Shown here: piece by piece, positions 1 through 64,000 of the stretch | How the letters are laid out: the number at the start of each line of letters is the position of its first letter | Position numbering within the stretch: the first letter of the stretch is position 1 | Origin: Paracoccaceae bacterium | GTDB lineage: Bacteria > Pseudomonadota > Alphaproteobacteria > Rhodobacterales > Rhodobacteraceae | Length of the DNA: 64,000 bases | Direction: 5' to 3' | Assembly: GCA_958296035.1 (NCBI GenBank) | Contig: OY282431.1 | Location: 1,057,001 to 1,121,000, forward strand | Made by a program: the position numbers and the translations under genes | The notes under the pieces: generated by a model | What the model was told of the DNA's origin: nothing | Database searches by the model: none | The model's input: only the letters and a program-made list of their open reading frames with translations

Positions 1-804
1 GAGCTTGATGCCATTGCACGCCAGGAAGATCGGATTTGCGCCGTCAATTACGGCTATTCCGGATACCCTATGATTCGGCAATTGAAGGCAATGGTTGCAG
101 CCGGTCAGATTGGTCGGGTCCGTGTCGTTGTTGCCGAGTTTGCCGGGGGTTTCATGGCCGATGAGGCTGACTCGGACAATCCGAGAGTTCGCTGGCGCTT
201 TGATCCCAATCAGGCAGGAGTATCGGCCGTATCGCTGGACCTTGGAATTCATGCCCTTCACCTGGCGTGCTTTGTTACCGGACAAAGCGTGGCCTCCGTG
301 AGTTCGGATTTTGCACATGGCATTGCCGGACGCGGGCTTGAGGACGATTCATTGACCGCATTTCGAATGAGCGGCGGTGCGATCGGCAGGTTGTGGGCAA
401 GCGGCCTTGCGATCGGGAGAACGCACGGCCTTGCAATTCAGGTTTTTGGTTCACAGGGCGGACTGCGCTGGCAGCAGGAACAACCAAATCAGCTACAGTG
501 GACACCGCTCAATGGTTCAACCAGTATACTTGAGCGTGGCGCAGAGGGTTTGTTTCCTGCAGCTCGCCGTGCCAGCCGCGTGACCATTGGGCATCCCGAA
601 GGCATGCCGCTGGCATTTGCCAACATTTACCGTGACCTGGGCGAGGTGATCATGAGCAGGAGAGACGGAAACGAGGTTGACCCTCTGGCTCTTGATTATC
701 CTGACTCGGAGGACGGTCTCCATTCGCTCCAGGTCGTGTTCGCGATGGTCAGGTCTGCCGGCAAGAGAGGAGCCTGGCAGCGTGTGGCAGGCATCCAAGA
801 CTGA
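1..804 (+). CDS. Gfo/Idh/MocA-family NAD(P)-dependent oxidoreductase, 5' end cut off by the window
   Basis: The reading frame is open from base 1, so the gene starts upstream and only the C-terminal two thirds (about 267 residues) is seen. The visible part begins at the end of the Rossmann domain (VNYGYSGYPMIRQLKAMVAA) and continues into the alpha/beta substrate domain. A D-x-G-x-H-x2-H stretch (DLGIHALHLACFVTG) matches the place where this family has its conserved Asp/His pair. These enzymes oxidise or reduce sugars, inositols and related polyols with NAD(P). The substrate cannot be told from the sequence. The first ATG in frame (base 70) is internal and not a start. The gene ends 150 bp before an IS630 insertion. 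Confidence 0.88.
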   Translation, partial: ELDAIARQEDRICAVNYGYSGYPMIRQLKAMVAAGQIGRVRVVVAEFAGGFMADEADSDNPRVRWRFDPNQAGVSAVSLDLGIHALHLACFVTGQSVASVSSDFAHGIAGRGLEDDSLTAFRMSGGAIGRLWASGLAIGRTHGLAIQVFGSQGGLRWQQEQPNQLQWTPLNGSTSILERGAEGLFPAARRASRVTIGHPEGMPLAFANIYRDLGEVIMSRRDGNEVDPLALDYPDSEDGLHSLQVVFAMVRSAGKRGAWQRVAGIQD

Positions 805-966
805 CAAGGGTGACCTGCTCCTTAACGTGACACCTGAGATTGAAGCGCTTCCCGGAAACTGCGTTCGGACGGTATGACAGTCTTTACCGGGATCGTGCTC
901 ATGCAGCCAGACAACTGACCGTAGCCTCATTCCTGCACTGGTGTCCCTCGGCCCGCTAGTGTCACG

Positions 967-2115
<1,149 letters not shown>

Positions 2116-2144
2116 ATCTGCCTCCATTTTTGTTGGATGCTCTG

Positions 2145-2414
2145 ATGAATCAATCAAACGACAATTGCCAGTCGCCAACTACAGGGTTCACTGTAAAGCA
2201 GGGCCAGTATCTGGCCTTCATCCATGCCTATACGAAGATGTTCGGGCGAGCGCCGGCCGAGGCTGATATGAAGAGACACTTCCAGGTCACCCCGCCGAGT
2301 GTCCACCAGATGGTTCTCAATCTCGACCGTGCCGGGCTTATCGAACGGATCCCTGGGAAAGCCCGGAGCATCAGGGTCCTCGTTGATCCTGATGATCTCC
2401 CGGTACTGAAATGA
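2145..2414 (+). CDS. LexA-type winged-helix DNA-binding protein, passenger of the IS630 element
   Basis: An 89-residue protein that matches only the N-terminal DNA-binding domain of LexA (family knowledge: SOS repressor). It shows FTVKQGQYLAFIHAYTKMFG, then a helix-turn-helix (AEADMKRHFQVTPPSVHQMV), a recognition helix and the wing (GLIERIPGKARSIRVLV). The autoprotease domain is absent, so it cannot be self-cleaved like LexA. It lies inside the inverted repeats and is divergent from the transposase. Its start (ATG 2145, or 2130) is just upstream of the transposase start, so binding there could repress transposition; that role is inference. The start codon choice is uncertain. Confidence 0.75.
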   Translation: MNQSNDNCQSPTTGFTVKQGQYLAFIHAYTKMFGRAPAEADMKRHFQVTPPSVHQMVLNLDRAGLIERIPGKARSIRVLVDPDDLPVLK

Positions 2415-2432
2415 TATGTTTCAAACCGTCAT

Positions 2433-2453
2433 AATCACTGTGACGTGACACTA
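2433..2453 (+). repeat. Right terminal inverted repeat of the IS630 element
   Basis: Exact reverse complement of 957-977, ending in TA. Confidence 0.95.
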
Positions 2454-3488
2454 GGGGAAAACTGTCGAGAAATCACGGGCAACTTGTTGCAATCAAGAGC
2501 CTTGAGGTGTTTTTCAGATTGGTCAAGGTGGACCAGGGCAATGTGTACTGCATTGTACCGGCAGCGTTGGATGGATGTGAATACACTCTTGGGCAACTGT
2601 ACGTTTGAACTCCAGTTCAGTTTGGCTGGTTCTGCCAAGCCTTTTGCGCCTACCTAGCGTTGTTGGACAGAACTATCTTCCATTCATCATGAGTGCGCCC
2701 GACTCCTGGCGCAATGCTTCCCTGGTACTGAAAGCTCGCCTGTTGTGGCACCAATGGGTGTTGTCTTACCGGCAGTATGGCAGCGGGAGGCAGTGCCTTG
2801 ATGCGATGGCTATCATTCACCCCCCCCCGTAGGGGACAGGGCGCAGAGAACGCTCGCAGTGAAGCGGCCTTTGGCTGCGGCCAATTGGCAATGTATGCTT
2901 GCCAGGCCCTCATAAGTGTCAAACCCTTGAATACTTGTGCAGGATATCGGCGTCCAGCGCATTGGGAGCGAGAACTCGTGGATTGGCTATTCTCCAATGG
3001 TGGCAGGCCATGACCAGGCAGGACGTTACCGTTATTTCGGTCGAAGTCGGATAGCAGGTGTTGCAACTTATGGAGGGGAAATCGCGGGAACGGAACCGGA
3101 TGTACACTTTACGACAAGTGTCCTTCGTAGGGCTCGTGAACCCGAGTCTTAGCACACCTGCGACGTGTCAAGGGAGGCGACTTCAGCACCCTGCTCAAAC
3201 ACCTGCGGATTGCCTCACGGTCATTTCCGATAACAGGCCTAGTCTCGTAAGCTGTAGCCTTACCCCTTCATTTTGTAATGCCTCACTTTAGTCACCTGGC
3301 TCCTTGCCTGGTTCATCATCGGACTGCCCAATGTTCCTGCGGCGGAATGTAGATGTTGCAAGAAATCTCTCTTCCTTTGCTGAGGAGGCGAAGCTCCTGT
3401 ACTTGGGAAGTTTGCTCTAGTGCTTTCTGAGTGCCATTGACCTGGAAAGTGCCATTCTGGAGGAGACAAAATCCCGTTACAATTTTTC
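2454..3488. other. Gene-free stretch of about 1 kb
   Basis: Only short overlapping ORFs on both strands are present, none with a recognisable domain or good ribosome-binding site. A run of nine C residues lies near 2820. I see no RNA gene. It is probably decayed sequence. Confidence 0.6.
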
Positions 3489-5036
3489 ATGAAACGAGCC
3501 TCAACTCCAATGAAGGCGAAGGCGGATTCTCCTGAAATCAGCTGGTATTGCGTCCGTCGGAACGGGGTACCACGTTGCAAGGGCTGGGTATCGGGGGTCA
3601 CCCTTAACGAGTTGCGCCGACATGTCGCCGCCCGGCCTGACGAGGTTGTCGAGGTCTGTCTTGCTAAAGAATTCCGGACCGTTAAAGCGGAGCAATTTAA
3701 TCAGGTTTTTGTCAATCGTGTTCGCGGTGTCGTCGGCATGGAAGTTTCGCTCAACGGCATGGTTGGACGGTTTTCGCCAACACAAATGATTGCTGCCAAT
3801 CTGAGATATAAGCGTGCCATGGAACGATTCCTCGCGGCTCAGGGGGTCATGGGCGGTGTCTTGCCTGCCAAGGGCACAGTGAGAGCTTTTTCAACCGATC
3901 AGTTTCTGCTTTCTGAAGGAAACAGTGACAGGGTAATCAAGTTGTTTCGTGGTTCGACCATAGTCGACGAATTGCCGCCAGCTGAGCAAGGCCATGCTGC
4001 CGGATTGGTGGATGGGATTGGAAGGTGGCTGGTTGGAAACCAATCCAGCGACGGGCGTATCCCGTACAAGTATTGGCCAAGCAGGGGCACTGAATCGCCC
4101 GCAGACAACGCAATCCGAAACTTTCTGGCATCCTGGTCGCTCGCAAGGTTGGCGAGGCTTAGGAGAAGCGCCGACCTCGGTGAGGCGGCCAGGCGCAATC
4201 TACGCTTCAACCTGTCGCGGTATTTTGGACATATAGGCAATGGACGAGGTGTAATCGTGGAAGACAGAGGCGCCAAACTCGGCGCTTCCGCGGTTGCCGG
4301 GTTGGCCATACTCGAATCTTCAGATGGACATGAGTTTCGCGACGAACTGTCCCTGCTGGCAAAGGGTATCAATTCGCTAGTGGACGCGGAACACGGATTC
4401 CGCACGTTTTTCTTTCCGAGGACACGCGACGGCGAAAACTGGAACTTCTATTCCGGCGAAGCCCTGCTGTTTTGGGCCGAAGCCATGCGTCTGGGGATTC
4501 CAGAGGCACCTACACTTGGGCAATGCGTGAAGACATTCGAGATTTGCCGTGCACGGCACTACAGGAAACGAAATCCAGCCTTTGTGCCTTGGCATACGCA
4601 GGCCTGCGCGTCGCTTTTTGCGCAAACCGGTCGACGGGAATTCGCAGATTTTGCCTTTGAAATCAATGATTGGCTCCTTCCGATGCAGCAATGGGACGGA
4701 TTGCCAGCGGACTTGCGTGGCCGGTTCTACGATCCGGCGCGTCCCGAGTTTGGCCCTCCACATGCCGCTTCAACCGGGGCATATGTGGAAGGAATTTCCG
4801 AAGCGGCGGCACTTGCGCGCGCTGTGGGAGATCATTTTCGGGCCTCAACTTACGAACTTGCGATCAACAGGGGATTACGTTCGCTGCGACAATTGCAATT
4901 CCGCGACGCGCGCGATGCGTATTATGTCTCGAAACGAAGGCGCGTGATGGGCGCGCTCCGTACCGAGGTCTATGATAACGCGATTCGAATAGATTCTGCT
5001 GCTCACGCGCTTCTGGCGTCAATAAAATCTCTTTAA
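3489..5036 (+). CDS. Large alpha-rich (possible alpha/alpha-toroid) protein of unknown function
   Basis: A 515-residue protein that I cannot name. The first ~145 residues form a small mixed domain with VEVCLAKEFRTVKAEQF and GMVGRFSPTQMIAANLRYKR. From about residue 160 on it is helical, with repeated tracts such as GIGRWLVGNQSSDGRIPYKY, NAIRNFLASWSLARLAR, FYSGEALLFWAEAMR, PWHTQACASLFAQTGRREF and STGAYVEGISEAAALARAV. This rhythm resembles six-hairpin alpha/alpha barrels of glycosidase- or cyclase-like proteins. There is no signal peptide or obvious membrane segment. The frame is intact and long, so it is a real gene, but no neighbour suggests a pathway. The ATG at 3489 lacks a clear ribosome-binding site; the next one is M8. 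Confidence 0.8.
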   Translation: MKRASTPMKAKADSPEISWYCVRRNGVPRCKGWVSGVTLNELRRHVAARPDEVVEVCLAKEFRTVKAEQFNQVFVNRVRGVVGMEVSLNGMVGRFSPTQMIAANLRYKRAMERFLAAQGVMGGVLPAKGTVRAFSTDQFLLSEGNSDRVIKLFRGSTIVDELPPAEQGHAAGLVDGIGRWLVGNQSSDGRIPYKYWPSRGTESPADNAIRNFLASWSLARLARLRRSADLGEAARRNLRFNLSRYFGHIGNGRGVIVEDRGAKLGASAVAGLAILESSDGHEFRDELSLLAKGINSLVDAEHGFRTFFFPRTRDGENWNFYSGEALLFWAEAMRLGIPEAPTLGQCVKTFEICRARHYRKRNPAFVPWHTQACASLFAQTGRREFADFAFEINDWLLPMQQWDGLPADLRGRFYDPARPEFGPPHAASTGAYVEGISEAAALARAVGDHFRASTYELAINRGLRSLRQLQFRDARDAYYVSKRRRVMGALRTEVYDNAIRIDSAAHALLASIKSL

Positions 5037-5289
5037 CCGGCGACCCTGGAACCACTTGCCTTGAACTGGCGTCATTAACTGCGGTGACGAGCATATTGTA
5101 GCAGTCCTGTTCGGCATTGCGATCGCAGCCATGCCCGACCTATACCACAGGTCAACATCGGTGCATGTCGCGGCCAGGCAGATCTTGAAGCCTCGGCAAA
5201 ATACCATTTCTGTCGGGTTCGGTACGAACCGCATGCGCGCGAACTTCCTGCATTAATCAGAACATCGGGTGTGTGTCGCCTGATTGGCA

Positions 5290-5760
5290 AGACTTTTCAG
5301 AATTCAGGTCCTAGCAAGGAACCACTCCACTGGCATGAAGGGATGCAAGCACTTTCACATATCAAGGGAGCGATCCCATGCCGCTGTGCAAAGCACTCAC
5401 TCCTTGCTGGAATCCTTGCAAGACCTGATCTGTCCAACGCTCGTCGACATCCCTGGTCCGCTGATTCAAAGTCATCGCGGTCTAGCTGCGGTGATTGAAC
5501 CTGCTCCGCCAGAGAAATGTATCTGCGTCAGCTTCCTGTTCAGCCTTGGCCTCCTTTGCCAGGGTGGTGCACAACCATGCGACGACACGGTCTCTTATTG
5601 ATAGTCTCGGGAGTGATCCCGCATAGTGCCGGCAGTGTTGGTTGGAAGGCTAACAGGCGCCTTCATGAGGCCTAGATAGCATGGCGTGTGCGGATGCTGG
5701 TCAATTTGGCCCCCCTGCTAGCGAATGGCAACGTCGTGCCGTCCTAGAGGGCGTATTTCT
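5290..5760 (+). pseudogene. Remnant of an IS5-like transposase, second copy of the element at 16.2 kb
   Basis: Base-level similarity to 16270-16720 is visible. Both contain a GCGATCCCA(T/C)GCC block, a CTGCTGGAA/TTGCTGGAA block, CC(A/T)GG(C/T)CCGCTGA, and CT(T/C)GCCCCGCCTGAG against CCTGCTCCGCCAGAG. Further on both have GTGATCCCG and GGCGCCTT. The reading frame is interrupted many times and internal parts are deleted. It is clearly dead and more decayed than the other copy. Confidence 0.55.
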
Positions 5761-6179
5761 CGTATTGCGACAAGGACTTGCCCACTTTCGCCCCAATCGA
5801 CTGATCCGGGCATTTCCAAACTCCTGTCTGACGCTCCTCCCACGCCTTTCGTGACAGTATTGTCAACCTCACAAAATTACTGTCAAATTGCGGCCATTTC
5901 CATACAAAATCGGGGATTCCCTTCGCTGCCAGAATATGCAGCAGAACCTGGCGTAGTTTCCAACAACCAGAAGCAGGATCCCCGATGACCGCAACTGAGC
6001 AAATTCCGGGCCCGATTGGCAATATCGCCAGCCGACGGGCTCACAGCTTCCAAGCTGAGGAATTATTTACCCTTAACACCTTCCTGCGACCGCATGCCAC
6101 TGCATCCAAGGCACCGCCAGAGCAGTCGGAGGACAGCAGCGTGCTGACACCCCTGATAGGTGCCGGCTTGCCGGCTACC

Positions 6180-6910
6180 GGTCTATGCCGCCCTTGAAGA
6201 GCTCGTTACCTTAATTGATCCCCGCCTTGATCCACACAAGCCTACGCCAGAATTGGCGGCTCTTGAGGGCGACATTTGCGAGTGCGCCCGAAGGGCTCGG
6301 CTTCTGCCTGTTAAGGGTCTGCGTTGACAGAGGCCAGCGATGAGGATGCCAGGCGCAACGTCACCAGGGATCTGCACTAGTACCTCCCGGCGGTGCAGCG
6401 CGCCGAGGACGGCGCCGGCGGCTCAGATAGCCCTGTCATTGTTGACCGAGATATCGCCGCGCCAGCTAGCGGGTCAGTTGCGGCGTATAGGGGACAGACG
6501 TTGTCGCCGGAGCCATGCAGCTCAAGTGGCAGAAGGAGTGGATGCTGGACGGCAGCAAGGTGACAGATTGTGCTATGCTATCAGAGCACCCGTGCCGAGG
6601 ACACGGAGGATCGCCGTGAGTTGGAGACGGTGCTTTGACAATGTGCGGACCAACCGGGGGCGGTTGCATTACCGGGAATTGGGCGACGAGAAGCTGTCAG
6701 GTAGGGGTCGGGCGTAGTCGAGGCGGCGACCACGACGCTGGAAACGGAGTGCCTGAAGTGGCCAGGAATGCGGTGGAGCATAAGGTTGAGGTCAGGCGAT
6801 ATTGACCTACCGGGGGTTGGAGCAGCCGAGTCGATTTGACGCTGCGTGGGAGCATCTGATGGCCCACAGAAAGGATCAGTTTGAGGCCAACATTCGTCCC
6901 TGCGAGAAGT
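6180..6910 (+). pseudogene. Decayed transposase remnant, possibly ISKra4-like
   Basis: Coding-like fragments appear in shifting frames. Near 6186 the frame reads ALEELVTLIDPRLDPHKPTP. Near 6630-6660 it reads CFDNVRTNRGRLHYRELGDE, then around 6720 VEAATTTLETECLKWPGMRW, and around 6830-6900 SRFDAAWEHLMAHRKDQFEA before a stop. The order YFDN...RG..., VEA...KRSGMRW... and a terminal SxRFDxAWxxL resembles the C-terminus of ISKra4-type transposases. That assignment is from memory of the family and is tentative. Several frameshifts and stops make it non-functional. Confidence 0.4.
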
Positions 6911-7020
6911 AGAAAACAGGGGTCAATATATAATTAGGATGTCGCTATGTGAGATTCACGCCCATCCTAGAGCCTGATTGGAGACATGATTCAACAGCAT
7001 CCGTCTCTGGTTGCAACAGA

Positions 7021-7608
7021 TCAGTCGGGCTGGTTGTCGAACGGCAAGGCGTAAAATCCTCTTCCGCGGGGTGGAAGGACATCAAATATGAGGTGAACGC
7101 GCGGCTTGTCAGATTGATTCTCTGCCCAGTGCCTTGCCTTGTTGTTGAAGACCCAGAGTTCACGTTCCTGCATTACGACTGTTTCTCCTTCGGTTGTCAG
7201 GGGACTTCCATCCGGGCTCTTTAGTACCAAATGGAACCGGTCCCTGACTCGATAGTATTCGCCCATGTCGATATGGGGGAACACTTTGCATTCTGGCTGG
7301 AGTGATACCAAGGTCGCGCGTCCAAGTTGTCCTTCAATTGCGTCGGCTACCCTCTGGCAATACTGCAAAGTCCGGGGAAACACGCGTGCGGCTGGCGCGA
7401 TCCTGCTCTCGTGAATGTCATTTGCGTTGCTCTTGCCTGGCGGCAGCGGCTTCTTCGCCGAGCGCAAGAAGATATTGAGCGTATTCCGCTGGCACCGAAC
7501 ATTTCGCTGGCGGCTTGTGTCCGCCAACCAAATATCAGGTGATGCGTCCAGTTCCGCAAGAATTGGCGAAATATTCTCGTTTTCGGCAATTCTGATGAAA
7601 TATGACAC
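7021..7608 (-). CDS. Aspartyl/asparaginyl beta-hydroxylase-family Fe(II)/2-oxoglutarate oxygenase
   Basis: A 195-residue protein with the compact double-stranded beta-helix of the Asp/Asn hydroxylase family. Iron ligands are visible as H-x-D in FPHIDMGEYYRVRDRFHLVL (residues 112-114) and the distal His in NKARHWAENQSDKPRVHLIF (residue 160). The Arg of PRVHLIF (170) is positioned to bind the 2-oxoglutarate carboxylate. Family members hydroxylate protein or small-molecule Asp/Asn/Pro or related side chains; the substrate here is unknown. It stands alone, directly downstream of the lipoprotein gene on the same strand but 50 bp apart. Confidence 0.85.
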   Translation of the reverse strand: MSYFIRIAENENISPILAELDASPDIWLADTSRQRNVRCQRNTLNIFLRSAKKPLPPGKSNANDIHESRIAPAARVFPRTLQYCQRVADAIEGQLGRATLVSLQPECKVFPHIDMGEYYRVRDRFHLVLKSPDGSPLTTEGETVVMQERELWVFNNKARHWAENQSDKPRVHLIFDVLPPRGRGFYALPFDNQPD

Positions 7609-7658
7609 GAATCAAGAAGCCCGGTAACCCGAGCGCGTGTTTCGCAACTCAGTCACGG

Positions 7659-7871
7659 TCATCCGCGAAAATACTCTCGGCAAATCCGTGCCTGATTTCG
7701 CATGACCCCGTAATCACTGATCATCCCCACAACCGCCGAGTCGTCAGGCATTATTTCGATTTCATCTGCTGCCTGGTTTCTTATCTCGGAACTATAGTCA
7801 ACAACTTCCGGGCACACCTCAGAACTGCCCGTCGCGCAAGCTGTCAGCAAGGTCATCGGCACTGCTAGCAT
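7659..7871 (-). CDS. Small lipoprotein, o-spanin-like, overlapping the Gly-Asp-repeat gene
   Basis: About 70 residues: [15 protein letters not shown] gives a short hydrophobic signal with a lipobox (LTAC), so the Cys at residue 12 would be lipidated. The mature part has [20 protein letters not shown] and an [15 protein letters not shown] tail. The pattern C-P-x-V-x-x-Y-S ... DY-x-x-(M/L)R-x-Q-x-x-x-C is reminiscent of small phage-type lipoproteins of the Rz1 kind (inference from memory, not a search). The frame is open further upstream through the repeat tract, but that part reads as a T-E-M-A-T low-complexity artefact. The start at 7871 overlaps the last 53 bases of the upstream gene, in a different frame. 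The ribosome-binding site is weak. Confidence 0.6.
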
Positions 7872-8490
7872 TATTCCGCATCGCTTCAAGCATCTTGAGG
7901 CGTAGCTCCTCGAGTCTTGAATCGCCGTCGCCATCTCCGTCGCCGTCACCATCTCCGTCACCATCTCCGTCACCGTCGCCATCTCCGTCGCCGTCACCAT
8001 CTCCGTCGCCGTCACCATCTCCGTCGCCGTCACCATCTCCGTCGCCGTCACCATCTCCGTCGCCGTCGCCGTCGCCGTCACCATCTCCGTCACCGTCACC
8101 ATCTCCGTCACCGTCGCCATCGCCGTCGCCGTCGCCGTCACCATCTCCGTCACCGTCACCGTCGCCGTCGCCATCTCCGTCACCGTCGCCATCTCCGTCG
8201 CCGTCACCATCTCCGTCGCCATCTCCGTCGCCGTCGCCATCGCCATCTCCGTCGCCGTCGCCATCGCCATCTCCGTCGCCATCGCCATCTCCGTCGCCGT
8301 CACCGTCACCGCTGTCTGCCCGAGCTTCTTGGAAATGCGGCACTGCTTGCCAGCCCAGTAGTTGGATTCCACTTAACACCGGTAGCATCAAGGCCAAAAG
8401 CGCGCCACTCAGTACAAAGGACAGGCGGCGTAAGGGTCGTCGACTCCATGTGATCTCTTTGTTTCTCGCCTCTTCTGTCTCTTGACGCAT
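7819..8490 (-). CDS. Membrane-anchored or exported protein with about 65 Gly-Asp repeats
   Basis: A 223-residue protein in four parts. Residues 1-22 are basic and cytoplasmic-like (RRPLRR). Residues 23-45 are hydrophobic ([20 protein letters not shown]). A possible signal-peptidase site follows (EARA|DS). Residues ~61-190 are almost pure Gly-Asp dipeptides, and a 33-residue helical tail ends it ([20 protein letters not shown]). Gly-Asp tracts are acidic and commonly bind Ca2+. A GAAAGG-type ribosome-binding site precedes the ATG. I prefer this frame over the others in the tract because it alone has a sensible N- and C-terminus. The 3' end overlaps the downstream lipoprotein start. Confidence 0.65.
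7921..8310 (-). repeat. Imperfect hexanucleotide tandem repeat coding for (Gly-Asp)n
   Basis: About 390 bases built from 6-bp units of the type GGNGAY GGNGAY on the minus strand (plus strand CCGTCA, CCATCT, CCGTCG, CCATCG). All changes are at third positions of the Gly/Asp codons, so the dipeptide is kept while the DNA varies. The tract is open in several frames on both strands, giving spurious Ser-Pro, Arg/His and Thr-Glu-Met-Ala ORFs. Confidence 0.95.
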
Positions 8491-9274
8491 TCTTCCGTAC
8501 CTTTCAAATTAACGAAAAAGCTGACTTGGTAGGTCCTGTTCGAGGTTGTGCCCAAAGTTCGCAGTTGCAATTCGTGCATAAAATGCGATCAACTCCAGCA
8601 ATGCCGGCCAATCTACCACATTGACGAAAACTGTCAAAAGCGACATAGTAGACGATTGATCACGACTATCCTTTAGTGCCACCGATATAGCCAAGTCAAT
8701 TCTGCAACAAAGGGTGGTCTAAATGGTAGACAGGAACTAGCCCTTGTCATATGGTCGGCAAGTTATTGGCGGGCAAGAGAATACGCTGGCGATCGCGGCA
8801 TTTCGAGGTGAGTGTGTCGCGGTTGAGCCAATGATTCCCGCGACGGAATTCGGGGAATGATGCAAATTTGGAAAGGATCTGGAGCGATCTAATTGCCAGC
8901 ACGGCATGGAGGCAGTCAGTTATAGTTTCCGGCTAGGCACGGTCGCCAGAGGAGGAGGCCTGGCAGGAAGCTGAATCGGTTGCAGCACTGCCAGAGCACG
9001 CGGAATATTGTAGGCCAGGTCTTTTGGAACACGTTGTGTTGGGTGGTTTGTCACTCGTGCCAGACGACGGATCAAATACGCCGCAGGGCTCCTTGGGATT
9101 GCAAACGGTAACGCCCTCACAGATAGCTTCTGTGCCTTGTAATGGGTCGGTTGGCGAGCAATTCCTGGTCAGCTGTTCCCTGTAACGGAAAGACTCCGAC
9201 ACACTATTGGTACCGTTCACATGGAATTTACACTTTTGGGAATTTGGTTATTCTCAGTGAGGAAGGAAACCAGA
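8491..9274. other. Gene-free stretch of about 780 bp
   Basis: No convincing gene is seen. A 95-codon Cys-rich minus-strand ORF (8933-9220, GTG start) has no signal peptide or known domain and is not called. The last 40 bases hold the ribosome-binding site of the aldolase gene. A promoter for the divergent Gly-Asp gene should lie just right of 8490 but I cannot identify it. Confidence 0.5.
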
Positions 9275-10168
9275 ATGCAAGTATCACAACTCAAACTTGA
9301 GCGCATTCGTAGCAGCCAGGGGTTTGTTGCCGCCCTGGATCATAGCGGAGGTTCCACACCCGCTATGCTGGAGAGGTATGGCATCAGCAAAGGAGGTTTT
9401 GCTGATGAGACCGAAATGTACGATCTGATTCATGAATTCCGCACCCGCATCATGCGTTCGAGTTGCTTTACCGCCGATCGAATTATTGGAGTCATTCTGT
9501 TCTACAAGACTATGGAGAGCGATGTGGCCGGACTGCCGACGCCACAATTCCTATGGGATAAGCGCGGCATCTTGTCGATTCTGAAGGTCGATGTGGGACT
9601 GGAGGAAAGGCGTGGAGGCATCAGCCTACTGAAGCGGATACCGAATCTTCGGCCTTTCCTCGAAAGAGCCCTTGAGAAGGGCGTTTGTGCCACCAAGATG
9701 CGCTCCGTGATCAACCGGGCCACGCCTGGTGGCATTAACGAAGTGGTAGCACAACAATTCGAAATTGCCGAAAGGATAATGAAGTTCGGACTAGTGCCCA
9801 TCGTCGAACCCGAGGTTTCCATTGACAGTCCCGAAAAGCAGGCATGCGAAGAATTACTCCATCGTGAACTTATGGATCATCTCTCATCATTGGACGAAGA
9901 TCAATGTGTCGCTCTCAAGCTGACTCCACCCGAGAGGCCAAATCTGTACGCCGACGAAATCAGCCACCGGCAGGTGGTGAGAGTCACGGCATTGTCAGGT
10001 GGCTATGACCGGGACGAGGCTTGTCGAAGGTTAAGTGAAAATGTCGGAATGATTGCCAGTTTTTCTAGAGCATTGACAGAAGGGCTGCACAAGGATCAGA
10101 CCAACTCGCAGTTTAATGCAACACTTGGTAAATCCATTGAACAAATCTTTGCCGCTTCGGCAACTTGA
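9275..10168 (+). CDS. Class I fructose-bisphosphate aldolase
   Basis: A 297-residue Schiff-base aldolase of the short bacterial class I type. It interconverts fructose 1,6-bisphosphate with glyceraldehyde 3-phosphate and dihydroxyacetone phosphate in the cytoplasm. Visible motifs are GFVAALDHSGGSTPAMLERY, FRTRIMRSSCF, GILSILKVDVGLEE, ATKMRS, VPIVEPEVSI, CVALKLTPPERPNLY (Lys of the Schiff base) and LSGGYDRDEACR. These align along their whole length with the Staphylococcus-type enzyme. I start at ATG 9275, preceded by GAGGAAGGA; the frame is open back to 9221. With GlpX elsewhere in the window it could serve gluconeogenesis. It is monocistronic. Confidence 0.93.
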   Translation: MQVSQLKLERIRSSQGFVAALDHSGGSTPAMLERYGISKGGFADETEMYDLIHEFRTRIMRSSCFTADRIIGVILFYKTMESDVAGLPTPQFLWDKRGILSILKVDVGLEERRGGISLLKRIPNLRPFLERALEKGVCATKMRSVINRATPGGINEVVAQQFEIAERIMKFGLVPIVEPEVSIDSPEKQACEELLHRELMDHLSSLDEDQCVALKLTPPERPNLYADEISHRQVVRVTALSGGYDRDEACRRLSENVGMIASFSRALTEGLHKDQTNSQFNATLGKSIEQIFAASAT

Positions 10169-10459
10169 TCGTCAACTTTGCAAGCACAGTGACCGTGTAC
10201 TGCAACCGAAAACAAAATGAACTGGCATGGCTCGCTAGGCAGGTTTTGGCAAAGATTGCCTTGGCGGGCCGAGGTCGTAGCAGATGGTCAGGAAGTACAA
10301 CACCAGGAATCGTGAACACGAACTGCCTAGACTGTGTGGCGAGGCTTGTGCCTCGTCATGCTGGAAAAGCGCCCGCCATGCAATGGTCTGCGGACGCCCT
10401 GTCAGTTCAACCTTCGAACCGTTCCGGTAGGAACCCTAAACGCGCAAGGAGAAAAAGCG

Positions 10460-11971
10460 ATGTTTAACAGAATCTTGGCAGCACTCGCAGCGGCTGCCTT
10501 AACTATGGTTGCGGTATCCGCCGGGACTCTGGCAGCCGAACCGGTTGAAGTGACAATTGTGCACTTCAATGATCTCGATCAAATGAGCGAGAAAAAGGGA
10601 AGGGGCGGCGTGGCCCGTCTTGCAAGCGTAATTGATAGCGAACGCGCAAGGGGTGGCGAAGTAATAGTGACCTTTGGCGGCGATGCAATCTCTCCGTCAC
10701 TGCTGTCGGGTCTCGACCAGGGTGCTCATATCATCGATCTTTTCAATCAACTTGGGCTGACTGTCATGGTCATGGGTAACCACGAGTACGATTTTGGACC
10801 AGACATAGCCCGTCAGCGGATTTCGGAAGCCGAGTTTCCTGTGCTTGCAACCAATAATCTCGATCCCGATGGCAACATTATCGAGGGTGCAGAGGAATCC
10901 ATTATGGTCGAGGTTGGACCATTCCAGATCGGCATTTTTGGATTGACTACGCAAGGCACTGCTGTCAAGTCTAGCCCGGGCAATATATCGTTTGCGGACC
11001 CGACCGAAGTCGCGGCGGCACAGTCTTCCAAATTGAGGGAGGCAGGTGCCGATCTCGTTGTGGCACTTGCTCATACAGACCACGCCGAGGATGACGAGCT
11101 GATCGGGCAGGCGGCTGTTGATCTACTGCTTAGCGGTGACGACCACTACCTTCGTACCGAATACCAGGATCAGTTTCTGTTCGCCGAATCTGGCTCCCAG
11201 GCGGAGTGGGTGACGCTGATTGACCTGAGACTGGATGAACATGTCGATGGCGATGACAAGGAATTTGTCTGGTCAGCGTCATACAGGGTTGTCGATTCTG
11301 CTGTCGTCGAACCGGACACCGAACTGGCAGCCGCAGTGGCGGTCTACGAAACAAGACTGGGTGAGGAGCTCGACGTAGAACTAGGAACTACCGAGACCAT
11401 GCTCGACAGCCGTCGTTCAACTGTCCGCGGTGGAGAGGCCGCTATTGCGAACCTGTTTGCCGACGCCATTCGGGATGCCACGGGAGCGGATATAGCATTC
11501 ATGAATGGTGGCGGAATCAGGGCCGACAGGACCTACGACCCCGGAACTGTCCTGACACGCAGAGACATTCAGAATGAGCTGCCATTCGGTAACAAGACTG
11601 TCGTGCTGGAAGTTTCCGGACAGGACATTATCGATGCCCTCGAGAATGGCTTTAGCCAGATTGAAAATGGTTCGGGAAGATTCATGCACGTATCTGGTCT
11701 GCAGGTCGAATATGATCCATCCCTGCCCGCAGGCAGTCGCGTCAAGAAAGTCATGCATGGTCATGGGCCTCTTGACCCAGCAGCAACGCTGACTCTGGCT
11801 GTCAACGACTTTGTTGCAGGTGGAGGTGACGGGTACGCCATGTTGGCAGAACGCCCAAGAATAGTTGACGAATATGCAGCGGTGCTGATGACCGTTCAGG
11901 TATTCAATTATATCTCGTCGCGGGGTTCAGTCGGCCCGGCAGTGGAAGGCCGGCTGCAGATCGTCGAGTAA
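10460..11971 (+). CDS. Exported 5'-nucleotidase/metallophosphoesterase (UshA-like) with altered metal ligands
   Basis: A 503-residue protein with a signal peptide (residues 1-26, ends TLAAEP), an N-terminal metallophosphoesterase domain and a C-terminal 5'-nucleotidase domain. Family members hydrolyse nucleotides in the periplasm with two metal ions. GGD (73-75), GNHE (106-109) and AHTDH (204-208) are present. The first motif reads HFNDLDQM where D-x-H is usual, and GDDHY (226-230) stands where GHDH is usual, so two His ligands appear replaced by Asp. The C-terminal domain has GGEAAIANLFADAIR, AFMNGGGIRAD and DIQNELPFGN, which are typical. AAGGAG precedes the ATG at 10460. Activity is plausible but substrate and metal choice may differ. 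Confidence 0.85.
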   Translation: MFNRILAALAAAALTMVAVSAGTLAAEPVEVTIVHFNDLDQMSEKKGRGGVARLASVIDSERARGGEVIVTFGGDAISPSLLSGLDQGAHIIDLFNQLGLTVMVMGNHEYDFGPDIARQRISEAEFPVLATNNLDPDGNIIEGAEESIMVEVGPFQIGIFGLTTQGTAVKSSPGNISFADPTEVAAAQSSKLREAGADLVVALAHTDHAEDDELIGQAAVDLLLSGDDHYLRTEYQDQFLFAESGSQAEWVTLIDLRLDEHVDGDDKEFVWSASYRVVDSAVVEPDTELAAAVAVYETRLGEELDVELGTTETMLDSRRSTVRGGEAAIANLFADAIRDATGADIAFMNGGGIRADRTYDPGTVLTRRDIQNELPFGNKTVVLEVSGQDIIDALENGFSQIENGSGRFMHVSGLQVEYDPSLPAGSRVKKVMHGHGPLDPAATLTLAVNDFVAGGGDGYAMLAERPRIVDEYAAVLMTVQVFNYISSRGSVGPAVEGRLQIVE

Positions 11972-11986
11972 CGCCTAGAATAAGGA

Positions 11987-12016
11987 GTCCCGTCTTCGAA
12001 CGATTGTAGACGGGAC
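11987..12016 (+). terminator. Stem-loop after the nucleotidase gene, probable terminator
   Basis: A perfect 9-bp stem (GTCCCGTCT / AGACGGGAC) closes a 12-base loop 15 bases after the stop codon. No U-tract follows, so an intrinsic terminator is likely but not certain; it could also be an mRNA-stabilising hairpin. Confidence 0.6.
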
Positions 12017-12414
12017 CCGCCCTGCGTGACCGCTCACGCGCGCCGCTGGTATGGCTCGACCTTTCGTCCCTGTGGATCGCGGCCCATCCCCGCCGAGCAG
12101 TGTGAGCCGCATGATGAGGATGCCGGCTGTGCGATTACGCAATTGTTCTACCGTCCGGCGTTGTCGGATTCAGTACAGGTGAACCACAGTACCAGGTCCC
12201 GGGCAGCGCATTGGCTCGCCCTCGGTTGCCCATCGGCGCCATTTTGACCGGATTTGAGGTCGAATGACCAGTTGGTCGCAGAAATCCCGGCAAAAAACCT
12301 TGCGACTTTTAGAAATGTGCGCGGGATTTCCATAGCTCGTACGTATGTAAGACTAAGGGGCCACCAGGACCCTAAGCCAGTAAGCCACTAAATTCAGTAT
12401 GAAAGAGATTCTTG
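12017..12414. other. Gene-free stretch of about 400 bp
   Basis: No ORF with coding character. It should contain the promoter of the EF-hand gene; I cannot assign its -35 and -10 elements. Confidence 0.4.
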
Positions 12415-12933
12415 ATGGCAAATATTTCATTGACCAAATTCGCCGGCATTGTAGCCCTTATCGCTGCCACTTCGTTGGTAGGCATCGGAGTGGCGCTGGC
12501 GGATAGTGACAATAATGGATCAGATGGGGAGCGTTATGCTAGCCACCATAAAGGTGACAAGGACAGAGGCGGCCGTCACCACGGAAAAATGCACGGTGGG
12601 AATTACGAGGAGCGGTTCGCAACACTTGACGCCGATGGTGACGGTAGTGTCACGATAGAAGAATTCGAGGCTGCGGTCCGCAAACCCTTCGAAGAGGCCG
12701 ACACCAATGGTGACGGCATGCTTAGCCGAGAAGAGCTTGCGGCAATGTTGGCAGAAAAGCAGTCCAATCGAATGGAAAAGATGCTTGATCGCATGATGTC
12801 TCGGGATGAGAATGATGACGGGATGTTAAGTGCTGAGGAATTGGCGGGCAAGCGGAGTCCGTCAAAGATGTTCGAACACATGGACGATAATGACGACGGT
12901 ATGCTGACATTGGAAGAAATGCAGCACCGGTAG
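12415..12933 (+). CDS. Exported EF-hand calcium-binding protein
   Basis: A 172-residue protein with a signal peptide (hydrophobic 8-28, ALAD cleavage region), a His/Gly/Lys-rich linker (residues 43-63, HHKGDKDRGGRHHGKMHGG), then four canonical EF-hand loops. The loops are DADGDGSVTIEE (72-83), DTNGDGMLSREE (96-107), DENDDGMLSAEE (131-142) and DDNDDGMLTLEE (157-168). All have Asp at position 1, Gly at 6 and Glu at 12, so all four should bind Ca2+. The His-rich linker could bind transition metals. It lies 114 bp upstream of an ECF sigma operon that ends with a periplasmic metal sensor-like protein, which suggests a shared envelope ion-sensing role (inference). ATG 12415 is used rather than the TTG just before it. 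Confidence 0.85.
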   Translation: MANISLTKFAGIVALIAATSLVGIGVALADSDNNGSDGERYASHHKGDKDRGGRHHGKMHGGNYEERFATLDADGDGSVTIEEFEAAVRKPFEEADTNGDGMLSREELAAMLAEKQSNRMEKMLDRMMSRDENDDGMLSAEELAGKRSPSKMFEHMDDNDDGMLTLEEMQHR

Positions 12934-13047
12934 GTGCCAAAAAGATTGACTTTGACGGCTGGCGTAAAGGCGTCGGCCGTCGCTGAAGCAAAGCCCATAT
13001 GAGAGCGTGCTTGACTGCCAGCCATATGCACTCGACCGGTACGCATA

Positions 13048-13614
13048 GTGCGTATTGGAAATGGTCAAGTTGCTGACGGGGAGTTGCTGGCCAGGTTCGC
13101 TGCCAGAGACCCTGATGCAGCAGAGACGATCATGAACAGTCTGGCTCCCAGCCTCTACCGGGTGGCATGCGGGATTCTGCGTGACCACGCTGAAGCTGAA
13201 GATGTTGTCCAGGAAGCCATGCTGAGGCTGTGGAAGGCTGCCCCTGGCTGGAAAGGAGAATCGGCAAACGTGCGCAAGTGGTTGTATCGAGTGACGACCA
13301 ATCTCTGTTTCGATCGGTTGCGGGCCCGACGCCACGTCTGCCTGGATGCGTGTGAAGAACCTCGGGATGATGCGCCGGATGTTTCGCAGCAATTGGAAGC
13401 AAGAGACCGCTCCCGAATTCTCAATCAGGCTATAGGCGAGTTGCCGGAACGCCAGCGCATTGCAGTTGTACTCCGGCACTTGGAGCAGTGCTCGAATGCA
13501 CAGGTGGCCGAAATCATGGGAACCAGTATCGGTGCCGTGGAGAGCCTCCTGGTACGGGGGAGGCGAACGCTTCGTGAATCACTTGCAGGACGAAGGGAGG
13601 AACTGGTCAGATGA
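13048..13614 (+). CDS. ECF-type RNA polymerase sigma factor
   Basis: A 188-residue sigma-70 family protein with region 2 (LYRVACGILRDHAEAEDVVQ, then EAMLRLWKAAPGWKGESANV and RKWLYRVTTNLCFDRLRARR) and region 4 (IGELPERQRIAVVLRHLEQC, then QVAEIMGTSIGAVESLLVRG with a helix-turn-helix). Regions 1 and 3 are absent, which defines the extracytoplasmic-function class. It would direct transcription of a small regulon in response to an envelope signal. The start is GTG at 13048 with no strong ribosome-binding site. The stop overlaps the next start (ATGA), so the sigma factor and the downstream membrane protein are translationally coupled, as is usual for sigma/anti-sigma pairs. Confidence 0.92.
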   Translation: MRIGNGQVADGELLARFAARDPDAAETIMNSLAPSLYRVACGILRDHAEAEDVVQEAMLRLWKAAPGWKGESANVRKWLYRVTTNLCFDRLRARRHVCLDACEEPRDDAPDVSQQLEARDRSRILNQAIGELPERQRIAVVLRHLEQCSNAQVAEIMGTSIGAVESLLVRGRRTLRESLAGRREELVR

Positions 13615-13997
13615 GCGTGAATCGCCTTAGGGACAAGGAGGCACTTGACGAGCTTTCTCTCTATTTTGCTGCTGCAAGAGAGGAACAGGTACCGCTGCCT
13701 GGGCGATTGCGAGAGGCAATCCTGGAGGACGCGTACCGAATTCAGTCCGAATGGCCAAACCAGGATCAGCTCGGCAGGAACAAAGAAACCGAGTACGCCG
13801 GGATACGCCTTGTCCCCCGAATCTGGGCACGTCGTTTGACCCTGCTCTTTGCGGCATCGGCTGCGTCAGGCCTTGGGCTCGGTTACGCGTCTGCAGAAAG
13901 CATCGAGTTATTCACTTATGGCGTGCTTGGGCTTCTTGAGCCGACACAAACCATGGATGCCTACGGAAGTGTAACCGAATGGATTGGCGGAGAATGA
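13611..13997 (+). CDS. Probable membrane-bound anti-sigma factor
   Basis: A 128-residue protein with a charged N-terminal half (DKEALDELSLYFAAAREEQV, then PGRLREAILEDAYRIQ) and one membrane segment near residues 78-97 (RRLTLLFAASAASGLGLGYA). A short periplasmic tail follows. It resembles nothing I can name, but the 4-bp overlap with the sigma gene, the size and the single membrane span are what an anti-sigma factor would show. No zinc-binding HxxxCxxC motif of the ZAS class is visible. It is followed after 3 bp by the metal-sensor-like gene. Confidence 0.65.
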   Translation: MSVNRLRDKEALDELSLYFAAAREEQVPLPGRLREAILEDAYRIQSEWPNQDQLGRNKETEYAGIRLVPRIWARRLTLLFAASAASGLGLGYASAESIELFTYGVLGLLEPTQTMDAYGSVTEWIGGE

Positions 13998-14000
13998 CCG

Positions 14001-14495
14001 GTGCCAGAAAGAGGCAGTAAGTCAGTTCGAACACGCCGCTGGTCGGTGATAGCACTGATTGTTTCGGCGTGCCTTAATCTCTTGTTCGTCGGCCTGATTG
14101 TCGGCGTGATGGTGAAGGTCACAAGGGATGGTCCGGCCCAAATCTCTCAGTATTTCGGGCTCGCTGGCATCGCCGGCATGGCAGCGTCTCTCAATGAGCA
14201 CGATTTGACATTGCTTCGGCATGATGTTGCGCGCTTGCCCAAAGACTTTCGCAAGGGTCGAACAGAAACGGCTGCCGACCTCGATAAGACGCTGGTCATA
14301 TTGACTTCTGAGCCGTTTTCGCGGGCAGACCTCGATGCTTCGTTTGCCGCACAGCGTCGAGCCATGATGCTTCGCCTGGAGAAGGCACACGAACTAATTG
14401 GTAACAGATTTTCTCAAATGTCGGCTGAAGAGCGCGCCAGGTTTGCCGACCGCCTCGCCAACCACTACCATCACCGGAGGAACCACAAACATTGA
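14001..14495 (+). CDS. Periplasmic heavy-metal-sensor/Spy-CpxP-like protein
   Basis: A 164-residue protein with an N-terminal membrane anchor (residues 14-38, WSVIALIVSACLNLLFVGLI). The rest is a helical periplasmic domain with the alternating helices of the Metal_resist/CnrX/Spy group (LRHDVARLPKDFRKGRTETA, then FAAQRRAMMLRLEKAHELIG and FSQMSAEERARFADRLANHY). The tail is His-rich (HYHHRRNHKH), suited to metal binding. In related loci such proteins act with an ECF sigma factor and its anti-sigma partner to sense Ni/Co or other metals. The start is GTG 14001, immediately after the anti-sigma stop. It is the last gene of the operon and faces the convergent ligase gene. Confidence 0.75.
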   Translation: MPERGSKSVRTRRWSVIALIVSACLNLLFVGLIVGVMVKVTRDGPAQISQYFGLAGIAGMAASLNEHDLTLLRHDVARLPKDFRKGRTETAADLDKTLVILTSEPFSRADLDASFAAQRRAMMLRLEKAHELIGNRFSQMSAEERARFADRLANHYHHRRNHKH

Positions 14496-14611
14496 CCAGG
14501 AGTTACTTTGTCGAGGCTGAATGGAGCAGTACCTCTCGCACGCTTCTTGCAGTCACCGGTGGGGGCAAGTGCCAATGCTGCATGGTGGGGTATTCAGGAT
14601 CAAGCCGTGCT

Positions 14612-15742
14612 CTAGCCAGGCAAGAATTCCTTGATCAGATGTCGCACCACTTGATACAGTGCTTCATCATGTGTTGCGCCGGAAGCAATCGCCCGTTTGT
14701 AGGCATGACGTTGGCGAACACTTGAATTGCCCTCGGTGGCAATGTGCCGGATATGCGTCAACTCGTCAAGGCAATCCAGTCCCGAAGCATCTTCCGACAG
14801 GAGTTCGATCAATTCCTCGACAAGGTCTCCGAACGGAACGAGTTCTCCCTTGCCAAGATCGATCATGCTGCCAGTGCAGCCGTAACGCTGGGCCAGCCAC
14901 CTGTTTTCATTGATCAGGGTTGCCGGATATGAGCGCCAGCTCTGATTAGCGCTACGTAGCCGGAAGAGAAATGCAATCAGTGATTGGTAGGTCGCAACAA
15001 GCGCGATAGCATCGCTGAAGCGGCTGCAAACGTCGGTAATACGCTGCTCAAGGGTCGGAAATTTCGCCGATGGACGAATGTCCCACCACAATTTTGTGGC
15101 GTCCTCAATACATCCTGCATCGATCAGTTGTGATAACAGATCCTTGTAGGTGCCATACGAAGACAGCCGGTCGGGGAGCCCAGTACGTGGCAGGGAGTCG
15201 AACACGGTAAGTCGATAAGAGGCCAGCACTGTGTCATCACCCTCCCAGAACGGTGACGAGCAGGACAGAGCCAACAGATGGGGCAAGAAATAGGTGGCCT
15301 GATTCATCAAATCGACCCTTAGATTCTGATCTTCGATCTCAACGTGAACATGCATGCCACAAATCAACAATCGGCGAGCAGTCTGTCCAAGGTCGGCTCT
15401 CAACGCGTCGTACCGTTCCTTTCTCGTGTGAGTCTGACTTCGCCACCTCGAGAATGGATGGGTAGATGAAGCAATGATGGCGTATCCAAACTGTTGGCCT
15501 ACCCGAGAAACTGTTTCCCTCAGTTCCTGCAATTCCAGGGCAGCTGCCGGAACAGTGTGTTGTGGACTGGTGCCAACCTCGAGCTGGCACTGGAGGTATT
15601 CATTGGTTACCCGGGTCCCCAGCTCACGTTGGCACAGCTGCATGAATTCCGGCGCGGGCTGACGTACCAGGTCTGCCGATTGCGCGTTGACAATCAGGTA
15701 TTCCTCTTCAATTCCCAGCCTAAACGATGGAGTCGTGATCAA
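14612..15742 (-). CDS. GCS2-family carboxylate-amine ligase (YbdK-like)
   Basis: A 376-residue ATP-dependent ligase related to glutamate-cysteine ligase type 2. The N-terminus SFRLGIEEEYLIVNAQSADL is the diagnostic GxEEE metal/substrate motif, and LLICGMHVHVEIEDQN gives the conserved GxHVHV strand. Family enzymes join an amino acid carboxylate to an amine; many have weak glutamate-cysteine ligase activity and the true substrate is usually unknown. The start is TTG at 15742, chosen because AGGAG lies 8 bases upstream and the protein begins directly with the family N-terminus. It stands alone and is convergent with the sigma operon. Confidence 0.85.
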   Translation of the reverse strand: MITTPSFRLGIEEEYLIVNAQSADLVRQPAPEFMQLCQRELGTRVTNEYLQCQLEVGTSPQHTVPAAALELQELRETVSRVGQQFGYAIIASSTHPFSRWRSQTHTRKERYDALRADLGQTARRLLICGMHVHVEIEDQNLRVDLMNQATYFLPHLLALSCSSPFWEGDDTVLASYRLTVFDSLPRTGLPDRLSSYGTYKDLLSQLIDAGCIEDATKLWWDIRPSAKFPTLEQRITDVCSRFSDAIALVATYQSLIAFLFRLRSANQSWRSYPATLINENRWLAQRYGCTGSMIDLGKGELVPFGDLVEELIELLSEDASGLDCLDELTHIRHIATEGNSSVRQRHAYKRAIASGATHDEALYQVVRHLIKEFLPG

Positions 15743-16150
15743 TAGCTTGCTCCTATGCTAATGCGGCATGATCATGACACATGTTGCGACATGATCGATT
15801 CAAAAAGCATCTCCTTGACACGCGCCACCCGTGTCCGTGGGATGTGTTTCTCCCACCGTCACAAAATCCAACCGGCCATCTTGCATAGAGAAGCATTGTG
15901 ATAACTCTCATGGGTGGGTGGTTTGGCCTCGGTCAGCCCTGTTGATGCCTCGAAATAATACGTTTCTCTTGTCACGCCGCCGCTCCAGAGAGCAACTTCG
16001 AGGATAGCCATTGCCGAAAAATCTGACGTACCTGTGGAAACCGGAATCGTGGAGGGAGCGCTCCCGAGTTCTGAACATTTGAACCAACATCTCGTCCTTT
16101 GCAATGTCTTTTCTCTATGGCCCGAGCCGCAGGCTGAGTATAGCAACAAC
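15743..16150. other. Gene-free stretch of about 400 bp
   Basis: No convincing gene. A long minus-strand ORF (15859-16482) runs antisense through the start of the decayed transposase and has no coding character of its own. The first bases carry the ligase ribosome-binding site. Confidence 0.5.
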
Positions 16151-17445
16151 ATGGAGGCTCTTGCAAAACTCGTATGATCAGGGGTTTTTGTGCCTGGTTT
16201 CCGCCGCTTTGTGGAAGTCAGGGCCCGGCCATGGGATCGCCGCTCCTGCCATCTGTATGGAGAACCAACCGCATACGGAGGAAAGGAAGCGATCCCACGC
16301 CATTGAGCGAACCACTTACAGCCTGCTGGAACCGATTTCAGGACCGGTTGTGCCCCTCGCCGGCCGACACGCCAGGCCCGCTGAACCAAGACCATAAGCG
16401 GCTGATAGCGGTGCTTGATCTTGCCCCGCCTGAGTCTCTTGTCCGTGGCAACGCCCTGCTCAGCCCTGGCCGCCCACAACACAGCCGGACCGCACTGGCC
16501 CGGTCCTTCATTGCCAAGGCGGTGTATAACCTTCCCACCACCCGTTCACGCATTGATCGTGTCGAGGGTGATCCCGTGCTGCGCCGGCTGTGTGGCCGGG
16601 AGACTGTCTGGACCATACCGGGCGAGTCGACCTGTTCCGGCGCCTTTGCCGAGCCAGGGGTTCCCTCTCGCCTTCATGGGGCCTGATAGAGACCGCCTGG
16701 ATACCTGTGTCGGCCACATCTGGCGCGATGCCACGGCCATCAAGGGACGGCTACAGGCTGCATGTCGATGCGGCAGACGGCGCGGTCCCGGTCAGCTGCA
16801 TGACTGCCAGGTGGCCATCCCACTGGCGGCGATGAGCGGCCAGCGGGTGACTTGTCCCTGTGAGCTGATGGACGCCGCCTATGACAGCAAGGACATTGCC
16901 GGGCACAGCCGGGCATCGGGTCATGTGCCGATCATTGCCGTCTAACAACAACAAGGCGTTAAAAGCGCATCGCAAGAACGAGGCCCTTGCACGCCGCTGT
17001 AGCGGCTTTGTCGACCCGGAGGAGACGCGCTACAAGGTGCGCTCGACAGTGAAACGTGCCTATGCCGCCCTGAAGGATAATCTTGGCGGTCGCCATATCA
17101 GGGTCCGCGGCCATGCCAGGGTGTATTGCCACCTGATGTTCGGGGTCCTGGCCATGACCGCCGAGCAACTGCTGCGCCTGGCGGCTCCCGACTGACCCGC
17201 CAAGGCCACTTGACCGGACAGCGATCGTCGGTCTGACTGCCACCGTCCGCTATTTGTGCGGACGGTGCGATCACGCACGTCTTCCTGACAGGGCTATTGG
17301 TGGGGCAAAGCGCGAATCCACGCGCAACATGTGAACATCACCGGTAGACGACCGGCGGTTGCCGAATGTGATGCAATTGCCGTCACCATGATGGCGCGAC
17401 GGATTCGAATGTGGGCTTCTGAAATATTCTTGCAAGAGGCTCCAT
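16151..17445 (+). mobile_element. Decayed IS5-like insertion sequence with recognisable inverted repeats
   Basis: Near-perfect inverted repeats bracket a broken transposase: ATGGAGGCTCTTGCAA at 16151-16166 and TTGCAAGAGGCTCCAT at 17430-17445 (15 of 16 positions pair). Ends of the type GAGxCTCTTGCAA are familiar from IS5-group elements. The interior transposase is frameshifted, so the element is immobile by itself. Confidence 0.65.
16174..17195 (+). pseudogene. Frameshifted IS5-like DDE transposase
   Basis: Transposase sequence is spread over all three forward frames. An N-terminal part has ARSFIAKAVYNLPTTRSRID, then LRRLCGRETVWTIPGESTCS and AFAEPGVPSRLH. A middle part in two frames has HIWRDATAIKG and DAAYDSKDI. 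The C-terminal part has RYKVRSTVKRAYAALKDNLG, then GGRHIRVRGHARVYCHLMFG and MTAEQLLRL. The last block (RY..RS.VER....LKD..GGR.IRVRGH.KV.CHLMFG) is characteristic of this transposase group. At least three frameshifts separate the pieces. A more damaged copy lies at 5.3-5.8 kb. Confidence 0.75.
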
Positions 17446-17988
17446 AAGGAAAACCCTTGAGGGAAGCCGACAACGCGTATTGGTCGTGTCTTTCTTGGTC
17501 GCTTAATGAGGAGAAAGGATAGAGCGCAGAACAGTATACTGAGCAAGAAGGTTAGTGTTGGTGGCAGTGTAGAGTGCGTGCCTTGGGTTGCAATTGCAAA
17601 CGTCTCCGGGTGTAGAATCGTCCCTTGGGCAGCACGGTGACCCAAAGCCGTAGTTGAGCAGCATGCAATGTCGGATGTGCCAACTCAATCACACTTGGAA
17701 CGACAAGTCGGAGATGCCTTTGGCTGAGTTGGAGGAGGCAAGAGTGAATTCTGCATATGCAATCAGCATGTTGGCCATACGCGGCTTTGAAGGCGGTTAC
17801 CGGGCGATCCCGTGCAGAAAGGATTCATTCCATTGTGTCAAGCAAGGGCCGACAGTTGCAAACGTTGAATTGCAGGGGCATGCCTGAAGGTGGCGAGCAA
17901 GACCGCAAGCGGCTTCTGGAGTTGAAGCACTTGCTGCCCCTTCATCCTAAATCGTGTGTCGACAGAATGGAAGATAAGGGTCATGATG
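17446..17988. other. Gene-free stretch of about 540 bp
   Basis: Only short overlapping ORFs without domains. Nothing recognisable. Confidence 0.5.
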
Positions 17989-18337
17989 GCGGCCATGAGC
18001 CAGCCGCCAGACACCTATGAACTCGCTAGGCAGCTCGCTGTACTAAGGGAACACATGAACACGATGGATGAGCGCTACGACAAAGGCTGGGGTCTTGCAG
18101 CTGGAAGGTCTGGCCAAGCGTTACGAAGAGGACTTGCCCCTGTTGCGCGAAGACCTGGCTAGGCGCGACAAGGATCAGGACAGGGCCTATTCACAATTGC
18201 GCGAGGATATCGCTAGGCGAGATGTCGAATTGGCAAAGCGCGATATGGCAAATAGCCAGTGAGTGGCCGGCATTGGCATCGCGGTTATCACTTCGGTAAT
18301 CGGTGGTTTCGTCATCCTGGACTTGTTGACCACCTGA
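17989..18337 (+). pseudogene. Broken gene for a small coiled-coil protein with a C-terminal membrane helix
   Basis: The start reads MMAAMSQPPDTYELARQLAV and LREHMNTMDERYDKGWG in one frame. After a shift the next frame continues LAKRYEEDLPLLREDLARRD, KDQDRAYSQLREDIARRDVE and LAKRDMANSQ, clearly a charged coiled coil with a repeating R-R-D unit. A TGA at 18260-18262 follows, and the same frame goes on with VAGIGIAVITSVIGGFVILD LLTT and a stop, a good membrane helix. Small bacterial proteins with a coiled coil followed by W(L/V)-x-GIxIAV are common, so the TGA probably replaced a Trp codon (TGG). One frameshift and one nonsense change make it a pseudogene. Confidence 0.55.
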
Positions 18338-18793
18338 TTTCCGTAGTTTCCAGCGCTTGGGACTCAAGGTCTGTCAACGATGTATAGCTAACTCGGCCCT
18401 GAAAGCGTGTCGATAGGAAGGCTAGGCGAATCGGTCTCCGACAGCCCTTCGTTATCATTGCAAAGTGGTTCAAGACTGCCTGCCCGAAGAGCGGGCACAC
18501 GCGTTCGGGGCGGACCAACGTCGGTCGCAAGCGCCGCTGTCGTCATCTACATGGATGCCCTTTTCGGCTGTTCGGTAACCGGGGTCGGCAGGAGCTGGAA
18601 GGACCACCCATCAGATTCTTGCTCTCGCGCAATCATCTGGTTCTTGACACACCAGAGGCGCTCGTCATCCCGAATTGGAGTGGAGACCTGTCTCGCGCCG
18701 ACAAAAGCCAGCTTCTACTGTGCCAACCAAATGTTGAATGTTGGGATAACAGTTGCATCCGGGCGTCCCTGTGGAGGGGTCCCTTTAGTCGTT
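18338..18793. other. Gene-free stretch of about 450 bp
   Basis: No ORF with coding character and no recognisable RNA before the tRNA-Glu gene. Confidence 0.5.
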
Positions 18794-18868
18794 TGGCAGT
18801 CCCTAGGGGAATCGAACCCCTCTCTCCAGGTTGAAAACCTGGTGTCCTAACCGATAGACGAAGGGACC
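18794..18868 (-). tRNA. tRNA-Glu (anticodon TTC)
   Basis: The minus strand folds as a cloverleaf. The acceptor stem is GGTCCCT/AGGGACT (terminal G-U pair), the D-arm GTC...GAC. The anticodon stem is CCAGG/CCTGG with loop TTTTCAA, giving anticodon TTC. The T-arm is AGGGG-TTCGATT-CCCCT. Discriminator G is followed by an encoded CCA. Similarity to E. coli tRNA-Glu is evident throughout. Confidence 0.95.
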
Positions 18869-19108
18869 ACCTGGAACGTGACGGCCAACTAGTTGACCAG
18901 TGCACAGATTTCAAGCCTTGACTCGAACTTGGGGAAGGAATTTGGCATTGTGCGGCATTGCCTGCGCCGGCATTCTCGTCGGCCGACTGGGCAAGGCAAG
19001 CTTGGGATTATTCCGACTGCAATGCCGACGTGTGTTACCCGTCCGGAAGTGCCGATACACCCCCAAGGACGGTTTCGCTTGCCGAGCGGCCAGAACGCAT
19101 GGTGCGCG

Positions 19109-20875
19109 CTATCTCGCCGATGCCACATCCTCGATTCGGAAGGTCGGGACGTTCTTTCCTCTTTGGCAATAGAGTGTCGGAGTGCCTGCAACATGGACGT
19201 GGTGCCGTCGGCACGATAGCAAGAACTTGCCAACCGGGCTATTTGTTGCATCAGCCATGAACGCTCGGGTATCTCGTCGGCGTTCATCCGTCAACGTCAG
19301 CGCCAGATGACGATTGCTTAGCAGTTTTCGCCCCTTGATACGAACCCAGGGCATGGCAAATCTTGGTCTCGGCGACTTCATTCCAAATGGTCCGGCGCGT
19401 TCAATGGCCTCGACAAGGTCTACGGAAAGGGCTTGTGAGTGTAGCAAGCCGTCGAGTGACAGGGCATGCCGATCGCGAAGATGAGCACCTTGACGGCGCA
19501 GCAGGAGTTCCACCCTCTTCATGACACGCGTAACATTTTGCACAGGCATCTCGATGTCGACGGTAATGCGACGGGCCTTGCAAGTAGATACGAGCCCCTC
19601 AAGTGCGCAGTGCTCGATTACTGTTCCCATGTCGATACCGGAAACCGATTTGCCGACACCGCGGGCAAGGTCTTCCTCAAGTCCGACGACGATTGCCGGG
19701 CGATTGGTTCGCATGCAAAGAACAGTGGCTGCATGAGGCAATGCGTGGTACGGCCAATTGCCCCCCGCTGCCCATACCAGTGCCTGGTCAAGACTCCTCT
19801 TTGCAGCTAGCGCGAAAGCGACCTCTGCCACCTCTTCAACCCCGGGTTGTAAGTCTTTCCATGTATCTGTCAGCTCGGAAGCGAGCATTCGTGACTGTCC
19901 CTCCGCCCGGGAAAGCAGGAGTTGAGCGCCAAGGTCGATCCGGTCTTGGCAAATCCCAGCAAGCAATACGGGAGAGAATGTTGACCTGAGGTGATCGGCT
20001 CGGCATGCCTGGCCGAGAGCAACTTGATCCGACAGCGCTCGCAAGCCGACCTGGTGCCGGCGATGCAGTTCCAGCAGACCTTGCCGTACAAAGGCCCGGT
20101 TCAGTTCGATCATCGGATTCTCGGAAGCTACCGTAGCCAGCGCAACCAGACCCAGCAGCCCGAGGGCCCTCGGCGACGTCATGCCATGAACCCGCAAGTG
20201 GGACCGTGCTGCCGCCACCAGCAAGTAGGCAATGCCCGTTGTACAAAAGTGGGCATGACCGGGTGCTTCATCGAAGCGACCCGGGTTCACATAGGCGTAG
20301 ACTCCTCCGGGAAGATGTAAACAAACGCAACTGTCAAGAACCAGCACATCTGATCTGGAAGCCCACTGACCATCAATTGCCGATGTGGAACCGCAGTCGA
20401 GACAGACGACCAATTCGCTACCGTCGACCTCCTTCAATCCGGCCCGCAACAAGTCATGCGCCCTTGCAGGTTCAGGCGGAAGCATCTTCCAGCTGACGGG
20501 ACAGCCAGCCTCTTCAAGCCATAAATAAAGGACGGCCATGGCGCACATTCCGTCCAGCGTGCCTCCACAAATCAGGACAATGCGTTCTTTGCCGCTAACT
20601 GCCCTTGCCACCCTTAGCGATGCCTCGGGAAACTCCCTGATCGACATTGGATTGCCAATCTGGTCCCGTATCCTGGGCTCAAGGTATTTGCTGACCTCGT
20701 GGGGTTTGATGCCTCTTCTGGCAAGCATGCGCGCGACTTCCACAGGAACCTCGCAGCGCTGTTGCAACATGAGTGCAAGGCTGTCCTGTTCCACCGACAG
20801 CCCTTCCCAGCGCCGCCCCGAAATAGATGACTCTACGCCGAGAAATGCAGTGGAATCGGGCAACGAAGAAATCAT
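19109..20875 (-). CDS. recJ: RecJ-family (DHH) protein lacking catalytic motifs, probable pseudoenzyme
   Basis: A 588-residue protein with the RecJ fold order and the alphaproteobacterial N-terminus (FLGVESSISGRRWEGL). RecJ is the 5'-3' single-strand DNA exonuclease of recombination and mismatch repair. Motif I, normally D-x-D-x-D-G, reads GGTLDG (104-109). DCG is kept (DCGSTS, ~160). The DHH triad reads DSC (181-183). GTVAD reads ATVAS (~247). The LGPRINAxGR, WHxGVVGI and GGHxxAAG motifs are unrecognisable. Remaining family marks include VNPGR and GVGKSVSGIDMG. The frame is uninterrupted and full length. It follows glpX closely in the usual hom-glpX-recJ order. The start (ATG 20875; TTG 20896 possible) is uncertain. 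Nuclease activity seems very unlikely. Confidence 0.85.
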   Translation of the reverse strand: MISSLPDSTAFLGVESSISGRRWEGLSVEQDSLALMLQQRCEVPVEVARMLARRGIKPHEVSKYLEPRIRDQIGNPMSIREFPEASLRVARAVSGKERIVLICGGTLDGMCAMAVLYLWLEEAGCPVSWKMLPPEPARAHDLLRAGLKEVDGSELVVCLDCGSTSAIDGQWASRSDVLVLDSCVCLHLPGGVYAYVNPGRFDEAPGHAHFCTTGIAYLLVAAARSHLRVHGMTSPRALGLLGLVALATVASENPMIELNRAFVRQGLLELHRRHQVGLRALSDQVALGQACRADHLRSTFSPVLLAGICQDRIDLGAQLLLSRAEGQSRMLASELTDTWKDLQPGVEEVAEVAFALAAKRSLDQALVWAAGGNWPYHALPHAATVLCMRTNRPAIVVGLEEDLARGVGKSVSGIDMGTVIEHCALEGLVSTCKARRITVDIEMPVQNVTRVMKRVELLLRRQGAHLRDRHALSLDGLLHSQALSVDLVEAIERAGPFGMKSPRPRFAMPWVRIKGRKLLSNRHLALTLTDERRRDTRAFMADATNSPVGKFLLSCRRHHVHVAGTPTLYCQRGKNVPTFRIEDVASAR

Positions 20876-20901
20876 TGTCACAACCACAGGGAACAATCAA
20901 T

Positions 20902-21909
20902 CTAGGTTGGCCGAACTCGCTGGCGGTAGACAACCCTGCGCTGTGACCCGGTTCGTGACCGCAGTAGTACGGTATCAGTTTCCAGGTATCCGCTACCCCG
21001 CCGAATGCCGCGCAAGATTGACCCGTCAGTAACGCCGGTGGCAGCCAGAATGACATCGGCCCGTACCATGTCCTGACGCGAATAGATACGGTCGAATTCG
21101 GTGATTCCAGCCCGCTTGGCCCGTTGCCGTTCGGCATTGTCTCGAAAAATCAATTTTCCCTGCATCTGTCCGCCCATACAGGTCAGCGCTGCGGCGGCCA
21201 GCACGCCCTCGGGAGCTCCCCCGATTCCCATATAGGCATCGATTCCCGTACGCTCGGGGGCGGTGCAATGCATGACCCCGGCCACATCGCCATCCGTGAT
21301 TAGCCGGATTGCCGCACCGGTATGGCGGATGGCAGCAATCAGATCCTGATGCCGAGAACGATCCAGGACACAAATGGTCAGGTCGCCTGGCGAACATCCC
21401 TTGGCGCGTGCAAGCACCCGAATGCGCTCATCGGGGTCCATGTCCAGCGTTATCAGCCCCTTGGGGTAGCCAGGCCCGATTGCCAGCTTGTCCATGTACA
21501 CGTCCGGCGCGTGCAAGATTGTTCCGCGTGGCCCCATGGCAATGATGGTCAGCGCGTTGGGCATGTCCCTGGCAGCAAGTGCAGTGCCCTCAAGTGGGTC
21601 CAACGCGATATCCACCTCCGGTCCGTAACCAGTCCCCACCTTCTCGCCAATGAACAGCATCGGAGCCTGGTCACGTTCTCCTTCACCGATGACAACCACA
21701 CCGCGTATATCCAGCAGGTCAAGCTGACGACGCATGGCATCGACAGCGGCCTGGTCCGCGGCGTGCTCATCTCCGCGACCCACGAAATGGGCAGAAGCAA
21801 GGGCCGCCGCTTCTGAAACCCTGGCCAAGCCCAATGAAAGCATACGGTCGGAAAACTTGCGTCTGGAACTCAAAATCGGCCTCCGGTTGGGTTTGCTATT
21901 CCCGAACAT
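20902..21909 (-). CDS. glpX: Class II fructose-1,6-bisphosphatase
   Basis: A 335-residue GlpX-type phosphatase that removes the 1-phosphate of fructose 1,6-bisphosphate in gluconeogenesis. Visible motifs are GRGDEHAADQAAVDAMRRQL, GVVVIGEGERDQAPML (metal site), DIALDPLEGTALAARDMPNA (Asp-Pro-Leu-Glu-Gly-Thr, the metal/phosphate signature), PGYPKGLITLDMDP and GIGGAPEGVLAAAALTCMGG. All catalytic parts look intact. It is 27 bp downstream of hom and close upstream of recJ, so the three are probably one transcript. With the class I aldolase at 9.3 kb it would support gluconeogenic growth on the acyl-CoA and pyruvate pathways seen later in the window. Confidence 0.95.
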   Translation of the reverse strand: MFGNSKPNRRPILSSRRKFSDRMLSLGLARVSEAAALASAHFVGRGDEHAADQAAVDAMRRQLDLLDIRGVVVIGEGERDQAPMLFIGEKVGTGYGPEVDIALDPLEGTALAARDMPNALTIIAMGPRGTILHAPDVYMDKLAIGPGYPKGLITLDMDPDERIRVLARAKGCSPGDLTICVLDRSRHQDLIAAIRHTGAAIRLITDGDVAGVMHCTAPERTGIDAYMGIGGAPEGVLAAAALTCMGGQMQGKLIFRDNAERQRAKRAGITEFDRIYSRQDMVRADVILAATGVTDGSILRGIRRGSGYLETDTVLLRSRTGSQRRVVYRQRVRPT

Positions 21910-21936
21910 TCAGGTTCGGCATTCGACAGCACCAGG

Positions 21937-23241
21937 TCAGATCTCTTCAATTCTGATAAAGACCGGTTCGTCGAGACATACAGACGACTTTCGAATCTCG
22001 TCGAGAGCGCCGTCGAGTCGCGTTCTGGTCGTCTCATGGGTGACAATAATGACCGGCGCAGCCTCGCCTTCATGGCTATACTGGCGAATGCGGTCAATAG
22101 ATACCTCAGCGCTGGCAAGAGCCAGAGCAATTTCCGCAAACGCACCCGGACGGTCGACCAGGGACAGCCGCAGATAGTAGGGCACGGGCACCGCCGAGCG
22201 AACCGGCCGAGCAGAAACAAGTGAACTGGCCGGCTGTCCAAACGTCGATACGACATGGCCCCGGGCAATATCGACAATGTCGCCCATGACCGCCGAGCTG
22301 GTCGGCCCTTCGCCTGCACCCGAACCCTGCAAGGAAACCTGGCCTACCGAATCACCCTCCAGTACAATGATATTCATTGCGCCTTCGATCATGCCGATGG
22401 GCGAATTGCACGGAACCAGGCAGGGTTGCGTGCGTTGCTCAAGTCCATCTTCTGATTGTCTGGTCACACACAACAGCTTGACACGGTATCCCATATCGCG
22501 AGTCTGCTCAATATCGCGCAGCGAAATCCGCTCAATGCCCTGTATGTCTACGCCCGCGAAGTCGACTTGCGTGCCATAGGCAATGCTTGCAAGCAGCGCC
22601 AGCTTGTGACTGGCGTCGATGCCGCCGACATCCAGGGTCGGATCAGCTTCGAGATAACCTAATCCCTGAGCCTCCGAAAACACCTTGCTGTAACTGGCAT
22701 CTTCTCTCTCCATCTGCGTGAGTATGTAGTTGCAGGTGCCGTTCAGCACACCGACAACCCGCGTAATCCGGTTGCCCGCCAAACTCTCGCCAAGTGCTTT
22801 GACAACAGGAATTCCCCCGGCAACCGCGGCCTCAAACCGCAGCCCGACGCACTTCGATTCTGCAGCTTCTGCCAGCATTTGTCCGTGTACGGCAAGCAAT
22901 GCCTTATTGGCAGTTACGACATGCTTGCCATGGCTGATGGCCGCGGCAACCGAGGCTAGAGCAACACCGCCCTCTCCACCGATTAACTCGACATAAATGT
23001 CAATATCCGGCCGTGTTGCTAACTCCACCGGATCATCAACCCAACTGTATCTTTCGAGTTCCAGACCTCGATCCTTGTTTCGAGAGCGAGCGCTCACGGC
23101 AACAAGCTCAATTCGCTTTCCGGCGCGTGCCTGCAAGAGGTTCTGGTTCTTCTGGAGTATGCGGACGACGCCGCGGCCAACCGTACCCAGACCGGCAAGT
23201 CCTATTCTCAGTGTGCCTTGCAAGTCTTTATTCCCCGGCAT
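21937..23241 (-). CDS. hom: Homoserine dehydrogenase
   Basis: A 434-residue enzyme that reduces aspartate semialdehyde to homoserine, the branch point to threonine and methionine. The N-terminal NAD(P)-binding domain starts with RIGLAGLGTVGRGVVRILQK. The catalytic domain has GIPVVKALGESLAGNRITRV, GVLNGTCNYILTQME and EAQGLGYLEADPTLDVGGID. A C-terminal ACT domain (YLRLSLVDRPGAFAEIALAL) should give threonine feedback control. The ATG overlaps the stop of the preceding small gene (TGATG), so the two are coupled. It heads the hom-glpX-recJ group. Confidence 0.96.
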   Translation of the reverse strand: MPGNKDLQGTLRIGLAGLGTVGRGVVRILQKNQNLLQARAGKRIELVAVSARSRNKDRGLELERYSWVDDPVELATRPDIDIYVELIGGEGGVALASVAAAISHGKHVVTANKALLAVHGQMLAEAAESKCVGLRFEAAVAGGIPVVKALGESLAGNRITRVVGVLNGTCNYILTQMEREDASYSKVFSEAQGLGYLEADPTLDVGGIDASHKLALLASIAYGTQVDFAGVDIQGIERISLRDIEQTRDMGYRVKLLCVTRQSEDGLEQRTQPCLVPCNSPIGMIEGAMNIIVLEGDSVGQVSLQGSGAGEGPTSSAVMGDIVDIARGHVVSTFGQPASSLVSARPVRSAVPVPYYLRLSLVDRPGAFAEIALALASAEVSIDRIRQYSHEGEAAPVIIVTHETTRTRLDGALDEIRKSSVCLDEPVFIRIEEI

Positions 23242-23489
23242 CAGCTATCGGAATCGCTGACTTCGGAAACCAGCGTCAACCTGTTGCCCCCAGGCGCGTC
23301 AACGCGTGCTCGCTCATCCTCGACAGCGTCAATTTCCGAGAGCAAATCTGGTGTGGTGACGAAGGACATCTGGTTTGCCAAGTCAGTACTCCCCACGGGT
23401 TCACGCTCGATTGCCTTGATCTGCTCCGGAACCCAGAAGCAACCGGCAAGTACTGCTTGCATGCAAAAGATGGTGGCAAGTGCCGACAT
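23241..23489 (-). CDS. Small predicted lipoprotein coupled to hom
   Basis: About 82 residues, starting MSALATIFCMQAVLAGC. This is a short signal with a good lipobox (LAGC) and would place the mature protein on the outside of the inner membrane or on the outer membrane. The rest is acidic (FWVPEQIKAIEREPVG, TTPDLLSEIDAVEDERARVD) and unlike anything I know. I choose ATG 23489, preceded by AAAGG, because the longer form (to 23564) would put 25 extra residues before the lipobox. Its TGA shares a base with the hom ATG. The coupling supports a real gene; the usual neighbour at this spot is an aminotransferase, so the arrangement is unusual. Confidence 0.5.
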   Translation of the reverse strand: MSALATIFCMQAVLAGCFWVPEQIKAIEREPVGSTDLANQMSFVTTPDLLSEIDAVEDERARVDAPGGNRLTLVSEVSDSDS

Positions 23490-23829
23490 GCGCCTTTTGT
23501 GTGCTCCGGTGTCAACCCGAGTGCCTTTAATTTCACTTGCCGCAGGTAGCTCGATTCGTTCCATTAGACTTATGTCTCAATTCATGACCAGACAGTTGCC
23601 GGATACGACGACAGCCTTCCATTAGCCTGGGGTCCCTCGAATTCAGGTGTCCCGGTGCGACCTTGGTGCTGAAGCCTGTCCAACGATAGTTTACCTCCTG
23701 GGTATCATCAAGCACTCACGGGCTGCCGGCTTCCAGACTGCTTCTACGCTTCCGGTTCGTGCCCAACCCGGAACAATGCGACACTTGTCTGTTCAGGCAG
23801 AAATCCTGGTTTTCCAGTGAACAGGCTTT
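23490..23829. other. Gene-free stretch of about 340 bp
   Basis: Between the glyA stop and the lipoprotein start. No coding character seen; it may contain the promoter of the lipoprotein-hom-glpX-recJ unit. Confidence 0.4.
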
Positions 23830-25137
23830 TCAGTGTATGCTCTCGGAGCCGCCATAAACCGGAAACTGCCTGCACAATTTCGCGACCTTGTGAGTAACGG
23901 AATTTTCGACCTCCGGATCGCCGTCGGGACCACAACGGCGAACACCCTGCAAGACCTCAAGGATGCACTGTCCGATAAGCTCGAATTCACTGCGGCCCAT
24001 GCCGCGCGAGGTGCAGGCAGGCGAACCCAGCCGGATTCCTGAAGTAACTGTCGGCTTTTCGGTGTCGAACGGAATTCCATTCTTGTTGCAGGTGATGTTG
24101 CAGCGCCCAAGAGCCAGTTCGGCATGGTTGCCCTTGATGTCAAATTGGCGCAGGTCAACTAGCAGGAGATGTGTATCCGTTCCGCCCGTAACCAAATCGA
24201 GACCGCCATTTGCGAGAGTTTCGGCCAAGGTCTTGGCGTTGTCGACCACGCATCGGGCATAGGTCTTGAATTCGGGTCGCAGCGCTTCATTGAAGGCAAC
24301 TGCCTTGGCCGCAATGGCGTGCATTAGCGGTCCCCCCTGTATGCCAGGAAAAATTGCGGAGTTGATCCTTTTGGCTATCGCTTCGTCATTGGTGAGGATG
24401 ATTCCGCCTCTGGGCCCCCGCAGGGTCTTGTGGGTGGTCGATGTAACGACATCGGCATAGGGGAGGGGAGAGGGGTGTACGCCCCCGGCAACGAGGCCGG
24501 CAAAGTGGGCCATGTCAACGAGCAGGCAGGCGCCGGCTTCGTCTGCGATAGAACGAAAAGCACCGAAGTCAATCTCTCTGGGAATGGCCGAACCACCGGC
24601 AATTATCAGCTTGGGATTTTCTCTGAGAGCAACTTCCCGCACCTGATCGTAGTCGATCATCATGTCCTGGCGCCGGACACCATAATGAACAGCACGAAAC
24701 CATTTGCCTGATTGATTCGGTGGTGCCCCATGAGTGAGATGACCTCCCGAGGCCAAATTCATTCCGAGCAGGGTGTCACCTGGTTTCAGCAGGGCTGCAA
24801 ACACGCCCTGATTGGCCTGGCTTCCCGAATGCGGCTGCACGTTGGCATAGGAGCAATCATACAACTTGCATAGCCTCTCGATTGCAAGGCTCTCGGCCAC
24901 GTCGACATGTTCGCAACCACCATAGTAGCGGCGCCCTGGATAACCTTCGGCATACTTGTTGGTCAAGACGGACCCCTGTGCTTCGAGAACTGCCCTGGAG
25001 ACGATGTTTTCCGAAGCGATGAGTTCGATTTCATCCATTTGCCGAAAGAGCTCGGACCGTACGGCCTTCCAGATATCCGGGTCGGAGGAGCTGAGGTCGG
25101 CATATGCGAATCCGCTGGATTGGCGTTGTATGTTCAT
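23830..25137 (-). CDS. glyA: Serine hydroxymethyltransferase
   Basis: A 435-residue PLP enzyme that converts serine and tetrahydrofolate to glycine and methylene-tetrahydrofolate. Diagnostic blocks are [80 protein letters not shown] and the PLP Lys in [17 protein letters not shown]. All active-site residues look present. I use ATG 25137 because AAGGA lies 8 bases upstream; the ATG at 25146 has that sequence too close. The C-terminal ~20 residues are more divergent. It lies upstream of the hom cluster on the same strand but 340 bp away. Confidence 0.97.
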
Positions 25138-25518
25138 GCTGTTCATCCTTGGTCACCTGGTCATCGGCGGTAATGGCGAATTGTTGCCAGTATAGAGAAA
25201 TACCTGGAAAATGTGTATCAGGTCTGGTTCGTATCAGGTAACGTCCGGGGTAACAGAGTGTCCATCCGTCGGTCGGATGAATCTTTGGTCGGACAAGTCA
25301 CGTTTCTACTGAAAGTACCGAATTGTGTCGGGATGCTTATGTGTTTCAGTGACTTGACTGTTTCTCGAAACACCACTCCTGTGTCTTGGACCGGGGTGCA
25401 TCAAGCAAAAGATAGTTGATATTCTGCTCCCGAAGGATGTAGGCACACCGGGTCCATTTGCAAGCAGCAGGCTGGTCCGGACTGGGAGCAATTACTTTGG
25501 ATTTTGGGTAGGCTTTCC
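25138..25518. other. Divergent intergenic region between glyA and nadK
   Basis: About 380 bp with no gene. It should contain promoters for both divergent genes. I looked for a riboswitch-like structure in front of glyA (glycine or SAM type) and saw none I could support. Confidence 0.4.
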
Positions 25519-26286
25519 ATGGGCAGTTACAGGCGGATGTGTTTCTTGTCGGCCGAGACGTCGACCGCCACGCAGGCGCGACTAGCTCTTGCCAATCAGT
25601 ATGGCAGTGCTGAGCCCGACCAATGCGACGTAATCGTGGCACTCGGCGGTGACGGGTTCATGTTGCACACCCTGCACGATACCCGCCACCTTAGCTGCCC
25701 GGTCTACGGCATGAATCGCGGCTCGATAGGATTTCTCATGAATGCCTACTCGGCGGTGGACTTGCAACAGCGACTGAACAGGGCCGAGGAGGAGATCATC
25801 AATCCACTGGGCATGGACGCGCTTGACGTAGACGGACAGCGCCACCATGCACTCGCAATCAACGAGGTATCACTGTTTCGGGCCGGCCCCCAGGCGATCA
25901 GGCTGCGAATTCTCGTCGATGGTCGAACCCGCCTGGACGAACTGGTATGTGACGGGGCGCTGGTCTGCACGCCGGCCGGATCGACAGCCTACAACTACTC
26001 GGCCCACGGCCCAATCCTGCCGATTGGATCGGATGTGCTGGCGCTGACGGCCATGGCAGCAATTCGACCTCGTCGCTGGAGAGGTGCCGTACTGCCCAGT
26101 TCGGCAACGGTTAGGTTCATGGTCCTGGAGCACGGCAAGCGGCCTTGCAGGGCAGACGCCGATGGTCGCTCGAGCATCGAGGTGAGCGAAGTAGAAGTTG
26201 CCATCGAGCCGACCATACAGCACAGGATACTTTTTGATCCGGGCCACGGTCTTCAGGAACGACTGTTGCGAGAGCAGTTCGTGTAA
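25519..26286 (+). CDS. nadK: NAD kinase
   Basis: A 255-residue kinase that phosphorylates NAD to NADP with ATP or polyphosphate. It has the GGDG motif (VIVALGGDGFMLHTLHDT, residues 43-46), VYGMNRGSIGFLMN, AINEVSLFR and the glycine-rich NAD-binding strand CTPAGSTAYNYSAHGPILPI. The AHGPILP variant is typical of alphaproteobacterial enzymes. Start ATG 25519 is preceded by GGTAGG; a TTG at 25504 is also in frame. It opens a co-directional stretch of core genes, although the next gene is 110 bp away. Confidence 0.95.
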   Translation: MGSYRRMCFLSAETSTATQARLALANQYGSAEPDQCDVIVALGGDGFMLHTLHDTRHLSCPVYGMNRGSIGFLMNAYSAVDLQQRLNRAEEEIINPLGMDALDVDGQRHHALAINEVSLFRAGPQAIRLRILVDGRTRLDELVCDGALVCTPAGSTAYNYSAHGPILPIGSDVLALTAMAAIRPRRWRGAVLPSSATVRFMVLEHGKRPCRADADGRSSIEVSEVEVAIEPTIQHRILFDPGHGLQERLLREQFV

Positions 26287-26397
26287 CCCGTCATCGGCTC
26301 ATGCCGGTCGCGCCATGCACGGCAGTTATTCAGGTGCATCGTCGAGAACAACTTGTAGTAAGGGCAGTATCGTCAGTCTTCGGCAAGGAATTGAATC

Positions 26398-27567
26398 GTG
26401 TCGTTACCGCTAAGAACACAGGCCGCCTGGTGGGGAACTGGATTCGTCGTATTTCTGGTTCTGTTGTGGGTGCTGCAGGATGCGTTGCTGCCGTTCTTCA
26501 TTTCAGCCGCCATTGCCTACTTTCTGGACCCGGTGGCGGATCGACTTGAGCGCCTGGGCTGCTCCCGATTTCTTGCGGTTGCCATACTGTTTGTTCTTTT
26601 TCTGCTCATTGTCTTGCCGACGGTTTCGTTTATCGCCATTTCACTGGCCTCTCAGATTGCTGACCTAATAGAGATCATTCCTGGTGCCCTGGCTGCGCTG
26701 CACGAGTGTTCACAAAATGACCTTTCGACAATTGCCTCACTGTTGAGTTGCTTTACCGAGACACGGGGTGCCCAGTCTGCAGTCTCCGAGGGACGTGCAG
26801 GTTTCGGCTCGTCACTGGGCGACTTCATTGCAAACTTCGATTTGGAACATTTGTGGTCGTTAGTGAGCAATATCCTTGTCGAGGGCCGGCCCATTCTGAC
26901 CGACGCAGTCAAGGTAACACTTTCGGCATTGTCTTCGTCAATTTCTCTGCTGATCATTGTTCCGGTTGTCATGATTTACCTGTTGGCCGACTGGGACAAG
27001 ATTATCGCCACCATTGGTCAGTGGTTGCCTCGCGATCATGCCGACGAAATCGCCGGCATCTTTGCTGAAATCGACGAGAGGCTGGCCGGGTTCGTGCGCG
27101 GGCAATTGGTGGTATGCGGTCTGATGGCCATTTTCTATGCAGTGAGTCTCATGTTGGTCGGTCTCCAGTTCGGACTGGCCATCGGATTTATCGCCGGGTT
27201 CGTATCCTTTATTCCGGTATTTGGTGCAGTGCTTGGCGCAATCCTGGCGATCGGCCTGGCCATTTTCCAGTATTGGCAGGATCCGATTTGGATCGGGGCT
27301 GTTACGGCAGTTTTTTTCGCCGGGCAGATCCTGGAAGGCAATATCCTGACACCGAGGCTGGTCGGCGCATCAATCAAGCTGCATCCGGTCTGGCTTCTGT
27401 TCGCCTTGTCTGCCTTTTATGCTCTTTTCGGATTTGCAGGAGCATTGATAGCCGTCCCCGCAGCTGCTACCATCGGCGTTCTGTTTCGCTTCATGGTTGG
27501 CCGCTACCTTGGGAGCCGCCTCTATTTGGGATCCACTGCGGTGCAGGAACATGATGCCAGGGACTGA
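26398..27567 (+). CDS. PerM/AI-2E-family inner-membrane permease
   Basis: A 389-residue polytopic membrane protein with about eight hydrophobic helices and the family core LLADWDKIIATIGQWLPRDH, then GQLVVCGLMAIFYAVSLMLV, FIAGFVSFIPVFGAVLGAIL and LVGASIKLHPVWLLFALSAF. Members have been proposed to export the AI-2 signal or small solutes, or to act as Na+/H+ antiporters; the substrate is unknown here. The start is GTG 26398 with AAGGAA upstream. Its last codons overlap the start of hdaA, and this perM-hdaA pairing is common in alphaproteobacteria. Confidence 0.9.
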   Translation: MSLPLRTQAAWWGTGFVVFLVLLWVLQDALLPFFISAAIAYFLDPVADRLERLGCSRFLAVAILFVLFLLIVLPTVSFIAISLASQIADLIEIIPGALAALHECSQNDLSTIASLLSCFTETRGAQSAVSEGRAGFGSSLGDFIANFDLEHLWSLVSNILVEGRPILTDAVKVTLSALSSSISLLIIVPVVMIYLLADWDKIIATIGQWLPRDHADEIAGIFAEIDERLAGFVRGQLVVCGLMAIFYAVSLMLVGLQFGLAIGFIAGFVSFIPVFGAVLGAILAIGLAIFQYWQDPIWIGAVTAVFFAGQILEGNILTPRLVGASIKLHPVWLLFALSAFYALFGFAGALIAVPAAATIGVLFRFMVGRYLGSRLYLGSTAVQEHDARD

Positions 27568-28228
27568 ACAGGATTGCTTGCCCCTGGTACGGGGGCCGTC
27601 CTATTGTGCAACTGACTTTATCGTTTGCAGTGCGAACCGGCAGGCATGGGACAGCATTCACGGCGACGTTGCCTGGCCTCAGGGAAGGCTGTTGCTGATC
27701 GGGCCGGCAGGCTCCGGAAAATCGCATCTGGCTAGCATTTGGGCACGGCGACGACAGGCCCGGGTTGTCGACTACAAGGCGCTAGGCGCACTCTCTACGT
27801 GGCAGTTCGGGACTTGGCGCCGGGTCGCGGTAGAGAACGCCTTTGGTCTCGGCGATGTGCAGTGTGAAACCGCGTTGTTCAGGTTGTGCGAAATGGCTGC
27901 GTCACAGGATGGCCTCTTGTTGATGACCTCCAGGCCCTTTGCTGATGGGGAAATCTCGCTGGCAGATTTGAGGAGTCGTATCGGTAGTACACGGTTGGTG
28001 CAATTGCATCCTCCCGACCGAGAGCTTTTGGCAGCACTTTTGGTCAAGCTGTTTGCAGACCGTCAGCTATCGGTTGCGAAGGAAATCGTCCGTTACATTG
28101 TCGATCGCATGGAATGTTCCTACGGTGACGCGGACGACCTTGTGAATTGCCTGGACCGGATGTCGCTGGCGCGTGGCAAGCGCATCACGCTGGCAATGGC
28201 GAGAGAAGTCTTGACGGTACAGAGGTAA
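27554..28228 (+). CDS. hdaA: HdaA, DnaA-related regulator of replication initiation
   Basis: A 224-residue AAA+ protein related to DnaA domain III. An N-terminal clamp-binding-like motif (QDCLPL, residues 7-12) is followed by Walker A (LLLIGPAGSGKSHLASIWAR), a Walker B region (AASQDGLLLMTSRPF), sensor parts (LRSRIGSTRLVQLHPPDREL) and the lid domain. The DNA-binding domain IV of DnaA is missing, as in Hda proteins. These bind the beta clamp and stimulate ATP hydrolysis by DnaA to prevent over-initiation. Walker B is weak (no DE pair seen), which is also common in HdaA. ATG 27554 overlaps the permease stop, so the two are coupled. Confidence 0.85.
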   Translation: MPGTEQDCLPLVRGPSYCATDFIVCSANRQAWDSIHGDVAWPQGRLLLIGPAGSGKSHLASIWARRRQARVVDYKALGALSTWQFGTWRRVAVENAFGLGDVQCETALFRLCEMAASQDGLLLMTSRPFADGEISLADLRSRIGSTRLVQLHPPDRELLAALLVKLFADRQLSVAKEIVRYIVDRMECSYGDADDLVNCLDRMSLARGKRITLAMAREVLTVQR

Positions 28229-28254
28229 GAATTGATGTCTGGAGCTAGGAGCAC

Positions 28255-30447
28255 ATGAACAGCGATAAAGGCCTGAACCCCGACTTTCTGAACAGCAATC
28301 AATTTCAGTCGGTTGCTGTTCCCGAGAAGGAGTACGCTGGTCCCCGCCGATTCTTCAATCGCGAACTGTCATGGCTGGCATTTAACTGGAGGGTTCTGGA
28401 GGAGGCTCAGAATCGCAATGTTCCGCTTCTCGAGCGGGTCAGGTTTCTATCGATTTCGGCAACCAATTTCGACGAATTCTACTCCGTAAGAGTGGCTGGT
28501 CTTCTTGAACTAGCCCGTGCCGGCGATTATCCGCCTGCCGCAGACGGTTTGCTGCCGTCAGAACAACTCGAAGCCATCGACAGAGATGCACGCCATTTGC
28601 TGGCAGCCCAACTCGACGTGTGGACCGAGTTGCGCAAGGAAATGGAAGCCGAGGGCATTCTCATCCAGGAACGCAAGAACTTGACCGGCGAGGACCACAA
28701 TTACCTTGATCGCGTCTTTATCGAGAACATTTTTCCGGTACTGACGCCGCTGGCCATTGATCCGGCACACCCATTTCCCTTCATTCCAAATGCCGGGTTC
28801 ACGATCGCCATGCGGCTGGTGCGTAAACGGGATCGGCGCGCCCTGCGGGCGTTACTTCCCATCCCTGTCCAGATCGACCGTTTCGTCAGGCTGTATGACA
28901 GCGACAAGGGAGTAACGCGGTTCATACCGCTTGAAGACCTGCTACTGGAAAAGATCTCGTTCATTTTCCACGGATACTCGGTGATCGAAAGCTGTGTCTT
29001 CCGGGTGTTGCGGGACAGCGATCTCGAGCTAGAGGAAGAAGCCGAAGATCTGGTTCGAGAATTCGAGACCGCGCTCAAGCGCCGTCGCCGGGGCGATGTC
29101 ATTTTCGTGTCCATGTCAGGCGCCGCCCAGGGTGATCTCGGCAATCTGGTGCTGACTGAGCTGGATTGCGCCAGGGAACGGGTGTTTGAGCTGCCGGGTT
29201 TAATCGGAATGGCTGATCTCCAGGAACTGGTGCTGAAAGAAAAACACAACCTGCTTTGGCCAAAATTTGCCCCACGGGTCCCGGAACGGGTTGAAGATCA
29301 TAACAACGACATTCTGGCCGCGGTAAAAAGCAAGGATATGCTCTTGCATCATCCATACGAAACTTTTGACATGGTGGTGAGATTCTTGCGCCAGGCAGCC
29401 AACGATCCCCAGGTAGTTGCCATCAAGCAGACCCTCTACAGAACCTCGAATGAAAGCCCGATCGTCGATGCGTTGTGCGAAGCGGCAGAAAACGGCAAGT
29501 CAGTTACTGCACTGGTTGAGCTCAAGGCCCGTTTTGACGAAGCTGCAAACATTCGGCAGTCCAGACAACTCGAACGCGCCGGCGCCCATGTCGTCTATGG
29601 TTTCATAAATCTCAAGACGCACGCCAAGGTCTCGTCGGTCATTCGCCGGGAGGGCAAGCAGCTTGTTGCCTATACCCACTTTGGGACTGGCAACTACCAC
29701 CCGATTACGGCGCGCATCTATACCGATCTGAGCCTGTTTACCTGCGATCCGGCTCTCGGTCGCGATGGTACAAAACTCATCAACTACGTTTCCGGATATG
29801 CAACTCCAAAGTCGCTTGAGCACTTGTCGGTTGCACCAATCAACATTCGTTCAACGTTGCTGAAGTGCATTCGCAGGGAAGCCGACAATGCGAAAGCAGG
29901 AAAGTCGGCGGAGATCTGGGCGAAGCTCAACGCTCTGATTGATCCACAGCTCATTGATGCCTTGTACGATGCCAGCCAGGCCGGCGTAAGTGTCAGTCTG
30001 GTCATACGCGGTATTTGCGGATTGCGTCCCGGAATCCAGGGATTCTCTGACAATATTCGCGTAAAGTCGGTAATCGGCAGGTTTCTGGAGCATTCGCGCA
30101 TCGTGTGCTTTGGCAATCGCAAGAAACTTCCTTCCAAGCAGGCAAGAGTGTTCATATCTTCGGCAGACTGGATGGAACGCAACCTTGATCGTCGCGTTGA
30201 ATCGCTGGTCGAAATCAACAACATCACGGTACGAGACCAGATCCTGAGTCAGATCATGGCAGCAAATCTTTTCGACCACGAGCAAAGTTGGGTATTGACA
30301 CCGCACGGCAAGTATGTTCGTCACGTGCCTGATCGACGGGACGAACCATTTAATTGTCACCGTTTCTTCATGGAGAATCCGTCTCTTTCGGGACGTGGTT
30401 CAGCTGGCTTGAAAGGCGAGATCAGGCTTGTTCACTCGCATTCCTGA
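28255..30447 (+). CDS. ppk: Polyphosphate kinase 1
   Basis: A 730-residue enzyme that polymerises ATP gamma-phosphate into polyphosphate. The N-terminal domain begins with RFFNRELSWLAFNWRVLEEA and FLSISATNFDEFYSVRVAGL. The catalytic part has VVAIKQTLYRTSNESPIVDA, ALVELKARFDEAANIRQSRQ and YTHFGTGNYHPITARIYTDL, which carries the phosphorylated His. A second His-containing block and the C-terminal RRVESLVEINN are also present. Length and motifs are full. Gene order hdaA-ppk-ppx with short gaps suggests one transcription unit. NadK nearby may be able to use polyphosphate. Confidence 0.97.
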   Translation: MNSDKGLNPDFLNSNQFQSVAVPEKEYAGPRRFFNRELSWLAFNWRVLEEAQNRNVPLLERVRFLSISATNFDEFYSVRVAGLLELARAGDYPPAADGLLPSEQLEAIDRDARHLLAAQLDVWTELRKEMEAEGILIQERKNLTGEDHNYLDRVFIENIFPVLTPLAIDPAHPFPFIPNAGFTIAMRLVRKRDRRALRALLPIPVQIDRFVRLYDSDKGVTRFIPLEDLLLEKISFIFHGYSVIESCVFRVLRDSDLELEEEAEDLVREFETALKRRRRGDVIFVSMSGAAQGDLGNLVLTELDCARERVFELPGLIGMADLQELVLKEKHNLLWPKFAPRVPERVEDHNNDILAAVKSKDMLLHHPYETFDMVVRFLRQAANDPQVVAIKQTLYRTSNESPIVDALCEAAENGKSVTALVELKARFDEAANIRQSRQLERAGAHVVYGFINLKTHAKVSSVIRREGKQLVAYTHFGTGNYHPITARIYTDLSLFTCDPALGRDGTKLINYVSGYATPKSLEHLSVAPINIRSTLLKCIRREADNAKAGKSAEIWAKLNALIDPQLIDALYDASQAGVSVSLVIRGICGLRPGIQGFSDNIRVKSVIGRFLEHSRIVCFGNRKKLPSKQARVFISSADWMERNLDRRVESLVEINNITVRDQILSQIMAANLFDHEQSWVLTPHGKYVRHVPDRRDEPFNCHRFFMENPSLSGRGSAGLKGEIRLVHSHS

Positions 30448-30485
30448 ATACGGACGGATCGGTTGCGAATAATGTGTACGTACTC

Positions 30486-32018
30486 ATGAATTCCTTTGGT
30501 GCCGACAATCGGATGTCTGGCAAGCTTCCCATATACGGCAGTTCGGAATCGAGCGAATTCCGACGCGCAGCGGTAATCGATGTCGGCTCCAATTCCGTGC
30601 GCCTGGTGGTTTTCGACGGCGCCGCCCGCTCACCGGCCTATTTCTACAATGAAAAGGTTATGTGCGGGCTTGGCTCGGACCTTGCAAGAACGGGGAAACT
30701 CGACAGGGAGGGGAAAGAGCGAGCCCTCGAAACTATCAAGCGCTTCATGCTGGTCGCTCGCGAGATGGAGGTATCAGGTCTACTTGGTGTAGCCACGGCT
30801 GCCGTTCGTGATGCAAGCGACGGTGAGTCCTTCTGCCACCTTCTCAATAGGGAAGCTGGTCTCGACCTTCTTGTCGCCACGGGGGAACAGGAAGCCATCC
30901 TGGCAGGCCAGGGCGTGCTCCTTGGCTGGCCACAGGCAGATGGCATCGTTTCCGATCTTGGCGGCGCATCAATGGAACTCGCCCGCATCAAGAACCGTTC
31001 AGTCACAAACTGCATGACGTCGCAAATCGGCGCTTTGTTGATTGGCAAGCGGTTCAACTCCAGCGACGAAATGCGGTGCTATGTCGACACCGAGGTGCGG
31101 GAGATGCACGCCAGGTTACCTTTGCAAGACAAGGAGATTTTCCTTGTTGGCGGGTCCTGGCGAGCCATTGCCCGATTGGACATGGAACGCCGCAGTTATC
31201 CGCTGCGAGTGCTGAACGATTATGAGTTGTCCAGCCAATCCGCATTGCAGACCGTGGCGTGGTTGCTCCACGACGATTGTCAGCAGGCCGCAGCACGAAT
31301 CGGTGTTTCCAGGGAACGCTTTCGACTACTGCCAAATGCCGGCATCGTGCTTCAAGCGCTCATCGACTCATTCCAGCCCCGTAAATTCGTGGTGTCGGCG
31401 CATGGTATACGAGAGGGAATCATTTTCGAGCAGATGCCGCAGCACTTGCAACTGTGTGACCCGCTGATCGAGGCCTGCAAGCATGCCGAGAGGGCAACAG
31501 CACGTCTGCCCGGTTATGGCGATTACCTGTACGACTTCATTCTCCCGCTTTTCAGGTCACAGTCGAGCGAGAGCCTCCGCCTTATACATGCGGCCTGCCT
31601 GTTGCACGATGTCAGTTGGCGGGCACACCCCGATTACCGGGCAATCGCCTGCTTTGAAAACGCTACTCGGGCCAATCTCTGTGGACTTGACCACGCCGGA
31701 CGAGTGTTTCTGGCTGTAGCCCTGTACCATCGCTACAAGAGCCCGGGTGACAGCCGCCGCGTGCAGGACTTGCAGAGCATTCTTAGCAGTGAGAAGATTC
31801 AGCTGGCTTTCCAGGTTGGCAAAGCCATGCGGTTCGGTGCCATGCTGACTGTTGTCTCGCCAGAAGGACTCGGACGCCTCAAGTTCAAGCCCAGAAAACT
31901 GGTATTGTCTTTGCAGATTCCACGCGGTTTCAAGACAATCTGGGGAGGAATAGCAGAGGAACGCTTCGATGCTGTGGCCAATGCCATGAATTGCAAGGGT
32001 GAGCTACAACTGATTTGA
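30486..32018 (+). CDS. ppx: Exopolyphosphatase/guanosine pentaphosphatase (Ppx/GppA)
   Basis: A 510-residue ASKHA-fold phosphatase that degrades polyphosphate from the end and may convert pppGpp to ppGpp. Conserved blocks are AAVIDVGSNSVRLVVFDGAA, LGVATAAVRDASDGESF, LLVATGEQEAILAGQGVLLG and IVSDLGGASMELARIKN. The C-terminal half contains an HD-like helical domain (RLIHAACLLHDVSWRAHPDY). Start is taken at ATG 30486; the frame is open back into ppk, and ATG 30513 is also possible. It lies 38 bp after ppk, and the pair would set cellular polyphosphate levels. Confidence 0.92.
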   Translation: MNSFGADNRMSGKLPIYGSSESSEFRRAAVIDVGSNSVRLVVFDGAARSPAYFYNEKVMCGLGSDLARTGKLDREGKERALETIKRFMLVAREMEVSGLLGVATAAVRDASDGESFCHLLNREAGLDLLVATGEQEAILAGQGVLLGWPQADGIVSDLGGASMELARIKNRSVTNCMTSQIGALLIGKRFNSSDEMRCYVDTEVREMHARLPLQDKEIFLVGGSWRAIARLDMERRSYPLRVLNDYELSSQSALQTVAWLLHDDCQQAAARIGVSRERFRLLPNAGIVLQALIDSFQPRKFVVSAHGIREGIIFEQMPQHLQLCDPLIEACKHAERATARLPGYGDYLYDFILPLFRSQSSESLRLIHAACLLHDVSWRAHPDYRAIACFENATRANLCGLDHAGRVFLAVALYHRYKSPGDSRRVQDLQSILSSEKIQLAFQVGKAMRFGAMLTVVSPEGLGRLKFKPRKLVLSLQIPRGFKTIWGGIAEERFDAVANAMNCKGELQLI

Positions 32019-32342
32019 AGGGACCTGTTGTCCACGGGAGAGTTGGTGGGGCAGTCATGCCGGCGACGTGCTAGCGAGCTTTGCCAAACGCGCTGTTTTG
32101 TGCCAATCAATTTCCGCAATCCGGAGGCGAGAGATGCGAGGTGGTCTCGACGCAATGTCTATGGACGACAAGCAGATACGATATCCGGGTATCCCAGGCG
32201 CACGCCGGCTTGGCGCGTCAGGATAGCACTTCTTGCATATTTGCAGATTGGTGTGAGTTTTCACCTCGGACTGTCATTGATGACCCGACGGCGGATCAGT
32301 GAAAGCAGGTAATTCTTCATTGACTTGGGGAGATAATTCTCG
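32019..32342. other. Intergenic region of about 325 bp before proS
   Basis: No gene recognised. Short ORFs on both strands have no domain. It probably holds the proS promoter; no leader RNA is obvious. Confidence 0.4.
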
Positions 32343-33686
32343 ATGCGAATGACAAGATACTTTATTCCGACCCTGAGGGAGATTCCTTCTGACGCGCAGA
32401 TCGTCAGTCACAGGTTGATGCTGAGGGCCGGCATGATCAAACAGGCTGCAGCCGGAATCTATTCCTGGATGCCTCTCGGTCTTCGAGTATTGCAAAAGAT
32501 TGAACGTATTGTGCACGAAGAGCAAATCCGGGCGGGCCACATACCACTCCTTATGCCGACCTTGCAGCCAGCCGGGCTATGGAGGGAATCTGGTCGATAC
32601 GACGACTATGGCGAGGAAATGCTTCGCATCACGGACCGTCACCAGCGCGACCTTCTTTACGGACCAACAAACGAAGAATTGATAACCGACATTTTCCGGG
32701 GACACGTTCGATCCTATCGCGACCTGCCCCTGACCCTGTACCATATCCAGTGGAAATTTCGTGACGAAATCCGTCCGCGGTATGGCATCATGCGCGGGCG
32801 CGAATTCCTGATGAAGGACGGCTACAACTTCGATGTTGACAAGGAAGCTGCCATCCATTCTTACAACCGGCACATGGTCAGCTACCTCCGAACCTACCAA
32901 CGAATGGGCCTGCAGGCGATTCCTATGCGTGCTGATACTGGCCCCATCGGAGGCAAGTACAGCCACGAATTCCTGGTACTGGCCGATACCGGAGAATCCG
33001 AGGTCTTTTTCGACAGTGCCATTCTGGATCTGCAGTTCGAAGGCAGAGACATTGATTACGACAGCCGCGGGAATTGCGCAAGACTTGTAGACCACTGGAC
33101 CAGCCATTACGCTCGAACCGATGAAACACATGATCAGGACGTCTTTGAAGAGACGGTTCCTGAATCTCGACGACGGCGTTCAAAGGGAATTGAGGTCGGG
33201 CAGATATTCTACTTCTCAACCAAGTATTCGGAGCCGATGGGTGCCTCGGTCAGTAATGCCAATGGTGAACTTGTTAATGTCCATATGGGTTCGCACGGTA
33301 TCGGCGTGTCGCGTCTGGTGGGAGCGATTATCGAAGCCAGCCACGACGAGCGCGGCATTGTGTGGCCGTCTTCTGTAGCACCATTCCAGGTCGGCATTGT
33401 AAGTGCTGCAACCGGCCACGCCGAGACCGAAGCTGTCTGCAACGCATTGTATCAGGAACTCACCGGACTCGGCATTGAAACGCTTTATGATGATCGAACC
33501 GAGAGAGCCGGTGCCAAGTTTGCAACCATGGAACTTATCGGTCTGCCATGGCGCATCACGGTCGGTCCGAGGGGTCTCAAGACCGGTCAGGTCGAACTTG
33601 TCCGCCGGAAAAGCGGAGACAGCAAGCAGTACGCCACCGGAGAAATCGTTGCGGCCCTTTGCTACCAGCTTGAAGCACACAATTAG
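32343..33686 (+). CDS. proS: Prolyl-tRNA synthetase, short alphaproteobacterial/mitochondrial type
   Basis: A 447-residue class II synthetase that charges tRNA-Pro. The N-terminus [20 protein letters not shown] is followed by motif 1 ([20 protein letters not shown]), motif 2 ([20 protein letters not shown]) and [10 protein letters not shown]. It has [20 protein letters not shown], motif 3 ([20 protein letters not shown]) and a C-terminal anticodon-binding domain ([20 protein letters not shown]). The ~180-residue editing insertion of the long bacterial type is absent, as in alphaproteobacteria and mitochondria. It precedes lolC, as commonly seen in this class. Confidence 0.97.
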
Positions 33687-33740
33687 GTCCGTGATCGTCG
33701 ATTGGGGGCATTTGTACTTTAGCAAGTCAACGCAGTGGTG

Positions 33741-35012
33741 ATGCCCTTTTCATACATGGAGTGGTGGTTGGCCTGGCGCTACCTGCGGGCACGCAAGGCG
33801 GAGGGCGGCGTCAGTGTGATGACGATCATTTCACTGCTGGGGGTCACCATTGCCGTCTTCTCGCTGGTTGCCACATTGTCGGTTCGAACAGGTTTCAGGA
33901 TCGAGTTTGTCTCCACGTTGCTGGGTGCCAACGCCCATACGACTATCTATTCCGGCCTCTATAGCGAAGAATCCGGACGATCAAGCCGGCGAATTGTCGA
34001 ATACCAGGACTTGGCTGCGAGGCTGGCACAGGTCGACGGTGTTGTTCGTGCTGTACCTCAGCTTCGCGCCAGACTGCTGGCCGCGGCTGAACTTGGGACG
34101 ACCGGGGTTGAATTGTTCGGAATGACAGAAGAAGACATCCGTGCGCTGCCCCTGATTGGCAATCCCGAATCCAGGGTGGGGAGTGTCGAGGACATTGGCA
34201 AGGGAGTGGCGCTGGGCGTCGGTGTGGCAAGGACGCTGGGCGTTACGGTCGGTGACGAGATCCGATTGATTGCTCCCGAGGGGGCCAGGACACCATTCGG
34301 CGTCGCTCCGCGTGTCAATTCCTATCCGGTAGCCTACATTTTTGAGGTTGGAAGATATGATATTGATTCTGTGAGGGCCTATCTTCCGTTTGAGACAGCG
34401 CAGGTCTTTCTTGACCGGGAAGGAGGCGCTGACGAGGTGCTCGTCTTTGTAGACGATCCGGAACGCATTGATGATTATGAGGCGGCGCTGATTTCTGCAG
34501 CCGGAGACAGTTATTTTTCGTGGACGTGGAAGGATTCTTCATCCTCCCTGCTCAATGCGCTCAGGATGGAAGACAACCTGATGATAATCGTGATGTCGAT
34601 CCTCGTTCTTATCGCAGCCTCGAATATCGTCTCCGGGCTGGTCATGCTGGTCAAGAACAAGGAGAGCAGCATCGGCATCCTGCGATCGGTTGGACTAAGC
34701 CGCGGCTCCATCATGCGGGTGTTCTTTCTTTATGGTGCCTGCATCGGAGTTGTCGGAACGCTAGCCGGTATCGCATTGGGCTGCCTGTTTGCCATCTATA
34801 TCGACCAGGTCTTTGCAGTTGTGAATGCTCTTGCTGGCGGCGATGTCTGGGATCCGAAAATCAGGTTCCTGGCGAAAATTCCGGCAATAATCGAACTCCA
34901 GGATATTTTTCTGGCGGCATCGCTGTCCCTGTCTCTTTCCTTTGTTGTGACACTGTTTCCGGCTCGACGAGCCGCCGCCATGGCTCCTGCCGAGGCTATC
35001 CGTTATGGGTAA
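33741..35012 (+). CDS. lolC: Lipoprotein-releasing ABC transporter permease LolC/LolE
   Basis: A 423-residue inner-membrane protein that, with LolD, extracts outer-membrane lipoproteins from the inner membrane and hands them to LolA. It has one N-terminal helix after WWLAWRYLRARKAEGGVSVM (ITIISLLGVTIAVFSLVATL region). A large periplasmic domain (about 70-265) and three C-terminal helices (NLMIIVMSILVLIAASNIVS; FFLYGACIGVVGTLAGIALG; LAASLSLSLSFVVTLFPARR) follow. It ends PARRAAAMAPAEAIRYG, typical of FtsX-fold permeases. ATG 33741 is chosen; two GTG codons just upstream are also in frame. Its 3' end overlaps lolD by 8 bp. Confidence 0.94.
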   Translation: MPFSYMEWWLAWRYLRARKAEGGVSVMTIISLLGVTIAVFSLVATLSVRTGFRIEFVSTLLGANAHTTIYSGLYSEESGRSSRRIVEYQDLAARLAQVDGVVRAVPQLRARLLAAAELGTTGVELFGMTEEDIRALPLIGNPESRVGSVEDIGKGVALGVGVARTLGVTVGDEIRLIAPEGARTPFGVAPRVNSYPVAYIFEVGRYDIDSVRAYLPFETAQVFLDREGGADEVLVFVDDPERIDDYEAALISAAGDSYFSWTWKDSSSSLLNALRMEDNLMIIVMSILVLIAASNIVSGLVMLVKNKESSIGILRSVGLSRGSIMRVFFLYGACIGVVGTLAGIALGCLFAIYIDQVFAVVNALAGGDVWDPKIRFLAKIPAIIELQDIFLAASLSLSLSFVVTLFPARRAAAMAPAEAIRYG

Positions 35013-35694
35013 CCCGGTTTTGCAGCTAGAAGATGTGTGGAAGTCCTATCGACGCGGCACACCCAACGAAGTTGAGGTGCTTCGCGGTGTCGACATTGAA
35101 ATTGCGGCAGGTGAAATCATCGGCTTGTTGGCACCATCCGGGGCAGGAAAGACGACTTTGCTGTTCGTGTCCGGACTGATTGAAGAGGCGGACCGGGGTC
35201 GCGTAATTCTCAACGGAGAGCTGCTGACTACTGCCTCAGACCGTCGCAGAACTTTGGCCAGAAGGCGTGATATCGGTATCGTTTACCAGCATCATCACCT
35301 GTTGCCGGAATTCAGTGCTGTGGAAAACGTGGTCATTCCCCAGCTCGTTGAAGGCAAGTCCAGAACAGCAGCCCACAGGCAAGCAGAAAGGGTCCTGACC
35401 AGCGTTGGTCTAGAGAGTCGGCTCGCACATCGACCGGCCGAACTCTCCGGGGGAGAGCAGCAGCGCGTGGCGATTTGTCGCGCCCTAGCGAATCAGCCTT
35501 GTATAGTGCTTGCAGATGAGCCCACCGGCAATCTCGATCCAGAGACTGCCGATCAAGTCTTTCGTATGTTGCTTAACCAGGTTCGCGACGCCGGAATGGC
35601 AGCCCTGGTTGCAACGCACAACCGCGAACTGGCGACACGGATGGACAGGATTGTGCACCTCTACCGGGGCTCAATCAAGTCGGCGTCCGGTTGA
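35005..35694 (+). CDS. lolD: Lipoprotein-releasing ABC transporter ATPase LolD
   Basis: A 229-residue ATPase with Walker A APSGAGKTT (residues ~43-51; the usual first Gly is Ala), Q-loop VYQHHHLLPEFSAVENV, signature LSGGEQQRVAICRALANQP and Walker B CIVLADEPTGNLDPET. The NPNEVEVLRGVDIEI start and the VVIPQLVEGKSRTAAHRQAE helix match LolD. It powers the LolC-type permease encoded just upstream, with which it overlaps by 8 bp. Two small lipoproteins in the window (7.7 kb, 23.3 kb) would be potential clients. Confidence 0.95.
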   Translation: MGNPVLQLEDVWKSYRRGTPNEVEVLRGVDIEIAAGEIIGLLAPSGAGKTTLLFVSGLIEEADRGRVILNGELLTTASDRRRTLARRRDIGIVYQHHHLLPEFSAVENVVIPQLVEGKSRTAAHRQAERVLTSVGLESRLAHRPAELSGGEQQRVAICRALANQPCIVLADEPTGNLDPETADQVFRMLLNQVRDAGMAALVATHNRELATRMDRIVHLYRGSIKSASG

Positions 35695-36100
35695 TGCGAG
35701 AATGTCAGGGACATTTCACCCGGCAAGGGAATATCCGAATTCAGAGGGACAGTTTCATCCCAAGTCAATTCTCTAACACGGCCTGCCGGAGGCGCGTGAG
35801 ATTTTCCTGGATATCGTCGGCAGCAGCGAGCTACTCCGACCAGGTGCCGGTTGCGCAGTAGTCTTCCCCCCGAGTGTTTGATCATTCAACGGGCCAACCA
35901 CGTCCCGCGCAATCGATTTGCAGCAACTTTCCGAAGGCCGCTATTCTTCTGGCAACAAAGGCACATTATTGTCAGGCGTTTTGCTTCCCTTCTGAGCCAA
36001 CTCCCATATCGCCCATTAACCGGAACGCATTGCGCAAACTTCACGCGAAGTCACAGGATTGGAGGTTGCTTGCAAGAAACACTCGCGAATTCCGGCATTT
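35695..36100. other. Gene-free stretch of about 400 bp
   Basis: Lies between convergent lolD and the M48-like gene. No ORF with coding character and no strong terminator hairpin seen. Confidence 0.45.
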
Positions 36101-37126
36101 TCAACGGCAAATATTCTTCAGCTGGAGCCAGTCGGCATCACCAAGGACTGTAGCGGCGCGCAGGTCTCCTTCAAAGTTCGCCACCTGCAAGAAACCATCG
36201 CCGTCAAACCCGCTTCCAGCAGCGGCATCGGCAAACGGTTTTGCCAGTACACCTGCTTGCTTAAACCGCTGTGCAAGTGACTCCAAAGAAACAGGTACAT
36301 CTGACGGTTCGATGATCTGGTCTGTGAAGCGATCAAAAACGTCGGCCTCCAGGTCATATCCGATTACCAGGCGCACCGATTCAATCGGCCGCAAGGTATC
36401 AGTGAAACGGATTAGAGAGTCATTCTCTCTCTCTTGCTCCATCGCAAGCAGCACGTGTCCAGCGATGACATGCGGGTCTTCGAAACTGAACAACAGTGAG
36501 GCGTTGAGGATCAACAAATTTCCAGGAAGCACCAGGCTCGGTGAATCAATGCCTCGGACAACCCGGAATTCGCCGTCGAAGTCATTTGCAATTCGCCGCT
36601 TCAGAATCGTAAGGGAAGCATCGCCAGCAATCGAGCTGCAACGTTCAACCCCCTCCCGCCTTAAAAGCGCATCAAATATTCCTTCACCTATTGCATTCTT
36701 CTGCGTATTGACAAGGTAATCCGGAACCGAGTTCAGGAACTGTGTCGACAGCAGGTAAAGAACCACAACAAGCACGGCCAATCCGACCGCCAGCTGGCTA
36801 TAAAGGGGATACCAGTTGCGACGCGACACGTGGTCCGTGTCAGGTTCGTGCTCCAGCCGCTTGCGCAACGACGTGATCAGATACTCGTCTGTAATTTCCA
36901 CGTATTCCGGCCCATTGGGGTCTGGTGTAAACCTGGCGGTACCCTCGGGAGCCGGGATTTCGATCAGGGCGTAGAGCCACCAGTGCGTAAGCACGGTTCC
37001 ATCCGGTGCGGCGATGACCAGTCTTTCGGTTTCGCAGCGAATAATGGCCCGATGTTTCGCCAACTCGGTTGGCGAACGCCAGACACCCATGTCCTCGAGG
37101 ATCTCAAATCCCCGGTCATTGTTCAT
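36101..37126 (-). CDS. Single-span membrane protein resembling an M48 peptidase without HExxH
   Basis: A 341-residue protein. Residues 1-90 are a cytoplasmic domain (FEILEDMGVWRSPTELAKHR, CETERLVIAAPDG). Residues 110-130 form one membrane helix (LAVGLAVLVVVLYLLSTQFL). The periplasmic part then follows the course of small M48 metalloproteases: FRVVRGIDSPSLVLPGNLLI and NASLLFSFEDPHVIAGHVLL. At the place of HExxH it reads LAMEQ (227-231); a downstream YDLEAD (257-262) still resembles the third metal-ligand motif. It looks like a protease-derived protein that has lost zinc binding. The assignment rests on pattern similarity only; function is unknown. No operon partner. Confidence 0.6.
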   Translation of the reverse strand: MNNDRGFEILEDMGVWRSPTELAKHRAIIRCETERLVIAAPDGTVLTHWWLYALIEIPAPEGTARFTPDPNGPEYVEITDEYLITSLRKRLEHEPDTDHVSRRNWYPLYSQLAVGLAVLVVVLYLLSTQFLNSVPDYLVNTQKNAIGEGIFDALLRREGVERCSSIAGDASLTILKRRIANDFDGEFRVVRGIDSPSLVLPGNLLILNASLLFSFEDPHVIAGHVLLAMEQERENDSLIRFTDTLRPIESVRLVIGYDLEADVFDRFTDQIIEPSDVPVSLESLAQRFKQAGVLAKPFADAAAGSGFDGDGFLQVANFEGDLRAATVLGDADWLQLKNICR

Positions 37127-37185
37127 CGGCTGTCAGGAATTATATTGTGGGCGTTTATGGCGGTCGGCTAGCTCGGGCTCCTTTG

Positions 37186-38811
37186 TCAAAGCGTCCTTGC
37201 CTTGTTGCGTAGCATGAACTTCTGGATCTTTCCGGTGGCAGTCTTGGGGAGTTCGACAAATCGCACGAACTTTGGAACCTTGAAGCCAGCCAAGTGCTGT
37301 CGGCAGAAGTCCATCAGCTGTTGCTCCTCTGCATCGGCGCCGTCGACGAGTTCAACAAAGGCACAGGGTACCTCGCCCCATTTTTCGTCGGGTTTGGCGA
37401 CGACGGCACTCAGCGAGACTGCAGGATGTCGTGTAAGAATCCCTTCGACTTCCACTGAAGATACATTTTCGCCTCCGGAAATAATGATGTCCTTGGCGCG
37501 GTCGGCAATCTGGATGTAGCCGTCAGCATGCTGAACGGCAATATCCCCAGAGGCAAAGTAACCGGTCGAGAAGGCTTCCTTTGTCGCTCTCGAATTGCGG
37601 TAATACCCCTTCATTACTGAATTGCCGCGGATGTGAATCTCGCCGAGAGAATCGCCGTCTCTGCGGACCGGTGTCCGACCATCCTTTTCGAATACCGCAA
37701 CATCTTCCATCATCGGAAACAATACGCCCTGACGGGCCTTGATGTTTGCCCGATCGGATGCCGAGAGATCGCCCCAGTTGTCATCATCCCAAATGCACTC
37801 GGTTATGTGGCCATAGGTTTCCGTCAGGCCATAAACTTGCGTCACGTTGAAGTTGAGCCGTTCAACTGCCTGCAGAATTGCTGCCGGTGGTGGCGCACCG
37901 GCGGTGAACACCTCAACCCTGTGATTGAAGTCTCGCCGCTCCTCAGGAGCTGCATTGGCAATTAGGTTGAGTACGATCGGGGCGCCGCCAAAATGCGTGA
38001 TGTGCTCGTCGGCAATCGCCTGATAGATCGCTTTGGCGCTGACGTTGCGGCAGCAGACCACTGTCCCACCGAGTACCGGCATCATCCACGAATGATTCCA
38101 GCCATTGCAGTGAAACAAAGGCACTACAGCCAACAATCTCGGGTACAATGTCATTCGCCAACTGATGACAGTTCCCATCGTCATCAGGTAGGCACCGCGG
38201 TGATGGTAAACCACGCCCTTCGGACGTCCGGTAGTGCCCGAAGTATAATTCAAAGCAATGCTTTCCCACTCGTCTTCGGGAAGCACCCAGTCGAATGTCG
38301 GTGACGCCTGCCCGAGCAGCTCTTCATACTCGACATGTCTGCCGGATTTGGGAAATCCAGCATCAGAAACCTCAACTAGTGTCGGCTTGTTGCTGCCCAA
38401 TTTCTCGGCGGCTTCCTCAACGACCGGAAGGTACTGGGTATCGGCGAGCACAACCTTGGCGGCCGCGTGTTCCAGAATGTAGCTGATTGTCGAAACATCC
38501 AGCCGCATGTTGATCGTGTTGAGTACTGCTCCGCAAGCCGGCACACCAAAATGGGCTTCAACCTGTGCCGGAGTGTTGGGAAGAACTGTCGACACAACAT
38601 CACCCGGCTTGACACCAAGAGAGGCCATCGCTGAAGCCAGACGAGTTACACGATCGTAGTACCGCCGATAGCTGAACCGACGAGCTCGGTAGACCAAGGC
38701 CTCGCGCTCTGGAAAGACGGCCTGCGCTCGTCTTAGGTGCGACAGAGGTGACAATGGTACATAATTGACACGGCACCTCTGCAATCCGGTTTCGTCCTCA
38801 AGCCATCCCAT
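37186..38811 (-). CDS. Acyl-CoA synthetase (AMP-forming), medium/long-chain or DmdB-like
   Basis: A 541-residue adenylate-forming enzyme that activates a carboxylic acid to its CoA ester. The P-loop is LNYTSGTTGRPKGVVYHHRG. VYGLTETYGHITECIWDDDN, STGYFASGDIAVQHADGYIQ, IADRAKDIIISGGENVSSVE and the C-terminal Lys in PKTATGKIQKFML are all present. The hinge and catalytic lysine look intact. Sequence style matches the AlkK/DmdB group, which takes medium-chain acids or methylmercaptopropionate. It is the last gene of a minus-strand group with GST, thiolase and FadJ-like enzyme, so fatty acid activation for beta-oxidation is the likely role. Confidence 0.92.
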   Translation of the reverse strand: MGWLEDETGLQRCRVNYVPLSPLSHLRRAQAVFPEREALVYRARRFSYRRYYDRVTRLASAMASLGVKPGDVVSTVLPNTPAQVEAHFGVPACGAVLNTINMRLDVSTISYILEHAAAKVVLADTQYLPVVEEAAEKLGSNKPTLVEVSDAGFPKSGRHVEYEELLGQASPTFDWVLPEDEWESIALNYTSGTTGRPKGVVYHHRGAYLMTMGTVISWRMTLYPRLLAVVPLFHCNGWNHSWMMPVLGGTVVCCRNVSAKAIYQAIADEHITHFGGAPIVLNLIANAAPEERRDFNHRVEVFTAGAPPPAAILQAVERLNFNVTQVYGLTETYGHITECIWDDDNWGDLSASDRANIKARQGVLFPMMEDVAVFEKDGRTPVRRDGDSLGEIHIRGNSVMKGYYRNSRATKEAFSTGYFASGDIAVQHADGYIQIADRAKDIIISGGENVSSVEVEGILTRHPAVSLSAVVAKPDEKWGEVPCAFVELVDGADAEEQQLMDFCRQHLAGFKVPKFVRFVELPKTATGKIQKFMLRNKARTL

Positions 38812-39047
38812 ACAACCTCCGTACTATCGCTGCAGATGTCTTTCCCACTACGCGTGGACGCTGCATTCGTTGTCTTGAACATGCGTTGCTCAGCGGCGTA
38901 TGCCATAACCGGACGCAACTGGTCATGCGGTCAATTACCACCAAACCCTGCGATGTTCACACCTGAACATTTGACTCGCATGTCGGCAATTGAATTCCGG
39001 CATTCCTTGCCCCTTGCCAGCGTCGCTGGTCAGTTTCCGAACGTCGG

Positions 39048-41240
39048 TCACTGCGTTGCGGCCTTTCGATCGTGGAACAATCGTTGGCACTCGGCATATT
39101 CAACCAATAGCCTTGGACTTTCGAAGCGGCGCCCGTGACGGGTCGCCAGCTGTTGACACATGCGATGAACCCGAGTTGCCCCTTTGCCATCTATCCATTG
39201 AAACGGGCCGCCTGACCAAGGTGCAAATCCCCATCCGAACACAGCGCCAATGTCACCTTCCCTGACATCTTCGAGCACGCCGTCCTCAAGAGATTGTATG
39301 GCCTCGGTTACCTGTATCAACAGCAGCCGATCGCGAACCTCCTGTGCATCAGGCTGTGGATTGCTAGGGTTAAACTCCCTGGACAGCCCTGGCCAGAGCC
39401 CGAGGCGCTTCTTTCTGTCGTTGTACTCGTAGAAGCCTGCTCCTGACTTGCGACCGAGACGACCCAGATCAAACAGGCGAAATATGACCTTGTCGGCCTC
39501 CTCGGCATCATAGTCGTCGCCCAACGCCTCTCTGGTTGCCTCGGCAATATGAACTGCCAGTTCGATCGAGGTTTCATCGACAAGCTGCAATGGACCGACC
39601 GGCATGCCGATTTGGCGCGCCGAGTTTTCGACCAGTGCCGGGCTTACGCCCTCGCCAACCATGCGAACACCTTCGTTGATATAGGGGATTATGCAGCGAT
39701 TTGCGTAGAAGTTTCGTCCGTCATTCACGATGATCGGAATCTTGTTGATCTGGCGCGCAAAATCAAAGGCTACGCCCACTGCGGCATTAGAGGTTTGCTC
39801 GCCTCGAATGATTTCAACCAGGGACATGCGATGCACCGGGCTGAAGAAGTGTATGCCGACAAAGCGCTCCGGGAGACGAACCGAATCAGCCAGGGAAGTG
39901 ATTGGTAAGGTTGATGTATTCGAGGCGATGATCGCCTCGTCGTCAACCGTCTGGCACAATTGCGAAAAGACCCGCTCCTTGACCTCCGGATTCTCGAACA
40001 CTGCTTCAATTATCAGCTGGCATGAGGAAAAACCTGAAGGCAGGGTAGCACAGGCAATGCGCTTGAGGGCATTCTGGGCCTGGTCGGCATCAAGCCGCTT
40101 TCGACGCACCTCGCCGTCGAGGATACGACCGATGGTTTGTTTCCCTTTCTTGGCCCGGGCCAGTGACAGATCGCACAGTTGAACCTCAATTCCTCCCAGT
40201 GCCGCAACCAGAGCGATACCGGACCCCATCATGCCTGCCCCGATCATGCCCAGTCTGCCAAAGTGGCTGACCGGAATTCCCTGAGGGCGACGCGCGCCCT
40301 TGCAGAGCTCCTGGCGGTGAACAAAGTTTGTCCTGATCATGGCGGCAGGTGAGGGGTTGGCCAGCAATTCTGCAAAGCAACGGGCCTCTGTACGCAGCGC
40401 GGCATCAAATGGTAGCTGGAGGCCTTCATAAATTGCCGACTGCATGGCCCGCGCTGCCGGATAAACTCCTTGCGTCTGGCCGTTGATCATGGCGCTCGCT
40501 CCGGTAAATGTGGCGAACCCCTGTTTGCTATAGGGGGCACCTCCCGGAGGCCGATAGCCTGGTTTGTCCCATGGTTTGACAGTATCGCCGGACTGTGCCT
40601 TTTTCAGCCATTCCCTTGCAGCAGGGACGAGTTCGTCAGGAGATGTGATTTGATCAACCAGTCGGGCTGCAAGTGCCTTCTGAGGTGAGGGTGTTACGCC
40701 CTTGAACAGATAGGGCGAGGCCGCAGCAAGGCCAAGCCGCCGAACCAGACGAGTTGTGCCGCCAGCGCCCGGGAAGAGGCCGACTCTTATCTCGGGTAGT
40801 CCAATGCGGGCCTCCGGCCTGTCTGTACAAATGATGTGATGACAGGCGAGGGCGATCTCATAGCCGGCCCCCATCGTCGTGCCGTTTAGGGCTGCCACCA
40901 CGGGTTTGGACTGGTCCTGCTCGTCCTTCCTGCCAGCCAATTCGATCCGGCGCAGGATTCCATGAATGCGAATTATGTCACGGTATGCATTGGCCAGCCG
41001 GTCTTCACGTTCCGTTTCGAACATGTCGGCGAGCAGGCCGAGGTCCATCCCGCCCGCAAAATCTTTCTTGGCACTGGTTATCAGGATGCCGCAAACCGCG
41101 TGATCGGAAATTGCGCCGCTCACGAGTTCATCAAGCTCGGTGAACCCGCTCCACGACATGACGTTCATTCGCTTCCCGGGGGTATTCCAGGCGATGGTGG
41201 CAATGCCCTCGTCATCAACCTTGTACGAAAAGTTGTTCAT
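39048..41240 (-). CDS. fadJ: Bifunctional enoyl-CoA hydratase/3-hydroxyacyl-CoA dehydrogenase
   Basis: A 730-residue fusion. Residues ~1-220 form the crotonase-type hydratase ([40 protein letters not shown] with both catalytic Glu positions). From ~325 comes the NAD-dependent dehydrogenase ([60 protein letters not shown]) and its helical dimer domain. It carries out steps two and three of beta-oxidation in the cytoplasm. Start ATG 41240 has AGGAG upstream and begins 10 bp after the thiolase stop, so the two form a classic trifunctional pair. The symbol fadJ is by similarity; fadB or fadN are alternatives. Confidence 0.93.
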
Positions 41241-41250
41241 GGGTGCGCTC

Positions 41251-42459
41251 CTATACTCTTTCGATAATAGTTGATGCACCCATGCCACCGAACACGCACA
41301 GTGTAATCAATGCCGTTTCCAGGTCTGATCTTTCCAGCTCGTCCAGGGCAGTGCCAAGCAGCATGGCACCTGTCGCTCCTAGCGGGTGACCCATGGCAAT
41401 TGCGCCTCCATTGACATTGACCCTGTCGTGTTCAACGTCGAACGCCTCCATGAACCGGAGCGGTACCGATGCAAAAGCCTCGTTCACTTCAAACAGGTCA
41501 ATGTCACCTATTTCCATGGCAGCCGCAACAAGTGCCTTTCGGGTTGCGGGAATGGGGCCCGTCAGCATGATTGTCGGGTCTGACCCGGATTTGGCCGTCG
41601 CTCTTATTCTTGCACGAGGAACGAGCCCATTCGCAGTGCCGAAATCCTTTGAACCGACAAGTACCGCCGCCGCACCGTCCACAATACCCGAAGAATTGCC
41701 GGCATGATGGACGTGATTGATGCGTTCAAGCTGTGGAAATCGCAGCTGTGCCACCTTGTCGAATCCTGGAGCGTTTTCACCGATGTCGCGAAATGCAGCT
41801 TCAAGTGTGCCGAGAGTCTCCTCGGTGGCATCCGGTCTGATGTGCTGGTCATGATCCAGTAGCAGCAGGCCAATGCGGTCGCGAACTGGCACCACCGAAC
41901 GCCTGAACCGGTTTTCCTGCCAGGCTCGGGCGGCGCGTTGCTGCGAAACAACCGCGTACCTGTCGCAAACCGCACGCCCGTATCCGTAGAGTGTTGCTAT
42001 AATGTCAGCCGAGATGCCCTGTGGTACGAAATAGTGATCCATGGCCAGCAACGGATCCACCGCAAGAGCTGTTCCGTCCGAACCCATTGGAACCCTGCTC
42101 AGCATTTCAACCCCGCCGGCCACATACCCGCTGCCATGCCCGCCGTTGATCTGGTTGGCTGCAAGGTTAACCGCTTCCAGCCCACTGGCGCAGAAGCGGT
42201 TTATGGCCAGGCCCGGAACCTGATCCGGCAGTGATGACAACAATATGGCGCTGCGGGCCAGACAGCCTCCTTGTTCACCGATCTGGGTTACATTTCCCCA
42301 GATGACATCGGCAATTGTATCAGGCTCGACTTCATTGCGCTGCACAACTGCATCGATAATGTCTGCCGACAGGCGCACCGCGGTTACCTCGTGCAGGGCA
42401 CCATCCTTCTTGCCACGGCCTCTCGGCGTTCTTGCTGCGTCATAAATGAATGTATCCAT
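41251..42459 (-). CDS. Acetyl-CoA C-acyltransferase (thiolase)
   Basis: A 402-residue thiolase that cleaves 3-ketoacyl-CoA with CoA. The nucleophilic Cys is in [20 protein letters not shown], the NEAF motif in [14 protein letters not shown] and the His loop in [20 protein letters not shown]. The second Cys lies in the C-terminal [16 protein letters not shown], where CxGGGxG is more usual. The start is ATG 42459; a longer frame to 42525 adds an unlikely leader. It sits directly before the FadJ-like gene. Confidence 0.93.
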
Positions 42460-42521
42460 GTCTTGTCGAGTTCCTGTCCAGGAGGAGTTGGCAATGTATT
42501 GCCCGACCGAAGTCGGCGAGC

Positions 42522-43169
42522 TCAAGGCGTATGCTCATTTCTGTCCGCCGGACAGCCGGGCATCAAAGCATAGGGCGGCTGCCATCCATCAAGCTGCATG
42601 ATCCTGTCCAGCCAGGCACCGATGTGGGGCCAGTCTGATACATGAAACCCGAATGGTTCGGGATAGTACAAGTAACCGCAGCATGACATGTCAGCAATCG
42701 TTGGTCTGTCGCCGACCAGCCAGTCACGTCTTGACAGGACATCATCAAGCACACCAAAGGACAGCCGAAGTCGAGATATGTGCCACTGGATAACTTCCCG
42801 GGGGCGCTTTTCTTCCGGAACAAAGTTGGAAAGGAAGCGTGTTACACCGCATAGAGAGGACAGCTTGTAGTTGTCCCACAGGAGCCAGCGCAAGATCTCA
42901 ATTTCTTCGTCCGGGTTTTGCGCGCCAAGCATACCGGTCAGCCGGACCAGGTATTGGAGGATGGCACCGGACTGGCTGAACACTTTGTTGCCGTGCACGA
43001 GTACCGGCACCTCGCCCATTGGATTCAGCTTCCTGAATTCACGCGTGCGCGTCTCGCCATTGAAGAAATCCACATACACAGGCTCCCAACGGCAGCCCGT
43101 CAAGATCAGGGTAAGTGCTACCTTGTACGAGTTACCACTTTCACCAAAGCAGTATAACTTTGCGGTCAA
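42522..43169 (-). CDS. Glutathione S-transferase family protein
   Basis: A 215-residue protein with the thioredoxin-like N-terminal domain (KLYCFGESGNSYKVALTLIL; LNPMGEVPVLVHGNKVFSQS, which holds the cis-Pro and the Gln/Ser glutathione-binding turn). An all-helical C-terminal domain follows (WLVGDRPTIADMSCCGYLYY, with the family Asp). It probably conjugates or reduces small electrophiles; the substrate is unknown. The start is TTG 43169 with AGGAG 10 bases upstream, and the protein begins in the usual way for the family. It is the first gene of the fatty-acid operon, 62 bp before thiolase. Confidence 0.9.
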   Translation of the reverse strand: MTAKLYCFGESGNSYKVALTLILTGCRWEPVYVDFFNGETRTREFRKLNPMGEVPVLVHGNKVFSQSGAILQYLVRLTGMLGAQNPDEEIEILRWLLWDNYKLSSLCGVTRFLSNFVPEEKRPREVIQWHISRLRLSFGVLDDVLSRRDWLVGDRPTIADMSCCGYLYYPEPFGFHVSDWPHIGAWLDRIMQLDGWQPPYALMPGCPADRNEHTP

Positions 43170-43488
43170 TGGAATTCTTCTCCTGGACTATCCCTGCCAC
43201 TTGAGTTCAGGTGTCGCGGGGCTCGATTTCTTGCCCCTGTATGGTGTTGTCGTGACCACGAGAGGTTAGTCCTTGCGAACTCGGTTTCCAAGCAAGAGGG
43301 ATCCATTGATCGGCCGAAAGTTTCAAAGGCCGAACGAGCTGCGAAATTGCCTAGTCGTGGGCATGGTGGTAGTGCCAGAACAAGGCCAGTGCCGGACAAA
43401 TCAGTCCGGCCAACGAATCAACGGCAACCACAGGCCGTGAGCAGGCCGGCACCATACGGAATCTGGACTCCTGATCGACGTGAGTAGA
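43170..43488. other. Divergent promoter region between GST and pyruvate carboxylase genes
   Basis: About 320 bp without a gene. It should drive the beta-oxidation operon to the left and pyc to the right; no operator could be assigned. Confidence 0.4.
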
Positions 43489-46400
43489 ATGTTTCAATTC
43501 AAGAAGATATTGATCGCCAACCGCGGTGAGATCGCAATTCGCATAATGCGAGCGGCAAATGAGTTGAAGAAATCAACGGTTGCAGTTTTTGCCGAAGAGG
43601 ACAAGCTTTCGCTGCATCGGTTCAAGTCGGATGAAGCCTACCGAATCGGTCAGGGCCTTGGCCCGGTTGAGGCTTATCTTTGTATTCCTGAAATCATTCG
43701 TGTTGCCAAGATGTGCAATGCCGACGCCATTCATCCAGGCTATGGCCTGCTGTCCGAAAATCCGGAACTTGTCGATGCGTGTAGCCGGGCGGGAATCACG
43801 TTCATTGGACCAGGCGCCGATACAATGCGTTTGCTCGGCGACAAGACGGCCGCACGGCAGGTCGCAGTTGATGCCGGTGTTCCGGTGGTTCCGGCGACTG
43901 GCGCCTTGCCCGATGACATGAACCAAATCCACGCCATGACCAAGGAAGTCGGTTACCCTCTCATGCTCAAGGCAGCATGGGGCGGTGGGGGCAGGGGCAT
44001 GCGTCCCATACATTCAGCGGAGGAATTGGAGTCAAAGGTACAAGAGGGTCAACGCGAGGCACAGTCGGCCTTCGGTCGCAATGATTGTTTCCTAGAAAAA
44101 CTGATTCCGCGAGCCCGCCACGTCGAGGTCCAGATTCTTGGCGACTCCCACGGATGCCACTACCATTTGTACGAACGCGACTGCACCGTGCAACGCCGCA
44201 ACCAGAAGGTAGTCGAGAGGGCACCGGCCCCATATCTGTCGTCAGAGAGGCGTGCCGAGATTTGCGAACTCGGGTTGAAGATCGCACGCCACACGAACTA
44301 CCAGAACGCCGGCACGGTTGAGTTCCTCATGGATATGGATAGTGGACACTTCTACTTCATTGAGGTCAACCCGCGCATTCAGGTCGAGCACACGGTCACG
44401 GAAGAAGTCACCGGTATCGACATCGTCAGAGCGCAGATCAGGATAGCCGAGGGTGTCGACCTGGCCCTGGCCACCGGAATTCCAGCCCAGGATGGTGTGA
44501 CGCTGAATGGTCATGCGCTCCAGACAAGGATTACGACAGAGGACCCGCAAAACAATTTCATTCCTGATTACGGCAGGCTGACAGCTTACCGTTCGGCAAC
44601 CGGTATCGGCATCAGGCTGGACGGTGGAACTGCATACTCGGGCGGAATCATTACACGCCACTACGACTCCCTGCTCGTGAAACTGACGGCCTGGGCCCCC
44701 ACAGCTGAGCATGCGATAGCGCGCATGGACCGTGCACTGCGGGAGTTTCGAATTCGCGGCGTGGCGACTAACATCGCGTTCGTCGAGAATCTGCTCAAGC
44801 ACCCGCGGTTTCTGGACAATTCATACACCACGCGGTTCATTGATTCGACGCCGGAACTGTACAAATTCAGGCCCAAGAAGGATCGCGCGACCCGTATCCT
44901 CACACATATCGCCGAGGTCACGGTCAACGGCCACCCACAGGTGCAGGGAAGGGCGAAACCTGCTGTGGAGGCCCGCCCGCCCATAGTGCCGGAGACAGGA
45001 TTGCGAGCGCGCCCGAAAGGCCTGCGCGGTTTACTTGTCAATGAGGGGCCTGCTGCAGTGGCAGAGTGGTTGCTCCGTCAAGAGGGACTGCAGATTACAG
45101 ATACGACAATGCGCGATGGGCATCAGTCCCTGATGGCCACCAGGATGCGTTCGATTGACATGATCAATGTCGCTGATGCCTATTCATACAATTTGCCGCA
45201 ACTGTTCACTGTCGAGTGCTGGGGCGGTGCAACCTTCGATGTTGCCTACCGCTTCCTCCAGGAATGTCCATGGCAAAGACTGCGGGACCTGCGCGAAAGA
45301 ATGCCAAACCTGCTCACCCAGATGCTCATTCGAGGTGCCAATGGAGTGGGCTACACCAATTATCCCGACAACGTTGTGCAGTTTTTTGTCAGTCAGGCGG
45401 CCCAGTCGGGCGTAGACGTTTTCCGAGTCTTTGATAGTCTCAACTGGGTGGAAAACATGAGAGTTTCGATTGATGCAATTCTCGAGACCAACCGGATCTG
45501 TGAAGCATCAATCTGTTACACGGGAGATCTTCTGGATCCTCTGCGGGCCAAATACGATCTCAAGTACTATGTCGGATTGGCTCGTGAGTTGCGTGATGCA
45601 GGCACTCACATAATCGGCCTCAAAGACATGGCTGGCGTATTGAAGCCCGGCGCGGCGCGGCTTCTGATTCGCACCCTGAAGGAGGAGATCGGGTTGCCGA
45701 TTCACCTCCATACACACGACACGAGCGGACTGGGAGCCGCTACCATACTTGCTGCGGCCGAAGCAGGAGTCGACGCCGCCGATGCCGCCATGGATGCCTT
45801 GTCGGGAGGGACATCACAACCTTGCCTGGGATCGATAGTAGAGGAACTGCGCGGCACTGACCGTGACACCGGGTTGGAAATTGAGCGCGTGCGGGAAGTT
45901 TCCGAATACTGGAGCAACGTGCGCCAGATGTACGCTGCCTTCGATGAGGGGTTGCCGGCGCCTGCATCTGAAGTCTTTCTTCACGAAATGCCGGGAGGAC
46001 AGTTCACAAACCTCAAGGCTCAGGCCCGTTCACTCGGGCTCGAAGACCGTTGGCTCGAAATTGCACATGCCTATGCCAGTGCCAACCAGATGTTTGGTGA
46101 CATTATCAAGGTCACGCCAACTTCAAAGGTAGTCGGAGACATGGCTCTCATGATGGTTAGCCAGGGGCTGTCGCGGGAACAAATTGAAGATCCGGAAATC
46201 GACGTGGTGTTTCCAGAATCGGTAATCGAGCTGATGCGCGGTAGTATTGGTCAACCCAGGGGCGGATTCCCAAAAGCGATTCAGGCCAAGGTTCTGAAGA
46301 AGGAAAAACCGATTTCAGTTAGACCGGGAGCACTGCTGGCGCCGGTATGTTTCAAAACCGTGCGCCAGGAAGCGTCCTCCAGGGTCGGTGGTGCCCGGAT

Positions 46401-46962
46401 TGGTGACGAGGATCTTTGTGGTTACATGATGTATCCCAAAGTGTTCCTGAACTATATGGAACATGATCGAACCTACGGCCCGGTTCGAAACCTCCCCACC
46501 CATACGTTTTTCTACGGCATGAGCCCTGGCGAACAGATTAGCGCCGAAATCGATCCGGGGAAGATCCTCGAAATACAACTGCAAACCGTGGGTGAAGTCG
46601 ATGACAAAGGACATGTCCGGGTCTTCTTCGAACTGAATGGTCAGCCGCGTGTTATCAAGATCGCCAACAGAAAATTCCTATCTTCTGTTCCGGTAACGGC
46701 CAAGGCAGACCCCGAAAATTCCTATCACATTGGTGCACCAATGCCGGGCGTGGTGTCGTCGCTAGCCGTTAGTGTGGGCCAGAAAATTGGTCGCGGTGAT
46801 CTGGTCATGACTATCGAGGCCATGAAGATGGAGACTGGTTTGCGCAGTGAGGTCAATGCAGTAGTCAAAGCTATTCACGTGCAACCAGGCTCTGCAATCG
46901 ACGCCAAGGATCTCTTGGTCGAGCTCGAGGAAGAAGATGCACCTGACGAAGATGCGAAATGA
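43489..46962 (+). CDS. pyc: Pyruvate carboxylase
   Basis: A 1157-residue biotin enzyme that makes oxaloacetate from pyruvate and bicarbonate. The biotin carboxylase domain (~1-450) has KILIANRGEIAIRIMRAANE, the ATP-grasp loop LKAAWGGGGRGMRPIHS and IEVNPRIQVEHTVTEEVTGI. The carboxyltransferase domain (~540-820) has TTMRDGHQSLMATRMRS, FTVECWGGATFDVAYRFLQE and HIIGLKDMAGVLKPG. The C-terminal biotinyl domain has MTIEAMKMETGLRSEV. All parts are complete. Start ATG 43489 is preferred; a GTG at 43480 is in frame. It replenishes the TCA cycle and feeds gluconeogenesis with GlpX and aldolase. Confidence 0.97.
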   Translation: MFQFKKILIANRGEIAIRIMRAANELKKSTVAVFAEEDKLSLHRFKSDEAYRIGQGLGPVEAYLCIPEIIRVAKMCNADAIHPGYGLLSENPELVDACSRAGITFIGPGADTMRLLGDKTAARQVAVDAGVPVVPATGALPDDMNQIHAMTKEVGYPLMLKAAWGGGGRGMRPIHSAEELESKVQEGQREAQSAFGRNDCFLEKLIPRARHVEVQILGDSHGCHYHLYERDCTVQRRNQKVVERAPAPYLSSERRAEICELGLKIARHTNYQNAGTVEFLMDMDSGHFYFIEVNPRIQVEHTVTEEVTGIDIVRAQIRIAEGVDLALATGIPAQDGVTLNGHALQTRITTEDPQNNFIPDYGRLTAYRSATGIGIRLDGGTAYSGGIITRHYDSLLVKLTAWAPTAEHAIARMDRALREFRIRGVATNIAFVENLLKHPRFLDNSYTTRFIDSTPELYKFRPKKDRATRILTHIAEVTVNGHPQVQGRAKPAVEARPPIVPETGLRARPKGLRGLLVNEGPAAVAEWLLRQEGLQITDTTMRDGHQSLMATRMRSIDMINVADAYSYNLPQLFTVECWGGATFDVAYRFLQECPWQRLRDLRERMPNLLTQMLIRGANGVGYTNYPDNVVQFFVSQAAQSGVDVFRVFDSLNWVENMRVSIDAILETNRICEASICYTGDLLDPLRAKYDLKYYVGLARELRDAGTHIIGLKDMAGVLKPGAARLLIRTLKEEIGLPIHLHTHDTSGLGAATILAAAEAGVDAADAAMDALSGGTSQPCLGSIVEELRGTDRDTGLEIERVREVSEYWSNVRQMYAAFDEGLPAPASEVFLHEMPGGQFTNLKAQARSLGLEDRWLEIAHAYASANQMFGDIIKVTPTSKVVGDMALMMVSQGLSREQIEDPEIDVVFPESVIELMRGSIGQPRGGFPKAIQAKVLKKEKPISVRPGALLAPVCFKTVRQEASSRVGGARIGDEDLCGYMMYPKVFLNYMEHDRTYGPVRNLPTHTFFYGMSPGEQISAEIDPGKILEIQLQTVGEVDDKGHVRVFFELNGQPRVIKIANRKFLSSVPVTAKADPENSYHIGAPMPGVVSSLAVSVGQKIGRGDLVMTIEAMKMETGLRSEVNAVVKAIHVQPGSAIDAKDLLVELEEEDAPDEDAK

Positions 46963-48189
46963 GCTGCGGCTATCTTCGGTGCCGGACCTGATTATGGAAG
47001 TTCAATCGGCCTGTTGCAGAAAGACTTGCCGATACTGGTGCAGGGCAGAGCGCCGCCAGGACCTCAGGGTACTGCTTCGTAACTGAGCCCAACCCGCCTG
47101 GAGCAGTCATGCAGTTGCAGCCTTGATCGGTTTATCTGAACCATGCACCTGTTCGTCATGCCTTGCTGAATTGCAGGCTGGCCATGCCTGAGTGAAGTCG
47201 TACGAAATAGCGCGCCACAAACTGATCGGAACTACCTGAAAAACAACTCTGACAAGGATTGTCTGTCCCATGTCAACGACATGGCTTTCAAGTCACGGGA
47301 ATTCGCCGACCGTTCCGGATGGAACATGGCGGTGAGATTGCCGATTGTCCGGGCGGAGGCGGTGGATACTCCCGAGGAGGCTGACCGGGTACAGGAATGT
47401 TGCCAGGATCGTGCTTGAGGGTCGGGTGAAGCCTGAACACGCGGTCGCAAGGATTCGTAACCAGGTGCAGCAACATGCACTCCTGCAGGAGGGCGATTGA
47501 CAGCTGTCACCGCTTTCTCACGGTTATTGACTATGTGTCGGCATCCGCGAGCGGCGCGCCTTCAAACCAGCGGTCGTCAGTCCAAATCTGTCCCTTCCGG
47601 TACGCAGCTAAGCCAGGAATCTTCGGCCTGATGTCACCGAGCCCGACGGTGGCGATCCGGATGAACAGGAGGTCGGCCTTGCAGACGAAGCCAAAGGAAT
47701 TCTGCCTCTACGCTCCTTGCGCTAGCATTCACGGAGATCGCCGCTGATGAGACTGGTGCAGCCAACATGGCCAGCCTTTTCATGTTTGATTTGTAGACAA
47801 CAAGGCGCTCCTCGGTATATCGCTGCATTCTCAAAGGTTGGAAGTGTCCAATTCAGTGGCTCAATCTGTCAGGCGATCTGGCTCGTGCGAACCGCGTTTT
47901 GGTGCTGAAGGGAGTCCACAATTGTGATGTATGGACGTGAGATCTGCAAAAGTCATTTGCTGCTTTGGAAAGGTGTCAGGTCGAACCCGACAACAGTCTG
48001 AAATGGGTCGTTGGATTCAATCGAATCAGTCCGGACGGTCAAACAGTTGAAAAGTCTTGCCGCAAAGCGAGATTTACTGCCGGCCAAGACCTGAAAGAGC
48101 GTATACGCTTGACAGGGCGCGAAATGGCGGGACTTGGTCCGTAACAGCAGAGCGCGGCTGGCGGCGACAGAATCAGGAATAGGCAGACC
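46963..48189. other. Gene-free stretch of about 1.2 kb
   Basis: Only short ORFs with no recognisable product on either strand. A plus-strand segment at 47281-47420 (MAFKSREFADRSGWNMAVRL) looks vaguely coding but is soon interrupted. No RNA gene was recognised. Probably decayed sequence. Confidence 0.5.
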
Positions 48190-49242
48190 ATGAAGACAAG
48201 AATTGCGATCATAGGTGACCGCTTCATGCGGGTTGAAGAATACAGGAAAGCTATTCTCGAGGCGTGCGGGGATGTTCTTGAATTCTCTGTCCATGAATTG
48301 CCTTGGCCCGATGAACCCATGGAACATGGATACGCAAAGGCCGGGATCGAGGGTCTCAAGGAATACCAGGGCACCGCCGAATTGGTTGTCGAAGTTGCCA
48401 GATTCTCCAGAGTGTTGGTAACCCAGTTGGCACCCCTGTCCGCCTCAGTGTTTGAAGCTTTGCCTGAGCTTGAGCTTGTTGCGGTTTCGCGCGGAGGTCC
48501 AGTCAACGTCGACTTGAATGCGGCAGCGGCCAATGGTGTTACGGTCGTCAACACCCCCGGCCGGAACTCGAGCGCCGTGGCTGAATTCACGATCGGAGCG
48601 ATTCTTGCCGAGACCAGGTTGATCACCCGTGGACATGACGCTTTGCGCAAGGGCGTTTATCGAGGTGATCTCTACCGGTCGGACGTCATCGGCAATGAAT
48701 TGGCAGACCTAACTGTCGGTGTTGTCGGATACGGGACAGTTGGTGTGCTCGTCGTAGGGCTGCTGAAAGCATTTGGTGGCAGGATTCTGGTCAGTGACCC
48801 CTTCGCCAGCCTAACACCTGACGATGCAGGCAATCCGTCCATCAGTCTTGTTTCACTTGACAAGTTGCTGGCATCGTCCGACGTGGTAACCCTTCATGCG
48901 AGAGTTACCAGGGACACCGCTGGCATGATGGACGCCTCGGCGTTTGCAGCGATGAAGCCAGGCGCCGTCTTTGTGAATACCGCCCGCGGCCCACTTGTCG
49001 ACTATGAAGCTCTGACCGAGGCCTTGAGGAACGGCCCCTTGGGAGGCGCAATGCTGGATACGTTTTCGGTCGAGCCAGTGCCACCGGACTCACCCTTGCT
49101 TGAATTGCCAAACGTTACGCTGGCACCTCACATCGCCGGAGCGTCCTATCGAACCATCCTAACTGCGGCCCGCGGTGCAGCCCGCGAAATTAGTCTTTGG
49201 CTCGCCGGAAAGCCCCCCAGCAATGTGTACAAAGCCAACTGA
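48190..49242 (+). CDS. D-isomer-specific 2-hydroxyacid dehydrogenase
   Basis: A 350-residue NAD-dependent dehydrogenase of the phosphoglycerate dehydrogenase family without an ACT domain. It has the NAD-binding GVVGYGTVGVLVVGLLKAFG, the catalytic Arg region FVNTARGPLVDYEALTEALR, Glu in DTFSVEPVP and His in LAPHIAGAS. The N-terminal ~100 residues carry an additional family-specific segment (PWPDEPMEHGYAKAGIEGLK) seen in sugar-acid or erythronate-type members. The exact substrate is not clear. It is a single gene flanked by long gene-free regions. Confidence 0.9.
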   Translation: MKTRIAIIGDRFMRVEEYRKAILEACGDVLEFSVHELPWPDEPMEHGYAKAGIEGLKEYQGTAELVVEVARFSRVLVTQLAPLSASVFEALPELELVAVSRGGPVNVDLNAAAANGVTVVNTPGRNSSAVAEFTIGAILAETRLITRGHDALRKGVYRGDLYRSDVIGNELADLTVGVVGYGTVGVLVVGLLKAFGGRILVSDPFASLTPDDAGNPSISLVSLDKLLASSDVVTLHARVTRDTAGMMDASAFAAMKPGAVFVNTARGPLVDYEALTEALRNGPLGGAMLDTFSVEPVPPDSPLLELPNVTLAPHIAGASYRTILTAARGAAREISLWLAGKPPSNVYKAN

Positions 49243-50046
49243 TGACTCCGAATGAACTGCAACTACGCAACAGGATCGTGATTTCCAGTCGGCAGATGAA
49301 TGCTCTCGGAACGAACTTGAGATTCATCGGTTAACACTTCGGTCAGACACAAAGAAATAGTTCTAACAAGTCCGTCGGCCATTCCTTATCACCGGCTTGC
49401 CCCGGAGATGATCGTGGTCTTGCCAGCCAACTGCCAGAAGGGCACGTGGACTGGACCACTCAGGCCTTACAGCGTTTGGTGATTTCGTCTGGCTATCATG
49501 GGTGCTGACCCTGACATTGGAGCAATTGTCCACGCTCACCCAGACTTCTGTACCGCCTAGGCCATGGCGTGGCGTGACATTCCATCCTGTCGCTACATGA
49601 TTGCAGCCTTTGGGGCGGCTCATACGGTTGCTCAAGATAGGAACGATGTGGATCAGGAGCCTTTTCGAAAGCTGCCGTGGCAGCACCAGGTGGCCGGAAG
49701 GCCTGACTGCTTGCCAATCACGGTGCTATTGTGGTTGGCAGCGCAACTAAATTGGCAATGTAGCGAGCGGCCGAACTCGAAACCATTGCCCGCCGGTGCT
49801 CTTGTTTCCTGCAAGTCGGAGGCCTGTTCCTGTAGGCTGAAGGACCGTTAACAGAAACTGCAGACGCCTTGCGCGTATATGGCGCACAAGAGTAGGTTTT
49901 CTGCGCAGAGATGACGTTACCACGGCGGCGGCAGGCGCGCTGCGGGCTAACCGGTGGGAACGAAATGAACCAGCATCTGACTCCAACCCGGCCCCGACCC
50001 AGGGTTCAACCGGGCTGGGTTCCGCATGCGACGAAACGGAACGAAT
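49243..50046. other. Gene-free stretch of about 800 bp
   Basis: No ORF with coding character, no RNA gene seen. Confidence 0.5.
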
Positions 50047-51204
50047 TCAGTTCATGAAGCCCGGTGCGAAAAGGTAGAACCAATAGGCGACCAACAATGC
50101 CGGGACCGAAGAACACAACGTTGCAAGCACGGCGGACCTGGGTTCAAGCGCGATCGCTGGAAACAAGGCATCACCATCATTCGAAATCGCATTGCCGATC
50201 AAGGCCGCAAAGGGAATGAGACCATTCAAATACAGAGTTGTGACCAGCACTTGTGGGCCGCAGCCGGGAATAAAGCCGACCAGAATGGCGATTATTGGCA
50301 GGACCGGACCCACCGTCGAGAACGCATCTGCCAGGTCAAGACCAGTAAACGCGGCGAAATACTCGTAGGCCAGATAGGCCCCAATCACCCAAACAGAAAT
50401 AAAACTGGTCTCTTCGGCCATGCGCGTTGTCGGCCGGTCACGCATATTGGTCATGGCACGGACAGGAGAAATGACCCAGATCGCGAGTCCTGTAAATGCA
50501 CCCAGCAGCGCTAGTACTGAAACCAGGAATTGCAGTTTACTCGGAAGATTGATCATCGCGAGCTGCATGACCCCAAAGACAAGACCAATCATGGCAAGAA
50601 CAAGGTATGCTTTGTGATACCACCTGACGGCGCCAATCATCGGTGGTGATACAGCCGCTTTGCCCTTCCGCACCGATAACGAGTGCCCAAAGGTTGCATC
50701 AATAACCCAGCCCGAAAGAATTCCTACAACCACGGACAATGGCAAAACCACAGCCGCAGCTTCGGGCCGGACTGCAATGAGCAGGAATGCCGCGTCACCC
50801 ATGGTGGCGGTTAGTGTTGCTGTCACCGCACCGAAGCTTGCATTGCCCGACGTGTAGGCTGCGACTACAACAACTGCACCTCCGCATCCGGGAATTGCGC
50901 CCAAGACAGCAGCAATCGGCACTTCAAGCCGTCGGGCATTTCTGAGAATATCACCTAGGCAGACATTGAACAGCCGCTCGGTGCCGTAAAACAGCAACAA
51001 CGTTGCGGCCACAAACACGCTGACCTGAATGAAGGCCGCAACGACTTGCTCTCTCGTAATGTCTCCTAGCTCGCCGGGCCAGATTGCCGCGCACAGCAGC
51101 AACACAGCTACCAGGCCGCGTCTCGACACCCGGCGGCCAAATAGCTGAGCGTAAGGGTGCAGCCGACCGACGCTCGGAAAGGAGAGATATTTGGTGTGAT
51201 TCAT
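50047..51204 (-). CDS. Predicted manganese transporter, 10-TM family
   Basis: A 385-residue membrane protein with about ten helices arranged as two similar halves. Each half holds an I-P-G-C-G motif (AVLGAIPGCGGAVVVVAAYT; VGFIPGCGPQVLVTTLYLNG) and a following N-A-x-x-x-x-G-D motif (TATMGDAAFLLIA; GNAISNDGDALFPAIA). This duplicated IPGCG/GDA pattern is that of a family annotated as putative manganese transporter; the direction of transport is not settled. A palindromic AT-rich site overlaps its promoter just upstream of the ATG, consistent with control by a Fur-type metalloregulator. It is a single gene. Confidence 0.8.
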   Translation of the reverse strand: MNHTKYLSFPSVGRLHPYAQLFGRRVSRRGLVAVLLLCAAIWPGELGDITREQVVAAFIQVSVFVAATLLLFYGTERLFNVCLGDILRNARRLEVPIAAVLGAIPGCGGAVVVVAAYTSGNASFGAVTATLTATMGDAAFLLIAVRPEAAAVVLPLSVVVGILSGWVIDATFGHSLSVRKGKAAVSPPMIGAVRWYHKAYLVLAMIGLVFGVMQLAMINLPSKLQFLVSVLALLGAFTGLAIWVISPVRAMTNMRDRPTTRMAEETSFISVWVIGAYLAYEYFAAFTGLDLADAFSTVGPVLPIIAILVGFIPGCGPQVLVTTLYLNGLIPFAALIGNAISNDGDALFPAIALEPRSAVLATLCSSVPALLVAYWFYLFAPGFMN

Positions 51205-51212
51205 AACTACAA

Positions 51213-51235
51213 TTGCAAATGCGAATCAATTGCAA
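51213..51235 (-). promoter_or_regulatory. Fur/Mur-like operator in front of the manganese transporter
   Basis: The 23 bases TTGCAAATGCGAATCAATTGCAA form an imperfect palindrome (outer TTGCAA/TTGCAA arms perfect). The TGCAAAT / ATTTGCA-like spacing resembles Fur, Mur or Irr boxes of alphaproteobacteria (from memory of consensus sequences). It lies between the -10 box and the ATG, where a bound repressor would block transcription. Confidence 0.5.
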
Positions 51236-51239
51236 CTAG

Positions 51240-51268
51240 ACTATAGCAATACAGCCCATTGGATACAA
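51240..51268 (-). promoter_or_regulatory. Sigma-70-type promoter of the manganese transporter gene
   Basis: On the minus strand TTGTAT (51268-51263) and TATAGT (51245-51240) are separated by exactly 17 bases and lie about 36 bases upstream of the ATG. Both match the -35 and -10 consensus in four or five of six positions. Confidence 0.5.
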
Positions 51269-52134
51269 CATGCGAAAGCCTCGCAAGCAGCAGGTGATCA
51301 AACCGCTTGACCTGGAGAATTCGATGGGCTTGTATTCAGAAATCACTGGAGCTTGTGCTGGCTTCAGGATTGCCGGCGGCTTCGGCTGGACTCTGGCCTC
51401 TCGCAATAAAATCCATGTCTTGCGGCACTTGCACCAGAGGTGTGAGTCTTAGGTTACTGGTAAGCCTGTAACATGGCTGACCGGACCGGTCCGGCCGGGC
51501 ACCAACAGGCTGCGACCCGGATTGTTATTACAGCCTCCGGATCCCGGGGGCATCTGGAAATCGGCCAGGCAGGTGTATCCTTGCCAATCACAGCGGTTGA
51601 TACCGCATTGATCCGAGCAAATCTTGGTATTGAAGTAGCCGGTCAGCAATGCGAAAGTTAGACGCCGTGAATGGATTGATGTGCAGCTGGTTACCGACTG
51701 AACTGGGCAGGCATGAAAATTCCTGAACGACGACAGAATTGGTGCCTCGGTGGGGCAAGAACTGGCTAGATCCGGGCGCTCGCGCCCACGGAGTTGAAAG
51801 GGTAGGGAAAGTTCCGATTATTCCAGGAGGATGCACGATTCCGGTGCAAGCTTTCGGACTGAACCCGAATCGAAACCAGACCAACGGTCTATTCCAGTCT
51901 CGCAAGCTACCGAAAAGAAAACGAACCTTGACCAGTCTCATCCTGTCAGGAAGTACATGTGAAAATGCTGCCCTTCGCTGCAGCGAATTGTTGAACGAAG
52001 GACTTTCAGGCCGGCAAGTCAGCTATTGGCGAGAGTTGTCCTTCCATCGGCGGCAAAAGGCCTGCATCGATCCATTGCGATAGGCAGAAGGCCTGAACTT
52101 CCCCTCGAAGAGTGTCTGTTAGTTGAATTGACTC
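51269..52134. other. Gene-free stretch of about 870 bp
   Basis: No recognisable gene; short ORFs only. The right end should hold the promoter of the MATE gene. Confidence 0.5.
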
Positions 52135-53472
52135 ATGAGCGACCTCGGTCCGGACAGCATTACACATCGGCGAGTTCTCAGTATCGCTATTCCGATAGTG
52201 CTGGCCAACGCCACCGTTCCGCTCCTCGGCGCGGTCGATACTGCGGTCATTGGGCAGATTGGCGAGGCTGCACCCATCGGAGCTGTGGGTATCGGCGCGA
52301 TCATGATCACAACAGTTTATGGACTGTTCGGGTTCATGAGGATGGGTACCTCCGGACTGACGAGTCAGGCCAGAGGGCGTCGGGACACCGTTGAAGTATC
52401 GGCGCTGCTGGTTCGGAGTCTCGCCTTTGCGGTTGTGGTCGGGCTGATGCTCATTGCCGTACAGGTTCCTTTGTTCAGGACGGCGTTCCTGATTTCACCA
52501 GCTTCGGTTGAGGTGGAATCACTGGCAGCATCTTATGCCGGCATCCGCATATTCTCTGCTCCTGCAGCCATCGCCATCTACGGGATTACAGGTTGGTTGA
52601 TTGCGCTGGAAAACACCCGCGCTGTCCTGGTCCTGCAATTGCTGATGAATGGTCTGAATGTGCTGCTCGACCTCTTATTCGTGATCGGACTTGACATGGG
52701 CGTCCCCGGCGTTGCCTGGGCAACCCTTATTTCGGAATATTTTGCATTAGCACTCGGTGTGTGGTTAGCGCGAAACGCGTTTACAGGCCGAGAATGGATG
52801 AAGCTTGGACATATTCTCGATGGACGCCGGCTGCGACGGATGTTGTCAGTGAATACGGATATTCTGATCCGATCACTGCTCCTGGAAACCGCACTTGTTT
52901 CCTTCCTGTTTCTGGCGTCCGACATTGGAGACACAACGCTTGCTGCAAACCAGGTCTTGCTTCAGTTTCTATTTGTGGCCGCATTTGCCCTCGATGGATT
53001 TGCCTTTTCAGCTGAGGCGCTTGTTGGCGCTGCTTTTGGTGCCGGCGGTCGCGATACACTTCGCCGGGCCTCGCAACTTGCCAGTCTCTGGGGGATGATT
53101 GCAGCTTTCCTCCTGACATTCGTTTACGTAGCAGCCGGTGGGCTTGTCATTGACCTGATGACCACATCCGAGCCGGTTCGGGCTGAAGCTCGAACCTACC
53201 TGGTGTGGGCAGCGCTCGTTCCCTTGATCGGCGGGCCGTCATGGATGCTTGACGGAATATTCGTCGGAGCGACGCGTACGCGGGACATGCGAAATGGCAT
53301 GATCATCTCGTTTGTGATCTTCTGCATCGGTGTAATTGTACTTCTGCCTGTGCTGTCAAATCACGGTTTGTGGGTCTCTCTCCTGCTCATGTTCGTAGCC
53401 CGGGCAGTCACTTTGCTGGCGAAATATTCGGCGCTTGAGGACAGTGTTGAAACGTCGACGGCAGGGGGTTGA
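52135..53472 (+). CDS. MATE-family multidrug efflux transporter (DinF-like)
   Basis: A 445-residue protein with twelve hydrophobic segments and the MATE core in both halves (IAIPIVLANATVPLLGAVDT near the N-terminus; LAANQVLLQFLFVAAFALDG and AEALVGAAFGAGGRDTLRRA in the second half). It uses Na+ or H+ gradients to export cationic compounds. The DGFAFSAEALVGAAFGAGG stretch is typical of the DinF branch. The start is ATG 52135. No regulator is adjacent, so its substrate and control are unknown. Confidence 0.92.
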   Translation: MSDLGPDSITHRRVLSIAIPIVLANATVPLLGAVDTAVIGQIGEAAPIGAVGIGAIMITTVYGLFGFMRMGTSGLTSQARGRRDTVEVSALLVRSLAFAVVVGLMLIAVQVPLFRTAFLISPASVEVESLAASYAGIRIFSAPAAIAIYGITGWLIALENTRAVLVLQLLMNGLNVLLDLLFVIGLDMGVPGVAWATLISEYFALALGVWLARNAFTGREWMKLGHILDGRRLRRMLSVNTDILIRSLLLETALVSFLFLASDIGDTTLAANQVLLQFLFVAAFALDGFAFSAEALVGAAFGAGGRDTLRRASQLASLWGMIAAFLLTFVYVAAGGLVIDLMTTSEPVRAEARTYLVWAALVPLIGGPSWMLDGIFVGATRTRDMRNGMIISFVIFCIGVIVLLPVLSNHGLWVSLLLMFVARAVTLLAKYSALEDSVETSTAGG

Positions 53473-53774
53473 ATCATGACAGTTCGTACTTGCTGCAAAT
53501 CGTGCAGCGGCATCATTCACCCCGACAGATGATCCAGTTGGCAATCTAGTGTCTTGCAGAGGCACGATTTGCTCCAGTTGCACGAATCATGCATTTTCGG
53601 TTTGTGGCACAGTTGGGGAAGTTCGGTAGAATTTGTGGCACTGGCACAGGAAGCCCTGATTGACTATGGCTCTGTTCGAAGTGGCGGGCGGTATCCTTGT
53701 TCTCGATCAGGGTTGCCGGTTGGGGGCGCGACTTTTCCGCATGATGCAATATAGATAACTGGGTTGATGATCCT
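53473..53774. other. Intergenic region of about 300 bp
   Basis: No gene seen. Probable promoter region for the oxidase gene. Confidence 0.4.
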
Positions 53775-54929
53775 GTGAAAAGAGGACTGGACTACAAGTA
53801 TCCAGCGGTCAGCGACCTCCGCAAGAGGGCAAGGAGGCGAATTCCGAGATTTGCTTTCGAGTACCTCGACAGCGCAACAGGGTCGGAGCTCGGCGCTGTG
53901 CGAAATCGGCTCGAACTTGACAAGATCCTATTCATGCCGGAAATACTGCAGGGACAAATCGATTGTCGGCTCAGCTGCAAGTTCATGGGGAAGACCTACA
54001 ATCTCCCGGTAGGAATTGCTCCGGTCGGAATGTCGGGGGCAATCTGGCCCGGAGCCGAAAAGATCTTGGCACGCTGTGGGGCGCGCAACACAATTCCCTA
54101 CTGCCTTTCAACCGTTGCATGTGCACTTCCCGAGGATGTCGGGCCGATTGCCGGTCACATGGGTTGGTTTCAACTCTACGTGCCGGATAATCCGGAGATT
54201 CGCCGCAGCATCATTGGGCGGGCCCGAAATTCAGGTTTTGACAAACTGGTTGTAACCGTGGATGTGCCGGCCGATTCCCGGCGGGAAAGACAACGGCGTT
54301 CGCAAATGACATATCCGCCCAGGTTAGACTTGCCGATGCTTGCCTCCATGGTCAGCAGACCTCGCTGGTGTTTGCAAGTCTTGCGCGAGGGAATGCCCAC
54401 CATGAGACTTGCCGAGAGTTACCTGGATCGGCGCCAAAAATCCGGAAATCTGTTCAGGCATGCGGGCCGGGTGATACGAGGCTGTCCGGACTGGAACACC
54501 ATCGCTGCCATTCGACAGGAATGGGACGGACATTTGCTGGTCAAGGGAATAACCAGGCCGCAGGACGCGGTTCGACTAGTTGGAATGGGAATTGACGGGC
54601 TCTGGGTTTCAAATCACTCTGGCCGCCAGTTCGAAGCAGGTCCTGCAAGCATTGAAATAATTGGCAAGATTCGAAACGCAGTCGGCAGCCAGTTCCCCAT
54701 AGCCTTTGATTCCGGAGTTGCTGGCGGGCTTGATGTCATGCGCGCGTTGGCTATGGGTGCTGATCTGGTTTTTCTCGGTCGTGCATTCCACTATGCTGTC
54801 GCCGCACTGGAAGGCGCAGGAGCAGAGCATCTGGTATACATTCTTGATGCAGACATCAGAGCAAATATGGCGCAGATTGGCGCCCGTACTCTTGATGAGC
54901 TGGAATACAGACTTATCAGCAAAGCATAG
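53775..54929 (+). CDS. FMN-dependent alpha-hydroxy-acid oxidase/dehydrogenase
   Basis: A 384-residue TIM-barrel flavoprotein of the lactate/glycolate oxidase family. FMN and substrate residues are visible in FAFEYLDSATGSELGAVRNR, VGIAPVGMSGAIWPGAEKIL, WFQLYVPDN, LVVTVDVPADSRRERQRRSQ, LLVKGITRPQDAVRLVGMGI and WVSNHSGRQFEAGPASIEII (catalytic His-x-Gly-Arg). It ends with PIAFDSGVAGGLDVMRALAM and DLVFLGRAFHYAVAAL. It oxidises a short 2-hydroxy acid to the 2-oxo acid; which one is not evident. The start is GTG 53775. It lies 300 bp upstream of a Rieske oxygenase gene on the same strand and may share its pathway. Confidence 0.92.
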   Translation: MKRGLDYKYPAVSDLRKRARRRIPRFAFEYLDSATGSELGAVRNRLELDKILFMPEILQGQIDCRLSCKFMGKTYNLPVGIAPVGMSGAIWPGAEKILARCGARNTIPYCLSTVACALPEDVGPIAGHMGWFQLYVPDNPEIRRSIIGRARNSGFDKLVVTVDVPADSRRERQRRSQMTYPPRLDLPMLASMVSRPRWCLQVLREGMPTMRLAESYLDRRQKSGNLFRHAGRVIRGCPDWNTIAAIRQEWDGHLLVKGITRPQDAVRLVGMGIDGLWVSNHSGRQFEAGPASIEIIGKIRNAVGSQFPIAFDSGVAGGLDVMRALAMGADLVFLGRAFHYAVAALEGAGAEHLVYILDADIRANMAQIGARTLDELEYRLISKA

Positions 54930-55229
54930 CAACAATACTGGCCGATCATGAAATGTACGCCCAGGAAGACACTCGGAATCAGCAAGATTCAGGCGCAGAG
55001 CTGGCAATTGTGTGTCAAACGCGACTTTCCGCACGGTCCGGCAATCTGGATGAGGTCGTGAAGGGTTGCAGGTCAATTGGGCGCGGAAACTGGTTCACGG
55101 ATCTGTACAGGGCGAGTACATCTCGCCCGGCGCCCGGCCAGCGGGTTTGCCCGGAGTCGATAGGCCTTGTCTATGGAAACATCGACGTGATAGGCAATCT
55201 GGCAGCAGCCTAACCGGATGGAGGGTATA
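54930..55229. other. Intergenic region of 300 bp
   Basis: A short plus-strand ORF (54953-55213) has no domain and is not called. The last bases carry the GGAGG ribosome-binding site of the oxygenase gene. Confidence 0.4.
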
Positions 55230-56414
55230 GTGAACAAGAATGTCGCCCAAGGGCTCTCGAAAGTACGCAACCCCATAGAGCAGGCAAGGGGTCTGCCAAA
55301 CGCGCATTACGTCAGTCAGGAGATTTACGAAGAGGAGCGCGATGTCCTCCTGTATTCGAACTGGGCCGGAATTGGTCTGGGATCGGATGTTCCCGAACCG
55401 GGAGATGTAATGCCCGTCGAGTTCGCAGATTTGCCATTGCTAATGGTCAGGACGCATGACGGCAAAGTCGCTGTTTACCAAAATACGTGTCGGCACCGAG
55501 GCATGATTCTGGTCAGTGAAAAATGCAATCTGCGAGGTACAATTCGCTGTCCCTATCATAGTTGGAGCTACAACCTGGACGGGACACTGCGGGCCACGCC
55601 GCATGTTGGTGGCCCTGGAATGAACTACGATGACAATGTCGATCGTCGCAATCTGAGTCTGTTCACGGTTCGCTCTCATCTGTGGCGAGACATTGTCTTT
55701 GTAAACGTTTCGGGTGACGCACCGGACTTTACTGATTATGCATCCAAACTGATTAGACGCTGGCACGAGCACGAGCAGCCAATGTATCACGGCGGTCCCG
55801 TTTCGGCATTCAAATTCGACGTTGACTGCAACTGGAAGCTGGCGGTCGAAAACTATTGCGAGAGTTACCACCTGCCGTGGGTTCATCCCGGATTAAATAG
55901 CTATTCGCGCCTTGAGGATCACTACCACATTGAAGAGCCCGGGCACTTTGCCGGTCAGGGAACGAAGGTCTATCGACAGATTGAAGGAGGGGGAGGCGAA
56001 CGCTTTCCCGACTTCGATGGCCTGGGCAGATTCTGGGATCAAGGTGCGGAGTACATTGTCCTTTTCCCAAATGTCATGCTCGCGGCGCAGAGGGACCACG
56101 GATATGCCATCATTTTGCTTCCACAAGGACCCGAACGAACGATCGAACGCAATGAGATCTATTACAGTTTTGATCCGACCGAGCGCAGCGATCTGGCGGC
56201 TCTGATTGCCAAGAATTCGGACCAGTGGCGCAGCGTGCTGGAGGAAGACCTTTTCGTAATAGAGGGTATGCAGCGAGGCCGGCATGGTGTCAAGTTCGAC
56301 GGCGGAAAATTTTCGCCAAGAATGGACGGACCCACCCATGTATTTCACAGATGGGTTGCTGACAGCATTCACTCGGTCAGGAAACAGGCGGCCAATGGCC
56401 GAGCCTGTTCATAG
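55230..56414 (+). CDS. Rieske-type ring-hydroxylating/choline monooxygenase-like oxygenase, alpha subunit
   Basis: A 394-residue oxygenase. The Rieske [2Fe-2S] cluster ligands are in NTCRHRGMILVSEKC and IRCPYHSWSYNLDGT (C-x-H ... C-x2-H). The mononuclear iron site lies in WKLAVENYCESYHLPWVHPG (two His), with the distal Asp expected near the C-terminus (LEEDLFVIEGMQRGRHG). Such enzymes hydroxylate aromatics or quaternary amines (choline, carnitine, stachydrine) with a separate reductase, which is not nearby. I start at GTG 55230, six bases after GGAGG, rather than ATG 55218. A small ORF follows after 2 bp. Confidence 0.92.
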   Translation: MNKNVAQGLSKVRNPIEQARGLPNAHYVSQEIYEEERDVLLYSNWAGIGLGSDVPEPGDVMPVEFADLPLLMVRTHDGKVAVYQNTCRHRGMILVSEKCNLRGTIRCPYHSWSYNLDGTLRATPHVGGPGMNYDDNVDRRNLSLFTVRSHLWRDIVFVNVSGDAPDFTDYASKLIRRWHEHEQPMYHGGPVSAFKFDVDCNWKLAVENYCESYHLPWVHPGLNSYSRLEDHYHIEEPGHFAGQGTKVYRQIEGGGGERFPDFDGLGRFWDQGAEYIVLFPNVMLAAQRDHGYAIILLPQGPERTIERNEIYYSFDPTERSDLAALIAKNSDQWRSVLEEDLFVIEGMQRGRHGVKFDGGKFSPRMDGPTHVFHRWVADSIHSVRKQAANGRACS

Positions 56415-56416
56415 CA

Positions 56417-56686
56417 TTGAGCACCTCCGGCGACCGCTCGGCTCAAGACCTTGCGGAAATGCTCGAGCGTTCCAACGCGCAGGTCCTAGATGCGGTTGAC
56501 CGGAAAGACGTGAAGGCTCAGGCCCTCGTTTATCACAAGTGGGGAGAAACACTGATCAGCCTAAATCGTATCGACGAGGGCTGCTTTTTTCTGACACAAT
56601 CCTACGTGCTCGCACTGGAACTCGGCCTGGGCTGCGCCGATAACATTCAGCAGGTCCTGGTTTCGCACGGCAGGGACAGGGACTGA
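56417..56686 (+). CDS. Small TPR-like protein coupled to the Rieske oxygenase
   Basis: An 89-residue protein starting at TTG 56417, two bases after the oxygenase stop. It is helical and shows a TPR-like pair: VDRKDVKAQALVYHKWGETL and ISLNRIDEGCFFLTQSYVLA, LELGLGC. I do not recognise a family. The tight spacing and the clean helical pattern favour a real, co-translated gene that may bind the oxygenase or its electron donor; that is inference. Confidence 0.55.
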   Translation: MSTSGDRSAQDLAEMLERSNAQVLDAVDRKDVKAQALVYHKWGETLISLNRIDEGCFFLTQSYVLALELGLGCADNIQQVLVSHGRDRD

Positions 56687-56869
56687 GAACAGTCTGATCT
56701 TTGTTGGGCAGCAGGCAATCAATTTGTGGATGGCTGCTCAGCTTTGCAGACTGACTTCCTGGTGTCATGATGGAATGCTTCGGAACACCTACCGCACCGG
56801 GCAGACACAACGTACAGTTCTTGCGCTGGGCCCGAATACACTGCCGGCATGTCAGCAATTCCCGCTAAC

Positions 56870-57640
56870 GACCAGTCTGTACATTGACTTCTGGCCCTGG
56901 CACAGGTCCGGGCGGCAATACGGAGGTCAGGGAACTTGTTCCGTAGTCTCTCCCACAGCGCCGGTGCATGGCCTTGAACAGGGCGCAGCACCAGGCCAGG
57001 GTCCGGTCGATCAGACAGGCCGGCATGGCCAGGGTTGCAAACAGGTCACAAGGGTGCGGTCCGCGGTAACCGTCGTTAGGCCCGATCTGGTCGCCATGGT
57101 GTGTCAGTGTCGTGAAAACTTCGTTCTCTATCCGCCGGCGTGAGCGGCCGACCTGCATCAGGGCGGTGACGGTGTCGGCGGTGATAGCAATGTCGGTGAC
57201 CCAGGTTGCCACGCCTGTTGTCAGTCTGCCAGCCCGCAAGAACGTTGACCCTGCACTGGCCATGGCGGGCATTGAGAGGGACAGCGTCAAGCCACCGCAG
57301 TTGAATGCTCCGCCCGGCCTCCTCGACCTGCACAGGCTCGAGAGCATCGCTGTTGTCCGCAAAATGGGCAAACAACGCCTTGTGGTTGGGGTGCACGCGT
57401 GCTGCGTCCGGCATCTGATGACGACAGGTCACAGAGCCGTTGCGGTGGGGCGGCGGTTGCGCACCACCGCCGGCTCGAGCTCAAGCCGGGCCGCCTCTTG
57501 AATTGCAGCCGGGACGGAAATCTGAGAAGCAACACCGCCAGACCCGCCATCGGGCAGCCGGCCAGCGACTGGCAGCAGGCCTTTCACAACCTTTTGACGT
57601 TGTCGGCGAAAAGCGGGACAAGTTGTCCCATACCTTAGTG
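56870..57640 (-). pseudogene. Decayed transposase remnant
   Basis: Minus-strand transposase pieces in several frames. Near 57400-57300 the frame reads VHPNHKALFAHFADNSDALE and PVQVEEAGRSIQLRWLDAVP. Then TDNRRGNLGH follows in a broken middle, and GRSRRRIENEVFTTLTHHGD with LFATLAMPACLIDRTLAWCC near 57110-56990. The order HKALF..., W...D.PLN..., TD..., GR.RW.IENE.F.TLK..., LF..L...AFLID is that of a known group of DDE transposases (ISNCY-type; assignment from memory). Frameshifts and stops make it inactive. It differs from the IS5-like copies at 5.3 and 16.2 kb. Confidence 0.6.
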
Positions 57641-57934
57641 GATTAATCCGGGAATTTACTTTTGGATCTACTCTTATGAGGCTCCTGTCAACGCAAGATT
57701 GGATTCTCCGTGGGTTACGCCCGCATGATGCATCCTTTCTTGTCGGTTGAACTGCTTTCAGCGATGGTCGCGGCAGGAATGTCGGGTCGGAACGTCATGT
57801 TGTCAGTGCGCGTCAACGGGGCAGCTCTATTCTTATCCGGTCCGGGGGCGTGCGGCGCATGGCCAGCTTGCTGCCAGGTGACAATTTGACAGGTGGTTGA
57901 AGTTCCAGGCCAATATGTCTAACTGCGGAACTAC
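57641..57934. other. Gene-free stretch before tRNA-Gly
   Basis: About 290 bp; nothing recognised. It should include the tRNA promoter. Confidence 0.4.
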
Positions 57935-58008
57935 GCGGGTGTAGCTCAATGGTAGAGCAGCAGCCTTCCAAGCTGAATACGTGGGTTCGATTCCCATCAC
58001 CCGCTCCA
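57935..58008 (+). tRNA. tRNA-Gly (anticodon TCC)
   Basis: A cloverleaf with acceptor GCGGGTG/CACCCGC, D-arm with AGCTCAATGGTAGAGC, anticodon arm CAGCCTTCCAAGCTG (anticodon TCC) and T-arm GTGGG-TTCGATT-CCCAT. The 3' end is an encoded TCCA. It lies 78 bp upstream of an ABC exporter gene. Confidence 0.96.
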
Positions 58009-58086
58009 TGCACTGTGCTGGGAGGTCAGTTCCTCCAGACTTGTAGCAGGTGTTGAAGACCGTTTGAGAGTCCTTGCATAGCTTCG

Positions 58087-59862
58087 TTGCCGTTGACTGT
58101 TGGATCCAATCAAAGCGAAGCATTGCGATCAGTCTCGATTGCTTCCCTTATCCGCCTGACCGACTTTATCCGCCCCTACGGGCGGCTGGTAGCTGCAGCA
58201 ATGCTCTTCCTGCTTGTTACGGCAGCTTTATCGTTGCTGCTGCCTGTCGCTGCCCGCTACCTCGTGGATGGGCTGGCTGGTGGGTCGCCGCTCGATCTCA
58301 ACCGCGCCTTTGCTTTCGCAGTAGTGGTCTCGGGCTTGTTGGCAGTCTCGACGGCATGTCGCTACGCAATCGTTACAAGACTTGGCGAGCGGGTCGTTGC
58401 AGATATTCGCAAGGCATTATTTGCACACGTAATCTCACTGAGTCCTGCATTCTATGAACGGACACTCACCGGAGAGGTGCTTTCGCGGCTGAATACGGAC
58501 ACAACCCTAATTCTCGCAGTACTCAGTTCCTCCGCTTCGATTGCCCTGCGAAATTCCCTGATACTGTGTGGCGGTTTGGCCCTGATGCTGGCGACCAGTC
58601 TCAAGTTAACACTTCTCGTACTCATAATTGTTCCAGTCACGGTGATTCCGGCCCTTGGCCTCGCAAGGCGATTGAAGTCCCTGAGCCGTGATAACCAGGA
58701 TCGCATAGCTGAGGGCACCGCGTTTGCATCCGAGGCGCTGCTTGCAGCCACGACGGTTCAGGCAAACACTCATGAAGAGGTAAGCCAGCAGAGGTTCGAC
58801 GCCGTTACAGAGTCCTACATTCTGTCAGCCAACAACCGGATCCTGGTTCGGGCCTTGATGACTGCTGTCATCATTGGCCTGTCGTTCACGGGGGTTACGA
58901 TTATACTCTGGGTCGGCGCACGCGACCTGGAGAGTGGATTCCTGACTCCGGGCCAACTGACACAGTTTGTCATATACTCGATAATGGTTGCCGGTGCGGT
59001 TTCATCCCTCTCGGAGGTATGGGGCGAATTGGTGCGAGCATCGGGTGCTGCGGACCGTCTTGCAGAGTTGATGGCTTCGACAGACCCGGTAGAGGACGGC
59101 CCCGGCGTAGCCTTGGCAGATGAACAATTCCTGGGCAAGATTGAGTTTCGAGATGTTTCGTTTTGTTACCCGATGCGACCCGATGTGGTGGCCTTGAATG
59201 CCGTGAGTTTCAAGGTCGGGGTCGGAGAAACAGTGGCCCTGGTAGGACCATCCGGGGCAGGAAAGAGCACAGTCTTTCAATTGCTTCTCAGATTCTTCGA
59301 TCCACAGTCCGGGGCAGTGTCCATTGACGGTTTTGACATCAGGCAACTGAAGAAAAGGCAACTTCGCCGCAAGATCGCACTGGTGCCCCAGGAAGCGCAC
59401 ATCTTTGCGGATACGGCGCGAGAAAATATTCGTTTTGGGTGGCCTGCTGCTAGTGACGAAGAGGTCGAAGAAGCAGCTCGATTGGGTGCCGTGCATGAGT
59501 TCTTGGAAGAACTGCCCGACGGTTACGGCACTTTTGTGGGTGAGCGAGGCATCATGCTTTCTGGTGGGCAGAGGCAACGTATCGCGGTATCACGCGCGTT
59601 CCTCAGACCTTCACCAATTCTCCTTCTTGATGAGGCCACCTCGTCCCTTGATGCAGAATCGGAGGGGCTGATCCAAGCCTCGATTGATGCCCTCGCCCGG
59701 AGCCGAACAACGCTGGTCATTGCCCACCGACTGGCGACAGTACGCAATGCAGACCGAATAATCGTGATGGCCGATGGCGGTATCGCGGCGGAGGGGACAC
59801 ACGATTCGCTGGTGAAGGAAAACGGGCTGTATGCCCGGTTGGCACGCCTGCAATTCATCTGA
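58087..59862 (+). CDS. ABC exporter, fused membrane and ATPase domains (MsbA/BmrA-like)
   Basis: A 591-residue half-transporter. Six membrane helices lie in residues ~25-310, with a coupling-helix region (FYERTLTGEVLSRLNTDTTL). The ATPase domain has the aromatic strand VSFCYPMRPDVVALNAVSFK, Walker A GPSGAGKSTVFQLLLRFFDP, Q-loop IALVPQEAHIFADTARENIR, signature GIMLSGGQRQRIAVSRAFLR, Walker B ILLLDEATSSLDAESE and the switch His in LVIAHRLATVRNADRIIVMA. It would act as a homodimer exporting a lipid or drug; the substrate is not evident. The start codon (TTG 58087) is uncertain, but the first membrane helix follows in the right place. Confidence 0.92.
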   Translation: MPLTVGSNQSEALRSVSIASLIRLTDFIRPYGRLVAAAMLFLLVTAALSLLLPVAARYLVDGLAGGSPLDLNRAFAFAVVVSGLLAVSTACRYAIVTRLGERVVADIRKALFAHVISLSPAFYERTLTGEVLSRLNTDTTLILAVLSSSASIALRNSLILCGGLALMLATSLKLTLLVLIIVPVTVIPALGLARRLKSLSRDNQDRIAEGTAFASEALLAATTVQANTHEEVSQQRFDAVTESYILSANNRILVRALMTAVIIGLSFTGVTIILWVGARDLESGFLTPGQLTQFVIYSIMVAGAVSSLSEVWGELVRASGAADRLAELMASTDPVEDGPGVALADEQFLGKIEFRDVSFCYPMRPDVVALNAVSFKVGVGETVALVGPSGAGKSTVFQLLLRFFDPQSGAVSIDGFDIRQLKKRQLRRKIALVPQEAHIFADTARENIRFGWPAASDEEVEEAARLGAVHEFLEELPDGYGTFVGERGIMLSGGQRQRIAVSRAFLRPSPILLLDEATSSLDAESEGLIQASIDALARSRTTLVIAHRLATVRNADRIIVMADGGIAAEGTHDSLVKENGLYARLARLQFI

Positions 59863-60029
59863 CTGCCACTGCACTTCAGGTTCAGGAGCCATGCTAGCAG
59901 CAACATGCCAATCTCCACATACTTGCCACAAACCCTGTCCAAGGTATAGTTGGTTCGCACTTCGATACCAAGATTGCCGAACAAGCGGCAGTCTGTTGTT
60001 CCAGCCAAGGTATCAGTTGGAGGTGTGCT

Positions 60030-61925
60030 ATGCAGGAAGTAATTACTATTCAGGACAAGCTTGATATTGAGCAGGCTGTCCCTTGGACGCAGGTCGAACG
60101 CCCGACAACCATCTATCAACTGCTTTCGGAAACCGCCGAGCGCAAGGGCGATAGAAACGCCATCTCGTTCCAGTTGTTGTCGGACCCACAATCCAGTGCG
60201 GAAACACTTACCTGGAAAGAATTCCACGCGAAAGTAACGCAAGCAGCGAATTTGTTCCGGTCCTACGGAATTGGCAATGATGACGTCATCGCGTATCTGC
60301 TTCCCAACACTACCGAAACGGCGATTACGCTGCTAGGTGGTATGGTGGCCGGCAAGGTCTGTCCAATCAATCCACTTCTCAGTGCTGAACAAATAGCCGG
60401 CATTTTGCGTGCCTCCAATGCCAAGATGTTGGTGACTCTGCGCTCCTTTCCGAAGACCAACATTGCTCAGCTTGCCAGTGCTGCGGTCGCCCAGGCTCCC
60501 GGCATAAGGCGCATTCTTGAAGTCGATCTTGCGCGCTACCTGTCACCACCGAAATCCTGGATTGTGGCGATGCTGCGTCCCAAAAACCAGCCCTCGCGCC
60601 AAGTGCCCACGAGCAATTTCAACGCCGAGTTGGAAAGTCAGTCAAGCAATAGGTTGAATTTCGAGGACACTGACCCTGAACGGATTGTGGCGCTGTTTCA
60701 CACGGGCGGCACGACCGGTCTTCCAAAGCTGGTTCAGCATCAGCAATCCGGGATCATATACAACGCATGGTGCTCCTCGACCGTCGGTCTGGCCGCCGAC
60801 GATGTTGTGTTTTGTCCTTTGCCGTTGTTTCATGTTTTTGCCGCCTACCCGATCATGATGGCGTCAATGTGGCGAGGCGCCCATACGGTCTTCCCGACGC
60901 CCGCCGGGTATCGTGGCGACAAGGTCTTCGATAATTTCTGGAAACTGATTGAGCGATGGAAGATATCCTACCTGGTTTCAGTTCCAACGGCGCTTGCAGC
61001 GCTAATGCAACGTCCGATCGATGGCGATATCACGTCGCTCAAGACGGCTCTCTGCGGCTCCGCTCCGCTTCCTGTTGAACTCTTCAACAAGTTCGAAAAG
61101 GCAACGGGTGTCAACGTCCTGGAGGGATATGGATTGACAGAGGCGACCTGCCTGGTGGCAGTCAACCCGCTTGGAGGCAAGAAGAAGATTGGGTCGGTGG
61201 GAATTCCGTTTCCTTATACCGATGTGCGCATACTTGAAGCTGACAGCACCGGAAGGGGTGCAACCGAGTGCCAGACAGGTATGGTGGGTGAAATATGCCT
61301 GTCCAGTCCCGGCGTGCTGGTCGGACGTACCTATACCGACGAGTCCAAGAATCAGAAGCTTTACGCGGACGAGCAGTGGCTGCGCACCGGAGACCTGGGC
61401 AAACTGGATGAGGATGGATACCTCTGGATAACTGGCCGCGCCAAGGACCTGATCATCCGTGGAGGGCACAACGTGGACCCGGCAATCATCGAAGAGGCCA
61501 TGGCCGCTCATCCTGAGGTCGCCTTTGTGGGGGTAATTGGGCAGCCCGACAGTCACCTTGGCGAAGTGCCATGTGCGTATATTGAGCCTGTCAGGGGAGC
61601 CAGTACAACTGTCGAGGAGTTGACGGCATTCGCTGACCAACACATAACCGATCGGCTTGCTACGCCTGCCTACCTCGAAATCATGGATGAACTTCCCAAG
61701 ACGGCAGTTGGCAAGGTGTTCAAGCCGGACCTTCGAAAAATGGCAATCAACAGGGTGATCTCGTCAAAGTTCGTCGAGGAAGGTATTCCCACGAACACCT
61801 TTGTGATCGAGGACCCCAAAGCAGGCCTTGTTCTTCATGTCGGTAACGTGGCTGATGGTAGCCAACGTAGAAAAATAGAGGAAATCCTCGGTCACTATGC
61901 TCTCGTATGGACTTGGTGCGACTGA
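60030..61925 (+). CDS. Acyl-CoA synthetase (AMP-forming), long variant
   Basis: A 631-residue adenylate-forming enzyme: P-loop IVALFHTGGTTGLPKLVQHQ, then CPLPLFHVFAAYPIMMASMW, EGYGLTEATCLVAVNP, WLRTGDLGKLDEDGYLWITG, RAKDLIIRGGHNVDPAIIEE and the C-terminal catalytic Lys in PKTAVGKVFKPDLRKM. It carries ~70 additional residues at the end and an acyl-binding insert around residue 170-195 (SPPKSWIVAMLRPKNQPSRQ). This size class activates aryl, bile-acid-like or long-chain acids. It is not in an operon. It could supply substrates for the beta-oxidation genes at 37-43 kb. Confidence 0.92.
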   Translation: MQEVITIQDKLDIEQAVPWTQVERPTTIYQLLSETAERKGDRNAISFQLLSDPQSSAETLTWKEFHAKVTQAANLFRSYGIGNDDVIAYLLPNTTETAITLLGGMVAGKVCPINPLLSAEQIAGILRASNAKMLVTLRSFPKTNIAQLASAAVAQAPGIRRILEVDLARYLSPPKSWIVAMLRPKNQPSRQVPTSNFNAELESQSSNRLNFEDTDPERIVALFHTGGTTGLPKLVQHQQSGIIYNAWCSSTVGLAADDVVFCPLPLFHVFAAYPIMMASMWRGAHTVFPTPAGYRGDKVFDNFWKLIERWKISYLVSVPTALAALMQRPIDGDITSLKTALCGSAPLPVELFNKFEKATGVNVLEGYGLTEATCLVAVNPLGGKKKIGSVGIPFPYTDVRILEADSTGRGATECQTGMVGEICLSSPGVLVGRTYTDESKNQKLYADEQWLRTGDLGKLDEDGYLWITGRAKDLIIRGGHNVDPAIIEEAMAAHPEVAFVGVIGQPDSHLGEVPCAYIEPVRGASTTVEELTAFADQHITDRLATPAYLEIMDELPKTAVGKVFKPDLRKMAINRVISSKFVEEGIPTNTFVIEDPKAGLVLHVGNVADGSQRRKIEEILGHYALVWTWCD

Positions 61926-62002
61926 CAGGAAAGACACTGTCGGCACCGGGGCCAGAAAATTGGCTGGCTGCATATCGAGGGTGATGGCCAAACCAGGAAC
62001 GC

Positions 62003-62077
62003 TGGTGCCGCAGGGGAGGATTGAACTCCCGACCTCACCCTTACCAAGGGTGCGCTCTGCCACTGAGCTACTGCGGC
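62003..62077 (-). tRNA. tRNA-Thr (anticodon GGT)
   Basis: The minus strand forms acceptor GCCGCAG/CTGCGGC, D-arm GCTCAGTGGCAGAGC, anticodon arm CACCC-TTGGTAA-GGGTG (anticodon GGT) and T-arm GGGAG-TTCAATC-CTCCC. It ends in discriminator A plus an encoded CCA. Confidence 0.96.
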
Positions 62078-62389
62078 TGACTGTTTGCCTCAATTAGAGA
62101 AAATCCGGGCTACAGGCAACACTCAATTCCCTCGCCGCCGCTCGCAGAAGGACAGGACGTCATGGGACGAGGTCAGTTACATGATCCAGCTACTGTGGCC
62201 CCGTATCCGCATCGTACACCCGTGGCCGTACCGGCGGTTGGCCGTCATGACCCGAAGGCGGAGCCGGATGCGTTGACGCGCACGTCCGGATCTGTGCGGG
62301 GGCGTCGGGCAACCGACGGCCCGGCCGCGACGACAAGCGTCAGTTTACCTGGCAATAGTGTTGGCGGGGGTGGTGAAAGGGTGGTTTGA
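62078..62389. other. Gene-free stretch of about 310 bp
   Basis: No gene with coding character before the sirtuin start. Confidence 0.4.
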
Positions 62390-63082
62390 ATGCGGATCAT
62401 GATCCTTACCGGAGCGGGAATTTCCGCAGAAAGTGGACTTGGCACGTTTCGGAATTCCGGGGGGATGTGGTCAAGCTATGACTTGGCAGAAGTCGCAACA
62501 CCGCAAGGATTTGCGACTGATCCGGATAAGGTTCATGACTTCTATAACGCCAGGAGGAAGAGTGTACTATCTGCCGAACCAAATGCTGCCCATATAGCTT
62601 TGGCCCGTCTCGAACGCATGTTGTCAGGTAACGTGACCATCGTTACCCAAAACATCGACAATCTCCACGAAAGAGCCGGTTCCAGGAATATCATTCACAT
62701 GCATGGCGAAATTGTTCGGGCACTTTGCAACATTTGCCGGAATAGGTGGGACGCTCCGAAAACCATGCGACCAGACGATGCCTGCCCCAAATGCGGCGAG
62801 GCTGCAATCCGGCCGGACGTAGTCTGGTTCGGTGAAATACCCTACCATCTGGACCACCTTGACGAGTTGCTCGGCACAGTCGAACTGTTCGTCGCAATTG
62901 GCACCTCGGGGCAGGTACACCCAGCGGCTGGATTTGTACAAATGGCAGCTGCCTCTGGAGCGCGGACGCTCGAAATCAATCTTGAGCCGACCGAGATTAC
63001 GCCGTACTTCGATGAAGTGAAGTTTGGGACCGCCACAAGCACTGTTCCCGCGTGGGTCGCAGACCTTGTTTCCAGACTATAG
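62390..63082 (+). CDS. cobB: NAD-dependent protein deacylase, SIRT5-like (CobB)
   Basis: A 230-residue class III sirtuin. The NAD-binding motif is MILTGAGISAESGLGTFRNS. The Tyr/Arg pair that recognises acidic acyl groups is FYNARRKSV, and TQNIDNLHERAGSRNIIHMH carries the catalytic His. A four-Cys zinc site is given by ALCNICRNRW and ACPKCGEAA. RPDVVWFGEIPYHLDHLDEL, VAIGTSGQVHPAAGFV and LEINLEPTE complete it. The YxxR signature predicts removal of succinyl or malonyl as well as acetyl from lysines. It acts in the cytoplasm and recycles nicotinamide via NAD. Such control of acyl marks would fit an organism with active acyl-CoA metabolism. Confidence 0.95.
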   Translation: MRIMILTGAGISAESGLGTFRNSGGMWSSYDLAEVATPQGFATDPDKVHDFYNARRKSVLSAEPNAAHIALARLERMLSGNVTIVTQNIDNLHERAGSRNIIHMHGEIVRALCNICRNRWDAPKTMRPDDACPKCGEAAIRPDVVWFGEIPYHLDHLDELLGTVELFVAIGTSGQVHPAAGFVQMAAASGARTLEINLEPTEITPYFDEVKFGTATSTVPAWVADLVSRL

Positions 63083-63861
63083 GGCCTGTCCGGATTCGAC
63101 TTCAACTGCTCGGGCCTTCCCAAAATACAGCCAGGCTGGTTAGGTTTTTCGTCGATTGCAATGAACTCCGCGGGCACCAAACAGGGCAGATTGTGTATTG
63201 CTCGGTTCCCTGATGTCCATCTGCCCGGGGACAGGAGAGTCATGTCTCATGGCCCAATCAGAGATTCGGCCATTGCTGGCCCTGACACGAGCACCACCAA
63301 CGAGATCAATGAAACGGCAAATGTCCGCAGAGTCTTCATTCCCTGGGTGCTCAGGTCGAGAGGCCGCCGGCCGGAGAAGCGCAACCGGATGCAGGAAGCC
63401 ATTGGCCCGCAAGGCGCGCGATATTAGTGGACCGTATGAATATGACCAAGGGCGAGATACCTTTCCTGCACCTGTCGCCCAGTCAACAGAGAGACCAGAA
63501 TATGATCTACCACAGGCCTGTCGCTGGAAACCTGCAATGCGATTCGCCAGGGTGCGAATTCAAGACGCCCTGGCTGAGAGACCATGTGTTATACAGGCAT
63601 CGTTCCTGTATGCCGCGTTGCGTTCACCTCGTTGCCGATTTCCAGACCCGCCAATAGTAGGATAAGTAGCATGTTCTCGTGTCGGCATTCCAATGGACAG
63701 GGATTGATTCGGAGCCCGACCCGGTTCTCTTGTTCTCGCCGTATAAGAGGCAAAAGAACAGGGCAGTTCGCGCGGCGCAAGCAGGCACGTTCGAGCACAA
63801 GTCAACTGTTACTGGTAAGAAGAGGCTTCACCAACTGAGCAGAACTGATGCGGAATTCTTG
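63083..63861. other. Mostly gene-free region with a small zinc-finger-like ORF
   Basis: About 780 bp. A 76-codon plus-strand ORF (63427-63657) contains CDSPGCEFKTPWLRDHVLYR H, a C-x4-C-x9-H-x4-H arrangement like a C2H2 zinc finger, but it has no ribosome-binding site I can trust and is not called as a gene. Nothing else recognised. Confidence 0.4.
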
Positions 63862-64000
63862 ATGAAACCAAACAAGGGGCTGCAACCGGGAACCGGCAAA
63901 CGCCGACGGGCATCCGATCGCCGGGAGCGCTTGGGAATGGCACTGCGTGCTAACCTCAAGCGACGCAAGCAACAGATTCGGAAACGCCGGAAGAGCGGCA
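63862..64000 (+). CDS. Small highly basic protein, 3' end beyond the window
   Basis: The frame is open from ATG 63862 to the window end (46 codons): KRRRASDRRERLGMALRANL, then KRRKQQIRKRRKSG. The block RERLxxALRANLKRRK occurs in small basic proteins of alphaproteobacteria of unknown function (from memory, often near murA). The ribosome-binding site is weak. It could instead be the N-terminus of a longer protein. Confidence 0.5.
   Translation, partial: MKPNKGLQPGTGKRRRASDRRERLGMALRANLKRRKQQIRKRRKSG

Follow-up and report, generated by a model that had tools for sequence, protein, structure and literature searches.

Cdc45, a eukaryotic relative of RecJ, is a subunit of the CMG complex and as such part of the replicative helicase; to our knowledge, the CMG complex is absent from bacteria. 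According to PMC4846377, the RecF pathway has RecJ itself as its sole 5' nuclease. Inactivated archaeal homologues of RecJ have been reported as arCOG00428, arCOG00432 and Sulfolobus RecJdbd (PMC3307487), and Haloferax RecJ4 is presented as a member of the RecJ family that is without the active-site residues and apparently acts as the scaffold of a nuclease complex (PMC10470531). Inactive relatives of RecJ are known from archaea and eukaryotes, and we found no bacterial case in the open-licence literature.

We identified a RecJ with a degenerate catalytic site in the window, by which we mean the whole stretch of 64,000 nucleotides analysed here. The genome that contains it (G000) is a single contig of 3.64 Mb, estimated to be 95% complete and 3.7% contaminated. 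The locus comprises the following features:

19109..20875 (-): pseudo-RecJ ORF, 588 amino acids counted from the ATG, the start used in the first-pass annotation
19109-20896 (-): the same ORF with an alternative TTG start at 20896
20902..21909 (-): glpX, class II fructose-bisphosphatase, upstream of pseudo-recJ
21937..23241 (-): hom, homoserine dehydrogenase, upstream of pseudo-recJ
18794..18868 (-): tRNA-Glu (ttc), downstream of pseudo-recJ

The ORF at 19109..20875 (-) has zero internal stops, and its product matches the TIGR00644 recJ model end to end (positions 5-545 of 546), with 197 bits against a cut-off of 396.9. In Pfam, RecJ_OB scores above its cut-off, and DHH and DHHA1 below theirs. 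The first-pass annotation had described a full-length, uninterrupted RecJ in the hom-glpX-recJ order, and the open frame, the model coverage and the upstream glpX and hom genes bear this out. The order was read in the window; glpX and hom ORFs are present in all nine loci of the genus (hom is partial in G005), and a tRNA-Glu gene lies downstream of recJ in 6 of the 8 genus loci fetched. The end-to-end family match and the usual neighbours identify the protein as a RecJ in terms of descent; its residues mark it as a putative non-nuclease. Elsewhere in the window, a 104-amino-acid frame (16881-17195, +) has a sub-cut-off match to DDE_Tnp_1_6, a DDE transposase domain (E 0.00019), and is perhaps a transposase remnant.

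The degenerate form is found in every genus member analysed. Among the 41 genomes searched, the nine genus members each carry one RecJ match of 152-221 bits, all below 396.9, in an open full-length frame; the 32 genomes outside the genus all pass the cut-off, and their RecJs are intact. The first-pass annotation had proposed looking for a second, intact recJ. None was found in the G000 genome (one contig, 95% complete) by the TIGR00644 search or by a search for the DHH family over 17 genomes, in which the other DHH-domain protein found in G000 is of the DHHA2 type. This protein (L070:1551-2480 (-), about 894550-895479) was rejected as a second RecJ because it carries the DHHA2 domain; we take it to be, possibly, a manganese-dependent pyrophosphatase. 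DHH-domain matches in frames of 309-364 amino acids occur in eight of the nine genus genomes.

In a wider sample of the family (394 genomes in 393 genera), 380 genomes match RecJ and 371 pass the cut-off. The nine that fall below it are two members of the genus and seven others, and the matches of those seven are all partial. Fourteen of the 394 gave no RecJ match, and five of these, searched again, still gave none. Among the fourteen are five genomes of other genera with estimated completeness of 93-100% (G044, G092, G185, G218 and G250), in which the missing match reflects either true loss or an assembly gap. A first contig scan with the window protein alone as query found no relative. Eight records of this genus of marine Rhodobacteraceae carry names, and all eight are MAGs assigned to that family. 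One of them, bin131, was obtained in work on the sponge Aplysina aerophoba (PMC5649159), and from the record names we guess that the remaining members are sponge-associated too. A Planctomycetia RecJ-like match (L049:688-2097 (+), 24% identity) surfaced with the genus alignment and was left out.

To map residues we aligned 41 RecJs (9 from the genus, 32 intact); substitutions are numbered as in D. radiodurans RecJ. The roles of catalytic and DNA-contact residues follow the D. radiodurans RecJ study, as given in PMC4846377. The regions of the window protein are:

20576..20875 (-): N-terminal region, residues 1-100; conservation in the genus is about that of intact RecJ between families
20549..20566 (-): degenerate motif I, GGTLDG, residues 104-109; D79 to G, D81 to T, D83 kept
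20396..20398 (-): motif II Asp, residue 160, equivalent to D135; kept in the window protein, G003 and G005, replaced by Gly in the remaining six members
20327..20335 (-): degenerate motif III, DSC, residues 181-183; H159 to S, H160 to C, the Asp invariant in all nine
20123..20137 (-): degenerate motif IV, ATVAS, residues 247-251; D223 to S
19949..19975 (-): degenerate motif V, SPVLLAGIC, residues 301-309; R280 to C
19733..19759 (-): degenerate motif VI, NWPYHALPH, residues 373-381
19556..19582 (-): degenerate motif VII, CKARRITVD, residues 432-440; H397 to R
19112..19495 (-): OB domain region, residues 461-588; all nine members match RecJ_OB, OB tryptophan replaced

Aligned with the 32 intact RecJs, the window protein reads GGTLDG for DxDxDG, DSC for DHH, ATVAS for GTVAD, FSPVLLAGIC for LGPRxNAGGR, WPYHALPH for WHPGVVGI and CKARRITVD for GGGHxMAAG. 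All the motif changes and losses listed in the first-pass annotation hold on this alignment. Its wording that nearly all catalytic motifs are lost is also correct, and 'all' would not be, because D83 and D135 remain. Misalignment was rejected as an explanation, as in profile-to-structure alignments, too, these degraded segments line up with the RecJ motifs. We also considered a cysteine site of the window protein (DSC-V-C) but dropped it, because G003 alone shares it.

The six metal ligands (D79, D81, D83, D135, H159 and D223) are complete in all 32 intact RecJs, compared with two of six in the window protein and zero to three in the genus (n=9). G000, G003 and G005 retain D83 and D135, and D223 persists in G001, G002, G006, G007 and G008; G005 keeps three of the six and G004 none, so that no single ligand is common to all nine. 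D81, H159, R280, S371, Y80, V224 and K353 are lost in every genus member. R109 is also lost in all nine (Lys in five, an alignment gap in two), in a stretch that aligns poorly. Losses in eight of nine affect the general base H160 (kept in G006), R313 (kept in G005) and R373 (kept in G003); H397 is lost in seven. Of these positions, R109, R280, S371 and R373 belong to the 5'-phosphate pocket, and the DNA-contact residues mapped are Y80, R109, Y114, V224, R280, R313, K353, S371, R373 and the OB tryptophan. What has replaced the old active site varies from lineage to lineage within the genus.

The RecJ fold, with DHH, DHHA1 and OB in the RecJ arrangement, is predicted to be kept. AlphaFold2, run on a nine-row alignment (A2), gave five models with pLDDT of 65.7-85.5, the best at 85.5 with a pTM of 0.78. 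The top eight Foldseek matches in the PDB are RecJs of S. aureus, D. radiodurans and T. thermophilus, with TM-scores by query of 0.50-0.74 and, for the best model, 0.74 to 5f55. They are followed by archaeal RecJ chains, and Cdc45 chains reach TM 0.37-0.40.

Phylogenetic analysis placed the nine genus RecJs on one side of a branch with SH-aLRT 100, the branches being long. When G005, L020 and L040 were dropped, the eight-member group again received SH-aLRT 100 in a tree that included the motif columns and kept G004, also a long branch. The genus is grouped in a glpX tree as well (SH-aLRT 87). The simplest account places the loss of the cutting residues in the common ancestor of the nine. Seven residues that do not vary among the nine depart from the intact-family consensus. 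A48 and A222 agree with the wider intact consensus, which leaves five new invariant residues, unlike both intact consensuses: C423, S501, R516, F539 and F551. All except C423 fall in the OB region.

The distribution of constraint along the protein was assessed with domain borders set by hand. Pairwise dN/dS (Nei-Gojobori) was computed for G001, G002, G007 and G008, the only four genomes close enough to each other to give unsaturated dS (six pairs); the identity of their RecJs to the window protein is only about 27-28%. Pooled over these pairs, dN/dS is 0.076 in the N-terminal region, 0.196 in DHH, 0.115 in DHHA1 and 0.089 in OB, against medians of 0.222, 0.115, 0.163 and 0.203, respectively, in an intact control genus (31 pairs). 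Among the close genomes, constraint is thus inverted relative to intact RecJ, being strongest in the N-terminal and OB domains and weakest in the DHH core. Percent identity among distant genus members (25 pairs) is 36 for the N-terminal region, 27 for DHH, 25 for DHHA1 and 33 for OB, compared with 38, 52, 47 and 36 among intact RecJs of this and other families.

In two deeper pairs, for both of which dS is close to saturation, the inversion is not clearly visible. In G000-G003, the lineage of the window, dN/dS is 0.235 (N-terminal), 0.143 (DHHA1) and 0.171 (OB), with DHH not computable; in G001-G006 it is 0.082 (DHH) and 0.114 (OB), with the N-terminal region and DHHA1 not computable. Taken by themselves, the dN values of the two pairs are near even or peak in DHHA1; in the order N-terminal, DHH, DHHA1 and OB, they are 0.343, 0.361, 0.431 and 0.336 for G000-G003 and 0.176, 0.233, 0.308 and 0.257 for G001-G006. 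In the intact control, dN of the N-terminal and OB domains is about twice that of the core. Because of these two pairs, the safe statement is that the catalytic core has lost its special protection, with full inversion confined to the close genomes and the identity profile. The core is not free, since alignment columns that never vary in intact RecJ remain better conserved in the genus than other columns (70 versus 54% in G000-G003) and 18 of 73 such columns stay invariant in all nine members. At E values up to 1, Pfam matches RecJ_OB in all nine, DHHA1 in five and DHH in three.

In the surrounding repair pathway, RecO, RecF and AddA score over cut-off in 9/9 genus genomes and MutS in 8/9; XseA was found in eight, in G001 as a partial match below cut-off, and G005 (79% complete) is without both MutS and XseA. 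RecQ passes its cut-off in none of the nine, versus both of two same-family genomes in the same search. The threshold was likewise not reached by any RecQ in G027 and G029, which have an intact RecJ, so the losses of the RecJ site and of RecQ are not strictly linked. Weaker RecQ-type helicase matches occur in seven genus genomes. Frames of 1712-1734 amino acids with such a match are present in five (G002, G004, G005, G006 and G008), and G000 encodes a 695-amino-acid DEAD/helicase-C protein (L071:386-2473 (-), about 2878385-2880472) that scores 268 bits with the RecQ model, far below cut-off.

Overall, we read the genus RecJ as a pseudoenzyme kept for a structural role, with a probability of about 0.75. 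The loss of metal-site residues suggests that it would be unable to cut DNA. Partner proteins may be bound or brought to single-stranded DNA by its N-terminal and OB domains, either during RecF/RecO gap repair or at the fork, in the manner proposed for Cdc45 and the inactive archaeal RecJs. SSB, RecO/RecF and the fork machinery are examples of candidate partners, and the old catalytic cleft would serve as a folded spacer. Several observations weigh against this reading: the lineage-specific replacements at the old active site, the two deeper pairs, the partly conserved core, the ligands, H160 and Y114 kept in some members, and the fast divergence of the protein at depth. That the kept role is specifically that of a protein-contact scaffold is a tentative proposal, to which we give somewhat less than even odds. 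The first-pass annotation had suggested repurposing for DNA binding or for scaffolding. Repurposing as such is supported, but its DNA-binding version is weakened; most of the mapped DNA-contact residues are lost, Y114 being retained in 6/9, and protein-protein scaffolding therefore fits somewhat better.

Alternatively, the protein may bind single-stranded DNA or 5' ends without cutting, holding or protecting gaps or ends rather than resecting them. We consider this possible but rather unlikely. The OB domain is kept and constrained, RecF and RecO accompany it in every genome, and Y114 persists in most members, but most helical-gateway and phosphate-pocket residues are gone in eight or nine of the nine. 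One position of the OB domain, which on our reading of the alignments corresponds to W517, holds Trp in 29 and Phe or Tyr in 3 of the 32 intact RecJs; in the genus it is Lys, Arg or His in eight members and Gln in one, so a charge-based contact is possible. A phenylalanine of the same domain, conserved in 32/32 intact RecJs, is lost in 9/9 genus members, which argues against such a binder.

A gene that is slowly losing its function, has no role and is kept only temporarily appears very improbable. Over the six close pairs, recJ dN/dS is 0.118-0.170 (glpX 0.048-0.078, hom 0.043-0.111), compared with a median of 0.20 over 32 pairs at dS < 1 in the control genus with intact recJ, of which 12 of 13 genomes were used; the G000-G003 pair gives 0.16 at a dS of 2.3, near saturation. 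Neutral simulation at the observed distances produced means of 11, 17 and 27 stops in three settings and a stop-free gene in 0 of 1000 runs in each, and all nine observed frames are open across large distances. The computations thus show purifying selection on the full-length RecJ of the genus. Early decay, left as an option in the first-pass annotation, which had proposed a dN/dS comparison against relatives as a check, is contradicted by these values and by the presence of the same state in all nine members at great depth. Slow decay would nevertheless account for several observations: different residues are lost in different lineages, RecQ over cut-off is missing as well, and recJ evolves faster than glpX would predict, with genus RecJs 25-30% identical where glpX is 65-69% identical, against about 52% in intact pairs with glpX at 65-70% (n=11). 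Some of the signal may thus be relaxed constraint at depth. A related case is the neutralization of the homologous recombination gene ruvA reported in Wolbachia (PMC4224334). On balance, the alignments and rates together make it very probable that the genus RecJ is non-catalytic and selectively kept.

The least likely alternative, a protein that is still a nuclease through a rebuilt or single-metal site or on another substrate, could draw on the first Asp of DHH, invariant in 9/9 genus members, and on the ligands scattered among lineages, but G004 keeps none of these ligands, R280 and S371 are gone throughout, the new genus-invariant residues include neither Asp nor His, and alanine at the ligands is reported nearly to abolish drRecJ activity (PMC4846377).

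The first-pass annotation had named Cdc45 as a precedent for the pseudoenzyme, and as an analogy this is fair; a role in replication finds no support in our results. Membership in the Cdc45 group fails, as Cdc45 chains appear at E 0.23 and above in profile searches and at the low TM-scores given above, and Pfam CDC45 matches one of the nine genus members, at E 0.46. It is doubtful, in our view, that this genus went through a bacterial equivalent of the Cdc45 transition, in which RecJ would have become a dedicated non-cutting part of replication or gap repair, with canonical RecQ gone too and the RecF/RecO pathway running without RecQ-RecJ resection. If the structural reading is true, it singles out the N-terminal and OB domains as regions of RecJ with an importance beyond cutting, and a non-nuclease role of RecJ becomes testable in ordinary laboratory bacteria.

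Compared with bacterial RecJ (TIGR00644; D. radiodurans 5f54-5f56, S. aureus 8y30), the window protein has the same domain order, predicted fold and glpX/hom neighbours, but it is without the metal site, general base and phosphate pocket, and its core is no longer the most conserved part. It resembles Cdc45 in being a RecJ relative without shown nuclease activity and in weak profile and fold similarity, whereas its best sequence and fold matches are bacterial RecJs and RecJ_OB is kept. The archaeal inactive RecJs, as described in PMC3307487, have likewise lost the nuclease, kept their usual neighbourhood, diverged fast and are presumed to be structural; they are tied to MCM/GINS, whereas the window protein is the bacterial orthologue. 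Haloferax RecJ4 is reported to pair with a nuclease partner, RecJ3 (PMC10470531), whereas our searches of the genome that contains the window revealed no active RecJ. The feature common to Cdc45 and the inactive archaeal RecJs, a lost catalytic site in a protein kept under selection, is found in the genus RecJ, and this bacterial genus would thus be an independent case of the loss of RecJ nuclease seen in archaea and eukaryotes.
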